Below are positions 1 to 39,605 of a stretch of DNA of 39,605 nucleotides, in pieces. The notes under the pieces were generated by a model, which had not been told where the DNA came from, did not search any database, and saw only the letters and a program-made list of their open reading frames with translations. The position numbers and the translations under genes are program-made. The DNA is from a virus: positions 1-39,605 of the IMG/VR virus record IMGVR_UViG_3300045996_000599; one strand, written 5' to 3'. Within the stretch, counting starts at the first letter, position 1; every line of letters begins with the position of its first letter.

Positions 1-456
1 GCTCTAAGGCAGATGACCCAAGCGGAACTGGCGGAAAGCGCTGGCATCAACGCGGGCCAGATCAGCCGATACGAGTCGGGGAACTCCGCCCCCCGGGCTC
101 TCGCTCTTGCAAAGATCGCCAAAGCACTCGACGTTTCGCTTAAGTGGCTCCAAACGGGGGAGGGGCGCCCCGAAGGATCAGAGCACGATGCGACGATAAA
201 AGCACTTCCGCAGACTGCAGACAAGTACCCAAGTGAAGAGGCGGACCGCTTTATGGTCCGAATGCCCCCAGGCATGCGCGACCGCATCGCTGAGGAGGCG
301 GATGCGAACGGTCGCTCAATGAACGCCGAGATCGTGCTGCGTTTGCAAGAGAGCTACGGCAGATCGGATGTGCGGGAAGAGCTCAGAGAGATCCGGGAGC
401 TTCTTTATCTGGTCGTTTCCGCGATCCCCGAGATCAAGCGGCTGGCGCAGAAGTAG
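1..456 (+). CDS. XRE-Arc fusion repressor (3' part; gene begins at 39407)
   Basis: Joined across the circle with 39407-39478, this gene encodes 175 aa. Residues about 22-80 are a Cro/CI-type helix-turn-helix (…QAELAESAGINAGQISRYE…). After a linker, about residues 107-145 form a ribbon-helix-helix of the Arc family (RFMVRMPPGMRDRIAEEA… then GRSMNAEIVLRLQ). The GRS..AEIVLRLQ core is shared with the leftward Arc-like protein at 37814-38233. Two DNA-binding modules in one chain suggest a regulator that reads two operator types or bridges them; this is inference. It is the last gene of the rightward immI-like operon and is followed by an intrinsic terminator. The ATG at position 13 is internal and is not the true start. 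Confidence 0.88.
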   Translation, partial: ALRQMTQAELAESAGINAGQISRYESGNSAPRALALAKIAKALDVSLKWLQTGEGRPEGSEHDATIKALPQTADKYPSEEADRFMVRMPPGMRDRIAEEADANGRSMNAEIVLRLQESYGRSDVREELREIRELLYLVVSAIPEIKRLAQK

Positions 457-479
457 CCGCACAACCACTTTCCCCACAG

Positions 480-507
480 AGCCCGCCATGCGCGGGCTTT
501 TTCTTTT
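480..507 (+). terminator. Intrinsic terminator after the XRE-Arc gene
   Basis: A 7-bp stem AGCCCGC/GCGGGCT (480-486 with 492-498) and a 5-nt loop are followed by a T-rich tract. It separates the immI-like operon from the tail-fibre and lysis genes. Late transcripts would need antitermination, or leaky termination here, to reach 518-3340. Confidence 0.85.
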
Positions 508-517
508 GGAGCCCTAG

Positions 518-1360
518 ATGCCCGTACCCAGCGCCATCAGCGATCTTTCCCAGACTGCCGCCAGCAACTCCCCCGCAGGCAGCGAAAGCCCGAACACCAT
601 CGATGATTACGCGCGCGCGCACGGCGCGTTCATCGCCACGCTGCGTGACGGCAAGGGCTTCACCGCGGAGGCGACGGTCGCCAGTGCCGCCACCTGCGAC
701 ATCGGCGGTGCGAACTCCCTGTTCGTCCAAGTCACCGGCGTGACGACGGTCACCAGTTTCGGCTCCAACTACACCGGCCCGCGCTTCCTGCGCTTTGCTG
801 GCAGCCTGGTTCTCACTCACAACGCGAGCACGCTGGTTTTGCCGGGCGGGGCCAACATCACCACGGCGGCCGGCGACACCGCCATCGTCGTGCCGCAGTC
901 GGCCGGCTGGCGCGTGGTGAGCTACGAGCGGGCGGCGAGTCTTCCTGCCCCCGGCAATGGCCCGGCGTTCAGCGCCTACCAAAGCGCAGCGCAAAGCCTC
1001 GCCACCGGCGTTCAGACCAAGATCCTGTTTCAGTCCGAAGAGTTCGACACGGCCGGCGCATTCGACGCCACGACCAATTACCGCTTCCAGCCCACGGTGG
1101 CCGGCTATTACCAGATCCAGACCACCGTCAGCCTGGCATCGATGGCGATTGCCTACCTCTTCAAGAACGGCTCGGAGTTCAAGCGCGGGCTTCAGTACAA
1201 CACGGCCAACATCTCGTCCAGCGTGACCGCCCTCGTCTACCTCAACGGGACCACCGATTACGTTGAGGCGTATGCACTGCAGTCCTCTGGGGCTTCCCAG
1301 AACACCAATGCGGGGGCGAACCTGACCTACTTCCAGGGTTTCCTGGCGAGGGCGGCCTGA
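518..1360 (+). CDS. Tail fibre/receptor-binding protein with C1q-like C-terminus
   Basis: 280 aa. The N-terminus (DLSQTAASNSPAGSESP…DDYARAHGAFIA) is the attachment segment often seen at the start of phage fibre proteins of GC-rich proteobacteria. The middle is Thr/Ala/Gly-rich beta structure. The last ~130 residues (from FSAYQSAAQSLATGVQ, through TNYRFQPTVAGYYQIQ) match the C1q/TNF-like jelly-roll used as a trimeric receptor-binding head. It is the first gene after the immI-like terminator, the place of the P22 tailspike gene 9. An SD-like GGAG lies upstream of ATG 518. There is no diversity-generating template repeat or reverse transcriptase. The host receptor cannot be predicted. Confidence 0.8.
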   Translation: MPVPSAISDLSQTAASNSPAGSESPNTIDDYARAHGAFIATLRDGKGFTAEATVASAATCDIGGANSLFVQVTGVTTVTSFGSNYTGPRFLRFAGSLVLTHNASTLVLPGGANITTAAGDTAIVVPQSAGWRVVSYERAASLPAPGNGPAFSAYQSAAQSLATGVQTKILFQSEEFDTAGAFDATTNYRFQPTVAGYYQIQTTVSLASMAIAYLFKNGSEFKRGLQYNTANISSSVTALVYLNGTTDYVEAYALQSSGASQNTNAGANLTYFQGFLARAA

Positions 1361-1752
1361 TGCAGCTGGCGATCAAGCACCTTTTCCCGGGCATCTCTGA
1401 CAGCGAGTTCGCCTTGCAGGACGACGGCGCCGGCCCGTACATCGCGCACTGGCGCCGGCCCGAGCCCATGCCTACGCCGCAGGAGCTGGCCGCGGTCGTC
1501 GTGCCGCCGGCCGTGCCGCAAGTCGTCTCCAAGTTCCAGGCCAAGGCCGCATTGCGCGGCGCCGGCTTGCTGTCTCAGGTCGAAACGCTGATGGCCGACC
1601 CTGCCGCCGACCCGCTGGCGGTGCTGGCTTGGACCGAGGCGCAGGAGTTCCGGCGCAGCTCGCCAACGGTGGCGGGGATGGCTGCGGCCCTCGGCCTGGA
1701 CGACGCGGCGCTCGATGCGCTGTTCACCACCGCCGCGGGGATCGAGGCATGA
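1360..1752 (+). CDS. Small protein following tail fibre, possible fibre assembly factor
   Basis: 130 aa; its ATG overlaps the fibre stop by one base, so it is translationally coupled. The N-terminus (LAIKHLFPGISDSEF…LQDDGAGPYIAHW) is like short proteins that follow phage fibres. The C-terminal half is helical (FQAKAALRGAGLL…VETLM). Position suggests a fibre chaperone or assembly protein, but I recognise no catalytic motif. Confidence 0.65.
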   Translation: MQLAIKHLFPGISDSEFALQDDGAGPYIAHWRRPEPMPTPQELAAVVVPPAVPQVVSKFQAKAALRGAGLLSQVETLMADPAADPLAVLAWTEAQEFRRSSPTVAGMAAALGLDDAALDALFTTAAGIEA

Positions 1753-2084
1753 GCGCGGCGCTGATCGTGCTGGCGCTCTCGCCCTGGCTGCTGTTCGTCT
1801 TCTATGCCGCCGTGATGGCGCTCAAGCGGGCGCGCGATGCCGGGCAGATGTCCTGGCCCATGAAGGCGCTGGGTCTGCCGGCGCTATACACCGGCCTGCT
1901 GCTCGACGTGCTGGTGAACTTCACCGGCTGCACGCTGCTGTTCCTGGAGTTGCCGCGCGAGTGGCTGGTGACGCAGCGCCTGTCCCGGCACATCAAGGGA
2001 TCCGGCCGGCGCGCGGCGATTGCCCGCTGGGTGTGCTCGAACCTGCTGGACGACCTGGACCCCTCCGGGTGCCACTGCAAATGA
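1749..2084 (+). CDS. Two-TM phage membrane protein of lysis cassette
   Basis: 111 aa, starting at ATG 1749 in a 4-base ATGA overlap with the previous gene. Hydrophobic segments lie at about residues 4-24 and 41-68 (LYTGLLLDVLVNFTGCTLLFLEL), followed by a basic, Arg-rich tail ending in a CHC motif. The LLLDVL.N…LFLELPREWL signature is familiar from small uncharacterised membrane proteins near lysis genes of proteobacterial phages. It may help lysis; that is inference from position. Confidence 0.7.
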   Translation: MSAALIVLALSPWLLFVFYAAVMALKRARDAGQMSWPMKALGLPALYTGLLLDVLVNFTGCTLLFLELPREWLVTQRLSRHIKGSGRRAAIARWVCSNLLDDLDPSGCHCK

Positions 2085-2167
2085 CGCCCGGCGAGCGCAA
2101 CGCGAAGGCGGCCCTGCGCGCCTCGATGGCCATCAACGGCGACAAGTTCAAGAACGAAGGAGGGCCG

Positions 2168-2440
2168 ATGGCCGACAAGCAAGCGGATTCGATGCGCCTT
2201 CCCGGCGTCACCGTGGAGTGGAAGGTGCCCCTGTGGGGGCTGGCCTCGGGCGGCGGCGCCCTGCTGTGGGGGCTGGTCAATATGTGGTTCACGCTCAACT
2301 CGCTGGCCGCGCAGATGACCGACATGCAGGCGCTTCTCAAGGCGAACAACGCCGCGACGGTCAGCCTGGCCAGCGAGCAGGCGCTGCTCAAGTACCGTCT
2401 GGAGAAGCTGGAGGCGCAGGCCCTGGCTTCGGGCAAGTGA
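2168..2440 (+). CDS. One-TM coiled-coil protein of the lysis cassette (holin/antiholin-like)
   Basis: 90 aa from ATG 2168, chosen because GAAGGAGG (2156-2163) sits just upstream. A second possible start at 2081 overlaps the preceding stop (ATGA) and would add 29 residues. One TM helix (about 19-40, VPLWGLASGGGALLWGLV) is followed by a helical, coiled-coil-like region (MQALLKANNAATV…YRLEKLEAQ). Placed directly before the endolysin, it could be a pinholin, antiholin or spanin-like accessory; sequence alone does not decide. Confidence 0.65.
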   Translation: MADKQADSMRLPGVTVEWKVPLWGLASGGGALLWGLVNMWFTLNSLAAQMTDMQALLKANNAATVSLASEQALLKYRLEKLEAQALASGK

Positions 2441-2447
2441 GGGCGCC

Positions 2448-2975
2448 ATGATCCTGCTGGAAAGCATCACCCGATCGGCAATCGACCCGGCGCTGGCGCT
2501 GCTGCCGCCGCAGATTGACACGCCCGAGGCCCGCGTCATGCTGCTGGCGATCGGCCTGCAGGAGTCGCGCTTCATGCACCGCTTCCAGAAGGTCGCCGGC
2601 CAGCCGCTGGCCAAGGGGCCGGCCCGCGGCTTCTGGCAGTTCGAGAAGGGCAGCCAGGCCAGCCGCGGCGGCGTGTGGGGCGTGGTGCTGCACGACGCCT
2701 CGCGGTTCTGGCTGTCGCACCTGTGCCAAAAGCGCGGGGTGCGCTTCGACGCCACCGACATCTGGCAGGCGATCGAAAAGGACGACGTGCTGGCCGCGGG
2801 CCTCGCGCGCCTGCTGCTGTTCACCGATCCCAAGCGCCTGCCGGCCGTCACCGACGTGGAGGGCGCCTGGGGCCTGTACGCCTACCGCTGTTGGAGGCCC
2901 GGGAAGCCGCACCGCGCAACGTGGGACGAGTTCCACAAGGCCGCGCGAGCACAAGTGATGGAGGCGATGGCATGA
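2448..2975 (+). CDS. Lysozyme-like endolysin/lytic transglycosylase
   Basis: 175 aa. The motif GLQESRF (catalytic Glu candidate E39) followed by ARGFWQFE (about 58-66) matches the E…ESxF/GxxQ pattern of lysozyme-fold transglycosylases and of phage endolysins of this type. No signal peptide or cell-wall-binding repeat is visible, so a holin would be needed for access to the murein. It lies between a one-TM protein and the 3TM holin, and its stop overlaps the holin start by four bases. Confidence 0.7.
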   Translation: MILLESITRSAIDPALALLPPQIDTPEARVMLLAIGLQESRFMHRFQKVAGQPLAKGPARGFWQFEKGSQASRGGVWGVVLHDASRFWLSHLCQKRGVRFDATDIWQAIEKDDVLAAGLARLLLFTDPKRLPAVTDVEGAWGLYAYRCWRPGKPHRATWDEFHKAARAQVMEAMA

Positions 2976-3340
2976 ATCCGATGGTTATCCCTGCCGCGAT
3001 CGAAGCCGGCAAAGCCCTGATCGACAAGTTCTGGCCGGATGCCGGCGAGGCCGAAAAGCAGCGCGTCCAGACCTTCCTGGCCGTGTTCATGGCTCAGGCC
3101 GACATCGTGAAGACCGAGGCCGCGAGCGAGCACTGGCTGGCCGCGTCCTGGCGCCCGCTGGTGATGCTCACCTTCGCCGGGCTGATCGTGGCGCGCTGGT
3201 TCGGCTGGGCGGCGCCGGATCTGTCCGAGGCTGAGTACATCAAGCTGTGGGACATCGTGGAGTTCGGCCTGGGAGGCTACGTCGTCGGTAGGTCCGCCGA
3301 GAAGATCGTGCCGGGCATCGCGGCCGCGCTCAAACGCTGA
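2972..3340 (+). CDS. 3TM holin
   Basis: 122 aa from ATG 2972 (ATGA overlap with the endolysin stop). The central block AASEHWLAASWRPLVMLTF and the C-terminal FGLGGYVVGRSAEKI fit the 'holin of 3TMs, Gram-negative' family (GTA_holin_3TM). In that family a short amphipathic N-terminus precedes the E-x3-HW-x-xWRP block and two clear TM helices. It would form inner-membrane holes that release the endolysin. It is the last gene of the rightward run before the non-coding attP region. Confidence 0.85.
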   Translation: MNPMVIPAAIEAGKALIDKFWPDAGEAEKQRVQTFLAVFMAQADIVKTEAASEHWLAASWRPLVMLTFAGLIVARWFGWAAPDLSEAEYIKLWDIVEFGLGGYVVGRSAEKIVPGIAAALKR

Positions 3341-3415
3341 CCCGTCGGGTAATTGCGACCCCCCCTTCCAATCTGCTGAGTAGGTGGGATGCTGTATGAA
3401 AATGCAGTTGTCATT

Positions 3416-3529
3416 CGCCCGGCAGGCTGTGACAATCGCGCACGCGTGAGGCCCTTTTCTCATGCATCCCTTGATAGCCATCCGTGGTTGTCAGTCCTGC
3501 CGGGCGAGGGGTGCAGCAGAAAAGGGCCT
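3416..3529. repeat. Two interlocked inverted repeats (pseudoknot topology)
   Basis: Pair 1 is CGCCCGGCAGG at 3416-3426 with CCTGCCGGGCG at 3496-3506, extended inward by TGACA (3430-3434) with TGTCA (3489-3493). Pair 2 is AGGCCCTTTTCT at 3449-3460 with AGAAAAGGGCCT at 3518-3529. The order is 1, 2, 1', 2', which is H-type pseudoknot topology if transcribed. Both arms are perfect at 11 and 12 bp. The role is unknown: 3' end structure of the late transcript, protein-binding sites, or a mobile-element relic. Confidence 0.8.
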
Positions 3530-3883
3530 TTTGCATTCCACCGTCAGGGCGCGCAATGACGCAGCAAATGGGCCATGTCGTGGCTGCACCCACCGAAGCG
3601 ATGCCGCACATGACCCCAGCGGCGCGGCCTTGAGCAGGGACCGCAGCGAACAGGCAGACAAACCGATTGATGCGACTGACCCCCGATAGAGGGTGCCTGG
3701 AAGTCCGAATGCTCCGCACCATGCGCGTGGTGGGCCGCTCGGGTCTCAAGACCTAGAGACAGGCTGGCCAAAGGCTCCAATGATCGGGAGCCTCGGGGTC
3801 ACTCATGGGTCATCGAAAAAAGCACGGTGGCAGAATGCGGGCTGCATATTCCCACCAGATCTAACGAGGGGGAGAACTTGCGA

Positions 3884-3899
3884 TTCGGAGCGCTCCGAA
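3884..3899. repeat. 16-bp perfect palindrome upstream of the attP core
   Basis: TTCGGAGCGCTCCGAA is perfectly self-complementary. It lies 45 bp before the tRNA-like core and next to the GATTC/GAATC inverted repeats that flank it. A dimeric protein site, such as an integrase arm, Xis or DUF4224 operator, is plausible but unproven. Confidence 0.7.
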
Positions 3900-3909
3900 G
3901 TCAGCTACT

Positions 3910-3997
3910 GATTCTGTAGCGCCGAATCCAGTGTTTATGCGTGCTGCCCGTAGCTCAGTTGGATAGAGCAACAGCCTTCTAAGGTGATTCTGGAATC
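3910..3997 (+). other. attP: attP: tRNA-Arg(UCU) 5' half with flanking inverted repeats
   Basis: Bases 3944-3984 read as the 5' half of a tRNA: acceptor-strand remnant, TA at positions 8-9, D stem GCTC/GAGC with D loop AGTTGGATA, then anticodon arm ACAGC-CTTCTAA-G with anticodon TCT (3978-3980). The sequence then diverges: the 3' anticodon strand does not pair and no T-arm follows, so this is not an intact tRNA. GATTC…GAATC pairs flank it at 3910-3928 and 3986-3997. The integrase gene lies next to it. Crossover probably falls in the anticodon region of a host tRNA-Arg(UCU) gene, with the phage replacing the 5' half. Confidence 0.75.
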
Positions 3998-4133
3998 GAG
4001 CATTGGCGCGGGTTTGCGGACGGTTTCCGCTCCGCAAAACTGGATGTTCAATCAGCCTCGCGGGCCGCATCCTGTCGTTCACAGCCGGCGTTTTCGGAGC
4101 GGTGGCTCAGCCGCAATTTGAAAACACACGTTC

Positions 4134-5144
4134 TCATTTCGTCGGCTTGACCACCTTGCCCTTGCGCAAGTAGTGGGCCTTGGTGACGGCCACGCTGCCG
4201 TGCCCCAGCAGGTCGGCTGCAGCCTGGTCGCCGCGCTCGTCGGCCGTGTCGTCTGCCGCCTTGGCGCGCAGGTCGTAGAACCACATGGCGCGAATCTCTG
4301 CCGCCAGCTTCGGGTGGGCCTTGGCCGCGGCCTCCCGCGCTTCCTCGAACTGCGTGCGCAGCGTCTGCTTGGTCAGCGCCAGCCCTCGGGTGTTGACGGT
4401 CAGGTGTGCGCTCCAGACCTTGTAGCCGGCCTTGCGCGCCTGGATGCGCTCCAGCACGGTGCCCAGCTCGCCCTCCACGCGGATGCGCAAGGCCCGGCCC
4501 TTCTTGCTCTGCCGCACCGCCAGCATGCCGTCGGTGATGTCGCGCTCGGTCATCCTGAGCGTGTCGCCGGGGCGCTGGCCGGTCAGGTAGGCTAGGTCCA
4601 TCGCATCGCGCAGCGGCGCGCTGGCGGCCTCCCACACGGCCCGATAGACCTCATCGCGCACGTAGACCTCCCGCTTGGGCAGGTAGAAGCCCTTGATGCC
4701 GGCAACCGGGTTGGGTCGGTCGGTGTACCCCCACGCGCGGGCCTTGTTGAACATGTGGCTGAACACCCGCTTGAGCCGGTTGGCTGTGGTGGGGTTGGCC
4801 TTCTTCCACTCGAGCAGCTTGTGGATGTGCGCCGGCCGGATCTGCTCGAGCGGGGCGGGGGAGGGCGTGCAGAAGAACTCGCGCAGCATCTTGAGGTCGC
4901 CGCGCTGGGTGGCCTGCGTGCTCTTGGCCTTCGTGGGCAGCACCTCGCGCTCGTAGCGGTCGGCCAGTTCTTTGAAGTTGCTCACCAGCGTGGCCTTCTC
5001 CTGGTCGGCCATCAGCTCGGACCACTTGCGCACGGCCAGGACGTAGTCGCTGCCCAGCGGGATCTCGCGCCGCGGCTTGCCGCCCGCGTCGAAGTAGTAG
5101 TAGGTCTTGCCCGACTTCTGCGGGCGTGCGCGAAACCCTCTCAC
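4134..5144 (-). CDS. int: Tyrosine integrase
   Basis: 336 aa. An N-terminal arm-binding part precedes a SAM-like core-binding domain (about 55-140) and the catalytic domain. Visible catalytic residues are R191 (LTGQRPGDTL), K214/K215 in the beta-hairpin (RQSKKGRAL), R293 (FYDLRAKAADD), H315 (LLGHGSV) and the nucleophile Y325 (TKAHYLR). The usual His of box II (HxxR) is Tyr290, a variant seen in related phage integrases. The gene ends about 150 bp from the tRNA-like attP core, the standard arrangement. It is the last gene of the leftward operon and has DUF4224 just upstream. Confidence 0.95.
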   Translation of the reverse strand: MRGFRARPQKSGKTYYYFDAGGKPRREIPLGSDYVLAVRKWSELMADQEKATLVSNFKELADRYEREVLPTKAKSTQATQRGDLKMLREFFCTPSPAPLEQIRPAHIHKLLEWKKANPTTANRLKRVFSHMFNKARAWGYTDRPNPVAGIKGFYLPKREVYVRDEVYRAVWEAASAPLRDAMDLAYLTGQRPGDTLRMTERDITDGMLAVRQSKKGRALRIRVEGELGTVLERIQARKAGYKVWSAHLTVNTRGLALTKQTLRTQFEEAREAAAKAHPKLAAEIRAMWFYDLRAKAADDTADERGDQAAADLLGHGSVAVTKAHYLRKGKVVKPTK

Positions 5145-5156
5145 GGGTCGTCTCCT

Positions 5157-5381
5157 TTAGGCCAGCGCCGGCTCCCAGCCGTGGCCGTCGTCTTTCGGTT
5201 TGCTGTGCGTGCCCTCGATGGTGGCGCGGGCGACTTTCGGCCGCCCGGCCGCGCTGACGAGGAACGGGATTCTCATGCGGTGCAACGCCTCGATCTGCAG
5301 TTGCTCGCGGGTCTTGCCGGCCTTGCCGGTGCGCACGTCGGTGAGTTCGGCCACCTCGGCGGGAGTCAGGAACATGTTCAT
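5157..5381 (-). CDS. DUF4224 protein, candidate excisionase/regulator
   Basis: 74 aa from the ATG at 5381, with a purine-rich GGGAGGGGCGGG directly upstream. The sequence MNMFLTPAEVAELT…, then EALHRMRIPFLVSAAGRPKVAR, is the DUF4224 pattern. Small DUF4224 proteins usually sit immediately upstream of phage integrases and are thought to act in DNA binding at that locus. The 12-bp gap to int fits co-transcription. An excisionase role is inference. Confidence 0.82.
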   Translation of the reverse strand: MNMFLTPAEVAELTDVRTGKAGKTREQLQIEALHRMRIPFLVSAAGRPKVARATIEGTHSKPKDDGHGWEPALA

Positions 5382-5427
5382 CCCGCCCCTCCCACGCCGC
5401 ACACGGCCGCGTTTGCTGTGGTCGCGC

Positions 5428-6441
5428 TCACTTCTCAGTCCCCCTGGAAGATTCGGGATCATCCTGCTTCTTCGCTTCGGCTGCGCTTCTACGGCTCGGT
5501 GCGTCCGGCAGCGGCATCCAGTGCGTGGGCTTGAACCAGTTCCCGTAGGCATCGCCAGCGATTGACCAGTCGAAGCCGCGGTAGTCGCCGCCCGGCTGGT
5601 AGCAGGCGACCTCAATCGTCATCACGCCCGATGGCCCGCTGATCTCGCCCGCCGGCTCTCCGTAGGCCAGCACCGGAGTCCCGTCCTTCGGCGCGGTTTC
5701 GATCGGCCGCCACGCAGAAGCTTCTCTGGCGCGGGCTGTGTTCGCCGCCAGCCACTCGTTCATCATCAAGCCGATGTCGGCCCAGTTGTCCCCGTGGCGG
5801 TCGATCAGGTGCCAAGCGATGACGCCATCCATGCCTTCCCAATCCTGACTGTTGGCCTCGACGGTGGGGCCTGGCGCGGCGGCACGAAGCTGCTCAAAGA
5901 CTTCGAGCAGGCTAGGCTCGGGCAGTGGCATCGTAGAAGGTTCTCCGGCGCGCGCGGTCGAATGTCCTGCACCTGAACCTGCGGGCTCCATTGCCTGAGC
6001 GAGTACGAGTGCTGCGGTCTTGCTCCCGATGCCGTGGTACTGCTCCACTGCCTCGATCAACCGATGCAGGGACTCGCCGCGCCAGTCCTCGCGGGCCAGA
6101 AGCTCGGTTCGCTGCTCGGGCGTCATCGGCTCGCGTGCCGGTGGCTGCGATGCGTACAGCGGCACCAAGCTAGGCGCAATCTTGTGTGTCGAAACTTGAA
6201 AGCCCTGCCTGCTATACGCAGTGAAGTATTCTGGGCTGATCCACGCCACCGGCTCCTGCGCCTCCTGCGGCTGCGCAAGGTCAGCGCGGACATACCGCAC
6301 GTCGCTGTCGTTGATGCTGTGCCAGCACCACGTCACATCGCCAGCCGTGTAATCGACCGGCGAGTCTCGCTCGGCCTCGGTGCAGTCGCCGTGCAGTTGC
6401 AGCCAGAGTTCCTTCGGCCCTTGGTTCTGTTCGTTTGTCAT
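5428..6441 (-). CDS. Mosaic accessory protein with C-terminal DUF551
   Basis: 337 aa from ATG 6441, overlapping the upstream gene by four bases. The C-terminal ~100 residues (SAWRPIETAPKDGTPVLAY…HWMPLPDAPS) are the DUF551 domain common in early regions of temperate phages. The N-terminal two thirds carry other modules (YVRADLAQPQEAQEPVAW; MTPEQRTELLA) typical of modular Ead/Eaa-like proteins. The function is unknown. A 26-bp stretch at 5478-5503 is nearly repeated in the neighbouring gene (6620-6645), pointing to domain shuffling. Confidence 0.75.
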   Translation of the reverse strand: MTNEQNQGPKELWLQLHGDCTEAERDSPVDYTAGDVTWCWHSINDSDVRYVRADLAQPQEAQEPVAWISPEYFTAYSRQGFQVSTHKIAPSLVPLYASQPPAREPMTPEQRTELLAREDWRGESLHRLIEAVEQYHGIGSKTAALVLAQAMEPAGSGAGHSTARAGEPSTMPLPEPSLLEVFEQLRAAAPGPTVEANSQDWEGMDGVIAWHLIDRHGDNWADIGLMMNEWLAANTARAREASAWRPIETAPKDGTPVLAYGEPAGEISGPSGVMTIEVACYQPGGDYRGFDWSIAGDAYGNWFKPTHWMPLPDAPSRRSAAEAKKQDDPESSRGTEK

Positions 6442-7385
6442 TGCTTCTCCTTCCCCAGCGCAGCGTCCAGCTCTGCGAGGATTGCGTCGAAGTCCGGCTC
6501 CCACCCTTGGGCAATCGGCACTTCGCGGATGAATGCCCGCGCCTTCTCCAGCATCGCCTCCAGTTGCGAGAGGCGCTCGGATGCAGGGGTCAGGTCTTGG
6601 ACATTCGGCTCTTGCGCTCCGGCTGCGCTCTTACGGCTCGGTGCGGCAATGGGCTGCCAGTACTCGCAGGCATCGCGGCCTTGACCCCTGCGCTTGAGGA
6701 TGGTTGCGTAGATGCAGTCCTCGACTCGGCCACCATCGAACACGCACCCGTCTGGCTCTCCGTTGACGGTGTTCTCAATGTCGCAGTGGCACCCATAAGG
6801 CGGCGTTGTAGAAGCCTCACTCGACGCGCCAGCCACAGAATGAACATCAGGCTGCGGCTGTTCTGCCCCGCTGGCCATTGCTTCCGCAGCGTGATAAGTC
6901 TCGTCGCGCACGTAACTCAGCTCACCAAAGCCCCTCAAGCTGTAGCCGATCAATTGCGCGAACTGCTCGCGGTCATCCTGCGAAAACCCCATGCATGCCA
7001 ACTCATTGAGGCTGCATCCGTTCTCGCGTGCAACCTCAAGAAGGTGGCTGACGAGTCTGTTTTCCTTGAATCGAAGGACGCCGTGAGCATCTGGCATCAG
7101 CGGTTGAATCGGGTGCGAAGCTCGCTGCGGCTGTTCTAGCGGTGCCGTGCCCTGCGATGCGAGGGCGGTGGCGGACGGGCGCGGCGAATAGCGGCAGAGT
7201 CCTGGCGCTTGCGGCGCGTAGCAGGAACATGCAGGCCACACACAGCGGTCCTGCTGCACTTCCAGCCGGGCGCGTAGTGCTGCGATTGCGGCGTCGTGGT
7301 TCGTTCTGTCCTCGGGGTTAAAAGCCGGCAGGGCGCACTCCAGCGCGGCCAGCGCCTGCTCCAGTAGTTGGCGATCGGTGTTCAT
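6438..7385 (-). CDS. Mosaic early protein of unknown function
   Basis: 315 aa from ATG 7385 (overlaps the methyltransferase stop). The N-terminal helical segment (LLEQALAALE…NHDAAIAALRARLE) is typical of phage accessory proteins of this operon. A Cys-rich part (VWPACSCYAPQAPGLCRY) and a middle segment follow, then a short CEYWQPIAAPSRKSAAG stretch resembling the DUF551 end of the next gene. The C-terminus (LEAMLEKARAFIRE…DFDAILAELDAAL) is helical. It looks assembled from several modules; no function is assigned. Confidence 0.65.
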   Translation of the reverse strand: MNTDRQLLEQALAALECALPAFNPEDRTNHDAAIAALRARLEVQQDRCVWPACSCYAPQAPGLCRYSPRPSATALASQGTAPLEQPQRASHPIQPLMPDAHGVLRFKENRLVSHLLEVARENGCSLNELACMGFSQDDREQFAQLIGYSLRGFGELSYVRDETYHAAEAMASGAEQPQPDVHSVAGASSEASTTPPYGCHCDIENTVNGEPDGCVFDGGRVEDCIYATILKRRGQGRDACEYWQPIAAPSRKSAAGAQEPNVQDLTPASERLSQLEAMLEKARAFIREVPIAQGWEPDFDAILAELDAALGKEKQ

Positions 7386-8260
7386 GCGGCCTCCGCGAAC
7401 AGATCCTGTGCCGACTCTTTGGTGGCGGCTTCCAGGTTGCGCACGGCCTGGTCGTAGTAGCTCTTCTTCAACTCCACGCCGACGAAGCGCCGGCCCATCT
7501 CCAGGCTCACGAAGCCCTCGGAGCCGATGCCCATGAACGGGCTCAGCACGATGTCGCCGGGGTTCGTCCACAGCTGCACGCCGCGGCGGATCACCTCCAG
7601 CTGCAAAGGGCAGATGTGGCGCTCGTCGTCGTGCTCGCGGGCGCTGCGGTACTGCAGGGTGTCGGACGGGTTGATGTCCATCCAGACCGGGCTGGCGACC
7701 TTCTGCCACAGATCGACCGGGTAGTCGTCATGGGTGACGCGCTGGGCCTGCTCGCCGGGCGTGCGCATCGTCACCAGGTAATCCGGGATGCCCTGGCGGC
7801 ACATGGCGGCGTTCTCGCGCACGCTCTTGTGCAGCAGGCCGAGCGCCTTGGTGCGCTGCATGGCCGTCACCGGGTCTTTCCAGATCGTCACTTCCGAGTG
7901 GTAGATGAATCCGTGCTTCTGGAAGGCGCGCACCAAGTCGCCGCGGAAGTCCTTGAGGCCGATGTAGCCGTCGCGTTCCTTGCTGGCCGGCATGAGCATG
8001 CAATGGAAGCTCACGTCACGGCCGGGCATCATCACGCGGCGCAGCTGGGCGATCAGGAAATCCAGGTGCCCGAAGAACTCGGCATCGCTGCGGCAGTTGC
8101 CCATGTCGCGCGGGCTGTTGCTGTAGGTGTAAAGGCTGGCGAACGGGGGCGAGAAGATGGAATAGCCGATGCACTGGTCCGGCAGGTCGGCCAAGGCCTC
8201 AATGCAGTCGCCATGGATGGCGGTGTAGCGGTCGGTGATGACTTGATCGATGCAGCTCAT
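7382..8260 (-). CDS. DNA N4/N6 methyltransferase (beta-type)
   Basis: 292 aa from ATG 8260, overlapping the helicase stop. Catalytic motif IV is SPPF (37-40) near the N-terminus. The SAM-binding motif SPFMGIGS (240-247), followed by GVEL with E263, is near the C-terminus, giving the beta-class order of the N6_N4_Mtase family. SPPF/Y is more common in N4-cytosine enzymes, but base specificity cannot be read reliably. No cognate restriction nuclease is adjacent. It could protect phage DNA from host restriction. It is coupled to the SNF2-like helicase and probably made early from PL. Confidence 0.88.
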   Translation of the reverse strand: MSCIDQVITDRYTAIHGDCIEALADLPDQCIGYSIFSPPFASLYTYSNSPRDMGNCRSDAEFFGHLDFLIAQLRRVMMPGRDVSFHCMLMPASKERDGYIGLKDFRGDLVRAFQKHGFIYHSEVTIWKDPVTAMQRTKALGLLHKSVRENAAMCRQGIPDYLVTMRTPGEQAQRVTHDDYPVDLWQKVASPVWMDINPSDTLQYRSAREHDDERHICPLQLEVIRRGVQLWTNPGDIVLSPFMGIGSEGFVSLEMGRRFVGVELKKSYYDQAVRNLEAATKESAQDLFAEAA

Positions 8261-9642
8261 GCGGTCCTCAGGAAGTGGGGCACGTTGACGGCGCGGCCGG
8301 CGTTGTGCGCGTTGGTCTGTCGGGTCGAGCCGGTGACTTCGCTCATCACGGCATCGCGGGTTTCGGCGGAAAGGCTCTCGGCCATCTGCGCGGCTTCGCG
8401 CTCCTTGCGCTTGAGGTTGGCGACGATGGCGCCCTCGGCGTTGCTGGCGAAGATGTGCACATGCACCTCGCGCTGTTGGCCGAACCGCCAGCAGCGGCGC
8501 ACGGCCTGGTAATACGCCTCGTAGCTGTCGGTCACGCCGACGAAGGCCATGCGCGCGGCGTGCTGCCAGTTCAGGCCCCATCCGCAGATGGACGGCTTGC
8601 TGACCAGCACACGGGCCTTGCCGCTGGCGAAGGCTTGCAGGCGGGCCTCTTTGGTGTCCACGTCATCGGAGCCGCGGATTTCGACGGCGCCGTCGATGGC
8701 CTGGGTCAGGGCGGTGCTCTCGTCGTTCAGGTCGCACCACACCACCCAGGACTCGCCGGCCTCGGCGTTGACGCGCCTGGCGCACTCGCGCACCCGGTCC
8801 TCCATGCTCATGCGGCGGGCATCGCGGCGCTCGGAGAGGGTCTGCGCCTCCATGGCGAACAGCATCCCGTTGGTGGGCATGTCGACTTCGACCTGGTGCT
8901 CATGCAGGTGCAGCGCCGGCAGGTTGTAGGCGCCGTCATCGAAGCCGATGTCGGACGGTTTGCGGATCAGCGCGCCCCAGCTCACCACCCAGCGCCAGAA
9001 CTGCTGGCGGGCGTGGCCCTTGAGCCTCCAGACGCTGGTGTCGCCGCCGTCGTGGGTGAAGAACTCGGCCAGCATTTCCTGGCGCGAGCAGATGCCCAGG
9101 AACTCGGCATGCGTGCCCATCTCGGTCCAGTCGTTGGGCGCCGGGGTGGCGGTGGCCGGCAGCTTGAACGGCGTGGCGCGGAATGCCGCGGTCAACAGGC
9201 CGAAGGTCTTGGCGTCGTGGTGCTTGATGATGCTCGACTCGTCCAGCACCACGCCACCGAAGACGGCCGGGTCGAACCGGTGCAGCCGGTCATAGTTGGT
9301 GATGTTCACGCCGCGGTCGTTCACGTCGGAGCCGTCGCGGCAGACCGTCACGTCTAGGCCGATCTGCGCGCCCTCGGCGGCGGTCTGCGTGGCCACGGCC
9401 AGCGGCGCCAGGATCAGGACCGGCTGGCCGGTGTGCTTGCGCACTGCGTCGGCCCACGCCAGCTCCATGCGCGACTTGCCCAGGCCGGTATCGGCGAAGA
9501 TGGCGGCGCGGCCGCGGCGCAGCGCCCAGGCGGTCAGCGTCGACTGATGCGGGAACAGCGAGGCCGGCAGCGAGAAGCCGTCGCGGATGCCCGAGGGCGC
9601 CACCATGGCGAGCTTGCGGGCGACGAATTGGTCGTAGCTCAT
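8257..9642 (-). CDS. SNF2-like DEAD/DEAH helicase
   Basis: 461 aa. Motif I ADTGLGKS (50-57), motif Ia LILAPLAV (76-83), motif II DESS (134-137), motif III-like PATATPAPND, and in the second RecA domain a C-terminal QAVRRCWRFGQQREV (motif VI) identify an SF2 helicase of the SNF2/phage type. It is compact, with no extra domains. It lies between the Gp157/recombinase genes and the methyltransferase, with a 4-bp overlap to the latter. A role in replication or recombination, or partnership with the methyltransferase, is inferred from neighbours. Confidence 0.88.
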   Translation of the reverse strand: MSYDQFVARKLAMVAPSGIRDGFSLPASLFPHQSTLTAWALRRGRAAIFADTGLGKSRMELAWADAVRKHTGQPVLILAPLAVATQTAAEGAQIGLDVTVCRDGSDVNDRGVNITNYDRLHRFDPAVFGGVVLDESSIIKHHDAKTFGLLTAAFRATPFKLPATATPAPNDWTEMGTHAEFLGICSRQEMLAEFFTHDGGDTSVWRLKGHARQQFWRWVVSWGALIRKPSDIGFDDGAYNLPALHLHEHQVEVDMPTNGMLFAMEAQTLSERRDARRMSMEDRVRECARRVNAEAGESWVVWCDLNDESTALTQAIDGAVEIRGSDDVDTKEARLQAFASGKARVLVSKPSICGWGLNWQHAARMAFVGVTDSYEAYYQAVRRCWRFGQQREVHVHIFASNAEGAIVANLKRKEREAAQMAESLSAETRDAVMSEVTGSTRQTNAHNAGRAVNVPHFLRTA

Positions 9643-9649
9643 GCCTCAC

Positions 9650-10144
9650 TCACTTGATGGTCAGCCGATCCTTGCGGACCAGCTTGGCGCCGGGAACCTC
9701 GAAGCCATCCTTGATGCTCTTCTTGATGAGCGTCTTGTCCGGCTCGACCTTGACCGTCTCGCGCACGTAGTCGCGCGGGATCTGCTTGTCGTCGAAGACC
9801 TCCGCCGACTCGTCGCGCTGCTTTTCCAGCTTGCAGGCGAAGGTGCCGTCGTCGGACTTGATCGACAGGATGCCGGCCGCGTCCATGTGCTGGCGAAGGT
9901 ACTCGCGCAGCCAGTCGGAGCGGCGGCGGGCGGTCTTGACGCGCTGCAGCAGGGCCTTGGCGTGGGACTCCACCATGTCGGCCTGGGCTTCGTTCTCGAG
10001 GATGAAGGCGGCCACGGCCTGGCCCTTGGTGGCGACCAGCGCGCGGGCTTGGCCCAGGCCCTCCGGCAGTTCGCCGGTTTCCGGGTCCACTTGCTCGAGC
10101 AGCTCGCGCAGGTCGGCCGCGGCGGTGTAAAGAGTGACGTTCAT
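9650..10144 (-). CDS. Siphovirus Gp157-family protein
   Basis: 164 aa. The helical N-terminus (LRELLEQVDPETGELPE), the middle LLQRVKTARRRSDWLREYLRQHM and the C-terminal basic region (TLIKKSIKDGFEVPGAKLV) match the Gp157 family, first linked to superinfection resistance in Streptococcus phages. In many phages it is encoded beside a single-strand annealing protein, as here (4-bp overlap with the recombinase), so a recombination-accessory role is likely. The ATG at 10144 is coupled to the upstream stop. Confidence 0.85.
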   Translation of the reverse strand: MNVTLYTAAADLRELLEQVDPETGELPEGLGQARALVATKGQAVAAFILENEAQADMVESHAKALLQRVKTARRRSDWLREYLRQHMDAAGILSIKSDDGTFACKLEKQRDESAEVFDDKQIPRDYVRETVKVEPDKTLIKKSIKDGFEVPGAKLVRKDRLTIK

Positions 10145-10818
10145 GCGGGCTCCTTCTGCGCCGGCACAGCAGCGCGCTTCTTTTCCAAAGCTTTGGTGGC
10201 CACCTTGAATGCCGGGGCGGGGATCTCGCCCACCTCGTTGATCTCGTGGCCGCTCATCTGCGCGACCCAGGCGAGGAACGCCACCTTGTCGGCGCCCACC
10301 TCATCGATCAGCGCCTGGATGTCCGCGGCCTGCTTCTCGGTGATGGTTTCCGGCCGGGTGTACTGCTCGCGCGCCCATTCGACGTACTTGCTGTCGTCCC
10401 AATGGCCGGAGAAGATGTCGCCGGCAAAGCCGATGTAGCTGGCGCACTTGACCAGCGCGTCGGTCACGGACTTCTTGGGCGCGTCCTCATCGACCATCGT
10501 GCCGCCATCCTTGGTCTTGTAGGTGGCCTTGGTTTGCCCGATCTGCTCGACCTCGCCGCGCTTGTCGTCCAGCACGTACCACAGGCGCACCACGGCGACA
10601 TGCAGCACGTCGGTGTCCGTCAGGCGCTCCATGCGCTCGCTCAGGATGGAGTAACCCCAGCCGAGCCCGCAGGGGCCGAATTCCTCGGTCAGGCGCTGCA
10701 CGATCCAGTACGGCTTAGGGCTGTTGCCCTTGTACTGCTTGCCGGTGATCGGCTTGACGTGGGCCGGGTCCGTGACGCACACCCGCTGCCACAGCTTCAT
10801 GTTCGGGTTGTTGCTCAT
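10141..10818 (-). CDS. Putative single-strand annealing recombinase (Rad52/Sak-like)
   Basis: 225 aa with a good AGGAGAGAG ribosome site before ATG 10818. The N-terminal pattern NMKLWQRVCVTDPAHVKPI…PYWIVQRLTEEFGPCGLGWGY and the later KKSVTDALVKCASYIGFAGDIF are typical of phage proteins annotated as Rad52/22- or Sak-like recombination proteins. The C-terminal third is a separate helical domain (TEKQAADIQALIDEVGADK). It would anneal phage DNA ends and cooperate with Gp157 and the helicase. The exact SSAP family is uncertain without profile searches. Confidence 0.65.
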   Translation of the reverse strand: MSNNPNMKLWQRVCVTDPAHVKPITGKQYKGNSPKPYWIVQRLTEEFGPCGLGWGYSILSERMERLTDTDVLHVAVVRLWYVLDDKRGEVEQIGQTKATYKTKDGGTMVDEDAPKKSVTDALVKCASYIGFAGDIFSGHWDDSKYVEWAREQYTRPETITEKQAADIQALIDEVGADKVAFLAWVAQMSGHEINEVGEIPAPAFKVATKALEKKRAAVPAQKEPA

Positions 10819-10897
10819 GTTCTCTCTCCTGTTGTTCCTGAAATTCCTGCCACTGGCCTAGCTGCTGGTATTGCTGGATGCCGCCGTCGTCTTCCAT
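10715..10897 (-). CDS. Possible small Gln/Glu-rich protein overlapping the recombinase
   Basis: A 60-aa frame starts at ATG 10897 after a strong AGGAGACGCC and opens with a Gln/Glu-rich helix (GIQQYQQLGQWQEFQEQQER). About 100 bases overlap the recombinase gene in another frame, so the C-terminal half may only be a by-product. The ribosome site and the gap it fills between the 33-aa gene and the recombinase support translation. The function is unknown. Confidence 0.4.
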   Translation of the reverse strand: MEDDGGIQQYQQLGQWQEFQEQQEREHEQQPEHEAVAAGVRHGPGPRQADHRQAVQGQQP

Positions 10898-10905
10898 GGC
10901 GTCTC

Positions 10906-11007
10906 CTAGATGCACTGCCATGCGCGGCGCAGAGCCCGCATTCGGGTCCACTTGCACTCGCGGTGCAGGTAGGCGTAGATCTCGATGAAGCGGATGAGCG
11001 CTTTCAT
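10906..11007 (-). CDS. 33-aa basic small protein
   Basis: ATG 11007 overlaps the upstream stop (ATGA), and the frame runs 33 codons to TAG at 10906. The peptide starts MKALIRFIEIYAYLHREC and ends in an Arg-rich helix with Trp and Cys. Tight coupling on one side and the SD of the next gene on the other suggest a real translated small gene. The function is unknown. Confidence 0.5.
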   Translation of the reverse strand: MKALIRFIEIYAYLHRECKWTRMRALRRAWQCI

Positions 11008-11237
11008 GCGAACACCACGAGGAAAAGCACGGCCAGGGCGGTGACAGCGCAAGCCACGGTGACGATGCGGTCCTCGCGGTCCATGGGGCGCGTGTCGGCG
11101 TCCTCGATCTCGCTGCTGGTGCCGGGGAAGGCGTCCTGCAGCGAGCGATGGAAGCGAGGGGCGATCGGATCGCGTGCCGGGCAGCTCCTGCCTTGGTTGC
11201 AGGACGCCGTGCAGGGAGGGCAGATGCGGGCGCTCAT
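11004..11237 (-). CDS. Small C-tail-anchored membrane protein
   Basis: 77 aa. The N-terminus has four Cys in CPPCTASCNQGRSC, the centre is acidic (SSEIEDADTRPMDRED), and the last ~20 residues form one hydrophobic helix (TVACAVTALAVLFLVVFA). It overlaps both neighbours by four bases in the early leftward operon. A tail-anchored early protein could act on the host envelope, but no homologous function is recognised. Confidence 0.6.
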   Translation of the reverse strand: MSARICPPCTASCNQGRSCPARDPIAPRFHRSLQDAFPGTSSEIEDADTRPMDREDRIVTVACAVTALAVLFLVVFA

Positions 11238-11452
11238 GCCGTCACCTCCGCCGCCATGAGCTGGCTTGCCACTTCGGTGAGCCGCGCCGCCAGCTTCAAT
11301 GCGCCGTCCGCGGTCAGATCGAAGCCGCAGGTCACACTCGACGCGAAGTCCTCGGTGTGCATCGTTGCGCGCACCATCACCCGGGCGTTAGGCGAGCCGA
11401 TCTTGAAGTCGGTCACAGCGACGGCCAGCTTGTTCTCGAAGATGGAGTTCAC
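11234..11452 (-). CDS. Hypothetical early protein
   Basis: 72 aa, overlapping both neighbours by 4 bp. It shows alternating hydrophobic beta-strand pattern (LAVAVTDFKIG; ARVMVRATMHTEDF; VTCGFDLT), then an amphipathic helix (GALKLAARLTEVASQLMAAE). It looks like a small compact alpha/beta protein. No family is recognised. Confidence 0.6.
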   Translation of the reverse strand: MNSIFENKLAVAVTDFKIGSPNARVMVRATMHTEDFASSVTCGFDLTADGALKLAARLTEVASQLMAAEVTA

Positions 11453-11748
11453 AGCTCGCCCTCCAGGTCGTCGTGCAGGTCGTCCAGCGTGCTCACCGCG
11501 GTTTCCGTCAGCTCGGCGGAGATCCGCGGCGCGGTTTCAATCCGGTCCGACAGGGCGCGCACGATGGCTGCGGCGGCCTCGGGGGTGAAGAAGGCGCCAT
11601 CCAGCGCCTTGATGGCATCCGTGATGGGCTTGGTGCGGCCGACGCAATAGGCGCGCATCTCGTCGGCCTGGTCGCGCGCAGCTTCGGCCTGCTCGGCGGC
11701 ATCCAGCATCGCGCGGCTGGTTCGGCTCTCTAACGTGCTGATCGACAT
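11449..11748 (-). CDS. First gene of the leftward operon, helical hypothetical protein
   Basis: 99 aa from ATG 11748, preceded by AGGAGA; an upstream in-frame ATG would lie within the PL promoter and is not used. It is largely helical (AMLDAAEQAEAARDQADEMRA) with an acidic C-terminus (DDLHDDLEGEL). As the first product of PL it is expected very early. The lambda gene N position is comparable, but I see no Arg-rich N-like motif, so function stays open. Confidence 0.65.
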   Translation of the reverse strand: MSISTLESRTSRAMLDAAEQAEAARDQADEMRAYCVGRTKPITDAIKALDGAFFTPEAAAAIVRALSDRIETAPRISAELTETAVSTLDDLHDDLEGEL

Positions 11749-11789
11749 CGCTGTTCTCCTGCGGCCGCTGTTTGTGGGCCGATGGATGA

Positions 11790-11818
11790 ACTGTAGCAAA
11801 CGCTATTTGGAGAGTCAA
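11790..11818 (-). promoter_or_regulatory. PL: early leftward promoter
   Basis: On the minus strand TTGACT (11818-11813) and TACAGT (11795-11790) are separated by exactly 17 bp, a near-consensus sigma70 promoter. A TAGC-N4-GCTA operator fills the spacer and a second overlaps the -35 side. It should drive the leftward genes from 11748 to int. Confidence 0.85.
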
Positions 11819-11881
11819 TAGCAAAAGCTACTGCATGTGTCGGACTACGGGAAACTACCTATGCCGCTGTAGCAACAGCTC
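11794..11881. promoter_or_regulatory. OL: three CI-type operators
   Basis: TAGC-AAAC-GCTA at 11794-11805, TAGC-AAAA-GCTA at 11819-11830 and TAGC-AACA-GCTc at 11870-11881. The same 12-bp motif recurs three times near the cI start (OR). The first sits between -10 and -35 of PL and the second abuts the -35, so occupancy would block PL. Confidence 0.85.
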
Positions 11882-11894
11882 GCCGGCCAGCCAA

Positions 11895-11917
11895 CAAAAA
11901 ACCCGCCGAAGCGGGTT
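11895..11917 (-). terminator. Terminator of the cI/lysogenic operon
   Basis: Read leftward, AACCCGC-TTCG-GCGGGTT with a stable tetraloop is followed by a T-rich run (A-run 11895-11901 on the plus strand). It ends the operon 13314/14032 to 11940 just before OL/PL, insulating the lysogenic from the lytic leftward genes. Confidence 0.85.
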
Positions 11918-11939
11918 GGTGGGGAGCGGGCGAGCTGGA

Positions 11940-12344
11940 CTATTCTTCCTGGGATCGCTTGTGGCTGCTCCAGGCGATCGACGCGCCCCAGCCCCCTGCA
12001 AAGCCAATCAGGACTTTCACGATGTCCAGGACCAGGGCATCCTTATCCATCGCCAGCGCAATGAGGATGAAGATGATCAGAGCGGCCACGATCGCGCCAG
12101 CAAACACCAAGCGGTGCAGGTGCATGGTCTTCTGAACCGCGCGCTCGTCCTTCCGATCTGCGGCCTGCGCCTCAATCGACTTGTCGGCGATCTTCTGGTT
12201 GTGGTCGATCTCCCTCAGAGAAATCTCAGCTTGCTTTAGCTCAAGCGTGATCTTCTGCTCCTGCACCGCCAGCATGCGCTGGATGGTGGCCTCGGAGACT
12301 TGTGGGGGATGCGTTGGCTTGACTGGTCCCGGCTTCTGGCTCAT
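11940..12344 (-). CDS. Coiled-coil two-TM membrane protein of the lysogenic operon
   Basis: 134 aa, overlapping its upstream gene by four bases. Residues ~15-75 are charged and helical (QRMLAVQEQKITLELKQAEI), followed by hydrophobic helices at about 80-98 (VFAGAIVAALIIFILIALAM) and 103-125 (LVLDIVKVLIGFAGGWGASIAW). A membrane protein at the end of a repressor operon could be a superinfection-exclusion or conversion factor; this is inference. A terminator follows 23 bp after the stop. Confidence 0.7.
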   Translation of the reverse strand: MSQKPGPVKPTHPPQVSEATIQRMLAVQEQKITLELKQAEISLREIDHNQKIADKSIEAQAADRKDERAVQKTMHLHRLVFAGAIVAALIIFILIALAMDKDALVLDIVKVLIGFAGGWGASIAWSSHKRSQEE

Positions 12345-12595
12345 GCAAGCTCTTCTTCGGCCGGACGAAGGACCGGCACGGAGTAGTGAAGCTCGAACGA
12401 ACCAAAGTCTCGCTTGCCGATGGTCGGCGAGACGAAGCGGGAGCGCTCGATCAGATGGGGACTTTCCCGAACGATGCGCTGGAACTCCGCAGGGCTGACG
12501 ACTTCCCTGCGCACTGGCTTGAGAAGGGCGGGGCTACGGCGTTTCATGGGCAAATGGTAGCAGTTCGTCAATTGGTCAGCTAGGCTCATGGGCAT
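12341..12595 (-). CDS. Small hypothetical protein of the lysogenic operon
   Basis: 84 aa from ATG 12595, which overlaps the HNH stop; an internal ATG at 12547 would give 68 aa, and neither has a strong ribosome site. The core (EVVSPAEFQRIVRESPHLIERSRF…GSFELHYSVPVL) is mixed alpha/beta and soluble. It lies between the exported HNH protein and the two-TM protein with overlaps on both sides. No family is recognised. Confidence 0.55.
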   Translation of the reverse strand: MPMSLADQLTNCYHLPMKRRSPALLKPVRREVVSPAEFQRIVRESPHLIERSRFVSPTIGKRDFGSFELHYSVPVLRPAEEELA

Positions 12596-12893
12596 GAGGT
12601 GTCAGGATTCGGTGGCGGCGCCTGCACTCCCTCACATCCACCCTCGTCTTGAAGCGGTGGTCCTCCACTGAGAGCCACTGCAGGTTTTCCTTCTTGTCCG
12701 GCCCGCCCGCGCAAAGCGGCTGGATGTGGTCCACCTCCCAGCCAGGGCAGCTCCCGCGGCGCAGGCCCGTCACAGGGCAGGGGTTCTCGCGGATGAAGGC
12801 CAGGCGCTCGGCGGCCGAGCGGGGCGCAGCCTCTGCGACATGTAGCAGGAGCGTGCTAGCGAGCAGGAACGGGAAAAGCTTGCTTGAACGCAT
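12576..12893 (-). CDS. Exported HNH endonuclease-like protein
   Basis: 105 aa. A signal peptide is plain: KLFPFLLASTLLLHVAEA, then AP, with cleavage near residue 22-23. The mature part carries an HNH His-Me finger: C39P…TG…C49PGWEVDHIQPL with D55-H56, N70 and H79. Phage HNH proteins of this kind usually lack a signal peptide. An exported nuclease would act in the periplasm or outside, for example on incoming or released DNA. It is encoded in the CI operon, overlaps the Rap1a-like gene by 38 bp and is probably coupled to it. Nuclease activity is not demonstrated. Confidence 0.75.
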   Translation of the reverse strand: MRSSKLFPFLLASTLLLHVAEAAPRSAAERLAFIRENPCPVTGLRRGSCPGWEVDHIQPLCAGGPDKKENLQWLSVEDHRFKTRVDVRECRRRHRILTPHAHEPS

Positions 12894-13314
12894 TCAGCAT
12901 CAAAAGGTGCGCCGATTCATGCCACTTGCCGGGGTTGTCATCCAAATACTTCCGCAAGATTGCTGAAGCTTGGGCGGGGCTCAAATTGTCTGGAAGGAAG
13001 GCGAGTGGGACGAATGCTCTGGCGAGTTTCATGGCCTCTGGGGTCAGAGTTTTCGGATTGCTCTTTTCTGCCATTGCGAGCACGGCGAACATCATGTTGT
13101 TTTGCCTGTGCGCTGCGAAAAAGCCGGATGCGTACCCGAGGAACGCCATAGCGTCGCCGAAATCCTCTTCCTTGGTGCTACCACCCTCCATTCGGGCTTG
13201 AGCCTCGATCCCCTTCCTTAGCCAGTTGCCATCAACCGGCGGCTGGTTCGCAGTTTGGGCTGTTGCGTGCGCGGCAGCCAAAAGCCAGATTGCCAGCACA
13301 ACGAGTGCGCGCAT
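12856..13314 (-). CDS. Exported Rap1a/Tai-like protein
   Basis: 152 aa from ATG 13314 with GGAGATGAG upstream. Residues 1-19 form a signal peptide ending ATA. The mature protein (DGNWLRKGIEA…DAMAFLGYASGFFAAHR…KYLDDNPGKWHESAHLLML…AFPVP) matches the layout of the Rap1a/Tai immunity family, periplasmic inhibitors of type VI amidase effectors. The cysteines usual in that family are missing: F, F and V stand at the expected positions. It is the first gene after cI on the same strand, so likely expressed in lysogens. The family call is moderate; the target is unknown. Confidence 0.6.
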   Translation of the reverse strand: MRALVVLAIWLLAAAHATAQTANQPPVDGNWLRKGIEAQARMEGGSTKEEDFGDAMAFLGYASGFFAAHRQNNMMFAVLAMAEKSNPKTLTPEAMKLARAFVPLAFLPDNLSPAQASAILRKYLDDNPGKWHESAHLLMLNAFKQAFPVPAR

Positions 13315-13357
13315 CTCATCTCCTTCCAGTCCCGCGAGCCGCGCGGGCGCGGTGTTG

Positions 13358-14032
13358 CTAGATCTTCTCGCTCTGCTTGTGCACGATGCGCCCGATGAGA
13401 AAGCTATTTTTGTCCAGCCACTCCTTGCGCGGGTAGCGGCGCTGGTCGGGATTGTCGGATGAGAGCCACCAAGAGCCGCCGTCGCGCACCAAGCGCTTGA
13501 TGACGGCCTCGCCTTCGTAGTTGACGGCAAACACCTCGCCATCCTTCGGCTCGGTGTCGGCGGTGTTGATGACCACCAGGTCGCCGTCGAATAAGGATGG
13601 CTCCATGCTATGACCGCGCACCTTGTGTGCCAGCAGCGCGGCCGGCTTGAATCCGCGCTCGCGCATCCAGTCCGCCCGGAAAAAGATCGGCGTCCCCTGC
13701 TCGTCGTCAGGGTCGACCGCGAAGCCGCTCATGCCACCCACGAGGCGCAGCTTACCTCTCTTGATGGGCACCAGCTCTGGATGCGCACCCATGTCGATGG
13801 GCTCGGGTTCAACAGTCTGTGTAGGCGGATCAAACCATCCCGCGTAGCCGGGCAGCGCATGGACGGCCTCGACGGTCTTTTCCGTGATCGGCCGATGCCC
13901 TGAAATCATCTGCCCGACGAAGGCGCCGTCCCGGTAGCCGAGGGCGATACCCAGCTTTACCCGCGTGCCGAACTTCTCGGCCAGCAGGCTCATTCGCTCA
14001 CGTCGCCACTTCGCGCGCAGGTCCGAGTCCAT
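13358..14032 (-). CDS. cI: CI-type repressor, LexA/S24 peptidase fold
   Basis: 224 aa from ATG 14032; a longer frame to 14086 would run through the operators and is rejected. The N-terminal ~60 residues are a helix-turn-helix (SLLAEKFGTRVKLGIALGYRDGAFV…). The C-terminal half is an S24 self-cleavage domain with Ser142 (GHSMEPSLFDGD) and Lys179 (AVIKRL) as the catalytic dyad, so RecA-stimulated inactivation is expected. No clear Ala-Gly cleavage site is seen in the hinge. It is divergent from cro across OR, and it likely binds TAGC-N4-GCTA at OR and OL. Confidence 0.92.
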   Translation of the reverse strand: MDSDLRAKWRRERMSLLAEKFGTRVKLGIALGYRDGAFVGQMISGHRPITEKTVEAVHALPGYAGWFDPPTQTVEPEPIDMGAHPELVPIKRGKLRLVGGMSGFAVDPDDEQGTPIFFRADWMRERGFKPAALLAHKVRGHSMEPSLFDGDLVVINTADTEPKDGEVFAVNYEGEAVIKRLVRDGGSWWLSSDNPDQRRYPRKEWLDKNSFLIGRIVHKQSEKI

Positions 14033-14042
14033 GCCGCAACAG

Positions 14043-14092
14043 TAGCGAATGCGCGCGCAGCGAATGCTATTGCCAATCTGTAGCAATCGCTA
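14043..14092. promoter_or_regulatory. OR: three CI/Cro operators
   Basis: TAGC-GAAT-GCgc at 14043-14054, cAGC-GAAT-GCTA at 14058-14069 and TAGC-AATC-GCTA at 14081-14092. The motif is identical in design to OL. The rightmost site is in the PR spacer and the leftmost lies next to the cI start, the arrangement needed for a lambda-like switch. Confidence 0.85.
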
Positions 14093-14098
14093 TAAGAT
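14070..14098 (+). promoter_or_regulatory. PR: early rightward promoter
   Basis: TTGCCA (14070-14075), a 17-bp spacer containing a perfect operator, and TAAGAT (14093-14098). Transcription should start at about 14104-14106, at or next to the cro ATG. Confidence 0.8.
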
Positions 14099-14105
14099 GG
14101 TGGAC

Positions 14106-14357
14106 ATGAACCTAAACGAGTACTTGTCCAGCGAAGGGGCGCTCACCGTCGCGCAGTTGCGCGAGCGAGTCGGCGTCAAAAGCGATGCCCAGATCCGCCA
14201 GTGGCAACACGGCTACGCCGACCGGCGTCCGAGCCCTGAGTACTGCGTTGCCATCGAGGTTGCCACGGGCGGCAAGGTGACGCGCCGCGACCTGCGGCCG
14301 GACGACTGGATGCGAATCTGGCCCGAGCTGGACCGCCGCAAAACTGTTCGCAAGTGA
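14106..14357 (+). CDS. cro: Cro/YdaS-like repressor
   Basis: 83 aa. MNLNEYLSSEGALTVAQLRERVGVKSDAQI is a helix-turn-helix, and the C-terminus (ATGGKVTRRDLRPDDWMRIWPEL) is the typical ending of YdaS/Cro-like phage proteins. ATG 14106 is chosen because an in-frame ATG at 14097 overlaps the -10 box of PR. There is no ribosome site between promoter and start, so the mRNA may be leaderless. It is divergent from cI and presumably competes for OR and OL. Confidence 0.85.
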   Translation: MNLNEYLSSEGALTVAQLRERVGVKSDAQIRQWQHGYADRRPSPEYCVAIEVATGGKVTRRDLRPDDWMRIWPELDRRKTVRK

Positions 14358-14370
14358 AGGAGAGGGCGAA

Positions 14371-14676
14371 ATGACCGTTCTCTCTTTTTTTGCCCGTACT
14401 GCCGAGGCCGAGCTTCCCCCGACGTTCATTGAAGCCGAGCGGCTCGTCAAGGCGTGTAGGACTCCATTGATGGCTGGTGTCGGCGAAGTCCCCGCGCCGC
14501 TGTCTGACGAGGCCCGCGAAGAGCTGATCGCCATGTACGGCCGGCTGATGGAGGAATGCGTCGACAAGGCCCACGGCAACCTGCGCGCCTTCTGGCTAAT
14601 CGAGGCGCAGGGCTGGAAAGAGCGCATGCACGCGCTCATCGCCCAGCGCTCGCCGGCAGCGGGAGCGGGGTGCTGA
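14371..14676 (+). CDS. Hypothetical early rightward protein
   Basis: 101 aa with a strong AAGGAGAGGG ribosome site 13 bp after cro. It is largely helical (EAERLVKACRTPLM; DEAREELIAMYGRLMEECVDKA; AFWLIEAQGWKERMHALI). This lambda cII-like position makes a regulatory role conceivable, but there is no helix-turn-helix that I can defend. It may be a replication accessory. Confidence 0.6.
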   Translation: MTVLSFFARTAEAELPPTFIEAERLVKACRTPLMAGVGEVPAPLSDEAREELIAMYGRLMEECVDKAHGNLRAFWLIEAQGWKERMHALIAQRSPAAGAGC

Positions 14677-14677
14677 T

Positions 14678-15490
14678 TTGAGCTACGAAGCTATGCGCTG
14701 GGCGTTCTCGCAGCCGGTGGGTAAGTCGTCAGCCAAGTTCGTGCTGGTGGCGATGGCCGACTGCGTGAACGCCGAGGGCGGGCAGATGGTGTGCTGGCCC
14801 TCCTATCGCTACATCGCGGAGCGCACCGGCCAGGACGTGAAGACCGTCGAGGCCGCGATCAAGTGGCTGCGTGAGGGCGGCTTCATCAAGGACACCGGCA
14901 AGCGTGCCGGCGTCACCGGCCAAGTCGCCGTCTACCTGCTGAACACCACCGAAAACGGTGTCGTTGCTCCTTCTGCTGCCATGCAGGCGGAGAGCGGCAA
15001 GACCCCCGAATTTGGGGCTTTTGACACTGTCGGAAAGACACCCGTTTTTCCCGATAAGACCCCCGTTTTTCCGGTGAAAGACACCCAAATTTCCGTCGAA
15101 ACACCCCCAAAAACGGGGTACGGAACCAGGAATGGAACCAGGAATGGAACCAAGAAGGAATCAGGAAAGGTGGAGGCGCAAGCGCCCTCCCTCCCCGACG
15201 TTCCTGCCGACCTCCTGTCCGACTGGATGGCCGTTCGCAAAGCGAAGAAAGCCGGCCCCCTGACCGCCACCGCCATTGCCGGCCTGCGCCGTGAAGCCGA
15301 CAAGGCCGGCCTGACGGCTGCGCAAGCCATCGCGTTTTGCTGCGAGGCGAGCTGGCAGGGATTCAACGCCGGCTGGTACGCCGACCGCATGAAGGGCCGC
15401 GCCCCGACAACCACCCCGGCGAGCAAGCACTCGGGCTTTGCCGCCAAGAACTACCGCGAAGGAGTTGAAGCAGATGGCACGTTCAATTGA
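14678..15490 (+). CDS. Phage replication initiator (O-like, HTH_36)
   Basis: 270 aa beginning at TTG 14678 (GGGAGCGGGG upstream). The N-terminal ~90 residues (SAKFVLVAMADCVN…CWPSYRYIAERTGQDVKTVEAAIKWLREGGFI) are the winged-helix HTH_36 domain of phage replication proteins. The middle (about 105-160) is a low-complexity segment with KTPVFP repeats and RNGT repeats, encoded by DNA iterons. The C-terminal part (LSDWMAVRKAKKAGPLTATAI) is a helical domain seen in DnaT/O-like proteins. It is followed by a DnaC-like loader, so it acts like lambda O with P. Confidence 0.85.
   Translation: MSYEAMRWAFSQPVGKSSAKFVLVAMADCVNAEGGQMVCWPSYRYIAERTGQDVKTVEAAIKWLREGGFIKDTGKRAGVTGQVAVYLLNTTENGVVAPSAAMQAESGKTPEFGAFDTVGKTPVFPDKTPVFPVKDTQISVETPPKTGYGTRNGTRNGTKKESGKVEAQAPSLPDVPADLLSDWMAVRKAKKAGPLTATAIAGLRREADKAGLTAAQAIAFCCEASWQGFNAGWYADRMKGRAPTTTPASKHSGFAAKNYREGVEADGTFN
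14999..15157 (+). repeat. ori: Putative replication origin: phased iterons inside the initiator gene
   Basis: Near-identical 15-bp units (AAGAC-C/A-CCCGTTTTT or AAATTT variants) start at 14999, 15035, 15056, 15078 and 15099; the last four are 21, 22 and 21 bp apart, i.e. two helical turns. They are followed by 12-bp tandem repeats GGAACCAGGAAT at 15122 and 15134 and a variant at 15146. Initiator-binding iterons inside the initiator gene are the lambda design. Confidence 0.7.
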
Positions 15491-16310
15491 CGACCTGATC
15501 CAGCGCGTGGATTCGCTGGCCATGGCCACTTCGCCGCACATCACCGACATCGGCCGACGCCAAGAGAACTGCGCTCGACATGGCGCGTTCATGGCAACGG
15601 GGGTGCGGCTGCTGCGCGGCCGAGAGGTCTGGACGCGTTGCGAGGGCTGCAAGGCTGACGAAGTGCGCGCCGAGCAGGCCAAGCGTGCAGCCGAACTGGC
15701 AGAGCGGGAACGCCGAGACCTGGAGGCCAAGCTTGACCAAGCCGCAATCCCGACGCGGTTCATCGGCAAGACCCTGGCCACCTTCAACGCAGCCACTGAG
15801 GGGCAGCGATACGCAGCCACCGTCGCGCGCGACTACATCGAGAACTTCCCGGCGCACCTCAAGCGCGGCGATGGGCTGATCCTTTCCGGCATGCCCGGCA
15901 CCGGCAAGAGCCATATCGCCGCAGCCATCCTGCAGGGCATCCTGCCGAAGCACGTCGGCATGTACACGACCTGCATGGGCGCCATCCGTGCGGTGCGCGA
16001 GACCTGGCGCAAGGATTCGGAGCGCAGCGAGCGCGAAGTGCTGTCGATCCTGGGCGAGGTTCCGCTGCTGGTGCTGGACGAGATCGGCGTGCAGTACGGC
16101 ACCGATGGCGAGCAGACCATCATCTTCGACATCCTGGACCGTCGCTATCGGGACATGCGGCCCAGCATCCTGCTGACCAACCAGGACAAGGCCGGCCTCA
16201 AGCAGTTCATCGGGGAGCGCGCCTACGACCGCCTGACAGAGACCGCGCGCTGGGTGCCCTTCGACTGGCCCAGCTATCGCGCGCAGGCCCGCCGCGAAGC
16301 CGCCCAATGA
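15474..16310 (+). CDS. DnaC-like helicase loader (AAA+ ATPase)
   Basis: 278 aa from ATG 15474 (GAAGGAG upstream); overlaps the initiator by 17 bp. The N-terminus carries a zinc-ribbon-like C33-x2-H36…C56-x2-C59. The AAA+ core has Walker A GMPGTGKS (139-146), Walker B LLVLDE (198-203) and a sensor/Arg-finger region near LLTNQ and ERAYDRL. This is the standard loader that delivers host DnaB to an origin opened by the initiator. Confidence 0.92.
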   Translation: MARSIDDLIQRVDSLAMATSPHITDIGRRQENCARHGAFMATGVRLLRGREVWTRCEGCKADEVRAEQAKRAAELAERERRDLEAKLDQAAIPTRFIGKTLATFNAATEGQRYAATVARDYIENFPAHLKRGDGLILSGMPGTGKSHIAAAILQGILPKHVGMYTTCMGAIRAVRETWRKDSERSEREVLSILGEVPLLVLDEIGVQYGTDGEQTIIFDILDRRYRDMRPSILLTNQDKAGLKQFIGERAYDRLTETARWVPFDWPSYRAQARREAAQ

Positions 16311-16474
16311 CCAAGACGCACGCCGCCCTGCAGCTGCTGGCGCTTGGCCCGCTGCATTTCCGGGAGTTCCGTGAGATCACCGGCTGGCCGTCTCGCGTCT
16401 GCACCGCCACGCTCTATTACCTCAGTGCCTGGGGCTTGGTGGAGCGCGAGGGCCGCATCTGGAGGCTTGCATGA
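16307..16474 (+). CDS. 55-aa winged-helix protein
   Basis: ATG 16307 overlaps the DnaC-like stop and TGA overlaps the next start, so it is coupled on both sides. The sequence LQLLALGPLHFREFREITG…TATLYYLSAWGLVEREGRIW has the helix-helix-wing pattern of a minimal wHTH DNA-binding protein. It could be an accessory regulator of replication or the early operon. No close family is recognised. Confidence 0.7.
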   Translation: MTKTHAALQLLALGPLHFREFREITGWPSRVCTATLYYLSAWGLVEREGRIWRLA

Positions 16475-16704
16475 GCACCGACAAGACCTGCGCCACCTGC
16501 GCGAGCTGGTCCCCCCGCGACAGCGGCGGCATGGCCAAGCACCGCATGGCGGTGTGCCTGCGCGGCCCGAAGTGGCGCTTCTACCCCCCGCAGTCCACCT
16601 GCCCCAAGCACGAAGCCGCGCCGGCATCGGTAGTGCAAGCCCGCGCTGCATGGCTGGCCAAGGGCGAGGTGCTGGTGCTGCAAGTCAAGGAGGCGACCCG
16701 ATGA
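16471..16704 (+). CDS. Small zinc-ribbon-like protein
   Basis: 77 aa. Four cysteines (CATC near residue 7, VC at ~29 and TCPKH at ~44) could bind zinc. The C-terminal part is helical. It overlaps both neighbours by 4 bp in the nin-like region. Small Cys-rich proteins of unknown role are common there. Confidence 0.65.
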   Translation: MSTDKTCATCASWSPRDSGGMAKHRMAVCLRGPKWRFYPPQSTCPKHEAAPASVVQARAAWLAKGEVLVLQVKEATR

Positions 16705-17081
16705 GCGCAACTTCCCGCCGCAAGGGCGCCGAAGGCGAGCGCGAGCTTGCCAAGCTGCTGTCCGAGGAGTTGGGCATCGAGATCACCCGCAACACCGACC
16801 CGCAGCGCGTGACCGGCGGCGACATCCTCACCGTCCCCGGCTACTCACTGGAGGTCAAACGCTGCCAAAAGCTGAGCCGCCCGACCTGGTGGGCGCAGTG
16901 CCAGCGCCAGGCCGCCCGGGTGCGCCTGGAGGGCATCGTCTTCTACCGCCAGAACCGCAAGCCCTGGCGCGCGCTGGTGGCGGCCGAGGGCGGCTATGCG
17001 GACGTGACCGCGGCTGAGGCTTTCGACCGCATGCGCGACAAGCTGGCCCGCCTCTATGGCGTGTACCGGGAGGCTGCATGA
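16701..17081 (+). CDS. PDDEXK nuclease, Holliday-junction-resolvase-like
   Basis: 126 aa from ATG 16701. An N-terminal RRKGAEGERELAKLL (E12) is followed by GGDILTVPGYSLEVKR with D41 and E51-V-K53, the E…D-x9-ExK signature of Hjc/PDDEXK-type nucleases. Phage proteins of this kind stand in for RusA or RuvC in resolving branched DNA before packaging. NinB follows with a 4-bp overlap, consistent with a recombination module. Confidence 0.78.
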   Translation: MSATSRRKGAEGERELAKLLSEELGIEITRNTDPQRVTGGDILTVPGYSLEVKRCQKLSRPTWWAQCQRQAARVRLEGIVFYRQNRKPWRALVAAEGGYADVTAAEAFDRMRDKLARLYGVYREAA

Positions 17082-17545
17082 GCGACCGCCTGTCCTTCCG
17101 GCTGTGGAACGCCCAGCAGGGCTATCAGGAACTGCTCAAGGCGTGGGCTTGGGCAAAGTCCACGCTGATGGCCGGCCATCGCCTGGTGCTGGATGTCCGC
17201 GTTGAAACCCGCTCGGACGCGCAGAACCGCCTTCTGCACGCGCTCTTTGCCGACATCGCCCGCCAGGCCGAGTGGATGGGCAAGAAGCGCACCGCGGCCG
17301 AGTGGAAGGTGCTGTTCGTCTCGGGCCATTCCGTGGCGACCAAGCAAGGGGCCGACCTGGTACCCGGCCTGGAAGGCGAGTTCCTGAACCTGCGCGAGAG
17401 CACGGCCAGCATGGGCAAGGCGCGCATGGCGAGCCTGCTGGAGTACGTGATGGCCTGGGCGGCGCAGCACGGCGTGGAGCTGCGCGAGTCGCGCCAGTGG
17501 CTGGTGGATGCCGATACCGGCGAGATCCTGCGGGAGGCCGCATGA
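17078..17545 (+). CDS. ninB: NinB (lambda Orf family) recombination protein
   Basis: 155 aa. LVLDVRVETRSDAQNRLLHALFADIARQAEW, then AEWKVLFVSGHS, then SLLEYVMAWAAQHGVEL are the recognisable blocks of the NinB/Orf family, a single-strand DNA-binding recombination mediator that can replace RecFOR. It lies between the resolvase and HNH genes, the usual nin-region place. Confidence 0.88.
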   Translation: MSDRLSFRLWNAQQGYQELLKAWAWAKSTLMAGHRLVLDVRVETRSDAQNRLLHALFADIARQAEWMGKKRTAAEWKVLFVSGHSVATKQGADLVPGLEGEFLNLRESTASMGKARMASLLEYVMAWAAQHGVELRESRQWLVDADTGEILREAA

Positions 17546-17751
17546 AGCACGGCTGTCATAACCGCGCCCCCTTCGCCCAGCGCGCCATTCCCGTGGCGGA
17601 TGGCTTCTATACCGACGGCCACACCCGCACGCCGCGCCTGGTGCCGCTGCCGTTTCGCATGTCCAAGGACTGCGAGTACGGGAAGAGCGCCGAAGCTAGA
17701 TCCGATCAGGGATGCGATGGCTGCCAATGGAGGAAAGATGGCTCGGCGTAA
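17542..17751 (+). CDS. Small Cys protein, disrupted at its 3' end by an HNH gene
   Basis: 69 aa from ATG 17542 (4-bp overlap with ninB). It ends RSDQGCDGCQWRKDG. The HNH protein that overlaps it ends in a matching RTDPACEGCRWR. The simplest reading is that this gene originally ended with the latter sequence and a homing-type HNH gene was inserted near its 3' end, leaving a duplicated tail. The CxxC suggests metal binding. The function is unknown. Confidence 0.65.
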   Translation: MKHGCHNRAPFAQRAIPVADGFYTDGHTRTPRLVPLPFRMSKDCEYGKSAEARSDQGCDGCQWRKDGSA

Positions 17752-18280
17752 GCGAGAACTAACACCGCAGCGGCTTAGAGAGCTGCTTGACTATGACAGC
17801 GCGACCGGGGTTTTCCGGTGGCGGGTTGACCGGCGTGGACACTCCCGCGCTGGAGACGTGACCGGAATCCGCGCAGGCTTTCATGGCTACGCGTACATCG
17901 GAATCGAAGGCCACAACCACTTGGCGCATCGGTTGGCCTGGCTCTATGTGCATGGCGAGTGGCCCACGGAAATCGACCACATCGATCGCAATCGAATGAA
18001 CAACGCCATATCGAATCTGCGATCGGTTAGTAAGGCTGAGAACCGGCACAACGTCCCGACTTTGAAGGGCTACCAACAACGTGGCCGTCGGTACTGGGCG
18101 CGAATTACCGCCTTCGGTGAGCGCAGAAGCTTAGGTGTGTTCGATACGCCGGAGGCGGCGACGGAGGCATATCGCAGAGCAAAGCTTGAACTGCACCCCA
18201 CCTCACCGCTGAACGCGGGCAAGGAGCAGGGCCGCACCGATCCCGCCTGCGAGGGATGCCGATGGAGGGCGCCGGCATGA
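17738..18280 (+). CDS. HNH homing-type endonuclease with AP2 domain
   Basis: 180 aa from ATG 17738 with GGAGGAAAG upstream. The HNH domain has H64 (LAHRLAW), D80-H81 (EIDHID) and N88-N93; residues ~113-152 form an AP2-like DNA-binding domain (YWARITAFGERRSLGVFDTPEAA). The last 16 residues (GRTDPACEGCRWRAPA) do not belong to this family and match the tail of the upstream 69-aa protein. Its base composition is less GC-rich than the neighbours. It is likely a selfish free-standing endonuclease inserted between two nin genes. Confidence 0.88.
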   Translation: MARRKRELTPQRLRELLDYDSATGVFRWRVDRRGHSRAGDVTGIRAGFHGYAYIGIEGHNHLAHRLAWLYVHGEWPTEIDHIDRNRMNNAISNLRSVSKAENRHNVPTLKGYQQRGRRYWARITAFGERRSLGVFDTPEAATEAYRRAKLELHPTSPLNAGKEQGRTDPACEGCRWRAPA

Positions 18281-18801
18281 AGCGCTCCGCCCTGATCCGC
18301 CGCACGCCGCTGCGCAGTGCAAGCGTGTTTGCACAGAAACCCGCCGCTAGTTCGGAAAAGCCGATGCGAGAGCTGCAACCCGCGACGAGACCCGCGACCT
18401 ATGCCGGCCAGACGACCGGCCCCAAGAAGAAAGAACCCCACTCCGTGAATCCTCACCTTCGCAACCTCGCCCGCGGCGAGATCTGCACTGGCCTGCGCTA
18501 CGGCGGCTACTGCCACTGCGACCCGGCCACCACCGTCCTGGCGCACTCCAACAGCAGCGCGCACGGCAAAGGTATGGCCTACAAGGCAAGCGACCAGCAC
18601 TCGGCGTTTCTCGGCTTCGACTGCCATCATTTTCTCGACCAGGGCGCCGGCACCGCCGAGGAAAAGGCCGCGTTCTTCGCCGCCGCCCATGAGCGCACCG
18701 TCGCCCGCTGGCGCGAGATCGCCGCCGACCCCGCCGCCCGCCCGTGGAAGCGCCAGGCCGCGCAGTGGGCACTCGATCAACTGGAGAACAACAAGCCATG
18801 A
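18277..18801 (+). CDS. DUF1364 / YbcO-like nuclease
   Basis: 174 aa from ATG 18277 (overlaps the HNH stop). After a basic linker the conserved part reads NPHLRNLARGEICTG…C-x-C, TVLAHSNSSAHGKGM, then FDCHHFLDQG. These are the His/Cys blocks of DUF1364/YbcO, an HNH-fold nuclease found in nin regions of lambdoid phages. It probably acts in DNA recombination or junction processing with NinB and the PDDEXK enzyme. Confidence 0.85.
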   Translation: MKRSALIRRTPLRSASVFAQKPAASSEKPMRELQPATRPATYAGQTTGPKKKEPHSVNPHLRNLARGEICTGLRYGGYCHCDPATTVLAHSNSSAHGKGMAYKASDQHSAFLGFDCHHFLDQGAGTAEEKAAFFAAAHERTVARWREIAADPAARPWKRQAAQWALDQLENNKP

Positions 18802-19307
18802 GCAAACCCGTCACCATCCACACCCTGGAGAGCATCAAGGCCCGCTGCATCGAAGAGGGCGAATGCTGGCTCTGGCAGGGCTACATCACCAACAAGACGC
18901 CGCAGATGGCGGTCAACGGCAAGACCATGTGCCCGGTGCGCCGCGTGGTGCTCGAGTTGTCCGGAGCCTTCATCAAGCCGGGCGTGTACCTGTCGCCGTC
19001 CTGCGGCAATCCGTCCTGCGTCTGCCCGGGTCACGTCATCCAGCGCAATCCCAAGGCGCACATGGCCGCCATGGGCAAGAAGGCCGGCCAGGGCGCCGCC
19101 TACGCCCAGCGCATCGCCAAGCTGACCGAGAGCCGCCGCGCGCAGTCCAAGCTGACCATCGAGGACGCCCGCGCCATCCGCCAGGCCGAGGGCACGCACA
19201 AGGAGATCGCCGAGCGCTACGGCGTTCACAAGGCCCTGATCGGCCGGATCATCCGCGGCCAGCAGTGGAAGGATCACTCCAATCCGTTCGGAGGGCTGAT
19301 GCGATGA
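18798..19307 (+). CDS. HNH-like protein with C-terminal HTH
   Basis: 169 aa. The centre has the zinc-HNH pattern SPSCGNPSCVCPGHVIQRNP. After it a helix-turn-helix-like region appears (TIEDARAIRQAEGTHKEIAERYGVHKALIGRIIRG), as in NUMOD-type HNH proteins. It overlaps both neighbours by 4 bp, so it is integrated into the operon rather than a loose intruder. The role may be a nuclease or a domesticated DNA-binding protein. Confidence 0.7.
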   Translation: MSKPVTIHTLESIKARCIEEGECWLWQGYITNKTPQMAVNGKTMCPVRRVVLELSGAFIKPGVYLSPSCGNPSCVCPGHVIQRNPKAHMAAMGKKAGQGAAYAQRIAKLTESRRAQSKLTIEDARAIRQAEGTHKEIAERYGVHKALIGRIIRGQQWKDHSNPFGGLMR

Positions 19308-19798
19308 GTCGCAAACGCTGCGTGCGCAAGGTCTATGCCCTGGTCAATCCTCTTGCCTATGCGCTTCAAGGGGCGGCAATCACTCCAGGGCCACTGCTGG
19401 ACAAGCTGCGCCTGCGCGAGCTGTCGGCCATCGAGTCCCTGCGCACCGGCATGGGAGAGCGCGAGGACTGGACCATGTTGGCCGACATGCTGAACCTGTG
19501 CGAGACGATGGCCACCGAGGGCATCGGCCGGGAAGCCATGCCGTCCTGCGAAGCCGCGCAGCAGGCCCTGGAGCGCGCCTACGACCGGGCGAAGACGACC
19601 GGCCGTATCGGGCTGGACGGCCCCGGCCTGCAAGCCCTGCGCGAGCTGTACGAGTGGCACGACGCCCAGCGCACAAGCATCAGCCGGGCGCAGTACGAGC
19701 GGCTGATCCGGCTTACGTGGGCAAGGATCCGAAGTGCTCTCGGCCGCGCCAAGGCCGGCGGCGTCAAGGTGATGGAAATGAAGGAGATGGAGCAATGA
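19304..19798 (+). CDS. Hypothetical nin-region protein
   Basis: 164 aa beginning RKRCVRKVYALVNPLAYAL, with helical content throughout (LRLRELSAIESLRTG; EDWTMLADMLNLCETMA; AAQQALERAYDRAKTTGRI; LQALRELYEWHDAQR). The pattern is common in early regions of beta- and gammaproteobacterial phages, but I know no function. Coupled by 4-bp overlaps. Confidence 0.65.
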   Translation: MSRKRCVRKVYALVNPLAYALQGAAITPGPLLDKLRLRELSAIESLRTGMGEREDWTMLADMLNLCETMATEGIGREAMPSCEAAQQALERAYDRAKTTGRIGLDGPGLQALRELYEWHDAQRTSISRAQYERLIRLTWARIRSALGRAKAGGVKVMEMKEMEQ

Positions 19799-20055
19799 AT
19801 CAGAACTCAGGCGCAAACCTCAATCGTCGCGGCTTCGACATCGCGCGGGTGGCAATGCCGCTCGTTCGGCTGATGCGCGAGGGCAGCTTGTCATGGAGCC
19901 AAAAGGAGCAGATTGCAGACCTGATCGGCCAGCTCCTCTATACGAACGAAAGCCACAAGGCCGAGCAGGACCACCTTTCAGGGCGAAGCGCTGAGGCGCA
20001 AATGAGAGCGGCCGAGAAGGCGCTCGGAGCAATGGGTCTGTCTCAGCGCGCATAA
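19795..20055 (+). CDS. Small helical hypothetical protein
   Basis: 86 aa from ATG 19795 (AAGGAGATGGAGCA upstream). Helical, with MPLVRLMREGSLSWSQKEQIADLIGQLL followed by a charged helix. It sits just before the Q-like gene. No family is recognised. Confidence 0.6.
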   Translation: MNQNSGANLNRRGFDIARVAMPLVRLMREGSLSWSQKEQIADLIGQLLYTNESHKAEQDHLSGRSAEAQMRAAEKALGAMGLSQRA

Positions 20056-20093
20056 GCCGGTCACCAGATCAACACAAACGAGGAGGGGAACCC

Positions 20094-20606
20094 ATGAAGC
20101 TACTCGAGAGGTATTCGGCAGCGGTGCACTCGGACAACCTGGCGGTGGACCCGCGTTCGACCTGGAGCGACAGCGATGTCCTGGGCGCCGCGGGCCTGGC
20201 CGCACGCCATCAAGGGCTCGGGGTGGCGCTCACACGCCTGTTCGCCGGGGGCAAGCCGCAGGAGGTGGTGGAGATCCTGACGGAACTGGCATTCAAGCGG
20301 GCGCGCACCCTCAAGGTCAAGGTGTCGCAGGTGCAGGCGAAGGACCTGGCAACGGCGGTGCTGGGCTGGTACCGGCACGGCACCTGCACCCACTGCGGCG
20401 GCGTCGGCTACCAACGCATCGCCGGGACGCCCAAGCTGGGGGACACCTGCGGGCACTGCCAGGGCACCGGTCGGCTCCCGTTCGACAAGCAGTTCATGGG
20501 CGAGACGCGGGAGCTGGCGCGCTGGCTGTCGGGGGAGATCGACCGCTCGCAGGCTGCTGCCGGCAGTGCGGCCATGGCGATGCTGGCGCCGCGGCTGGAT
20601 CTTTGA
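20094..20606 (+). CDS. Q-like late antiterminator with zinc finger
   Basis: 170 aa, SD GAGGAGGGG before ATG 20094. A helical N-terminal half contains RARTLKVKVSQVQAKDLA. A DnaJ-like zinc motif follows: C98-x2-C101-GGVGY … C119-x2-C122-QGTGR. Zinc-binding Q-type antiterminators have this design. The placement is decisive: it is the last early gene, and only 6 bp downstream lies a promoter, a short leader and an intrinsic terminator ahead of the late genes, as in lambda Q-PR'-tR'. Family assignment by sequence alone is moderate. Confidence 0.72.
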   Translation: MKLLERYSAAVHSDNLAVDPRSTWSDSDVLGAAGLAARHQGLGVALTRLFAGGKPQEVVEILTELAFKRARTLKVKVSQVQAKDLATAVLGWYRHGTCTHCGGVGYQRIAGTPKLGDTCGHCQGTGRLPFDKQFMGETRELARWLSGEIDRSQAAAGSAAMAMLAPRLDL

Positions 20607-20612
20607 ACAGCA

Positions 20613-20642
20613 TTGACGAGCGCGGTAACGATGTGCTACGCT
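20613..20642 (+). promoter_or_regulatory. PR'-like late promoter
   Basis: TTGACG (20613-20618), 18-bp spacer, TACGCT (20637-20642), giving a start near 20649. It begins right after the Q-like gene, and no other strong promoter is evident before the 17-kb late operon. Confidence 0.65.
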
Positions 20643-20648
20643 CGTCCT

Positions 20649-20879
20649 ACGTAATAAAGAGGCGGTCGCCTCGCAAAATAATAGCGGCGGGTTTCAGGGC
20701 ATAGGTGCCTCTGAAATTCGCAAAGGAGTCGAGCGGGGTGGTTCCCGCCAGAGGGTGCTGGTTTGGGTTGCGGTCACGCGGCCGCCGGCTTTGGGGACTG
20801 ACCACCCCGACTACCCGCAGCGAGTGGGAACCTCGCGCCAACAAACAAGGCCCGCCCAGAGCAATCTAGGCGGGCTTTT
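20649..20879 (+). ncRNA. 6S-like late leader RNA (lambda PR'-tR' type)
   Basis: About 230 nt between a promoter and an intrinsic terminator, with no convincing gene. It is rich in structure: GAGGC-GGTC-GCCTC (20659-20672); TTTCAGGGC with GCC-T-CTGAAA (20692-20716); CGGGGTGGT (20734-20742) with ACCACCCCG (20801-20809); and GCGAG…CTCGC (20820-20836), whose loop GGGAACC (20826-20832) is complementary to GGTTCCC (20740-20746). The last two interactions are mutually exclusive at 20740-20742. Without Q the transcript should stop at the terminator. Confidence 0.65.
20850..20879 (+). terminator. tR'-like terminator at the head of the late operon
   Basis: GCCCGCC (20850-20856) pairs with GGCGGGC (20869-20875), 12-nt loop, followed by TTTT. 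It stands between the late promoter and the first late gene, so it would have to be overridden for late expression. Confidence 0.85.
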
Positions 20880-20984
20880 CCTTTGCCGGGCAAGTCGCTC
20901 AACACCTCCACCGCTTGCATAGCACCGGAGCGCACGCCCGCGCATCTATCCCGCCCGCTTCGGGCAATCCTTCCGGAGATCGAC

Positions 20985-21221
20985 ATGGACGAGCGCGAAC
21001 TGACGTTTGGTGAAAAGGCCGTCGGCCTCACCTTCAACCCGAGCAACAACCTCGAGGTCGACCAGATCAAGCGCGAGTTCGCCGCGATCATCGACACGCT
21101 GCACCAGCGCCGATCCAGTCCCGACACCAGCGGCGATCAGGCTCGCATGCTGTCGATCGCCATCACCGAAGCTCAGACCGCGCAGATGTGGGCCGTGAAG
21201 GCCGTCACCTGGCGCGGCTGA
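20985..21221 (+). CDS. Acb2/Tad1-like hairpin protein (candidate anti-CBASS/anti-Thoeris)
   Basis: 78 aa from ATG 20985 (CGGAGA upstream). The sequence is two helices: FGEKAVGLTFNPSNN…VDQIKREFAAIIDTL, and DQARMLSIAITEAQTAQMWA, ending VKAVTWRG. The S.AIT..Q.A.MWA.KA ending and the EKAVGLTFNPS start are familiar from small phage proteins now grouped in the Acb2/Tad1 hairpin family (formerly DUF7681), some of which sequester cyclic oligonucleotide signals. Family membership is from memory, not a search, and sponge activity is not implied for every member. It is the first gene after the late terminator. Confidence 0.55.
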   Translation: MDERELTFGEKAVGLTFNPSNNLEVDQIKREFAAIIDTLHQRRSSPDTSGDQARMLSIAITEAQTAQMWAVKAVTWRG

Positions 21222-21457
21222 TAGCGCATTTCTCCCGCCACCTCCGACCCATCGCAGCCAGCACGGCCCGTCAGGGCAAGGCCACCGGGATCGCGTGGCG
21301 CATGCCTTCGCAGCTCCAGTGGCAGGACACGTAACGGCTGCAGCACCCGACGTAGTGACGACGCGGCCGGAGTCTCCCCGGCAGGCGGGCGGGCGGGCGG
21401 CACTCACCGTAGAAGCCTGGCCGGAGCGCGAGGCCGAATGAACAAAAGGAGTTCGCC
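21222..21457 (+). other. Non-coding gap before the late structural genes
   Basis: 236 bp without a credible gene. It contains a G-rich tract GGCGGGCGGGCGGGCGG at 21384-21400 that could form a two-tier G-quadruplex, and no obvious terminator. A packaging or leader function is possible but not shown. Confidence 0.4.
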
Positions 21458-21526
21458 ATGCCGCTGCTGATCCCGCTGTTCCTGTTCTGGCTGCCGATGG
21501 CGCTGTTCCTCGGCATCCGCCCCTGA
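21458..21526 (+). CDS. 22-aa hydrophobic microprotein
   Basis: ATG 21458 lies 6 nt after AAAGGAG (21445-21451). The 22-codon frame encodes an almost wholly hydrophobic peptide (starts MPLLIPLFLFWLPMALF, ends with Arg-Pro) and stops 10 bp before the next gene. It would be a single membrane helix. The strong ribosome site is the main evidence. The function is unknown. Confidence 0.5.
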   Translation: MPLLIPLFLFWLPMALFLGIRP

Positions 21527-21536
21527 AAGATCACCC

Positions 21537-21866
21537 ATGGCCAAAGAATCCAACAACACCGACACGCTGCTGAACGCCGTCACAACCACTGGCGCCGGCT
21601 CTTCCCGATCCGGCCGCTCTGGCGCAAAGACTTTCCAGGCATGGGGCGCGACGACGGCGGGCGCGGGTTCGGCCACCATCGCCGTGCAGGGCAGCAACGA
21701 CCAGGGCCAGACGGCCTGGGACACCATCGGCACGATTACCCTGACGCTGGGCACTGCGGTGACGAGCGACAGCTTCACCAGCGATGACCGCTACGCCGTT
21801 TTGCGCGGCAACGTGACCGCCATCAGCGGCACGGGCGCTGCTGTCACTCTGACGATGGGGTACTGA
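21537..21866 (+). CDS. Small beta-rich virion-like protein
   Basis: 109 aa, Ser/Thr/Gly/Ala-rich with alternating beta pattern (AKTFQAWGATTAGAGSATI; TAWDTIGTITLTLGTAVT; YAVLRGNVTAIS), ending VTLTMGY. It resembles small decoration- or fibre-associated beta-sandwich proteins. It precedes the SGNH tailspike with a 1-bp gap. A structural role is inferred. Confidence 0.6.
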   Translation: MAKESNNTDTLLNAVTTTGAGSSRSGRSGAKTFQAWGATTAGAGSATIAVQGSNDQGQTAWDTIGTITLTLGTAVTSDSFTSDDRYAVLRGNVTAISGTGAAVTLTMGY

Positions 21867-21867
21867 G

Positions 21868-23328
21868 ATGGCAGTCAGCATCAACCGCCAGAGAGCGGGA
21901 ACCCCGAGCGCCGACATTGACCGCGTCCAGTATTGGGCTCGCACGTTTCCCGGGGCGCAGCCGCGGTTCGATGTGATGGCGGCCCCGCCAACTATCACCT
22001 TCGGCGGCAACACCAGCAGTGTCAATGCATCAAAGGTCAACGGCGCGACCGACTTCAACGCCCAGAACGCGGTCTTCGACCATCAGGGCTCCGTCTTCCT
22101 GAACGAGACGGCAGCGGGCGGCTATCCGATTCGCACGCCCAACCACATCACGACTAGCGCCGGAGCCAAGAGCGGAGGATCGGCGCCGATCAGGGCTCGA
22201 TTCATGACCGACGCGGCGTCGGTGGATTTTGCTTTCTACGATTCGCAATACAGCCAGTTCAACCTGCTGGTCGATGGGCAGTTCATTGCGCGGGACCGCA
22301 CTGCGGTTTTCCGCAACAGCGGCAACTACCGCTACGTGAAGGCCGACTTCGGGACGAACGCCACGACTTACGGGAAGGCGTCGACCTCAACCTCCATCAC
22401 GAGCGCCGGCACGGGCTACGCCGTGGGTGACGTGGTGACGTTCGACGGCGGCTCTGGTGCTGCCGCAGGGACGCCGTTGACGATGGTTGTCGCGCAGCTG
22501 TCGGGCTCGGCGGTGGCCGGCTTGGACGTGGTGAACAAGGGTGCCTATACCAGCCAGCCCACCGGCACCATGAGCCAGGCGTCCACCACGGGTGCGGGAA
22601 CCGGCCTGCAGATCACCGCCGCCTTCTTCCATCCGGAGCATTCGGTCAACCGCATGCGTCGAATCGAGCTGGTCTACTCGCAGCCTGCGAAGTTCCTGGG
22701 CATCGTGGTCCCGTCGAACAACGGGATTGTGCTGCCGTGCGCAGTGCCCGCCGCGGCGCCGAAGGTGGCGTTCATCGGTGACTCGATCACCATTGGCACC
22801 TACCTGCAGTACGGGGCCTCGCACATCGGATCGAGCATCGCCCAGCGCCTGGGCTGGTGGGACCGGCACATCGTCTCGGGCATCGGCGGCACTGGCTGGA
22901 ATGCGGGCACCACGCCATGGTCGCACGCGAACCGCATCCAGGACTTCATCGACTACGACGCCGACGTGTATGTGTTCATCGGTTCGCAGAACGACACCGC
23001 CGGCACGGCCCTGGAAGGCAAGATCCGCGACACCCTGAACGCCCTCATGGCCGCGCGCCCCGACGCCTACGTGGTGGGCATCGGCAACATCCTGGGCGGC
23101 AGCACATCGCTGGCCGCGTCAATCGAGACCGGGTTCGCGGCCGCATCGCATCAGTCGCGGTTGCGGTTCATCAACAACCAGAGTCCGAACCCATGGATCA
23201 ACGCCGCTCATTCGACAAGCTGGACCGTCACGGGTGACGCCAACCACTTGTCTCAGGCCGGCATGGATCGTTTTGCCGACATCGCTGCTGAACATATCGC
23301 TCAGGCGGTGTTGGGAATGGCACTCTGA
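21868..23328 (+). CDS. Tailspike with SGNH/GDSL esterase domain
   Basis: 486 aa. The first ~290 residues are beta-rich, Gly/Thr-rich and spike-like. From residue ~297 an SGNH hydrolase follows: block I VAFIGDSIT with Ser306, block II GIGGTGW (Gly341), block III GSQND (Asn375), block V DANHLS with Asp457 and His460. Such spikes remove acetyl groups from O-antigen or capsule during adsorption. The gene lies upstream of the terminase rather than with the other fibre at 518, so the virion probably has two receptor-interacting proteins. The substrate is unknown. Confidence 0.85.
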   Translation: MAVSINRQRAGTPSADIDRVQYWARTFPGAQPRFDVMAAPPTITFGGNTSSVNASKVNGATDFNAQNAVFDHQGSVFLNETAAGGYPIRTPNHITTSAGAKSGGSAPIRARFMTDAASVDFAFYDSQYSQFNLLVDGQFIARDRTAVFRNSGNYRYVKADFGTNATTYGKASTSTSITSAGTGYAVGDVVTFDGGSGAAAGTPLTMVVAQLSGSAVAGLDVVNKGAYTSQPTGTMSQASTTGAGTGLQITAAFFHPEHSVNRMRRIELVYSQPAKFLGIVVPSNNGIVLPCAVPAAAPKVAFIGDSITIGTYLQYGASHIGSSIAQRLGWWDRHIVSGIGGTGWNAGTTPWSHANRIQDFIDYDADVYVFIGSQNDTAGTALEGKIRDTLNALMAARPDAYVVGIGNILGGSTSLAASIETGFAAASHQSRLRFINNQSPNPWINAAHSTSWTVTGDANHLSQAGMDRFADIAAEHIAQAVLGMAL

Positions 23329-23409
23329 GTGCTCGCCAACCCTTACTTCTGGCTCACCCTCGCAGCATCGCTTGCGATTGAGATTGCCCTTGTGAGGGCG
23401 TTTACCTGA
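23329..23409 (+). CDS. Possible 26-aa membrane peptide
   Basis: GTG 23329 follows the tailspike TGA directly. The 26-codon frame (NPYFWLTLAASLAIEIALVRA core) is one hydrophobic helix. There is no clear ribosome site, so it would depend on coupling. Speculative. Confidence 0.3.
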   Translation: MLANPYFWLTLAASLAIEIALVRAFT

Positions 23410-23467
23410 CCTGGCAGCTCCAGGGTCGCCACATGAGGCCACCAACCCGCAAGGGAGTGGCGAAGAA

Positions 23468-23731
23468 ATGGCAGCACGACTGAACAAACTGCACACGGAG
23501 GAAATCCGGGCAAAGATCCAGGCAAGTCAGCTCATAAACGTCTTGCAGAATCACGCACTTAGCGGAGAAGGCGAGATCACGCCGACGCGCATGAAGGCCA
23601 TCGAGATTCTTCTGCGTAAGTCGGTGCCTGACCTGAGCGCGATCACCCTTTCAGGGGACGCCGAGAACCCGCTGCACACGGTCGCTCGCATCGAGCTGGC
23701 GCCCATGGCCGATGACGACAGCACGGATTGA
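23468..23731 (+). CDS. Candidate small terminase subunit
   Basis: 87 aa. RAKIQASQLINVLQNHALSG, then EITPTRMKAIEILLRKSVPDLSAITL is the pattern of short phage proteins encoded immediately upstream of TerL. The gene overlaps terL by 20 bp. It is shorter than classical TerS and lacks an obvious long oligomerisation domain, but by position and helical DNA-binding look it is the best TerS candidate. Confidence 0.65.
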   Translation: MAARLNKLHTEEIRAKIQASQLINVLQNHALSGEGEITPTRMKAIEILLRKSVPDLSAITLSGDAENPLHTVARIELAPMADDDSTD

Positions 23732-25025
23732 GCTTCCCAAGAAGCTGATCCCCGTCTTCTCGGGAGAGGCTGACGTTCGCGGCGCCTGGGGAGGCCGCGG
23801 CAGCGCCAAGACCCGCAGCTTTGCCACGATGATCGCCGTGCGCGGCTACATCTACGGCAAGGCCGGCGTCTCGGGGATCCTGGTGTGCGGGCGGCAGTTC
23901 ATGAACTCGCTGGACGACTCCTCGCTCGAGGAGTGCAAGCGGGCAATCGAGAGCGAGCCGTTCCTGGCGGCCTACTACGAGGTGGGCGACAAGTACATCA
24001 AGAGCCGCGACGGGCGCATCGGCTTCGCCTTCGTCGGCCTGGACCGAAACATCGCCTCGATCAAGTCCAAGGGCCGGATCCTGATCTTCTGGGTGGACGA
24101 GGCCGAGCCCGTCACCGACGAAGCCTGGACGACGCTGATCCCGACGCTGCGCGAAGAGGGCGAGGGCTGGAACGCAGAACTCTGGGTGACGTGGAACCCC
24201 AAGCGCAAGACGGCGCCGGTGGAAAAGCGCTTCCGGGCGGCGAACGATGCGCGCTACAAGGTGGTGGAGCTGAACTGGCGGGACAACCCGAAGTTCCCCG
24301 CCAAGCTCGAGCGAGATCGCCAGCGCGACCTGGCCGAGCGGCCGGATCAGTACGAGCACATCTGGGAGGGCGGCTACGTCACGGTTGTGGAGGGCGCCTA
24401 CTTTGCCTCGCACCTGACCGCGGCCAAGCAGCAGGGGCGCATCGGCAAGGTGGCGGCGGACCCGCTGCTGACGCTGCGCGCCTTTGTGGACATCGGCGGC
24501 ACCGGTGCCAAGGCCGACAACTTCGTGATCTGGATCGCGCAGTTCGTCGGGCGAGAGATCCGGGTGCTCGACCACTACGAGGCGCAGGGCCAGCCGTTGG
24601 AGACCCACCTGGTGTGGATGCGCTCCAAGGGCTACCTGCCGGGCAAGGTGCAGTTCTGGCTGCCGCACGACGGCGACACGCAGGACAAGGTGCACGACGT
24701 GAGCTACCGCAGCGCGCTGGAAGGCGCCGGCTATGTGGTGGAGGTCGTGCCGAACCAGGGCAAGGGAGCGGCGAGCCTGCGCATCGAGGCGACGCGGCGG
24801 CTGTTCCCGGCCATGTGGTTCAACGACGAGACGACCGAAGCCGGCCGGGCCGCGCTGGGCTGGTATCACGAAAAGCGCGACGAGGCGCGGGGCATCGGGC
24901 TGGGGCCTGAGCATGACTGGGCGTCGCACTCGAGCGATGCCTTCGGGCTGATGGCGATCGTGTACGAGGCGCCGAGCGGCCAGCCGATGCAGAAACTGAA
25001 CTACGCAAAGAGGATGACCGCGTGA
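23712..25025 (+). CDS. terL: Terminase large subunit
   Basis: 437 aa. ATPase: Walker A GGRGSAKT (27-34), Walker B ILIFWVDE (123-130), coupling motif TWNP (160-163). Nuclease: FVDIGG with Asp260, and a C-terminal SHSSDAFGLM Asp as a further metal ligand. The layout matches PBSX/P22-type Terminase_3/6C proteins. With portal and capsid downstream and no cohesive-end signals seen, headful packaging is likely. It is the most reliable marker gene of this phage. Confidence 0.95.
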   Translation: MTTARIELPKKLIPVFSGEADVRGAWGGRGSAKTRSFATMIAVRGYIYGKAGVSGILVCGRQFMNSLDDSSLEECKRAIESEPFLAAYYEVGDKYIKSRDGRIGFAFVGLDRNIASIKSKGRILIFWVDEAEPVTDEAWTTLIPTLREEGEGWNAELWVTWNPKRKTAPVEKRFRAANDARYKVVELNWRDNPKFPAKLERDRQRDLAERPDQYEHIWEGGYVTVVEGAYFASHLTAAKQQGRIGKVAADPLLTLRAFVDIGGTGAKADNFVIWIAQFVGREIRVLDHYEAQGQPLETHLVWMRSKGYLPGKVQFWLPHDGDTQDKVHDVSYRSALEGAGYVVEVVPNQGKGAASLRIEATRRLFPAMWFNDETTEAGRAALGWYHEKRDEARGIGLGPEHDWASHSSDAFGLMAIVYEAPSGQPMQKLNYAKRMTA

Positions 25026-25210
25026 ACATCGACTGGAGCGCGGCTCACTTCTCCGCCGACGAGGCCGCAATCGTCCTTGACGCTGCCGCCGACGAATTCG
25101 ACCGCCGCGCCATGCTCCCGACGATCGCGCCGGGCGCCGAACGGACCCGCGTGATGGCCTGTGCTCAGTGGCTGCGCGACATGGCCCATGACTTGAGGAA
25201 TCCCGAGTGA
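25022..25210 (+). CDS. Small hypothetical protein between terminase and portal
   Basis: 62 aa from GTG 25022 (overlaps the terL stop). It is one helical domain (FSADEAAIVLDAAADEFDRRAM; GAERTRVMACAQWLRDM). Coupled to both neighbours. No function is recognised. Confidence 0.6.
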   Translation: MNIDWSAAHFSADEAAIVLDAAADEFDRRAMLPTIAPGAERTRVMACAQWLRDMAHDLRNPE

Positions 25211-25431
25211 ACGCTGATGAAATTCTCCATGTGCTGCGCCTGGTGGCGATGGGGCGCGTGAACCACCCCGAGCAGGTGCGCTTTGCCGAGCTGCTGGCCG
25301 AGCGCCTGGCCGACAAGCCGCTGCCGGTGGTGGATGTGCCCGCGCCGGTGGAGATCGCGCTCGTGTCCGAGGGTGAGCCCGCTGCCGCCGAAGCCAAGCG
25401 CCGCGGCCGACCGCCGAAGAAAGCTGACTGA
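25207..25431 (+). CDS. Small protein with AT-hook-like basic tail
   Basis: 74 aa from GTG 25207. The helical N-terminus (EILHVLRLVAMGRVNHPEQVRFAELLAERL) is followed by a Pro/Val linker and the basic end KRRGRPPKK, an AT-hook core (RGRP). The last base of its stop is the first base of the portal ATG. A DNA-contacting role near the packaging motor is conceivable but speculative. Confidence 0.6.
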   Translation: MNADEILHVLRLVAMGRVNHPEQVRFAELLAERLADKPLPVVDVPAPVEIALVSEGEPAAAEAKRRGRPPKKAD

Positions 25432-27620
25432 TGGCAAAGATGGACGAAGCGCGCCTGTTGACCATCCTGCAAGCGCAGGAGGACAACTCGGCCCAATTCA
25501 CCTGGGGCATCCTGGCCGCCGAGCGCGAAGCCTCCATGCGGGAATACCACCGCATGCCCTATGGCACCGAGCAAGAGGGCTGGTCGCAGATCGTCACCTC
25601 CGACGTGCAGGACACGGTGGAATGGATGCTGCCGGCGCTGCTCAAGATATTCACCAGCACCGACCAGGCCGTCAGCTTCGACCCGGTCAGCCAGGAGGAT
25701 GTGAAGGGCTCCCAGCAGGCCACCGACGCCTGCAACTACGTCTTCTACAAGCAAAACGACGGCTTCCTGACCCTATACACCGCGTTCAAGGACGCCCTCA
25801 CGGTCAAGAACTGCGCCGTGATGTGGCGCAAGGAGAAAAAGCGCGTCAAGAAGGTAATCCCGGTCAAGGGCGCCACGCCCGAGATGCTGGCCATGCTGCT
25901 GGCCGAGGCCGGAGACGACGCCGAGATCGAGGCGGCCACCAGCACTCCCATGATCGACGCGGCCACCGGGCTGCAGATCGACCTGGTGGACGCGCGCATC
26001 GCCACCTACGAGGAGCGCACGCAGGTCAAGGTCGAGGCGTTCCCGCCCGAGCAGCTGCTGATCAAGCGCGACTGGACCAGCCCGATGCTGCAGGACTGCC
26101 CCTACGTGGCGCGAAACCTGCCCGTCACGCTGTCCGACCTCAAGGAGATGGGCTTCACGGTCACGGCCGACGATCTGTCGGACTCGGACAACTCCAACGT
26201 CAGCGCCGACAAGAACTTCCGCGACACCCGCAACGGCTCGGCCGACGACAGCACCGCCGCCGATGTGGCGATCGACAGCGACGACGAGAGCCAGACCGAA
26301 GGCTTCCTGCGCATCGAATACGTGCTGGTGGACTTCGACGGCGACGGCATCGCCGAGCGCCGCTGCATCTATCGCCTCAAGAACAAGATCCTCAGCAACG
26401 ACGAGTGCGAGGATGTGCCGTTTGCCACTGCCTCGCCCATCCTGAACCCGCACCGGTGGGACGGCATGAGCGTGGCCGAGACGGTCAGCGACCTGCAGAA
26501 GCTGCGCACCGAGCTGACCCGGCAGATGGTCAACAGCGCGGTGCTGGCCAACAACCCGCGCACCAAGGTGCTCACCGACGCCAACTGGAGCCCGCTGGCG
26601 AACGTGGACGACCTGCTCACCTCGGCGCCAGGCCGCATCCTGCGCCAGCGCACCGGCGACGCCATCCAAGAGCATGTGACGCCGTGGGTCGGCGGCCAGA
26701 TGTTCCCGATGCTCGAGTACATCGACCACATGCGCGAGCAGCGCACCGGTGTATCGCGCGCCCAGCAGGGCATCGATGCCAACGCGCTGCGCCACGACCG
26801 CACCGCGGCCGAGGTGATGCAGACGGCCAACGCCGCGGCGGCGCGCATCGAGCTGATCGCGCGGATCTTTGCCGAGACGCTGGTCAAGCCGATCTTCAAG
26901 GGCATCTTCAAGCTGCTGGCTGAGGGCGACATCGGCAAGCTGGCCTTCCGCCTGCGCAATGAGTTCGTGGAGTTCGACCCGAGCGAATGGCGCGACGGCT
27001 ACGACATGACGATCAATGTCGGCCTGGGCACCGGCGACAAGGGCCAGCAGGCAGCCATCCTGCAGGCGATCTTCCAGCAGCAGGCCATGATCGGCCAGTC
27101 GCCGCTGGGCAAGATGCTGATCAAGCCCAAGAACATCTTCAACACGGTTGCCAAGATCGTGGAGAACGCCGGCTTCAAGAACGTTGGCGACTTCTACCAG
27201 GACCCCGGCGAGGAGCCGATGCCCGAAGGCGGTCCGCCGCCGGAGATGCAGCTCGAGCAAATGCGCCTGCAGGCCGACGCGCAGAAGTTCCAGGCCGAGA
27301 CCCAGCGTCTGCGCGAGGTCGAGCAGATGAAGATCCAGGCCAAGCTGACCGAAACGCAGGGCCAGCTGGAGCTGCAGGCGGCCAACGACGCCCGCGACGG
27401 CGAGCGCTCCATGATGGAGGCCGCCCACAAGGCCGAGATCGAGCGCATGCAGCTGGAGTTGGATCGCTACAAGACCGACGCGGACAACCAGACGCGCATC
27501 CAGGTGGCCCTGATCAACCAGCAGGGCAGGGCGCAGGCCGCGGCCCAGAACGCCGCCATACGGCAGCAGCAGCAACAGGATTTCGATGACCGAGCAGCAG
27601 ATCAGCAACCGCGGACTTGA
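25431..27620 (+). CDS. P22-like portal protein
   Basis: 729 aa. The N-terminal block (SMREYHRMPYGTEQEGWSQIV, then DTVEWMLPALLKIF) and the core (EYVLVDFDGDGIAERRCIYRL; ASPILNPHRWDGMSVAETV; QQGIDANALRHDRTAAEVM) are the familiar parts of P22-type portals. The last ~130 residues are Gln-rich coiled coil (EMQLEQMRLQADAQKFQAET), like the P22 portal barrel. It forms the dodecameric DNA channel to which TerL and the tail dock. The size fits P22 gp1 (725 aa). Confidence 0.93.
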   Translation: MAKMDEARLLTILQAQEDNSAQFTWGILAAEREASMREYHRMPYGTEQEGWSQIVTSDVQDTVEWMLPALLKIFTSTDQAVSFDPVSQEDVKGSQQATDACNYVFYKQNDGFLTLYTAFKDALTVKNCAVMWRKEKKRVKKVIPVKGATPEMLAMLLAEAGDDAEIEAATSTPMIDAATGLQIDLVDARIATYEERTQVKVEAFPPEQLLIKRDWTSPMLQDCPYVARNLPVTLSDLKEMGFTVTADDLSDSDNSNVSADKNFRDTRNGSADDSTAADVAIDSDDESQTEGFLRIEYVLVDFDGDGIAERRCIYRLKNKILSNDECEDVPFATASPILNPHRWDGMSVAETVSDLQKLRTELTRQMVNSAVLANNPRTKVLTDANWSPLANVDDLLTSAPGRILRQRTGDAIQEHVTPWVGGQMFPMLEYIDHMREQRTGVSRAQQGIDANALRHDRTAAEVMQTANAAAARIELIARIFAETLVKPIFKGIFKLLAEGDIGKLAFRLRNEFVEFDPSEWRDGYDMTINVGLGTGDKGQQAAILQAIFQQQAMIGQSPLGKMLIKPKNIFNTVAKIVENAGFKNVGDFYQDPGEEPMPEGGPPPEMQLEQMRLQADAQKFQAETQRLREVEQMKIQAKLTETQGQLELQAANDARDGERSMMEAAHKAEIERMQLELDRYKTDADNQTRIQVALINQQGRAQAAAQNAAIRQQQQQDFDDRAADQQPRT

Positions 27621-27882
27621 AGCCAGCCAGGTGCTCGAGAGCGCCGCCTACCGCGAGGCCATGGAGGCGCTGAAAGCGTCGATCGTGGCCAAGTGGAAGG
27701 AGTGCAGCCTGCGCGACAAGGAGGGCCAATCCCTGACCCTGCAGATGATGAAGCTGGCCGACACCTTCGAGCAGCTGCTCGCCGGGTTTGTCGAGGCGGG
27801 CAAGTTCGCCAGCCACAAGCTGGACATCGACAAGCTCAGGAATGAATCGGTGGCGCAGCGAGTCATGCGCCGCGTGCTTTAA
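27586..27882 (+). CDS. Hypothetical protein following portal
   Basis: 98 aa; the first 35 bp overlap the end of the portal gene. It is helical (EASQVLESAAYREAMEALKAS; LTLQMMKLADTFEQLLAGFV). This short protein type recurs between portal and scaffold in related podoviruses. It may assist head assembly; unknown. Confidence 0.65.
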   Translation: MTEQQISNRGLEASQVLESAAYREAMEALKASIVAKWKECSLRDKEGQSLTLQMMKLADTFEQLLAGFVEAGKFASHKLDIDKLRNESVAQRVMRRVL

Positions 27883-27978
27883 CCGGCAGGCACCTGCCAA
27901 TTCTGGGCCTCCGCTGCGAAGCGTGCCCGAAGCCCGCCCTGGTGCCGTGGGGGTGGGTTCAGACCTGAAAGCGAAAGC

Positions 27979-28947
27979 ATGTCACTGCAAGACGGACAAG
28001 CCGACAACGGCCCCGGCGACTTTGACGACCTGGCTCAATTCCTTGTCGACAACCCCGAGGCCGACACCGAGGACGAGAGCCAACCCTCCGAGGAATCCCC
28101 CGAGGACAACTCCGAAGAGCAAACCGAGGACGCACCTGCTGACGAGGAGGCCGAAGACGCCGAATCCGAGAAGCCCAAAGAGCAGACAAGCGGCCTGAAA
28201 TTCAAAGTCCCGGTCAAGGGCGAGGACGGGTCGGACACCACGATCGAGGTGGACGAAAAGGAACTGATCGCCGGCTACCAGCGCCATGCGGACTACACCC
28301 GCAAGACGCAGGATCTGGCGAACCGGGAACGCGAAGTCACCCAGCAGGTGGCGGCCAAGCTCGAAGAGGGCCGGGACCACTACCTGCAGCAGGCGCAGCT
28401 GGCACGCGCTGCCGTCCTGCAACTCGCGGGCCTGAAAAGCCCTCAAGAGATGGCGCAACTGGCGCAAACCGACCCTGCCGCATGGGTGGCCGAGTCGCAG
28501 CGGGCCAATGCCATCCAGTCCGTGCTGTCGCAGCTTGAGCAGGGGATGACCCATGAGCAGCAGCTCGCTCAGGCCAAGCAGCAGGAGGAGGCGCAGCGCG
28601 AGATCTCCCGCGCCTGGGGCGTGCTCGGCCAGCAGGGGATCGACAAGCCCAAGCTGGTCGAGATCTACGACAAGGTGAGCACCAAGTACGGCATCCCCAA
28701 GGGCATGCTCGAAGGGCTGACCAACCCTCAGGCGGTCCTGATCATGCGGGATGCGCTGGCTTACCAGGGCCTCAAGGACAAGAAGGCGCAGGTGACGGCC
28801 AAGGTGAAAGAAGCACCGAAGCTGCCGCCGCAGCGCCAGAGCGTGCCAAAGAACGAACAGCGAAACCAGCAGCTGAACAAGCGCTTTGCCACCGGCAAGG
28901 CCAAGCTCGGCGACCTGGCCGCGTTCATCGCAAACAACGACCTCTAG
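27979..28947 (+). CDS. Scaffolding protein
   Basis: 322 aa, very acidic N-terminal third (repeated EDE/EE runs through about residue 70), then helical charged regions (ELIAGYQRHADYTRKTQDLAN; LARAAVLQLAGL) and a basic C-terminus (VPKNEQRNQQLNKRFATGK). Acidic, helical with a basic tail and directly before the capsid gene is the signature of internal scaffolds that guide procapsid assembly and leave. There is no protease motif. Confidence 0.85.
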   Translation: MSLQDGQADNGPGDFDDLAQFLVDNPEADTEDESQPSEESPEDNSEEQTEDAPADEEAEDAESEKPKEQTSGLKFKVPVKGEDGSDTTIEVDEKELIAGYQRHADYTRKTQDLANREREVTQQVAAKLEEGRDHYLQQAQLARAAVLQLAGLKSPQEMAQLAQTDPAAWVAESQRANAIQSVLSQLEQGMTHEQQLAQAKQQEEAQREISRAWGVLGQQGIDKPKLVEIYDKVSTKYGIPKGMLEGLTNPQAVLIMRDALAYQGLKDKKAQVTAKVKEAPKLPPQRQSVPKNEQRNQQLNKRFATGKAKLGDLAAFIANNDL

Positions 28948-28981
28948 TCATCGCTGAGAAGCGACCCGAAAGGAAAGAATC

Positions 28982-29950
28982 ATGGCTCTGCCGACCAACA
29001 CCTATACCCGCTACAGCGCGGGCACCAACGTTCGTGAAGACCTGATCGACAAGATCACGAACACCTCGCCCGAGGAAAGCCCGGTGATCTCGAGCTTCGG
29101 CCGCGACACCGCCGAGAACACCTACCACGAGTTCCAGCGCGACACGCTGCGCACCCCGAACGCCGACAACGCCGCGCTCGACGGCGACGACGCGACCGGC
29201 TCCAGCAAGACCGCTCCGACCCGCGTGGCGAACTACTGCCAGATCTTCCAGGACACGATCGTCGTGTCCGGCCGCGCCGAAGTGGTCAAGAAGGCTGGCA
29301 TGAAGTCGGCCCTGGCCTACTACAAGGGCAAGGCGTTCAAGGAGTTGCAGCGCGACATGGAAGCCATGGTGCTGTCCGCCAACCCGGCGGTGGCTGGCGC
29401 TGCCGGCACCGCCCCCAAGGCGGGCGGCCTGGGCGTGCTGATCTACACCAACGCGCTGCACAACGGCGCTGGTGCGACCGCCGCCCACACCTCGGGCGCT
29501 CCCACCACCGCCGTGACGGCCGGCACCGCCCGCGCCTTCACCGAGACGCTGCTTAAGACCGCCGCGCAGAACACCTTCAATGCGACCGGCAAGGTGCCCC
29601 CGATGGTGGTGATGTCCGCTTCCCACAAGCAGACGTTCTCGGGCTTCGCCGGCATCGCGGTGAACCGCTTCCAGGTGGGCAAGAAGGAGCAGGGTCGCAT
29701 CGTCGGCGGCGCGGACGTGTACATGTCCGACTTCGGCGAGATGGAGATCGTGCCGCACTACATCATGTCCGGCGCGACCACGGTCTACGGCCTGGCTCCC
29801 GAGTACGGCGATGCCGTCTACCTGCGCGGCTTCCAGTCCAGCCCGCTGGCCAAGACCGGCGACAGCGTCAAGGAGCAGGTGCTGGTGGACGCCACCGTGC
29901 GCCTGACCTCCGAGCGCAGCTGCTTCAAGATCGCCGACCTGACCGCCTGA
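28982..29950 (+). CDS. Major capsid protein (SU10-like, HK97 fold)
   Basis: 322 aa with a strong AAAGGAAAG ribosome site. The pattern REDLIDKITNTSPEESPVIS…NTYHEFQRDTLRTP, later RVANYCQIFQDTIVVSGRAE, MVVMSASHKQTFSGFAG and VYMSDFGEMEIVPHYIM matches the SU10 major capsid (DUF5309) family. No N-terminal delta domain or cleavage site is seen, in keeping with a separate scaffold. The DNA uses strongly preferred codons, typical of an abundant product. An intrinsic terminator follows. Confidence 0.92.
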   Translation: MALPTNTYTRYSAGTNVREDLIDKITNTSPEESPVISSFGRDTAENTYHEFQRDTLRTPNADNAALDGDDATGSSKTAPTRVANYCQIFQDTIVVSGRAEVVKKAGMKSALAYYKGKAFKELQRDMEAMVLSANPAVAGAAGTAPKAGGLGVLIYTNALHNGAGATAAHTSGAPTTAVTAGTARAFTETLLKTAAQNTFNATGKVPPMVVMSASHKQTFSGFAGIAVNRFQVGKKEQGRIVGGADVYMSDFGEMEIVPHYIMSGATTVYGLAPEYGDAVYLRGFQSSPLAKTGDSVKEQVLVDATVRLTSERSCFKIADLTA

Positions 29951-29967
29951 TAGCGGGCTGAGACGGC

Positions 29968-29997
29968 GGGGCCGGCTTTCGGGCTGGCCCCTTTCCT
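29968..29997 (+). terminator. Terminator after the capsid gene
   Basis: GGGGCCGGC (29968-29976) pairs with GCTGGCCCC (29983-29991, one G-T pair), 6-nt loop, then a pyrimidine tract TTTCCTTTT. It would reduce expression of tail genes relative to capsid, or stabilise the capsid mRNA 3' end. Confidence 0.8.
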
Positions 29998-30031
29998 TTT
30001 CCTCCCAACGTCGAGAGACGCCGGAGCACCC

Positions 30032-30340
30032 ATGTCCACCCTCACCATCCACGAAGGCACCAGCCAGGCCACCGGCGTTACCACGCGCACGCACTTTGAG
30101 GACGACGCGATCGTCATCCAGAAGACGTTCGATGCCGAGCCGCACCTGCAGTACGCCAAGGCGGCGCGCGAGGCCACCGAAGGCCAGCGCTGGGGCGAGG
30201 GCAAGTTAGTGGGGACCATCCCCCCCGCGTTTCACGCACAGATTCTCCTGATCCGCGACCCGCAAGAGCGCAAGCGCGCGGTGCAGCGGTTCTTCAAGGA
30301 AAACCCGGCGTTCGTCATGTTCGAGCGCTACGGCAAGTAA
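30032..30340 (+). CDS. Hypothetical head protein
   Basis: 102 aa, starting 31 bp after the post-capsid terminator. It ends with an alpha-helical basic block (RDPQERKRAVQRFFKENPAF) and YGK. Small proteins of this type follow the capsid gene in related podoviruses. No function is known; head-completion is a guess from position. Confidence 0.65.
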   Translation: MSTLTIHEGTSQATGVTTRTHFEDDAIVIQKTFDAEPHLQYAKAAREATEGQRWGEGKLVGTIPPAFHAQILLIRDPQERKRAVQRFFKENPAFVMFERYGK

Positions 30341-30343
30341 GCG

Positions 30344-30931
30344 ATGGCCATCACCACCTACAGCGAGCTGCAGGCGTCGGTTGCCGCCTGGGCGCACCGC
30401 TCGGACCTGTCGGCCGTCATCCCCGACTTCATCACGCTGGCTGAGGAGCGCATGAACCGCGACCTACGGGTGCGCCAGATGGAGGTGGCGCTGGCCGAGA
30501 CCGCCATCGCCAGCAACGTCATCGCCGCACCGGCCGACACCGCGGGCGTGAAAACGCTGTGGATCGTCGGCTACGAGACGGCGCCGCTCACGCCGCAGAC
30601 CTTCGACTTCGTCAAGGCCAACGGCACCGAGGGCGTGCCGGCGCATTGGGCCTGGCAGGGCGACAACCTGTACTTCGATGGCTCGGGCACCGTCACCGGC
30701 GTGCTCTACGAGAAGATCCCGGCGCTGTCGGCCAGCAACACGACCAACTGGCTGTTGACCGCGGCGCCGTCGCTGTACCTGTTCGGCGCGCTGGCAGAGG
30801 CGTTCGTCTACGTGCGCAACCCCGAGGAGGCGCTGCTGTGGGACGGCCGCTTCAAGCAGGCGCTGGCCGAGTTCTCCGGCTCTGACATGCGCGACCGGCT
30901 GTCGGGGCCGCTGCAGGCGAGGGCGCGATGA
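30344..30931 (+). CDS. Head-tail adaptor protein (P22 gp4/SU10-adaptor-like)
   Basis: 195 aa. TYSELQASVAAWAHRSDLSAVIPDFITLAEERMNRDLRVRQME is the recognisable start of phage adaptor proteins that dock on the portal. The end (LYLFGALAEAFVYVRNPEEALLWDGRFKQAL) is the matching helical bundle. Located between capsid and nozzle, it corresponds to gp4 of P22 in order. It overlaps the nozzle gene by 4 bp. Confidence 0.82.
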   Translation: MAITTYSELQASVAAWAHRSDLSAVIPDFITLAEERMNRDLRVRQMEVALAETAIASNVIAAPADTAGVKTLWIVGYETAPLTPQTFDFVKANGTEGVPAHWAWQGDNLYFDGSGTVTGVLYEKIPALSASNTTNWLLTAAPSLYLFGALAEAFVYVRNPEEALLWDGRFKQALAEFSGSDMRDRLSGPLQARAR

Positions 30932-32379
30932 TTCCGCTGGCCGGTTTCAGCCCTGACGCTGACGCAGCCACGCCGGGCGTCATCACCGACTGCGAGAACC
31001 TGATTCCGTACCTCAACGGGATGGAGGGCGCCCCTTCGGCCGTGACGCCGGCCAGCACGCCGGCCCTGGCCGCCGAGTGCCTGGGCGCCGCGGTGACGAC
31101 CAACCTGGCGGGCAATCGCCGGATCTTCGCCGGCAGCACCACGGCCCTGTACGAGCTTTCCGGCGGCGCCTGGGTGGATGTCACCCGCGCGGGCGCCTAC
31201 ACCGGCTCGTCGGACACGCGCTGGATGTTCGCGCAGTTCGGCGATGCCACGCTCGCGGCCAACCGCGCCGACACCATCCAGCGCTCGACCACCGGCGCCT
31301 TCGCCGACATCGCGGGCGCCCCGAAGGCGCAGATCGTGTTCTCGGTCGGCTCCTTCGTCATGGCGCTCAACACCAACGACGGCGCCGAAAAGCCCGACGG
31401 CTGGCACTGCTGCGCGGCCTTCGATGACACCGACTGGACGCCTTCGAGTACGACGCTGGCCAACAGAGGGCGCTTGGTGGCTTCGCCCGGCGCCATTACG
31501 GCCGGCCTGCGGCTGGGCGAATTCGCAACCGCCTACAAGGCCAAGGGGATATTCCTGGGTCAGTACGTGGGCGCCCCGGCCGTGTGGGACTGGATCCCGG
31601 TGCCCGGCGGCGAGGCCGGCTGCGTCGGCAAGGAGGCGATCTGCGACATCGGCGGCGCGCACTTCTTCGTCGGGGATGACAATTTCTGGCTGTTCGATGG
31701 CACCCGGCCCGCGCCGATCGCCGACAACGCTGTGCGCCAGTGGTTCTACGACCACTCGAATCCGCAGTACCGCTACCGCACGAAATGCGTGTTCGACCGG
31801 CAGAACAACCGGGTCAGTGTGTTTTTCGCATCCACCAACTCCACGACCTGCGACCAGGAGCTGGTCTACCACGTCCTGACCAAGAAGTGGGGCCGGGCGA
31901 CGCGCAGCATCGAGGCGGCGCTCAACTACATCGCCCCGGGCCTGACGATCGACACCCTGGACACCGTCGCGGCCACCTACGACGCGCTGCCGGCCATCAG
32001 CTACGACTCGCAGTACTGGCTCTCGGGCGGCCAGGCGCTGTCGGTCTTCGACGGCTCGCACCAGCTGCAGCTGCTGACCGGCGAGAGCGCCTCGAGCAGC
32101 CTGACCAGCGGCTATGCGGGCGACGACGACGCGGCCAGCCTGCTGAGCCAGATCCGGCTGCGCTTTGCGCCCGGCTACAAGCCCACCGCGGCGACGGTGC
32201 AGACCTACTACAAGGCCGAGCTCGGCGACGACGACACCGAGGACGCGACCGGCACCCTGAGCGACGGCAAGTTCGACGTGCTGCGCTCGGCGCGCTGGCA
32301 CAAGGCCAGGTTCTCCTTCACCGGGCCGGTGCGCATCACGCACCTGATGCCCAAGCTCAAGCCGGACGGCCTGCGATGA
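30928..32379 (+). CDS. Tail nozzle protein (P22 gp10-like beta-propeller)
   Basis: 483 aa. Repeated strand motifs (NRRIFAGSTTALYELSGGAWVD; FGDATLAANRADTIQRS; FFVGDDNFWLFDGTRPAPI; AISYDSQYWLSGGQAL) have the blade-like pattern of nozzle proteins. The size and place after the adaptor match P22 gp10 (472 aa). It should form the hexameric tube below the adaptor. There is no tape measure, supporting a short tail. Confidence 0.82.
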   Translation: MIPLAGFSPDADAATPGVITDCENLIPYLNGMEGAPSAVTPASTPALAAECLGAAVTTNLAGNRRIFAGSTTALYELSGGAWVDVTRAGAYTGSSDTRWMFAQFGDATLAANRADTIQRSTTGAFADIAGAPKAQIVFSVGSFVMALNTNDGAEKPDGWHCCAAFDDTDWTPSSTTLANRGRLVASPGAITAGLRLGEFATAYKAKGIFLGQYVGAPAVWDWIPVPGGEAGCVGKEAICDIGGAHFFVGDDNFWLFDGTRPAPIADNAVRQWFYDHSNPQYRYRTKCVFDRQNNRVSVFFASTNSTTCDQELVYHVLTKKWGRATRSIEAALNYIAPGLTIDTLDTVAATYDALPAISYDSQYWLSGGQALSVFDGSHQLQLLTGESASSSLTSGYAGDDDAASLLSQIRLRFAPGYKPTAATVQTYYKAELGDDDTEDATGTLSDGKFDVLRSARWHKARFSFTGPVRITHLMPKLKPDGLR

Positions 32380-32669
32380 AGCTCAACACGACCCCGCGGG
32401 TGGGCGTCAACGACCCGGTGCTGCAGCGCGAGCTGCGCGAGCATGCCGCCCAGGTCAACGCGATGGCCGAGGGCCGCCTGGCGGCGTTCTACCAGGCCGC
32501 GATCGCGGCGCCGACCACGGGCAGCTGGGCGCAGGGCGATTTCGTGCGCAACTCGGCGCCGACCGAGCAGGGCAGCGCCGGCTCGAAATACGTCGTCTTC
32601 GGGTGGATCAACGTCGCCTCCGGCACGCCCGGCACCTTCGTCCCCTGCCGCTTCCTGACGGGCAACTGA
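32376..32669 (+). CDS. Small tail protein
   Basis: 97 aa from ATG 32376 (ATGA overlap). The helical N-terminus (VNDPVLQRELREHAAQVNAM) is followed by a beta part with GSWAQGDFVRNSAP…YVVFGWINVASGTPGTFV, which resembles the base motif found in fibre and needle proteins. By order it could be a tail-completion or needle-base protein; that is inference. Confidence 0.6.
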   Translation: MKLNTTPRVGVNDPVLQRELREHAAQVNAMAEGRLAAFYQAAIAAPTTGSWAQGDFVRNSAPTEQGSAGSKYVVFGWINVASGTPGTFVPCRFLTGN

Positions 32670-33079
32670 TGCAGCTAATCCCCATCCCGCACACGCACAT
32701 CGATGCGGCCTGGAATGCCGGCGCGTCCTGCCTGGCGCGCGCCTGCGACACCTCGGGCGGCGAGATCACCGGCGACCAACTCAAGATGCTGCTCTCGCGC
32801 GGCGAGCGCACCCTGCTGCGCATGGAGGACCACACCAAGGCCATCGTCGGCTGGGGCGTGGTGCGCGTCGATCAGCTGCCCAACATGCGGGTGCTGTTCA
32901 TCACCGACCTGGTGGCCCCGCATGGCGGCTTCCAGCGGTTCTTTTCCCTGGTGTGTGAGATCGCCAAGGCTCAAGGCTGCTCGCGCGTGCGCTGTGCGGC
33001 CAAGCCAGCGCAGGCACGCCTTTACCGGATGAAGTCCGGCTTCAAACCTGTTTACGAGATCATGGAGGTAGCCCTATGA
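32669..33079 (+). CDS. GNAT-fold acetyltransferase-like protein in tail module
   Basis: 136 aa from ATG 32669 (TGATG overlap). KAIVGWGVVRVDQLPNMRVLFI and HGGFQRFFSLVCEIAKAQGCSRVRCAAK, then YRMKSGFKPVYEI follow the GNAT fold (beta strands 4-5, helix 4, C-terminal strand). The acetyl-CoA P-loop (Q/RxxGxG/A) is poorly conserved. Such proteins are common beside podovirus ejection genes; the substrate is unknown, and it may be structural. Confidence 0.65.
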   Translation: MQLIPIPHTHIDAAWNAGASCLARACDTSGGEITGDQLKMLLSRGERTLLRMEDHTKAIVGWGVVRVDQLPNMRVLFITDLVAPHGGFQRFFSLVCEIAKAQGCSRVRCAAKPAQARLYRMKSGFKPVYEIMEVAL

Positions 33080-33756
33080 GCGGTGGCGGCGGCGGTGGTT
33101 CTTCGACCACGACCCAATCGATTCCCGACGAACTCAAACCCCTGGCGAGCGCCTACACCAACAAGGCGATCAACCTGTCCAACCAGGGCTTCCAGCCGTA
33201 CGGCGGCCAGCGCTACGCGGACCTGAACCCGACCCAGAGCCTGGGCATCGGCATGATCCAGGACCGGGCGCTCAACGGCTCGGCCACGATGAACAACGCC
33301 GAGGCCAACCTGAACCAGATGATGGGCGGGGGCACCAATCCCTACCTCGACGCGATGGTCAACAAGGCGCAGGGCAGCGTGCTGGCCAACGCGCAAGGCG
33401 CCGCGGTGCGCTCGGGCTCGTTTGGCAACTCCGGCATCGCCGAGCAGGCCGCCAAGCAGATGGGCGACGTGGCGACGAGCATGTACGGCCAGCAGTACAA
33501 CGCCGACCAGGCCCGGCGCATGCAGGCGATCGGCATGGCGCCGACCTTCGGCGATGCGGCCTACCGCGACGCCAGCCAGTTGATGAACGCCGGCCAGGTC
33601 ATGCAGGACCAGCAGCAGCAGAACCTGGACTTCAACTACGGCCAATTCCAGGAGGCGCAGAACCTGCCTTACAAGCAGCTCGCAGGCATGGCTGGCGTGT
33701 TCGGCTCCAACCTGGGCGGCACGTCCACCACCACTCAAAGCGGAGGCGGCAAGTGA
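33076..33756 (+). CDS. Internal virion/ejection protein 1
   Basis: 226 aa with a Gly-rich start (SGGGGGGSSTTTQSIP) and a helical body (AYTNKAINLSNQGFQPYGGQ; MVNKAQGSVLANAQGAAVRS; SGIAEQAAKQMGDVATSMYG) that is Gln/Asn/Ala-rich. This composition is typical of small podovirus internal proteins (like P22 gp7 or gp14-type proteins). The stop overlaps the next GTG start. Confidence 0.7.
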   Translation: MSGGGGGGSSTTTQSIPDELKPLASAYTNKAINLSNQGFQPYGGQRYADLNPTQSLGIGMIQDRALNGSATMNNAEANLNQMMGGGTNPYLDAMVNKAQGSVLANAQGAAVRSGSFGNSGIAEQAAKQMGDVATSMYGQQYNADQARRMQAIGMAPTFGDAAYRDASQLMNAGQVMQDQQQQNLDFNYGQFQEAQNLPYKQLAGMAGVFGSNLGGTSTTTQSGGGK

Positions 33757-34211
33757 GCGGCGCCATCGGTCAATCCTCTCCCGGCGTCCCCGGCGGCGTC
33801 TGGGGCACCAACGCGCAGGGCATCTCCTCGCCCCAGGCTGGCAGACCGGCGCTGTCCGGTGGCCTGCAGCAGATGCAGATGCTCCAAGCATTCCGCCAGG
33901 GCGCCGGCATGCAGCAGCTGCAAGCGATGAATCCCTACACGCCGCGGCCCACGCAGTTCCTGCCGCAAGCGCTGCCCAATTTCGACTACGCAGGGCAGTA
34001 CCGCCAGCAGCAGGCCAAGCCTGCGCAGGCGCTGGGCGGCTACTACGGCGGCAACGCCAGCGACAGCCCGATCGGCGCGGACGGCCTTGGCGACGGCAGC
34101 GCTGCTGCTGCGGCGTCGGCAGCGGCTGGTGACACGGTCGGCGGCAGCCTCGGCGAGGCCATCGGTGATGCGATCGGCGGCGGTGGTGATGGCGGCGGAG
34201 GGTCGAAATGA
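33753..34211 (+). CDS. Internal virion/ejection protein 2
   Basis: 152 aa from GTG 33753, with GGAGGCGG just upstream. Gly/Gln/Pro-rich N-terminal half (GLQQMQMLQAFRQGAGMQQL; YTPRPTQFLPQALPNF). The C-terminus is Gly/Ala-rich. Coupled to the next gene. It is likely an internal protein by position and composition only. Confidence 0.6.
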   Translation: MSGAIGQSSPGVPGGVWGTNAQGISSPQAGRPALSGGLQQMQMLQAFRQGAGMQQLQAMNPYTPRPTQFLPQALPNFDYAGQYRQQQAKPAQALGGYYGGNASDSPIGADGLGDGSAAAAASAAAGDTVGGSLGEAIGDAIGGGGDGGGGSK

Positions 34212-34765
34212 TCTGGCTCCTTCCCCTTGCCGGTGCGGCAATCGGCGCCATGGCGAACAAGCGCAACCCCATGAAGGGCGCGCTGATTGGCGGAGCGCTG
34301 GGCGCTACGGGTGGGCTGCTGGCGCCTGCTGCTGCCGGTGCCGCGGGCGCTGCCGGTGCGGCCGGTGGCTCGGGCCTGCTGGGTGCCACGGGCGCGGCTG
34401 GCGCCGCGGGTGCTGCGGGCACGGGCGCGGCGGCGATGGGTCCGATGATGGGCTCTCAGGTGGCGATGGGCTCGGCCATTCCCGGCCTGGGCCAGTACGC
34501 CACCGGCTACACCGCGCAGGGCCTGCTGGGCGCCGCCGGAACGGCCGCCAAGAGCGCCGCACCCTATGCGCAACTGGCGCAGCAATCGGGCCTGCTGGGC
34601 GGCGGCGAGCAGCAGCCGGTGCAGGCGTCCCCGGTGAACATGGGCGCTGCGGTACCCAACGAATTGCCGGCGCTGGTGCAGTCGCTCGAGCAGGGCGTGC
34701 AGGCCCAGCGCCAGGCCGACGAAGAACGCAAGAAGCGGCGCTACTCGCTGCTCGGAGGTATGTGA
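34208..34765 (+). CDS. Glycine-zipper internal virion protein
   Basis: 185 aa. LLPLAGAAIGAMANKRN, then GALIGGALGATGGLLA and long Gly/Ala repeats (GAAGAAG, ATGAAGAAG) make a membrane-active glycine-zipper segment through about residue 80. The C-terminal half is helical and ends ERKKRRYSLLGGM. Ejection proteins that make a channel in the host envelope have this look. The role is inferred. Confidence 0.65.
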   Translation: MIWLLPLAGAAIGAMANKRNPMKGALIGGALGATGGLLAPAAAGAAGAAGAAGGSGLLGATGAAGAAGAAGTGAAAMGPMMGSQVAMGSAIPGLGQYATGYTAQGLLGAAGTAAKSAAPYAQLAQQSGLLGGGEQQPVQASPVNMGAAVPNELPALVQSLEQGVQAQRQADEERKKRRYSLLGGM

Positions 34766-36105
34766 TGGCAGGGCTCCTTGATTTTTTGCAGACGCCGGCA
34801 GGCCAGGGCCTGCTCACGGGCGTGGCCTCCTACGCCGCCAATGCGGGCCGCGGTCAGCCGGTCAATAGCATCGGCCGCGGCTTGCTCGGCGGGCTTGCTG
34901 GCTATGGCGTCGCCACCGACCGGCAGGCTGAATTGGCACAGCAGGCCAAGCGCAATGAACTGTGGGACGCGCAGCTGGGCGCCTACAAGACCGATGCGGC
35001 GACCAAGCAGGCCGCCCTGGACCGCCAGCGGGCGCAGATTGAGGCGCTGCCAACCCTGTTCTCGCAGACCTCGCCGGGCGCCTTCGCACCGTCGATCGAC
35101 GGGATGGGGCCTACCATGCCGCAGTCGATGCAGGCGCCTCCCAAATTCGACGCACTGCGGGCTGCTTCGCTGGGGTTCACGCCCGAGCAGATCAAGGCGT
35201 ACGCCGAACTGCCCAACGCCGGCCGGGCCAAGGTGGCGCGCACCATTGAGCGCGACGACGGCCGCGGCGGCAAGGAAACCCTGCAGGTGGACGAATTCGG
35301 CCAGGCCGTGGGCGATGCACTGCCAGCGTACCTGGCGCCCGTGCAGGTCAACCAGGGCGACAGGGTGACGATGGTGCGGCCTGCGGCCGGCGTCTCGCTG
35401 CCGGTGAACATGAGCCCGGATGCAAAGGCAAGCAACGCAGTCGCGTGGGCGAACAACGCAGTTGCGCGCGAGCGGCTGGCGATCGACAAGAACGGGGGCA
35501 CAGCACCCGCCGGTTATCGGTGGAACGCGGATCGCTCCGCCCTGGAGGCGGTGCCCGGCGGCCCGGCGGCTTTGGGCAAGGCACTGCCGACCAAGCTGGC
35601 AAGCGACCTGGGCGAGCAGGCCACCGTCGTGGACAGCACCGAACGGTTCAAGAGCACGTTCAAACCCGGCTACGGCGGCAAGACCGTCCTCGGGGAGTTG
35701 GACAACACCTCGAAGCGGGTTTTCGGTGACGACACCGGCCAGGCGCAGTGGTGGCAGGACTACGCGCTGCACGAGGCGACCGTCCGCAACAAGCTGTTCG
35801 GCGCATCGCTGACCGGCAACGAGCAGGCGAACTGGCTCAAGTTGACGGTGACGCCGCGGATGGATCCGGCGCAGATCGCCGACAACATCAAGCGGCGAGC
35901 CGAGATCGAGGCCAACGCGCTGGCGCGGATGACGGCCGGGGCGGCTGCCGGCGGCTACAACAAGGAGCAGATCGAGGCCGTCACCGGCCGCCCGGTCGCT
36001 GCCAAGCCCACGGCCGGCGGCCCCATGAAGGGGCAGGTGGTGGACGGATTCAAGTTCATGGGCGGCAATCCCGCCGACCCGGCGAGCTGGGAGCGCACCA
36101 AATGA
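34765..36105 (+). CDS. Internal virion/ejection protein (gp20-like position)
   Basis: 446 aa from ATG 34765 (TGATG overlap, GGAGG upstream). The N-terminus GLLDFLQTPAGQGLLTGVASYAANA is a glycine/alanine helix like those of ejection proteins. The body is mixed with charged helices (GVATDRQAELAQQAKRNELW; FTPEQIKAYAELPNA). The C-terminal part has VVDSTERFKSTFKPGYGGKT. No lysozyme motif is seen. By order it corresponds to P22 gp20. Confidence 0.68.
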   Translation: MAGLLDFLQTPAGQGLLTGVASYAANAGRGQPVNSIGRGLLGGLAGYGVATDRQAELAQQAKRNELWDAQLGAYKTDAATKQAALDRQRAQIEALPTLFSQTSPGAFAPSIDGMGPTMPQSMQAPPKFDALRAASLGFTPEQIKAYAELPNAGRAKVARTIERDDGRGGKETLQVDEFGQAVGDALPAYLAPVQVNQGDRVTMVRPAAGVSLPVNMSPDAKASNAVAWANNAVARERLAIDKNGGTAPAGYRWNADRSALEAVPGGPAALGKALPTKLASDLGEQATVVDSTERFKSTFKPGYGGKTVLGELDNTSKRVFGDDTGQAQWWQDYALHEATVRNKLFGASLTGNEQANWLKLTVTPRMDPAQIADNIKRRAEIEANALARMTAGAAAGGYNKEQIEAVTGRPVAAKPTAGGPMKGQVVDGFKFMGGNPADPASWERTK

Positions 36106-37721
36106 GCGGACCTTGGGAACGATACGCGCAGCCGACCTCCGGGCCGTGGGAGCGCTACGCACAAGCGCCGGCCGAGCAGCCGAAGGCAGAGCCGGAGCAG
36201 CCGAAGGCCGGGATGCTGGCCAACCTCGCGGCGGGCGCCGTCCGGGGCGCGGGCAGCATCGGCGCAACTCTGGTGGATGCGGCGCGCACGCTTGGCGACT
36301 CAGTGACGCAGGCAACCCCTGCGGCGATGCGTCCTGCGGTGACGGCAGGCAACGCCAGCGCGCCGCGCGGGGCGGAGCTTCGCTCTGGCATGGATGGCGG
36401 CCTGCAGGCGCTCGGCGCTGATCCAAGCAGCGTCGCGTACCAGGGCGGAAAGATCGGCGCCGAGGTTCTTGGCACGCTGGGCGTAGGTGGTGCGCTTGCC
36501 AAGGGGGCCACGGCTCCCGCGGTGGTGGAAGCCCTGCGCACAGGCGGAATGTCGGTAGCGGGCACCAAGGGCCTGCAAGGGCTCGCGCTGCGCGCTTCTG
36601 GCGGCGCGGCTACTGGCGGCGTGACCGCTGGCCTCATTGATCCAGATCACGCCGCTTCGGGTTCGGTTTTGGGCGCGGCGCTTCCGGTCGGATTGGTTGG
36701 GCTGGGACGCGCAGGTCAAGCGCTAGGCGCCAAAACGCACCAGAACGTGAACCCGCAGCTGCTCGACTCCGCGAAGGATGCCATTGGCGCGGGCTATGTC
36801 ATCCCGCCTGCGACGGTGAAGCCAACCTTCACCAATCGCGTGCTGGAGTCCACTGCCGGCAAGATGGCGACCCAGCAGATGGCATCGGCCAAGAATCAGA
36901 ACGTGACGCAGGGCCTGATCCGAAAGGCGCTGGGCCTGCCGGAAGACGCAACGCTCAACTTGGCCACGCTGGAAGGCATCCGCAAGGAGGCCGGCAAGGC
37001 GTACCAGGCTATCGCGGACCTGCCGGTCAAGCCAGCACAAGGCGCCTCCGGCCTAATGAATCAGGCCGAGCAAGCCGCCATCAAGCCGCGGCAGATGATC
37101 GAGTCGCTGAAGCAGGCGCGCAACGACGCGCAGAGCTGGTTCAAGAGCTACAACGCCTCGGCCAATCCGGAGCATCTGGCAAAGGCGAAGGCCGCGGAGT
37201 CGCTTGCCTCTCAGCTGGAGGACACCCTTGAGGGTTATGCGGCCTCGCTGAATGCGCCGGAACTCCTGCCGGCGCTGCGCGAGGCCCGCAAGCGCATCGC
37301 TCAAACCTACACCGTCGAGCGTGCGCTGAACGAGGCGACGGGCAGCGTCGATGCGCGCGTGTTCGGCAAGCTGTTCGCAAAGGGCAAGCCGCTGAGCGAC
37401 GGACTGGAGAAGGTCGGGCGCTTCGGCTCCGCCTTTCCCACGGTGGCGAAGCTGCCGGAGGTTGTCGGCAGCCCTGACGCCCACAATCTCCGGTCGGTGG
37501 CATCGCTGGCGCTGGGGAGCGGGGGGCTTGCGTCAGCCGGGCCACTCGGCTTACTCGCCGGAGCGTTGCCATATGCCGCCCCGGCCACCGCGCGCTCTCT
37601 CATGTTCTCGAAATCGGCGCAACGCGGGTTGCTGTCGGAGCCTGCGACCGCAGCGGCGCCTCAGATCGGACTGCTGACCGACGCTATTCGCCGGACGAGT
37701 CCCGTTCTCCTCGCCCAGTAG
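36102..37721 (+). CDS. Large ejection protein with N-terminal GPWERYA repeats
   Basis: 539 aa from ATG 36102. The N-terminus repeats GPWERYAQ twice within 21 residues; single GPWE-Y motifs start many large podovirus internal proteins. A Gly/Ala-rich stretch (NLAAGAVRGAGSIGATLVDA; GGVTAGLIDPDHAA) and long helices follow. By order it matches P22 gp16. The stop lies 38 bp inside the convergent 39-aa gene on the other strand, marking the end of the structural block. Confidence 0.72.
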   Translation: MSGPWERYAQPTSGPWERYAQAPAEQPKAEPEQPKAGMLANLAAGAVRGAGSIGATLVDAARTLGDSVTQATPAAMRPAVTAGNASAPRGAELRSGMDGGLQALGADPSSVAYQGGKIGAEVLGTLGVGGALAKGATAPAVVEALRTGGMSVAGTKGLQGLALRASGGAATGGVTAGLIDPDHAASGSVLGAALPVGLVGLGRAGQALGAKTHQNVNPQLLDSAKDAIGAGYVIPPATVKPTFTNRVLESTAGKMATQQMASAKNQNVTQGLIRKALGLPEDATLNLATLEGIRKEAGKAYQAIADLPVKPAQGASGLMNQAEQAAIKPRQMIESLKQARNDAQSWFKSYNASANPEHLAKAKAAESLASQLEDTLEGYAASLNAPELLPALREARKRIAQTYTVERALNEATGSVDARVFGKLFAKGKPLSDGLEKVGRFGSAFPTVAKLPEVVGSPDAHNLRSVASLALGSGGLASAGPLGLLAGALPYAAPATARSLMFSKSAQRGLLSEPATAAAPQIGLLTDAIRRTSPVLLAQ

Positions 37722-37803
37722 AGCGCCCCTTCCAGAAGCCGTAGACGAAGGCGCCAATGCCGAGCACGACGAATTTGACGATCATGAAATCGATGATGTC
37801 CAT
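37684..37803 (-). CDS. 39-aa membrane protein at the sieA-like position
   Basis: ATG 37803, 39 codons, stop at 37684, overlapping the end of the ejection gene tail to tail. One TM helix (IDFMIVKFVVLGIGAFVYGFW) is followed by a positively charged tail (KGRSTGRGERD). It is the second gene of the leftward immI-like transcript, after the Arc-like repressor. P22 has the exclusion gene sieA at this place, but SieA is larger; a superinfection role is only suggested. Confidence 0.5.
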   Translation of the reverse strand: MDIIDFMIVKFVVLGIGAFVYGFWKGRSTGRGERDSSGE

Positions 37804-37813
37804 GGCTCTCTGA

Positions 37814-38233
37814 TTATCGGCGGCCCTTGGCCAGTTCTTGCGCCACCTGCGCCACGTACTGTGTTGCGGCTTGTTCCTCATGGTGAGCGTGCACTAGCCG
37901 GTGCTCGATGTCGCGCATCTCCTTGAGGGCAATCATCTTCTCGTCTTCGGAGGCGGCTTGGCGCTCCCGCATCCGAAGCAGCTCTAGACGAAAGTGGAGG
38001 TTGTGGATTTCGGCTCGTGCGGCGGCCTGGGCGTTCTGAGCACGATCTAGCTTCACCTCAAGTTCGAGCCTCTCTGTATTGGTGAGCGCAGGAGGCTCCT
38101 GGGCGAGGCTCTGCTGCAAACGAAGGACGATTTCCGCAGTCAGTGAGCGACCGGAGGCGGCCGCCAACTCGTCAAGCCTCTGCTTTAGCTCGGCCGGGAG
38201 CCTCACATTCACCTGCGGATCGCTTCTTGCCAT
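37814..38233 (-). CDS. Arc/Mnt-like ribbon-helix-helix repressor with coiled coil
   Basis: 139 aa. Residues ~7-45 form the RHH domain (PQVNVRLPAELKQRLDELAA, GRSLTAEIVLRLQQSL). The rest is a long charged helix (LELEVKLDRAQNAQAAARAEI; ERQAASEDEKMIALKEM) that could mediate tetramerisation, as in Mnt. Its start lies 82 bp from the divergent Arc-like gene, across tandem palindromic operators. It is probably expressed in lysogens and represses the rightward operon, in the role of Mnt of P22 (inference). Confidence 0.85.
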   Translation of the reverse strand: MARSDPQVNVRLPAELKQRLDELAAASGRSLTAEIVLRLQQSLAQEPPALTNTERLELEVKLDRAQNAQAAARAEIHNLHFRLELLRMRERQAASEDEKMIALKEMRDIEHRLVHAHHEEQAATQYVAQVAQELAKGRR

Positions 38234-38250
38234 TCGATGAGTTTAAGTGC

Positions 38251-38278
38251 TTGACAGAGTTAAGCACCGTGCTACATT
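38251..38278 (+). promoter_or_regulatory. Pant-like rightward promoter
   Basis: TTGACA (38251-38256), 16-bp spacer, TACATT (38273-38278). A full palindromic operator lies in the spacer and another just downstream of the -10, so an RHH repressor bound here would block it. Confidence 0.8.
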
Positions 38279-38301
38279 AAGCACCGTGCTACATCAAGCG
38301 C
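38262..38301. promoter_or_regulatory. Tandem 17-bp-spaced RHH operators
   Basis: AAGCACCGTGCT at 38262-38273 and again at 38279-38290 (17-bp period), and a half-match AAGCGC at 38296-38301 in the same phase; an inverted element AGTGCTT lies at 38246-38252. Each copy is a palindrome, AGCAC-C-GTGCT. Such tandem sites suit cooperative binding of RHH dimers. Confidence 0.8.
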
Positions 38302-38315
38302 AGAAAGGAAGTGCA

Positions 38316-38483
38316 GTGCAAGAGCGAAAGCAAGTGCCAATTGGCCTGCGAGTTCCGCCGGACGTGGCGGAGTGGCTTAGGCGTCAGGCGCAAGAGAACC
38401 ATCGAAGCGTCTCAAGCCAAGCGGCCTGGGCGATTGAGCAAGTGAAGAGGCAGCAGGAGGCGCATGCAAAGCACCCGGCCTGA
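38316..38483 (+). CDS. Arc-like ribbon-helix-helix protein
   Basis: 55 aa from GTG 38316, chosen because AAAGGAA lies just upstream; an upstream ATG at 38247 would be inside the promoter. KQVPIGLRVPPDVAEWLRRQ, then RSVSSQAAWAIEQVK is a minimal RHH fold, the size of P22 Arc (53 aa). As the first gene of the rightward transcript across tandem operators it probably autoregulates, as Arc does. Confidence 0.85.
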   Translation: MQERKQVPIGLRVPPDVAEWLRRQAQENHRSVSSQAAWAIEQVKRQQEAHAKHPA

Positions 38484-38559
38484 AAAGAGTGAAGCCAGCG
38501 ACGGCGGCAACCGTGCTGGCTTCGGAGTGATGACCAACCCCGTTAGGAAGGACAACGTG

Positions 38560-38871
38560 ATGGATGCTACCGGAACCCTCAGCGTCGAGCAAGTCAAGGA
38601 CCTGCTCGGAGACATCGCCCTGCTGGCGCACCAAAGCCGGCGCATGGCGTACCACTTCTGCGATGCGAACGAGGACCCCGAGTCGGCGGAGATGCTGATT
38701 GTCAGCTTGCGAGACGCCGCCTGCCGGATGGGCTTCATGGCGGACCGGGCGCTGCAACACCTGGGTGAGGGCGCGGCGATATTGAGCTCGGCCGACGAGT
38801 GGCTGATGTCGCCAACCTATGTCGACCATGGGCGCGCCGCAAGTAAGACGCTGACGAAGGGGGCGCACTGA
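38560..38871 (+). CDS. Hypothetical protein of the immI-like operon
   Basis: 103 aa. ATG 38560 is supported by AGGAAGGA (38545-38552); an upstream ATG at 38464 overlaps the Arc-like gene and lacks such a site. The sequence is helical (LSVEQVKDLLGDIALLAHQ; ESAEMLIVSLRDAACRMGFM) with a Cys in each half. The last base of its stop is the first base of the Rha ATG. A similar helical layout is frequent in phage regulators, but none is identified. Confidence 0.65.
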   Translation: MDATGTLSVEQVKDLLGDIALLAHQSRRMAYHFCDANEDPESAEMLIVSLRDAACRMGFMADRALQHLGEGAAILSSADEWLMSPTYVDHGRAASKTLTKGAH

Positions 38872-39410
38872 TGTACGACATCTCCGAGTTTGTCGTCCTG
38901 AACGACACGACCCTGACGACCGACAGCCGGCGAGTGGCACGTCATTTCAAGAAAGCGCACAAGAACGTGCTTCGCGCGTTCGACCAGCTTGACTGCAGCG
39001 AAGAGTTTCGTCGGCTCAACTTTGAGCCCACGATCGATACCGTGCCCGGCCCCAAGGGGGCGACCCGTCATGAGCGGATCGTTCGCATGACCAAAGACGG
39101 ATTCGTGTTCTTGGTCATGGGATTTCGTGGGGCAAAGGCCGCCGAGACAAAGGAGGCCTACATCCGTGCCTTCAACTCGATGGCCGACCAGCTGCAGCAA
39201 ATCGGCATGAGCCTTTGGGAACAAAGGCTGCAGCTGGAAAAGCGCGCCGCAACGGGTTTCAGTTGGGCGTCCTTTGGCGCGAAGCGCTTGAACGACTGGA
39301 AGAAAGAAAAGCCAGTGATTCAGGAAGAGCGCGAGCGGCTGAAGGTGGAGATGGAGCCGCCGCTGTTCACGATGCCCTCGCCTCCGAGCGATCCTATGAT
39401 GAGCGCATGA
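38871..39410 (+). CDS. Rha-family phage regulatory protein (ant-like position)
   Basis: 179 aa. The Rha domain is clear: LTTDSRRVARHFKKAHKNVLRAF, then RMTKDGFVFLVMGFRGAKAAETKEAYIRAFN (about 15-105). Proteins with this domain act as antirepressor-like regulators, and Rha of phi-80-like phages interferes with infection in IHF-deficient hosts. The C-terminal part is charged and helical. It occupies the place of ant in P22. Its stop overlaps the XRE-Arc start (ATGA), so both are made together. Confidence 0.9.
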   Translation: MYDISEFVVLNDTTLTTDSRRVARHFKKAHKNVLRAFDQLDCSEEFRRLNFEPTIDTVPGPKGATRHERIVRMTKDGFVFLVMGFRGAKAAETKEAYIRAFNSMADQLQQIGMSLWEQRLQLEKRAATGFSWASFGAKRLNDWKKEKPVIQEERERLKVEMEPPLFTMPSPPSDPMMSA

Positions 39411-39605
39411 ACTCGCTTCCTTCGCCAAACCGGCTGCGGTTAAGAACAGATATCCCGGAGAGGGTGGCCTTTGCCAGGGCTCTAAGGCAGATGACCCAAG
39501 CGGAACTGGCGGAAAGCGCTGGCATCAACGCGGGCCAGATCAGCCGATACGAGTCGGGGAACTCCGCCCCCCGGGCTCTCGCTCTTGCAAAGATCGCCAA
39601 AGCAC
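39407..39605 (+). CDS. XRE-Arc fusion repressor (5' part)
   Basis: The start ATG 39407 overlaps the Rha stop. The first 24 codons (NSLPSPNRLRLRTDIPERV…) lie in unique sequence, and from 39479 the frame continues in the repeated 127 bp, i.e. at base 1. The full protein has 175 residues and is described at 1-456. Confidence 0.88.
   Translation, partial: MNSLPSPNRLRLRTDIPERVAFARALRQMTQAELAESAGINAGQISRYESGNSAPRALALAKIAKA
39479..39605. repeat. 127-bp terminal overlap equal to 1-127
   Basis: Bases 39479-39605 are identical to 1-127. The reading frame of the XRE-Arc gene runs through it without break. This is the overlap left when a circular or circularly permuted sequence is assembled; 127 is a common assembler k-mer size. 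It is not a biological terminal repeat. Confidence 0.93.

Follow-up and report, generated by a model that had tools for sequence, protein, structure and literature searches.

The closest described counterpart of the locus studied here is the immI region, or 'ant moron', of phage P22 (NC_002371), which holds mnt, arc, sar and ant between genes 16 and 9. This region is an insert in the late operon (PMC8022706); ant is under the control of Mnt and Arc, and its product targets the c2 repressor (PMC11016777). We compared with it a cassette in a virus record of 39,605 bases, the whole of which is referred to here as the window. Like immI, the cassette is placed between the last ejection gene and the tail spike or fibre gene and has a leftward Mnt-type RHH gene, a rightward Arc-sized RHH gene and then a presumed antirepressor gene, and its predicted operators would likewise lie over the rightward promoter, one inside it and one near the start site. 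It differs from immI in having two identical predicted operators where P22 has distinct Oarc and Omnt sites, in carrying Rha in place of Ant and extra genes for a 103-aa protein and an XRE-Arc fusion, in lacking sieA, and in its unrelated phage backbone with an SU10-type portal.

Related arrangements are found in two cultured Pseudomonas phages and in one uncultivated viral locus. Medea1 has an Arc-sized RHH gene directly before Rha, with a divergent regulator, among late (tail) genes, but its leftward regulator is an HTH protein, its Rha is longer and its tail genes are of the siphovirus type. In the podovirus UFJF_PfDIW6, a divergent RHH pair of the ARxDP type adjoins the tail-spike end; unlike the window, this phage has a P22-type Ant, and the module adjoins an integrase gene. 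The uncultivated locus, L181, encodes an RHH pair and the closest Rha found (68% identity), but its RHH-L is not of the ARxDP type and no XRE-Arc gene was seen. Its module is flanked by an integrase-type gene on one side and by convergent structural-type genes on the other. The window differs from the other modules in having an orphan gene between RHH-R and Rha.

The cassette and its phage

The first and last 127 bases of the record are identical (positions 1 to 127 = 39479 to 39605, exact), and the contig therefore reads as a closed circle. The record opens this circle within the XRE-Arc gene, so that the split of genes at the window ends is an artefact; in the closed circle the XRE-Arc gene spans the ends, from 39407 to 456, and the cassette continues past 39605. 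The window encodes an integrase, a CI-type repressor with an S24 peptidase domain, a YdaS-type (Cro-like) gene, a terminase and an SU10-type portal, and judged from these genes the phage is probably a temperate podovirus. The features of the locus, followed by two genes elsewhere in the window, are as follows.

36102..37721, + strand: last ejection-type gene (539 aa), native left neighbour; an ORF with homologues in the same place in relatives
37684..37803, - strand: membrane protein (probably 39 aa, Met at 37803); homologues in the same place in relatives without the cassette
37814..38233, - strand: RHH-L, Mnt-like repressor (139 aa); Arc PF03869, E=7e-12; P22-type Mnt, 1mnt
38251..38278, + strand: predicted rightward promoter TTGACA-16-TACATT; sigma-70-like, 10/12 matches
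38260..38293: two predicted tandem 17-bp operator repeats, each with AGCACCGTGCT; perfect repeat, same palindrome in other Val8 modules
38316..38483, + strand: RHH-R, Arc-sized repressor (55 aa, GTG start); Arc and RHH_5 matches
38560..38871, + strand: orphan protein (103 aa); no family or relative found
38871..39410, + strand: Rha-family protein (179 aa), presumed antirepressor; PF09669, E=6e-24; TIGR02681; phrog_518, E=6e-53
39407..39605 joined to 1..456, + strand: XRE-Arc fusion (175 aa); HTH_3, E=2.6e-12; Arc, E=2.6e-15
478..500, + strand: terminator-like hairpin before the fibre gene; similar hairpins in relatives
518..1360, + strand: fibre-type gene, native right neighbour; conserved N-terminus in the same place in relatives
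13358..14086, - strand: CI-type repressor with S24 peptidase domain; Peptidase_S24, E=1.1e-18
25431-27620: SU10-type portal

The ejection role of the 539-aa protein is suggested by its position. The SU10-type portal sits in a temperate phage of ~39 kb, and related loci (L005-L061, L083-L176) occur in IMG/VR and in genomes of Comamonas, Pseudomonas, Variovorax and Polaromonas.

Three cassette proteins matched the Arc family PF03869, for which the curated cut-off is 20.4 bits: XRE-Arc with 56.4 bits, RHH-L with 45.4 bits and RHH-R with 22.5 bits, a weak match (E=1e-4) that barely passes. The likely start of RHH-R is the GTG at 38316, an in-frame codon preceded by a Shine-Dalgarno-like stretch, which yields a divergent gap of 82 bp. 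The nearest characterised relative of RHH-L among phage records was P22-type Mnt, which was also the top match in the PDB (1mnt), and its strand retains the residues that never vary among Mnt and its relatives (Arg, Asp-Pro, Asn and Arg); no close relatives of RHH-L were found in viral_contigs. Rha scored above the curated cut-offs of both Pfam (PF09669, 84.8 versus 29.9 bits) and NCBIfam (TIGR02681, 83.2 versus 45.95 bits). It is short here, and its ORF11CD3 match remained under the cut-off. A Pfam profile search for P22_AR_N gave no match in the gene at this place, i.e., no P22 Ant-family protein is encoded there.

Two parts of the cassette are unusual, the orphan 103-aa protein and the XRE-Arc fusion. 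A second protein with both XRE and Arc domains was found neither in phage records nor in viral_contigs nor in 401 genomes of one bacterial family, all of which gave single-domain matches only. The 103-aa protein had no relative in viral_contigs and no family in Pfam, PHROGs or NCBIfam, and it was modelled as helical with low confidence (mean pLDDT, 63). The preliminary description had listed this gene set and order, and indeed all genes are present and open in that sequence, the extra 103-aa protein (38560-38871) included. Its central proposal, a P22 immI-like cassette in an unrelated podovirus, is largely borne out by the Mnt, Arc-antirepressor arrangement in the same place; the parallel drawn to sieA is not.

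Native flanks and the inserted segment

With an internal structural protein as the bait, 57 related loci, including a few near-duplicates, were aligned across the ejection-fibre junction. In these relatives the gap between the two genes measured 134 bp in the median and never exceeded 695 bp, compared with 2,274 bp in the window, and no match to the cassette proteins was found at the junction of the aligned loci. Parts of the flanks, in turn, are already there in relatives. Thus, the cassette is an insertion. In 21 related records found via the portal, no Rha was detected, and an Arc domain was present in only one, on the terminase side of the portal. Third-position GC was 0.59 to 0.81 in the cassette genes versus about 0.83 to 0.95 in most structural genes.

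The small membrane gene at 37684..37803 had been taken for an analogue of sieA. However, a hydrophobic leftward ORF was present in 35 of 49 relatives (rightward control, 0/49), and the gene is a native one that occurs in relatives without the cassette. A SieA-like neighbour was also ruled out by size, the protein having ~39 aa compared with about 164 aa for P22 sieA, and by the lack of a family match. A terminator-like hairpin was found within the gap of 29 of 51 relatives, mostly immediately 5' of the fibre gene, and arrival of the pre-fibre terminator together with the cassette was ruled out, since relatives without the cassette have one. Both the membrane gene and the terminator thus probably belong to the native genome, with the cassette added between them. 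As a separate observation, this small leftward ORF for a membrane protein, at the 3' end of the ejection gene, is a conserved feature of the phage family (L073, L085, L109, L114, L130 and L143 included).

Promoter, operators and proposed working

A sigma-70-like consensus scan of 2.2 kb found a single site, the rightward promoter at 38251-38278 (1 found versus 0.3 expected); no leftward (sar-like) promoter was found between 37400 and 39605. The 82-bp gap contains two identical AGCACCGTGCT palindromes, one in the spacer between -35 and -10 and one at +1, which corresponds to -17 and 0 counted from the predicted start. The repeats and the palindrome are more than chance: none of 300 shuffles gave an 18-bp direct repeat as in this gap, and for the best palindrome the P value against shuffles was 0.01. 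For comparison, the P22 record places Oarc inside the ant promoter and Omnt after it, at about +8 by the same measure. The 93-bp gap of L181 also contains two identical tandem palindromes, ATCTACCGTAGAT, the arms of which differ from those in the window.

We interpret the cassette as an inserted antirepressor module of the immI ('ant moron') type, flanked by the native small membrane gene and by the pre-fibre terminator, a module that would be silent in the lysogen and whose Rha would counter the CI-type repressor upon infection; we assign this reading a probability of roughly 0.7. In a lysogen, both AGCACCGTGCT sites, which lie over the promoter, would be occupied by RHH-L, and the rightward operon would stay off. 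Upon infection, before RHH-L has accumulated, the promoter would fire and Rha would be made early. Like P22 Ant, Rha would then interfere with the CI-type repressor and weaken repression, the product of 13358..14086 being a possible target. RHH-R, encoded by the first gene of the operon, would later shut the promoter off, and XRE-Arc may add a further layer, perhaps as an extra repressor or as a link to the CI/Cro region. The data establish the gene order, the insertion as compared with relatives, the promoter and operator sequences and a statistical link of RHH-L-type proteins with this operator; binding, the timing of expression and the action of Rha on CI are predicted by analogy with P22. 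A second immunity system able to override CI, as the preliminary description had put it, is plausible, and the window would then represent a natural case of two lysogeny-control layers in a podovirus lineage otherwise without a second layer.

Several points speak against this reading: the weak Arc match of RHH-R, the orphan gene ahead of Rha, the lack of a sar-like promoter in the consensus scan, and the shortness of Rha with its ORF11CD3 match under the cut-off. The action of Rha on CI would be the weakest step of this mechanism, since the phenotype described for Rha of phi80 and P22 is that growth is inhibited in IHF-deficient hosts (PMC4936722). The same phenotype speaks for a Rha whose target is not the CI of this phage but host physiology or other phages, in a self-regulated moron whose RHH pair merely silences Rha in the lysogen, as does the fact that P22 carries its rha gene apart from ant (PMC4936722). 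Lone Rha genes without an RHH pair are, moreover, present between tail genes in L182 and L183, as if repeatedly inserted into late operons. Here and elsewhere, however, Rha fills the slot of an antirepressor family behind the same RHH pair, and we consider it unlikely that the module serves Rha in this way only.

RHH proteins are common antitoxins, and with an orphan protein at hand the cassette could also be read as a toxin-antitoxin-like or other defence module in which the 103-aa protein or Rha is the effector. This is very improbable: no toxin family was matched in Pfam, PHROGs or NCBIfam, and the divergent RHH pair, promoter and operators match the immI plan. Decay of immI regions in some P22-like phages (PMC8022706), together with the absence of the cassette from the relatives examined, would fit a decaying or non-functional immI-type relic, but each of the five genes has an open frame and a start signal, and the promoter and operators are perfect repeats, so that a relic is hardly to be expected. 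Of the signs named at the outset as refuting the proposal, absence from related phages was found in those examined, and decay was not.

Distribution of the module and a possible rule of operator recognition

Besides the window, eight Rha loci in viral contigs (L181 among them) had an RHH gene directly before Rha. A divergent RHH gene was detected by HMM in six of the eight, whereas L213 and L217 carry a divergent XRE-type regulator instead; L185 has a similar arrangement with a small protein undetected by HMM. A broader survey, in which a scan with the Mnt-type alignment was supplemented with known cases, gave at least 68 distinct divergent pairs, with a median of 119 aa for the long RHH, 53 aa for the short RHH and 110 bp for the gap. 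Among 62 next genes scanned, the families were P22_AR_N (17), Bro-N (14), AntA (9), ANT (7), Rha (5), KilA-N (4) and ORF6N (4), whose counts can overlap, and integrases and tail proteins were among the flanking genes. Rha in place of Ant had been regarded as a new part, but other phages, a cultured one included, also have Rha behind an RHH gene, and the antirepressor families vary freely. The cassette has the look of a swappable module that was acquired and that many phages share, and hence of a variation on a known device, not of a new device. Apparently, the P22 immI switch of the textbooks is one case of a module that occurs in many unrelated phages and whose antirepressor is exchangeable; no paper describing such breadth was found in the open-access literature searched.

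Rightward sigma-70-like promoters were present in 42 of 85 module gaps, compared with 8.7 in shuffles, and sites were typically located at -42 and about +9. An ACCGT/ACGGT core occurred in 40 of the 68 perfect odd palindromes of module gaps (shuffle mean, 0.68; maximum, 3). We compared residue 8 of the Mnt-type protein with the operator in 59 modules (among L269-L427) that have a CACsGTG site and a gap within a limit of 200 bp. All 18 modules with Val at this position, one of which is the window, have AGCACsGTGCT, a count from which the gap limit omitted L327 (Val with a TCAC-type site, gap of 348 bp, pairing doubtful), and a further 19 Val modules lack any CACsGTG site. This motif was absent from all 41 modules with Phe or Met, where the arms are mostly TCAC or CCAC. 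Position 8 was the most informative among positions 2 to 45, but the tree is poorly resolved and offers at most five independent pairs, so that shared descent could explain the association and a formal independence test lacks power.

Tentatively, and at clearly less than even odds, we propose that immI-type modules are widespread and exchangeable, that their Mnt-type repressors read the CACsGTG core, with residue 8 (Val or Phe) helping to set the neighbouring base pair, that the antirepressor is freely swapped and that XRE-Arc ties the module in the window to the main CI/Cro switch. The wider survey of modules and the association of residue 8 with the operator are the more interesting outcome of this work, and the candidate recognition rule (Val8 or Phe8) is testable with short DNA and purified protein. 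Position 8 aligns with Phe10 of Arc, and a mutant structure at that very position, Arc FV10, has been solved (1bdv).
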